8,917 bases of DNA from a bacterium. GTDB lineage: Bacteria > UBA9089 > CG2-30-40-21 > SBAY01. The DNA lies in the NCBI GenBank assembly GCA_040757115.1, contig JBFLYA010000153.1, positions 1 to 8,917 on the forward strand, in the 5' to 3' direction. This document shows positions 1-8,917 of this stretch, piece by piece. The notes beneath the pieces were generated by a model. It searched no databases and had not been told where the DNA came from. It saw only the letters and a list, made by a program, of their open reading frames with translations. Numbering within the stretch: position 1 is the first letter of the stretch; each line of letters begins with the position of its first letter. Position numbers and translations under genes: made by a program.

Positions 1-161
1 TGGAGATTAAGGAGATAGGGAGATATTATTAAAAAAATTGAAATTAGTAGAAACTAATAGAAATTTATGGAAATTTGTTGTTTCCCACAATCAATTTCTA
101 CCTATTTCTATAAATTTCAATCTATATCTTATCTCCATATCGCCCTTATCTCCTTATCCCC
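1..161. repeat. Imperfect palindromic (MITE-like) intergenic element
   Basis: The left end is rich in GGAGAT blocks (2-26). The right end (123-161) carries the complementary ATCTCC blocks in the opposite order. Inside, 57-74 (ATAGAAATTTATGGAAAT) pairs with 104-121 (ATTTCTATAAATTTCAAT) with few mismatches. The whole stretch can fold as one long imperfect hairpin built on GAAATT/AATTTC units. No convincing coding frame with a ribosome binding site is present. It resembles the non-autonomous palindromic elements dispersed in intergenic regions of some candidate-phylum genomes; that identity is inference. The left edge is cut by the window, so its true end is unknown. Confidence 0.55.
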
Positions 162-181
162 TTTCTTACACTTTGTCTCTG

Positions 182-209
182 CGGTAAATTACCACCTGAA
201 CATTTACCG
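182..209. other. Perfect hairpin abutting the stop codon of the giant gene
   Basis: CGGTAAAT at 182-189 and ATTTACCG at 202-209 form a perfect 8-bp stem with a 12-nt loop, ending one base before the TAA stop (210-212 on the minus strand). On the minus strand no U-run follows, so it is not a textbook intrinsic terminator for the giant gene. The T/A-rich run that a terminator needs lies on the plus-strand side. It may be a 3'-end mRNA stabiliser or a weak terminator, or simply the edge of the neighbouring repeat. Confidence 0.4.
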
Positions 210-3200
210 TTATTTAATAATCCCCAGCTTGCCGATTGCCTTCTGTCCCTGCTCGTTCTTAATCAGGTAGATATAGACACCTGAGGCAACCTCGCGTGGA
301 TTTGTCCAGACCTCTTCATCTGTGCCATTGTTATGCTCTATCTCTTTGACTAATTCACCCACGATGTTGAATACCTTAATCGTGCATTGAGCGGTTAATC
401 GCTTGAAATGTAATTGTTGTCCCCTTGAGGCATAGCAGGGGTTGGGATAGACGAACACCCCGGTTAAGTCGCTGGCAGCGGTTATCTTTGATTTGCCTGC
501 GGGGGCAACAAAGGACAGATGAGTGATTGTGCCATAGACGATATTTGCATCTGCATCTCTATTTGAGTCAACTACCAATTTCCAGAGATTACCATCTGAT
601 GATAGATACAACATCAGAGTTCTTTCATCTATATTCCCTAAAACCGTCTCGTCATAGTTAAACATTATCTGCACAGGAGTGGTTAAGGTGCCGGTAATTT
701 CAGTGGCTGATGTGCCAAAGGCATTTATTTTCATTCCAATGCCAATATTCCCTGTCAGGCTTTGCAATATGGCAGAACTAACCGTTCCAATGGGTAAGAG
801 ATATACCTCTCTGGTAGAGGTGCCAAATCTTGCGGTTGCCGTTCCCCAGGTGGCGGTTAATGTGCCTGTCCAGATTCTTATCTCATCCACACATTCACCT
901 ACAACGATAGGTATTTGGGCAGTAGAAGTGCCATCAAAGGCGGTAATTGTGCCAATGCCTATTTGGGTGGCATAAAAGATGGTGCTTGTGCCAAAATGAG
1001 ATGACAAAGTGCCTATGTTGCCTGATAATGTCCAGGTAGCAAAGAGGGATTCTGTGCCTTTGGCAAAGCAGTAAAGGGAGGTTGTGCCAAAGATGGGGAT
1101 TGCCCTTTTATCTGCCTCTATTCTAATCCCTTCAGGGATAAGAAGTATTTCACAATCAGGACTTTCTGGAATAGCCTCAAGATTTCCCACATTATCAGAT
1201 GCCCTTGAGTAAAACCTATATCTATGATGATATTCCCCTGTATAGGTATAAGCACCGGTTGAAGTGGCAACATAAATCGTGGCATAAGGACTTTCATTAT
1301 CTGAACAATAAATGGTATAGTTTCTAATCCCAGAGCCATTTAGGTCATCACTACCTTGCCATTCAAGATTAAAGCTTGTAGAGGTAGAAATAGCTGGCAG
1401 AGGCTTTACATAGCTTGTTGGGATACCAGAATCAATGGTGTTAAAGACTTCTGGTGTATCCATTGGGTCATTTGTATCAAAGACAATGCTTGCTTTGTTT
1501 TTTATCTGTGTCCCTGATGATAGGTTTGATTTAGGCTTAATGGTAAAACTTACCCATCCCTCTCCATTTGGTGGGTCTGAATTTGGAGGAAGAAGGTCTG
1601 TAAGCTCATTTGTCCCTAAAGTCCTTCCCTCAAGCTTTATTTGGATTGTTCCAGTTGCACTTAATGATGCTTGAATATTAAGTTTTACTGTATCTGTCTC
1701 TGGTGTTCCACCACTCCATGTTCCAACAGAAATTATTGTTGATGTTGAGATTTGTTGGCTATCCTCTGGTAGGTTAATTATCCTGTCTCCTATGCAGATG
1801 CTATTGAATACAAGGGTTGAGGTATCAAGATTAGGAGAAAGCTGGTCGGCAATCTTTATCTCTTGAGCATATGCCGTAGCAGTAGGAAGGGCATTTTCAA
1901 AGTAGACAAGATACTGAAATGTTTGTTCGGGAGAAACCCATTTGTTCTCACCAAAGCCTGAAGGACCAGCTTTGTCATTGGGGTCGTAGGAGATAACTAC
2001 CTTTAATGATCGCTTAAATATCGCAGCCATTTTATCTGCATCCTCTATGAGGGCTTCTTCCAGAATCCTCCATAAATCAAAATTTCTACTTGGGGGCTGT
2101 ATCCAAAAAGGCTTCTCTTCTTCCGGCCACCTCTTCGGAGAACCAGAAAAAAGTGTAAAAAATTCATATACCCATGACGGCGGATTAGTGCTAAATTCCC
2201 AAGTTTGTAGTCCGGCCTTCTTGTACATATCATTCGCAAACTCCACACAATTCTTAAAGGGACCAATTGGAGGACTTAAATATGGAAACCTCTCCCCGAC
2301 CATGTTCCATGCCTCAAGAGCTATTTTCTCCCCGATATTAGGCGTCCAGTCAGGGGTATGAGCATGTCCCACATACCCTCCTTCCCCCTTTTTCCACTGC
2401 GCAAAAGGTGTAACCTTCACGAAGTCATCAGTATTGTGGTCGATTACAAATCCGTTGCCATTAGCATCCTCCACATAAATACCAACGTGACCCGTGCCGC
2501 CTGGTGGTGGAGACAAACGGAAAACCATATCTCCACGCTGGGGCTCACTATTCGCCTGAAGTGACTTAAGAATCTGTAATTCAAGAAATTCCGACTCCAA
2601 TCTATTTCTCGCTGGCGACTCTAATATACTCTGTTCCACCATAAAAATAGAGGCACTAATAGGTATATCAACCCTTTGTGTTGTTGTCAGTTTCAGAGGA
2701 AACTCATCTATGGAACCAGCGGGAACATGTGTAATAATAAACCATAAGGAAATCTTCGAGCCACTGTCCAGAGCATCTTCTGGCTTAATTTGTTCCAACG
2801 TTGGCTCAGCCAATGGAACATTAACTTCGTAATTAACATTTCGAGGTTGACGGAGTAACAAAAGTACGCTATGTGCATCCAGATTCCCAGCATTACCATA
2901 TCGAATCCAATAGGTTTGCTCTCTACCAACTTGTATCTGTTCCCTCCCTACAATCTCCACCCACAGCTTTGGCTCTCCTCCTTGCTCAATAGTAAATCCT
3001 CCTGGCAATACGAGAGTCCCCTCAAGGTTTTCTACCACAACATCCCATATCCCTGGCTCTTTATTTGTAAGGTCAAATGTTGTGGTAAGGCGATTAGGGG
3101 TATAAACTATAGATATTCCAGTAATCTCATAAACCCCTCTCTTTAATTTAGGGATAGCCCCTTCCTTAAAACCCCTTCCAATTATTTTTACTGTGACTTG

Positions 3201-6200
3201 CCCTGCATTCCCTCCCTTGCTTGGAGATATACTTAAGATAGCAGGTGGTAAAATTATTTGAAATTCATAGGCACCTATATCTACGATGCCATTTATAATC
3301 CTTGGATTACCGTCTTTGTCGGTGGTAAGCCAGCTTGGGACTGCAGAATTTGAACCTGCATCAATGCAGGGGGAGGAGGAACCAAGGCGATAATCACTCT
3401 CGGCAAATTGGGGGTCATCTGAGATGTCATTTGGTCCAGCAGAGCAACCAGAATAATTATTAAAGCCATTATCTCCATTTTCCCAGACATCGTTGTAGTC
3501 AATGGTAGGGGTGCCAGGAGGATCTCCACCATTCCGAATGCCATAGGTCCAATCATTGGATGTGCCATTTTGGACAATGATATTGTTGGTGATATTTAGG
3601 GAGGAGTTCCAGCAGAAAATGCCATCCTTGCTATTTCCCGATATTGTGTTATTGGTGATGGTGGGGGAGGAGGAGTACTCGCAGGAGATGCCATAATCGC
3701 TATTCCCCGAGATTGTGTTGTTGGTAATGGCTGGGGAGGAGGAGAAGGAGCAGGAGATGCCATGGTAGCTATTCCCCGATATGGTGTTGTTGGTGATGGC
3801 TGGGGAGGAGTACCACCCGCAGTCGATGCCATCATATCTATTCCCCGATATGATGTTATGCGTGATGGCTGGGGAGGAGTGGGTGTCGCAGGAGATGCCA
3901 CACTTGCTATTCGCCAAGATGGTGTTATGCGTGATGGTTGGGGAGGAGCCGTAGCAGGAGATGCCATTCCAGCTATTCTCCGCGATGGTGTTATTGGTAA
4001 TGGTTGGGGAGGAGGAGCAGCAGGAGATGCCACTCCCTTTATTCCCCGATATTGTGTTATTGGTGATAGCTGGGGAGGAGGAGTTTTGGCAGTAGATGCC
4101 ATACTTGCTATTCGCCAAGATGGTGTTGTTGGTGATGGTTGGGGAGGAGTTGCCGCAGTAGATGCCATCATTATTCCCTGAGATGGTGTTATGCGTGATT
4201 ACTGGTTCTGCACCATTGTTGCAGTATATTCCATAACTTGCCCCGGTTATCCAAAAGCCTGAAATAGAGACATTATCTGTAAATGTTCCATCAAAGGTTA
4301 CCCCATTATTTCCTGAAGGAGGTTTGATCGTAGGTGTTCCGTTTCCAATTAGGGCAATCCCTTTGTCGATATAGACAGGTTCTGTATAAGTTCCAGCCGT
4401 AACCGAGACCGTAGCCTCAGGAGGACAAATATCCACTCCTCTCTGGATAGTAGAGTATGGATATTGTTGCGAGCCATTCTCGATCCCTGTGGTGCTGCTT
4501 TTATCAACATAAATAGTGGTCGTCTCTGTGGAGAGCATCCTGAGTTCTATTTTGAGAATTGGGCCATCTACCCTGATCCCTCCTCTATAGGAATGATAAT
4601 AGCTGGCACAGGATGCCCTGATGGCATATGTTCCGAAAGGTAGATTTTCGATGGTATAGGTGCCATTATCACTGGTGATTGCCTCGCCTCTTGTTAGACT
4701 CAATATCTTTGCCAGAGAGATTACCTTTACCAGGGCTCCGGAAATGGGATCGCCGTTTGTATCCGTGACCGTCCCAAAGATAGAACCGGAAAAAGAAGGA
4801 GGGGTATCTTGATACTCATAGGCACCCATATCAACTATGCCATTTATAATCCTTGGATTGCCGTCTTTATCAGTCGATGTCCCGTAGATTCCGGGGGCGG
4901 TGTTTGAGCCTGCATCAATGCAGAGTGAACCAGAACCCAAATGGTAGTCACCATTGCCGATAAACTGCGGATCAAGGGATATATCGTGCAAGCCAGCAGA
5001 GCAGTGGTAGTAATTATTATTACCGCCTTGCCCATTCCGAAAGACACAGTTGTAGTCGATGATTGGGTTGCCTGAGTATTTATAAATACCATAATAACTT
5101 GTGCTTGTTGTCCCGTTTTCAGTAATAATGTTATTGGTGATGGCTGGGGAGGAGGAGTCGCAGTAGATGCCATCCTCGCTATTGCCTGAGATTGTGTTAT
5201 TGGTAATGGTTGGGGAGGAGGAGTACTCGCAGGAGATACCATCATCACTATTTCCCGATATGGTGTTGTTGGTAATGGCTGGGGAGGAGGAGAGGCAGTA
5301 GATGCCACAGCCATTCACTGAGATTGTGTTGTTGGTGATGGTTGGGAAGGAGGAGTTGGAGTAGATGCCATATCTGCTATGCCCCGCTATGGTGTTGTTG
5401 CTGATGGTTGGGGAGGAGGCGTGGCAGTAGATGCCATCCCATTTATTCCCCGCTATGGTGTTGTTGCTGATGGTTCCCGAGGAGGAGAAGCACCAGATGC
5501 CACAGTCATTCCCTGAGATTGTGTTGTTGGTGATGTTTGAGAAGGAGAAGCACCAGATGCCACAGTCATTCCCTGAGATTGTGTTGTTGGTGATGTTTGG
5601 GGAGGAAGAGTTGTCGCAGTAGATGCCATAGCTATTGCCCGATATGGTGTTGTTGGTGATGTTTGGGGAGGAGCAGGAGATGCCCCGATCGCTATTCCCC
5701 GAGATTGTGTTGTTGATGATGGTTGGGGAGGAGGAGTAGCAGCAGATGCCATGGTAGCTATTCCCCGAGATTGTGTTGTTGGTGATATTTGGGGAGGAGG
5801 AGTAGCAGTTGATGCCATAGCTATTCCCCGATATGGTATTATGGATAATGGTTGGATTTGCACCATTATGGCAACATATTCCACTGTTACTTGCTCCAGT
5901 TATGGTAAAGCCTGTAATTGTGCCGTTTGCATTATTGCTATCAAAGGTTATGATACCGTAATTGCCTAAACCAGATGAAGTGATTGTGCAAATATCTGCA
6001 CCCGCTCCAATTAAGGTTAAGGTTTTGTTAAGATAAACTGTGCCGGTGTAACCTCCAGGGGAAACAGAGACTATGCCACCAATAGGGCAGGCATTTATTC
6101 CTTGCTGGATTGCGGTATAAGTTCCAATGATTTGGCCTAAAGAATCATAGACTGTAACTGAGCCAGTTACGGTTGGGGTTCCTTGGAATTCATAGGCACC

Positions 6201-7253
6201 CATATCAACAATGCCATTTACAATCCTTGGATTACCATCTTTGTCAGTGGTAATGGTACCTATGGCTGTGTTTGAGCCAAAATCTATGCAGGGGGAATTT
6301 GATTGGAAATGAAAGTCAGTTAAGCTTATAAATTGTGGGTCAAGTGAGATGTCGTTTGGTCCAGGAGAGCAATTGCCATAATTACCTGAAGAATTATTCC
6401 AAATATCGTTGTAGTTCATCGTGGGATTGCCAGAAGCTCGGTAGATGCCATACCATCTATTATTTACAATGATATTGTTGGTGATTTGTGGCGAGGAGGA
6501 GAAGAAGTAGATGCCATACCAGCCATTCCCCGATATTGTATTGTTAGTGATGGTGGGGGAGGAGTAGTCGCAGTCGATGCCATCACAGGTATTCTCCAAT
6601 ATTGTGTTGTTGGTGATTTGTGGCGAGGGGTAGTAGTGGCAGGAGATGCCATATCTGGTATTCCCCGATATGGTATTGTTGGTGATGGTTGAGAAGGAGG
6701 AGTTGCAGAAGATGCCATAGCTATTCCATGAGATGGTGTTATTGGTGATGGCTGGGGAGGAGGAGTCGCAGTAGATGCCATAGCGATTCCCCGAGATGGT
6801 ATTATGGATAATGGTTGGGTTTGCACTATTTGTACCAAATATTCCACTGCCATATGGCCAAACTGTGCTTGTTGCCCCAGTTATGGTAAATCCTGTGATT
6901 GTTCCCTTTGCATTTGTGCCATCAAAGGTTACCGTGTTTGTATCGCCTAAGCCAGAGGCTGTAATTGTGCAAACACCTTGAGCCGCACCAATCAAAGTAA
7001 TATTTTTGTTGATATAAACCGCCTCATTGTAGGTTCCCGTTGAAACAATAACCCGATCCCCAGGATTTGCCGCATCTATTGCCAACTGGATTGTCGTATA
7101 ACTTCCTGGCACATACAAATCCACTGCCATTGCCCCCTGGGTTAAAAAACCCATCCCAAATACCACTAAAGCCAATAGCTTCTTCATCCCGTTAGACCTC
7201 TTTTTATATCCCATTAAACCCTTCATATCACAGCAAGGTCTTGTGGGATTCAT
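210..7253 (-). CDS. Giant secreted beta-helix protein with embedded permuted NlpC/P60-like domain
   Basis: About 2,347 residues from the ATG at 7253, chosen because AGGAGG lies 9 nt upstream. An internal ATG at 7187 starts the canonical signal peptide MKKLLALVVFGMGFLTQGAM (residues 23-42, cleavage after AMA at 43) and is a serious alternative start. Domains: three right-handed parallel beta-helix modules (about 44-357, 358-815 and 912-1332), each beginning with a YxxIQxxID-like cap and ending in DPQF...CIDxGSN...TDKDGNPRI...GAYE(F/Y)Q, the choice-of-anchor-Q-like signature; a carboxypeptidase-regulatory-like domain (about 823-905); IPT/TIG (about 1336-1424); a CARDB-like segment (about 1427-1530); a permuted papain-like domain (about 1573-1715; His1589 in GHVGIY, Cys1669 in NCVEFAND); a DUF11-like domain starting at YDPNDK (about 1751-1940); an FN3-like domain (about 1941-2038); Ig-like and other beta-rich segments (about 2041-2255); and a C-terminal FlgD/T9SS-type sandwich from VYPNPC to the end. 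Probably exported and surface-displayed or released. Role in adhesion, polysaccharide binding or wall hydrolysis is inferred, not shown. No partner genes lie beside it. Confidence 0.93.
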   Translation of the reverse strand: MNPTRPCCDMKGLMGYKKRSNGMKKLLALVVFGMGFLTQGAMAVDLYVPGSYTTIQLAIDAANPGDRVIVSTGTYNEAVYINKNITLIGAAQGVCTITASGLGDTNTVTFDGTNAKGTITGFTITGATSTVWPYGSGIFGTNSANPTIIHNTISGNRYGIYCDSSSPAITNNTISWNSYGIFCNSSFSTITNNTISGNTRYGISCHYYPSPQITNNTILENTCDGIDCDYSSPTITNNTISGNGWYGIYFFSSSPQITNNIIVNNRWYGIYRASGNPTMNYNDIWNNSSGNYGNCSPGPNDISLDPQFISLTDFHFQSNSPCIDFGSNTAIGTITTDKDGNPRIVNGIVDMGAYEFQGTPTVTGSVTVYDSLGQIIGTYTAIQQGINACPIGGIVSVSPGGYTGTVYLNKTLTLIGAGADICTITSSGLGNYGIITFDSNNANGTITGFTITGASNSGICCHNGANPTIIHNTISGNSYGINCYSSSPNITNNTISGNSYHGICCYSSSPTIINNTISGNSDRGISCSSPNITNNTISGNSYGIYCDNSSSPNITNNTISGNDCGIWCFSFSNITNNTISGNDCGIWCFSSSGTISNNTIAGNKWDGIYCHASSPTISNNTIAGHSRYGIYSNSSFPTITNNTISVNGCGIYCLSSSPAITNNTISGNSDDGISCEYSSSPTITNNTISGNSEDGIYCDSSSPAITNNIITENGTTSTSYYGIYKYSGNPIIDYNCVFRNGQGGNNNYYHCSAGLHDISLDPQFIGNGDYHLGSGSLCIDAGSNTAPGIYGTSTDKDGNPRIINGIVDMGAYEYQDTPPSFSGSIFGTVTDTNGDPISGALVKVISLAKILSLTRGEAITSDNGTYTIENLPFGTYAIRASCASYYHSYRGGIRVDGPILKIELRMLSTETTTIYVDKSSTTGIENGSQQYPYSTIQRGVDICPPEATVSVTAGTYTEPVYIDKGIALIGNGTPTIKPPSGNNGVTFDGTFTDNVSISGFWITGASYGIYCNNGAEPVITHNTISGNNDGIYCGNSSPTITNNTILANSKYGIYCQNSSSPAITNNTISGNKGSGISCCSSSPTITNNTIAENSWNGISCYGSSPTITHNTILANSKCGISCDTHSSPAITHNIISGNRYDGIDCGWYSSPAITNNTISGNSYHGISCSFSSSPAITNNTISGNSDYGISCEYSSSPTITNNTISGNSKDGIFCWNSSLNITNNIIVQNGTSNDWTYGIRNGGDPPGTPTIDYNDVWENGDNGFNNYSGCSAGPNDISDDPQFAESDYRLGSSSPCIDAGSNSAVPSWLTTDKDGNPRIINGIVDIGAYEFQIILPPAILSISPSKGGNAGQVTVKIIGRGFKEGAIPKLKRGVYEITGISIVYTPNRLTTTFDLTNKEPGIWDVVVENLEGTLVLPGGFTIEQGGEPKLWVEIVGREQIQVGREQTYWIRYGNAGNLDAHSVLLLLRQPRNVNYEVNVPLAEPTLEQIKPEDALDSGSKISLWFIITHVPAGSIDEFPLKLTTTQRVDIPISASIFMVEQSILESPARNRLESEFLELQILKSLQANSEPQRGDMVFRLSPPPGGTGHVGIYVEDANGNGFVIDHNTDDFVKVTPFAQWKKGEGGYVGHAHTPDWTPNIGEKIALEAWNMVGERFPYLSPPIGPFKNCVEFANDMYKKAGLQTWEFSTNPPSWVYEFFTLFSGSPKRWPEEEKPFWIQPPSRNFDLWRILEEALIEDADKMAAIFKRSLKVVISYDPNDKAGPSGFGENKWVSPEQTFQYLVYFENALPTATAYAQEIKIADQLSPNLDTSTLVFNSICIGDRIINLPEDSQQISTSTIISVGTWSGGTPETDTVKLNIQASLSATGTIQIKLEGRTLGTNELTDLLPPNSDPPNGEGWVSFTIKPKSNLSSGTQIKNKASIVFDTNDPMDTPEVFNTIDSGIPTSYVKPLPAISTSTSFNLEWQGSDDLNGSGIRNYTIYCSDNESPYATIYVATSTGAYTYTGEYHHRYRFYSRASDNVGNLEAIPESPDCEILLIPEGIRIEADKRAIPIFGTTSLYCFAKGTESLFATWTLSGNIGTLSSHFGTSTIFYATQIGIGTITAFDGTSTAQIPIVVGECVDEIRIWTGTLTATWGTATARFGTSTREVYLLPIGTVSSAILQSLTGNIGIGMKINAFGTSATEITGTLTTPVQIMFNYDETVLGNIDERTLMLYLSSDGNLWKLVVDSNRDADANIVYGTITHLSFVAPAGKSKITAASDLTGVFVYPNPCYASRGQQLHFKRLTAQCTIKVFNIVGELVKEIEHNNGTDEEVWTNPREVASGVYIYLIKNEQGQKAIGKLGIIK
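3481..4208 (-). repeat. Beta-helix repeat array 3 (10 rungs)
   Basis: Encodes residues about 1016-1258 of the giant protein: ten PbH1-type rungs, nine of them with Cys after GI(Y/S/D/F). Compared with array 2, more rungs use NNTILANS or NNTIAENS variants. The array is followed by the same DISxDPQF...GAYEFQ tail as the other two modules, so the module was duplicated as a whole and the rung number then diverged (6, 12 and 10). Confidence 0.88.
5041..5858 (-). repeat. Beta-helix repeat array 2 (12 rungs)
   Basis: Encodes residues about 466-738 of the giant protein: twelve PbH1-type rungs of mostly 20-23 residues. Ten of the twelve carry Cys after GI(N/C/S/Y/W). This is the longest of the three arrays. 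It contains the most recent-looking duplication, at 5483-5599. One header rung before the array (SGICC) also fits the Cys pattern. The last rung (NNIITENG...) is expanded and leads into the DISLDPQF closing tail. Confidence 0.88.
5483..5599 (-). repeat. Perfect 57-nt tandem duplication inside the beta-helix
   Basis: Positions 5483-5539 are identical to 5543-5599, a 60-nt (20-residue) period. Both copies encode the rung NNTISGNDCGIWCFS. All other adjacent rungs differ at several bases, so this copy is recent. It is in frame and shorter than the usual 63-69-nt unit. Confidence 0.9.
6380..6821 (-). repeat. Beta-helix repeat array 1 (6 rungs)
   Basis: This part of the giant gene encodes residues about 145-292. 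It contains six consecutive PbH1-type rungs of 21-23 residues built on the pattern NNTISGNxYGIYCxSSSPxIT. The Asn pair, Gly-Ile and Ser-Ser-Pro positions recur at each turn. Four of the six rungs end the GI(Y/F/S/D) strand with Cys; the last two have Phe and Arg, marking the transition to the closing tail. The DNA repeats with a period of roughly 63-69 nt. Confidence 0.88.
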
Positions 7254-7262
7254 CTTTTTATA

Positions 7263-7268
7263 CCTCCT
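7263..7268 (-). promoter_or_regulatory. Ribosome binding site of the giant gene
   Basis: The minus strand reads AGGAGG here, then a 9-nt spacer, then ATG at 7253. This is the strongest Shine-Dalgarno sequence near the gene. A weaker GAGG (7197-7200) sits 9 nt before the internal ATG at 7187, which begins the classical signal peptide. The open frame extends upstream to 7304, but that part overlaps a CACAG-type repeat and has no ribosome binding site, so it was excluded. Confidence 0.8.
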
Positions 7269-7281
7269 GAAAAATAGTTTT

Positions 7282-7310
7282 GAGCCACAGACACAGAAAA
7301 ACACAGAAAA
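7282..7310. repeat. CACAGA-type repeat fragment upstream of the giant gene
   Basis: GCCACAGACACAGAAAAACACAGAAAA resembles the left arm of the repeat at 7573-7649 (CACAGAGCCACAGAG...). It appears as a single arm with no partner, lying just upstream of the ribosome binding site in the 5' leader. Confidence 0.4.
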
Positions 7311-7312
7311 AG

Positions 7313-7465
7313 TAATGCCTCAGTTATCGGGTGTAAAGGGAGTAAAATTGAGTGAAATTGGAAATTAGAAATTGGGGAGAGAAGTGAAAAACTCAATTTC
7401 CAATTTCCAATTTCAGCGTTTAAGTGAATAAATAGTTATCTTCCCACCTCATAACTGAGGGATTA
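7313..7465. repeat. Palindromic MITE-like element with terminal inverted repeats
   Basis: TAATGCCTCAGTTAT (7313-7327 region) and ATAACTGAGGGATTA (7451-7465) are inverted repeats differing at one position. Nested inside, 7354-7374 (GAAATTGGAAATTAGAAATTG) and 7394-7414 (CAATTTCCAATTTCCAATTTC) form a 21-bp stem with one mismatch and a 19-nt loop. No coding frame is evident. The nested structure fits a small non-autonomous element or a long cruciform. Confidence 0.65.
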
Positions 7466-7527
7466 CCAGAATTTCTCTCTTTTACCTCCACCTTAATTTC
7501 CCACCGATAACTGACCCATTACCAGAA
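7441..7527. repeat. Direct repeat of a TTCCCACC-ATAACTGA-ATTACCAGAA unit
   Basis: TTCCCACCTCATAACTGAGGGATTACCAGAA (7441-7471, quoted in part: CATAACTGAGGGATTACC) recurs at 7498-7527 as a close variant containing GATAACTGACCCATTACC. The offset is about 57 nt. The first copy is also the right terminal repeat of the palindromic element to its left, suggesting two overlapping or nested insertions of one family. Confidence 0.6.
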
Positions 7528-7572
7528 AAAAATAATTTGCGTGAAACTTCCTTTCCTCCTAAAAATACCTCA

Positions 7573-7649
7573 CACAGAGCCACAGAGTTCACAGAGTATA
7601 TTTAATTTCTTTCTCTTTTTTCTCTCTGTATCTCCGTGTCTTTGCGTGA
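7573..7649. repeat. CACAGAG / CTCTGTG imperfect inverted repeat
   Basis: The left arm has three CACAGAG units (about 7573-7597). The right arm (about 7621-7649) reads CTCTGTATCTCCGTGTCTTTG, its imperfect reverse complement, with a T/C-rich spacer between. This arrangement is a widespread dispersed intergenic repeat type in environmental bacterial genomes; family assignment is from memory of such sequences. Nothing coding is visible. Confidence 0.55.
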
Positions 7650-7672
7650 TAAATATCAGCGTCAAAAAACAA

Positions 7673-7717
7673 AAAAAGCGTTTCATTCGCTTTTAATTCA
7701 CGACTGAAACGCTTTTT
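7673..7717 (-). terminator. Strong intrinsic terminator (possibly bidirectional)
   Basis: AAAAAGCGTTTCA (7673-7685) pairs perfectly with TGAAACGCTTTTT (7705-7717): a 13-bp stem with a 19-nt loop. On the minus strand the stem is followed by T-runs interrupted by one G, ideal for ending the DUF5618 transcript. On the plus strand five T residues follow the GC part, so it may also work in that direction. Confidence 0.85.
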
Positions 7718-7725
7718 GTGATTGG

Positions 7726-7845
7726 TCAATATTGTTGTAATATGTTGAAAGTAAAGGAGTTAAGCGGAAGCCCCCCCCCTTCTAAAAATTCTATGGTATA
7801 TCTTTGGTTATTGGTTAGATTAGAAACTTTTGGAATGAGAGTCAT
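7726..7845 (-). CDS. Small hypothetical protein with internal G9 tract (39 aa)
   Basis: An ATG at 7845 follows GAGG (7855-7858) with a 9-nt spacer and lies 19 nt downstream of the DUF5618 stop, so the two probably share a transcript. The product begins MTLIPKVSNLTNNQRYTIEF, then LEGGG encoded by a run of nine G on the minus strand (7771-7779), and ends in NILQQY at TGA 7726-7728. Loss of one G would change everything after GGG and extend the ORF to TGA at 7698-7700, giving 48 residues ending DQSQKAFQS and stopping inside the terminator loop. It may therefore be a frameshifted remnant, a phase-variable gene, or a sequencing slip in the homopolymer. I recognise no family. Confidence 0.4.
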   Translation of the reverse strand: MTLIPKVSNLTNNQRYTIEFLEGGGLPLNSFTFNILQQY

Positions 7846-7864
7846 AATTTCTTACCTCACATCT

Positions 7865-8242
7865 TTATCCAATCTTTTCTATAAAATCTTTTGCTAATTT
7901 TAAATAATGTTTAACTCCCTGGGTATCATAAATAAGTCCTCTATAATAACCTGCTATGTGCAAGGTGTCATAAAGCATTTCAAATTCCCTCATCAACTTT
8001 CCATTATGAACAGCCAGGTATTTTTTTAATGCTTCTCTATATCCATCTACTGACTTTAGAATTTCTTTCTTCGCAACTTGCTTCTTTTCAATCAGATATT
8101 CATTTATTGCCTCTAAAATAGCCAGATAGGCTGTTCCAAATGCCTCTTGGATAGGCTTAACATCTGTATAGGTATTATCCTCTACTGGAATAGACCTCAA
8201 TATCTCCCTGGCATTATTTAAATATCTTAATGATTCTTTCAT
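7865..8242 (-). CDS. DUF5618 family protein
   Basis: 125 residues, close to the family's usual size of roughly 120-130. The N-terminal SLRYLNNAREIL, the central YTDVKPIQEAFGTAYLAIL and the LHIAGYYRGL near the C-terminus match the pattern I associate with DUF5618: a small, all-helical, probably four-helix-bundle protein of unknown function. There is no signal peptide or membrane segment, so it is cytoplasmic. It has no HEPN-type RxxxxxH motif that I can see. The start at 8242 is supported by GGGGAG 8 nt upstream and a TTGACA promoter. It is first in a short unit with the small ORF at 7726-7845, ending at the terminator at 7673-7717. Family assignment is from memory of family members; biological role is unknown. 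Confidence 0.85.
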   Translation of the reverse strand: MKESLRYLNNAREILRSIPVEDNTYTDVKPIQEAFGTAYLAILEAINEYLIEKKQVAKKEILKSVDGYREALKKYLAVHNGKLMREFEMLYDTLHIAGYYRGLIYDTQGVKHYLKLAKDFIEKIG

Positions 8243-8250
8243 TTTTAAAT

Positions 8251-8256
8251 CTCCCC
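8251..8256 (-). promoter_or_regulatory. Ribosome binding site of the DUF5618 gene
   Basis: The minus strand reads GGGGAG with an 8-nt A/T-rich spacer (ATTTAAAA) before the ATG at 8242. It fixes the start, as no other in-frame ATG lies nearby upstream. Confidence 0.75.
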
Positions 8257-8267
8257 GTTGTTTTCTT

Positions 8268-8297
8268 ATCTTAACATATTTTCTTTTATTCTGTCAA
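8268..8297 (-). promoter_or_regulatory. Sigma-70-type promoter for the DUF5618 unit
   Basis: The minus strand shows a perfect -35 box TTGACA (8292-8297) and TAAGAT as a -10 box (8268-8273, four of six matches to TATAAT) with an 18-nt spacer. Transcription would start near 8261, giving a leader of only about 19 nt that still contains the ribosome binding site. No operator-like dyad is seen around it. Confidence 0.6.
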
Positions 8298-8405
8298 CAA
8301 TTATTTTGTAAAAGGGTGCGTGTAAAGTTTGTTGGTAAATTTCAACCTATGAAATAGAAGAACAAAATATCCCCCAATTAGAGTGAGAAAAAGAATAAAC
8401 AGCTC
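8298..8405. other. Intergenic stretch without recognised features
   Basis: A/T-rich sequence between the DUF5618 promoter and the mini-hairpin array. I see no open frame with a ribosome binding site, no repeat arm and no RNA-gene signature here. Confidence 0.5.
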
Positions 8406-8549
8406 GCTCCTATGGAGCTAATTTGTTATGAGGGAGATAATCTTTCTACAAACATATCGCTCCTCTGGAGCTAATATGAATAAAGCTCCGTAGGAGCAAT
8501 CTGTTTGTAGTATTTCGCAAAAGCAATATGTTTGTAGCTCCGTAGGAGC
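8406..8549. repeat. Array of four GCTCC-NNN-GGAGC mini-hairpins with TGTTTGTAG motifs
   Basis: Mini-hairpins with 5-bp perfect stems lie at 8406-8418 (loop TAT), 8459-8471 (TCT), 8485-8497 (GTA) and 8537-8549 (GTA). The last two are followed by CAA/TCTGTTTGTAG-type tails. The second is preceded by the reverse complement CTACAAACATAT, so copies 2 and 3 form a larger inverted repeat (8446-8510). Loop bases vary while stems are conserved, indicating structure-level selection or repeated insertion of a REP-like unit. No transposase is present in the window. Confidence 0.8.
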
Positions 8550-8631
8550 AACCTGTTTGTAGTAGAGATTGAATATCTGTTTCTTGCATTTTATTTAAGC
8601 CTATTTCACAGGTCGATTATTTTTAGTAATG

Positions 8632-8680
8632 GGATTAAGCGGATTATTTTTTTATCCGTTTAATCCGTTCAATCCGCTTA
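8632..8680. repeat. GGATTAAGCGGAT inverted repeat with alternative arms
   Basis: GGATTAAGCGGAT (8632-8644) pairs with ATCCGTTTAATCC (8654-8666) with one mismatch across a T-rich loop. A second right arm, AATCCGCTTA (8671-8680), is a perfect 10-nt reverse complement of 8636-8645, so two competing stems are possible. No gene is associated with it. Confidence 0.6.
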
Positions 8681-8711
8681 CTATAACTTAATCCTGTCAG
8701 AAAAGACAAAA

Positions 8712-8739
8712 AAGCACAGTAAAATTAATCACTGTGCTT
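8712..8739 (-). terminator. Intrinsic terminator for a minus-strand transcript
   Basis: AAGCACAGT (8712-8720) and ACTGTGCTT (8731-8739) form a perfect 9-bp stem with a 10-nt loop. On the minus strand it is followed by a T6 run and TGTCTTTTC. On the plus strand no U-run follows. It must end a transcript coming from the right, but no gene of ordinary size lies between it and the window edge. Confidence 0.75.
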
Positions 8740-8770
8740 ATATTCTCCTAACTCTATGTCCTGCAACAGG

Positions 8771-8815
8771 TTAGAATGACTCTCCCTCTCTGTATGTTCT
8801 GTTAGCGTTATCCAT
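8771..8815 (-). CDS. Possible 14-residue peptide (MDNANRTYREGESF)
   Basis: The ATG at 8815 follows AAAGGAG with a 5-nt spacer. The frame stops at TAA after 14 residues. It lies between the TATAAT box at 8903-8908 and the terminator at 8712-8739. No family is recognisable and such a short frame can arise by chance; the support is only the ribosome binding site and the surrounding transcription signals. Confidence 0.2.
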   Translation of the reverse strand: MDNANRTYREGESF

Positions 8816-8902
8816 CTCTTCTCCTTTAACAGATTCTACATCTTAATCTCTTTTTACCTTGATTCGGTTCATCATTATTTAAGTGGCTGACCCCTTACCC
8901 TA

Positions 8903-8908
8903 ATTATA
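8903..8908 (-). promoter_or_regulatory. Candidate -10 box (TATAAT) of a short minus-strand transcript
   Basis: The minus strand has a perfect TATAAT. The matching -35 box would lie past the window edge and cannot be checked. All three minus-strand frames entering from the right edge hit a stop within about 20 nt of it (TAG, TGA, TAA), so this is not the tail of a gene. Confidence 0.4.
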
Positions 8909-8917
8909 TCTCAATAT

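Follow-up and report, generated by a model that had tools for sequence, protein, structure and literature searches.

A divergent circularly permuted NlpC/P60 domain within a probable beta-helix surface protein with a type IX sorting signal

The window analyzed here, 8,917 nucleotides in length, is a whole contig of a 4.3 Mb genome assembled in 462 contigs, and most of it is filled by one minus-strand open reading frame (210-7304) with no internal stop codon. The sequence suggests the ATG at 7253 as the likely start, with AGGAGG just upstream, giving a gene at 210-7253 (-) for a protein of about 2347 amino acids; the open frame itself reaches 7304, where a GTG offers an alternative origin of numbering. 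The residue numbers of the initial annotation are 17 lower than a count from this GTG, which fits a start at ATG 7253, and they are used below (His1589 and Cys1669 correspond to H1606 and C1686 when counted from the GTG). Upstream of the gene lie two strong inverted repeats, at 7353-7415 (22 nt, 95% complementary) and 7667-7723 (23 nt, 87%, around GCGTTTCA), and a small DUF5618-family gene at 7865-8242 (-) (Pfam E 1.5e-34); the intergenic region 8397-8564 holds several palindromic GCTCC..GGAGC-type repeats resembling REP-type elements.

The encoded protein begins with a signal peptide, MKKLLALVVFGMGFLTQGAMA, read by eye, followed by a long beta-helix region (3247-7187 (-)) in which choice-of-anchor Q motifs accompany three stretches of right-handed beta-helix and a single CarboxypepD_reg domain sits between the stretches, as recognized by Pfam, TIGR03804 and NF041518; the Pfam matches comprise Beta_helix (E 5.7e-111), NosD, DUF1565 and CarboxypepD_reg. 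The initial annotation had described a carbohydrate-binding beta-helix shaft: the beta-helix, right-handed and of NosD/DUF1565 type, stands, and carbohydrate binding would be a conjecture of that annotation. Next come an IPT/TIG-like domain (2985-3245 (-); Pfam TIG 17.5 bits, E 0.004, under the cut-off of 20.9) and a domain that we call GNAGN-type (2625-2981 (-)), which looks beta-sandwich-like by eye, matched no family in the Pfam search and shares 37% identity with a second copy on contig C203 of the same genome. The papain-like domain under study occupies, with its flanks, about 2139-2561 (-), and is followed by a DPNDK/DUF7619 domain (1430-1995 (-); Pfam DUF7619 E 3.6e-18), beta-rich-looking sequence and a type IX secretion sorting domain (Por_Secre_tail; 228-452 (-); TIGR04183 E 6.7e-10, 37 bits against a cut-off of 23).

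With a C-terminal TIGR04183/PF18962 sorting domain scoring over its cut-off, the protein qualifies as a type A cargo of the type IX secretion system (T9SS), and this domain is probably the route by which it reaches the surface. The genome contains 46 matches to type IX sorting domains, so that the organism plausibly has and uses such a system; SprA, a core protein of the type IX machinery, is represented in this genome by a weak match of 23 bits against a cut-off of 27.

The initial annotation had pointed to the motif series RGDMVF, GHVGIY, VIDH and NCVEFANDMY, with a His about 80 residues before a Cys, and had read this as the order of permuted papain-fold enzymes. The translation bears this out within 2537-2223 (-), with a spacing of exactly 80 residues, and the same His-before-Cys order is present in the alignment with the YiiX family. 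RGDMVF (2520-2537 (-)) forms the first core strand, strand 12-16 of the AF2 model discussed below; GHVGIY lies at 2475-2492 (-), VIDH within 2433-2447 (-) and NCVEFANDMY at 2223-2252 (-). In an alignment with 20 YiiX-family proteins the invariant positions are G and D in the first strand, His1589 (2487-2489 (-)), Cys1669 (2247-2249 (-)) and the Glu at Cys+2; His1589 and Cys1669 are thus the predicted catalytic residues, the latter at the start of model helix 104-115, and Asp1605 (2439-2441 (-)), aligned with the Glu of the family, is the predicted third polar residue. Tyr1658 (2280-2282 (-)) is a candidate for the conserved NlpC/P60 Tyr, its GExxxY spacing being common to the C203 copy; the assignment is ambiguous, as Phe1656 occupies the YiiX Tyr column and Tyr1658 stands two residues off.

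Profile searches place the domain in the NlpC/P60 superfamily and point to a permutation. Pfam NLPC_P60 matches the isolated segment (E 7.4e-6, 26.3 bits, cut-off 23), but the match is confined to profile positions 46-91, which cover the His half, and the Cys comes after it. When the Cys segment was moved in front, CHAP scored 29.1 bits, spanning positions 8-77 of its 81-position profile, compared with no match to 18.6 bits in 13 controls carrying a shuffled Cys segment; NLPC_P60 rose to 28.6 bits, against 25.6-27.1 in the same controls. A locally built HMM of canonical NlpC/P60 proteins gave no gain on swapping (10.6 versus 9.7 +/- 0.6 in shuffles), and the swap argument therefore depends on the Pfam models and chiefly on CHAP. 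In its native order the domain scored 12.9 bits against a YiiX-family HMM, from the His to past the Cys, a value that none of 2000 hairpin-keeping shuffles reached. With an HMM of the 20 YiiX rows the domain reached 11.6 bits, a score seen in 0 of 3000 shuffles; however, a canonical NlpC/P60 protein outscores it and several come close, so this HMM alone cannot separate YiiX from the superfamily at large.

Pairwise similarity to known families is low. The alignment score is 60 against YiiX of E. coli K-12, compared with 28 +/- 5 for shuffled sequences (1 of 1000 reaching it), and 63 against a Citreicoccus relative (L114, identical to L143; 0 of 1000), and the stretch linking the two halves, VKVTPFAQWKKGEGGYV, matches VKYTPLKQWIAHGEKGKYV in YiiX and VKRTPFAQWRARG in the Citreicoccus protein. 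A profile built from the window domain and both halves of the C203 copy and run against all PDB sequences ranked HRASLS2 first (E 0.0012), then YiiX (0.093), PLA2G16, a canonical hydrolase (half match), PLAAT3 and, lower, an LRAT chimera. Alignment by hhalign to bacterial LRAT-like proteins gave E 2.9e-5 for the window domain alone and 2.4e-10 with the second copy; an HMM of five LRAT sequences fails to recover the window domain (2.9 bits) but recovers both C203 halves.

Structure prediction points the same way. AF2 run on the single sequence returned no usable model (pLDDT 36), whereas with 20 YiiX-family rows it reached pLDDT 82.1 and pTM 0.80. The good model thus depends on rows in which the fold is already present and is not independent of the YiiX-family alignment; the PLAAT family, which ranks at the top of the structural matches, is absent from that alignment. 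In the model the strands come first and are followed by two helices, the second of which begins at the Cys. Foldseek placed HRASLS3, YiiX and PLAAT3 at the top, and VIA gave Z scores of 11.0 for HRASLS2/3, 10.3 for YiiX and 9.0 for the B. cereus enzyme 3kw0; canonical NlpC/P60 structures obtained only 3-4, mostly over the first half. The initial annotation had named a predicted fold with His and Cys far apart as grounds for rejection; the placement of strands and helices in the model and its match to HRASLS argue against such a separation. With profile, alignment and model evidence taken together, we regard a permuted NlpC/P60 fold for this domain as highly probable.

Contig C203 carries a relative of the window gene (L062, 2443-4850, minus strand) that has decayed. 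Its DUF7619 and the next domain are 79% identical to those of the window, whereas its GNAGN domain and the adjoining slot are 36-37% identical. The slot is broken by stops and frame changes, reading IGAIVYWDLMGVTMHTGIYVGNGE and, in another frame, GEEIVRRARGRLGETGDYAILKDNNPFIGGKYKNCNTFVNELL, and the pieces were read apart with the frames left unmended; the motifs MHTGIYVGNGE and then KNCNTFVNELL retain the His and the Cys. Homologs lacking either residue had been proposed as a further ground for rejection, and this sole paralog found, though decayed, keeps both. The two halves score 12.5 and 13.8 bits against the LRAT HMM (shuffle maxima 4.6 and 5.8), and the second half matches Pfam LRAT at E 0.0067. 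The relative also has a near-identical signal peptide start, MKKLLALVV.., and an antitoxin-like segment (DUF7387/HicB-like, under cut-off) that runs in frame into the GNAGN domain.

At a locus from another genus (L063, G009:C122) the flanking domains match, and the slot between them lacks papain motifs and holds a stretch of helical appearance together with an AT-rich insertion. The papain domain therefore appears, as far as these sequences tell, to have been inserted into a scaffold of which versions lacking it occur as well. The AT-rich repeated insertion interrupts the slot of L063 at about 1370-1600, with KFYKILNSKF and similar peptides in several frames. TNCIGIVH, found shortly before DPNDK at a G003 locus (L064), was considered as a third copy of the Cys half and rejected, its similarity not rising above shuffles. 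Another genome of the window's own genus encodes a secreted-looking protein (L015, G001:C123, 1383-3153) that starts GTGHVGFLIVYPDGSSYVVD ... DTYDCVGLVEAAL. The His again precedes the Cys; the Peptidase_C92 match to the His half reaches only 12.9 bits, and the protein possibly contains another permuted papain-like domain.

Among known systems, the YaeF/YiiX family (PF05708, MEROPS C92; PDB 2if6 and 3kw0) shares with the window domain the His-before-Cys order, the GD..F start, the VKxTPxxQW linker, the acidic third residue, CxE at the Cys and the predicted fold; the window domain differs in being about 10 residues shorter between the first strand and the His, in having Phe in the YiiX Tyr column and in lying inside a surface protein of about 2300 residues. 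LRAT/PLAAT proteins (HRASLS; PF04970; PDB 4dpz, 4dot and 7zom) are the best structural match and share the permuted order and NCxxF at the Cys, where the window domain reads NCVEF and the LRAT motif NCEHF is absent. The native sequence does not exceed the Peptidase_C92 cut-off of 27 bits, nor does any other protein of the genome match that family, and LRAT (PF04970) scored 12.5 bits, under its cut-off of 24.3. As neither of the two named permuted families scores it above its Pfam cut-off, the domain is filed as a divergent permuted NlpC/P60 domain of the known superfamily and not as a YiiX or LRAT member; residue order, a fold predicted with the YiiX rows and aligned Cys, His and Asp all agree with this filing. 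Canonical NlpC/P60 (PF00877) and CHAP (PF05257) proteins share the core strands and the hairpin GDxVF..GHVGIY but have the Cys first, an order that the window domain does not show. Likened by published description only, the type VI effectors Tox-Act1 and TseH (PMC12994826) are likewise secreted proteins with a permuted NlpC/P60 core bearing the catalytic His and Cys; they differ in having immunity proteins and in their type VI delivery. At the threshold used, the genome yields no NlpC/P60 match other than the window domain; at E 0.001, this genome (99.87% complete) gives no match to canonical NlpC/P60, and the order-level relatives G004-G007 have one each.

Searches elsewhere recovered little of the domain. 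Short-peptide patterns did not find it in GTDB contigs or IMG/VR, phages and plasmids gave half matches at most, 19 genomes of the phylum contained no relatives, and about 370 other genomes yielded weak partial matches only; such sequence searches reach close relatives mainly. The succession of beta-helices, TIG, permuted papain domain, DUF7619 and type IX tail was likewise not found elsewhere in the data searched, and no description of it was found in open-access full-text literature, in keeping with the earlier statement that no protein of this exact layout was known. The kind of domain is already known, and it is the host architecture that was not found elsewhere in the data searched.

According to structural work on the group, permuted enzymes retain papain's Cys/His/polar arrangement but have a hydrophobic S1 pocket, and YiiX was found with a fatty acid (PMC3142127). 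The permuted NlpC/P60 effector Tox-Act1 was shown to be a phospholipase that requires its His and Cys for toxicity, and TseH also has phospholipase activity (PMC12994826, 2026). By analogy with the characterized permuted relatives (YiiX, PLAAT/HRASLS, Tox-Act1), which have lipids and acyl groups as ligands or substrates (PMC3142127, PMC12994826), an acyl-hydrolase or transferase at the surface is likelier than a peptidoglycan amidase or peptidase. The delivered amidase, peptidase or acyltransferase envisaged initially is accordingly narrowed, with acyl activity moving to the front and the peptidoglycan activities becoming the weaker guess.

We propose that the Sec signal and the type IX tail would bring the protein to the outer surface, where the beta-helix shaft may hold the domain, inserted between the GNAGN domain and DUF7619, off the cell or bind a surface. 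His1589, oriented by Asp1605, would activate Cys1669 for attack on an acyl bond, either ester or amide; the molecule attacked would most likely be a lipid or an acylated compound encountered outside the cell. By analogy, a thioester with the acyl group would form, and the acyl group would pass to water (hydrolysis) or to another acceptor (transfer). As a whole, a type IX-exported beta-helix surface protein with an inserted, divergent permuted NlpC/P60 (YiiX/LRAT-like) cysteine enzyme targeting an acyl bond is the reading we favor, with a reasonable but by no means strong degree of confidence.

A different substrate would be expected if the domain were a permuted peptidoglycan or peptide hydrolase with an amidase/endopeptidase activity like that of canonical NlpC/P60 enzymes, directed at the cell walls of neighbors. 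The His hairpin GDMVF..GHVGIY is canonical-like and NLPC_P60 is the best Pfam match, but linker and fold are those of the permuted group, whose characterized members are lipid-binding or lipid-active (PMC3142127, PMC12994826), and we hold such a hydrolase to be unlikely, if credible. That only one copy is intact, the other copy in the genome being broken, and that the phylum genomes searched contain no relatives would also suit a catalytically dead or purely binding module whose fold has been kept in a structural protein. Yet none of His, acidic third residue and Cys is missing, and even the decayed copy kept its His and Cys, making a dead module a rather unlikely explanation. Low pairwise similarity to known families and the failure of single-sequence AF2 might even suggest that GHVGIY and NCVEF are chance motifs with no common domain behind them; against the profile, shuffle and fold results and a second copy in the equivalent slot, coincidence of this kind is very improbable.

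For the favored acyl-bond enzyme, a wider and doubtful extension is that the GNAGN-DUF7619 slot is exchangeable and that surface proteins of this lineage fill it with varied modules, lipid-active permuted papain domains included, yielding type IX-displayed adhesins that would modify the membranes or lipids of bound targets. A lipid- or acyl-associated cysteine enzyme fold on a type IX-exported beta-helix surface protein is an arrangement for which we found no description; should such proteins prove active, they would represent bacterial relatives of LRAT/PLAAT working in a new setting, as acyl hydrolases or transferases displayed at the surface.
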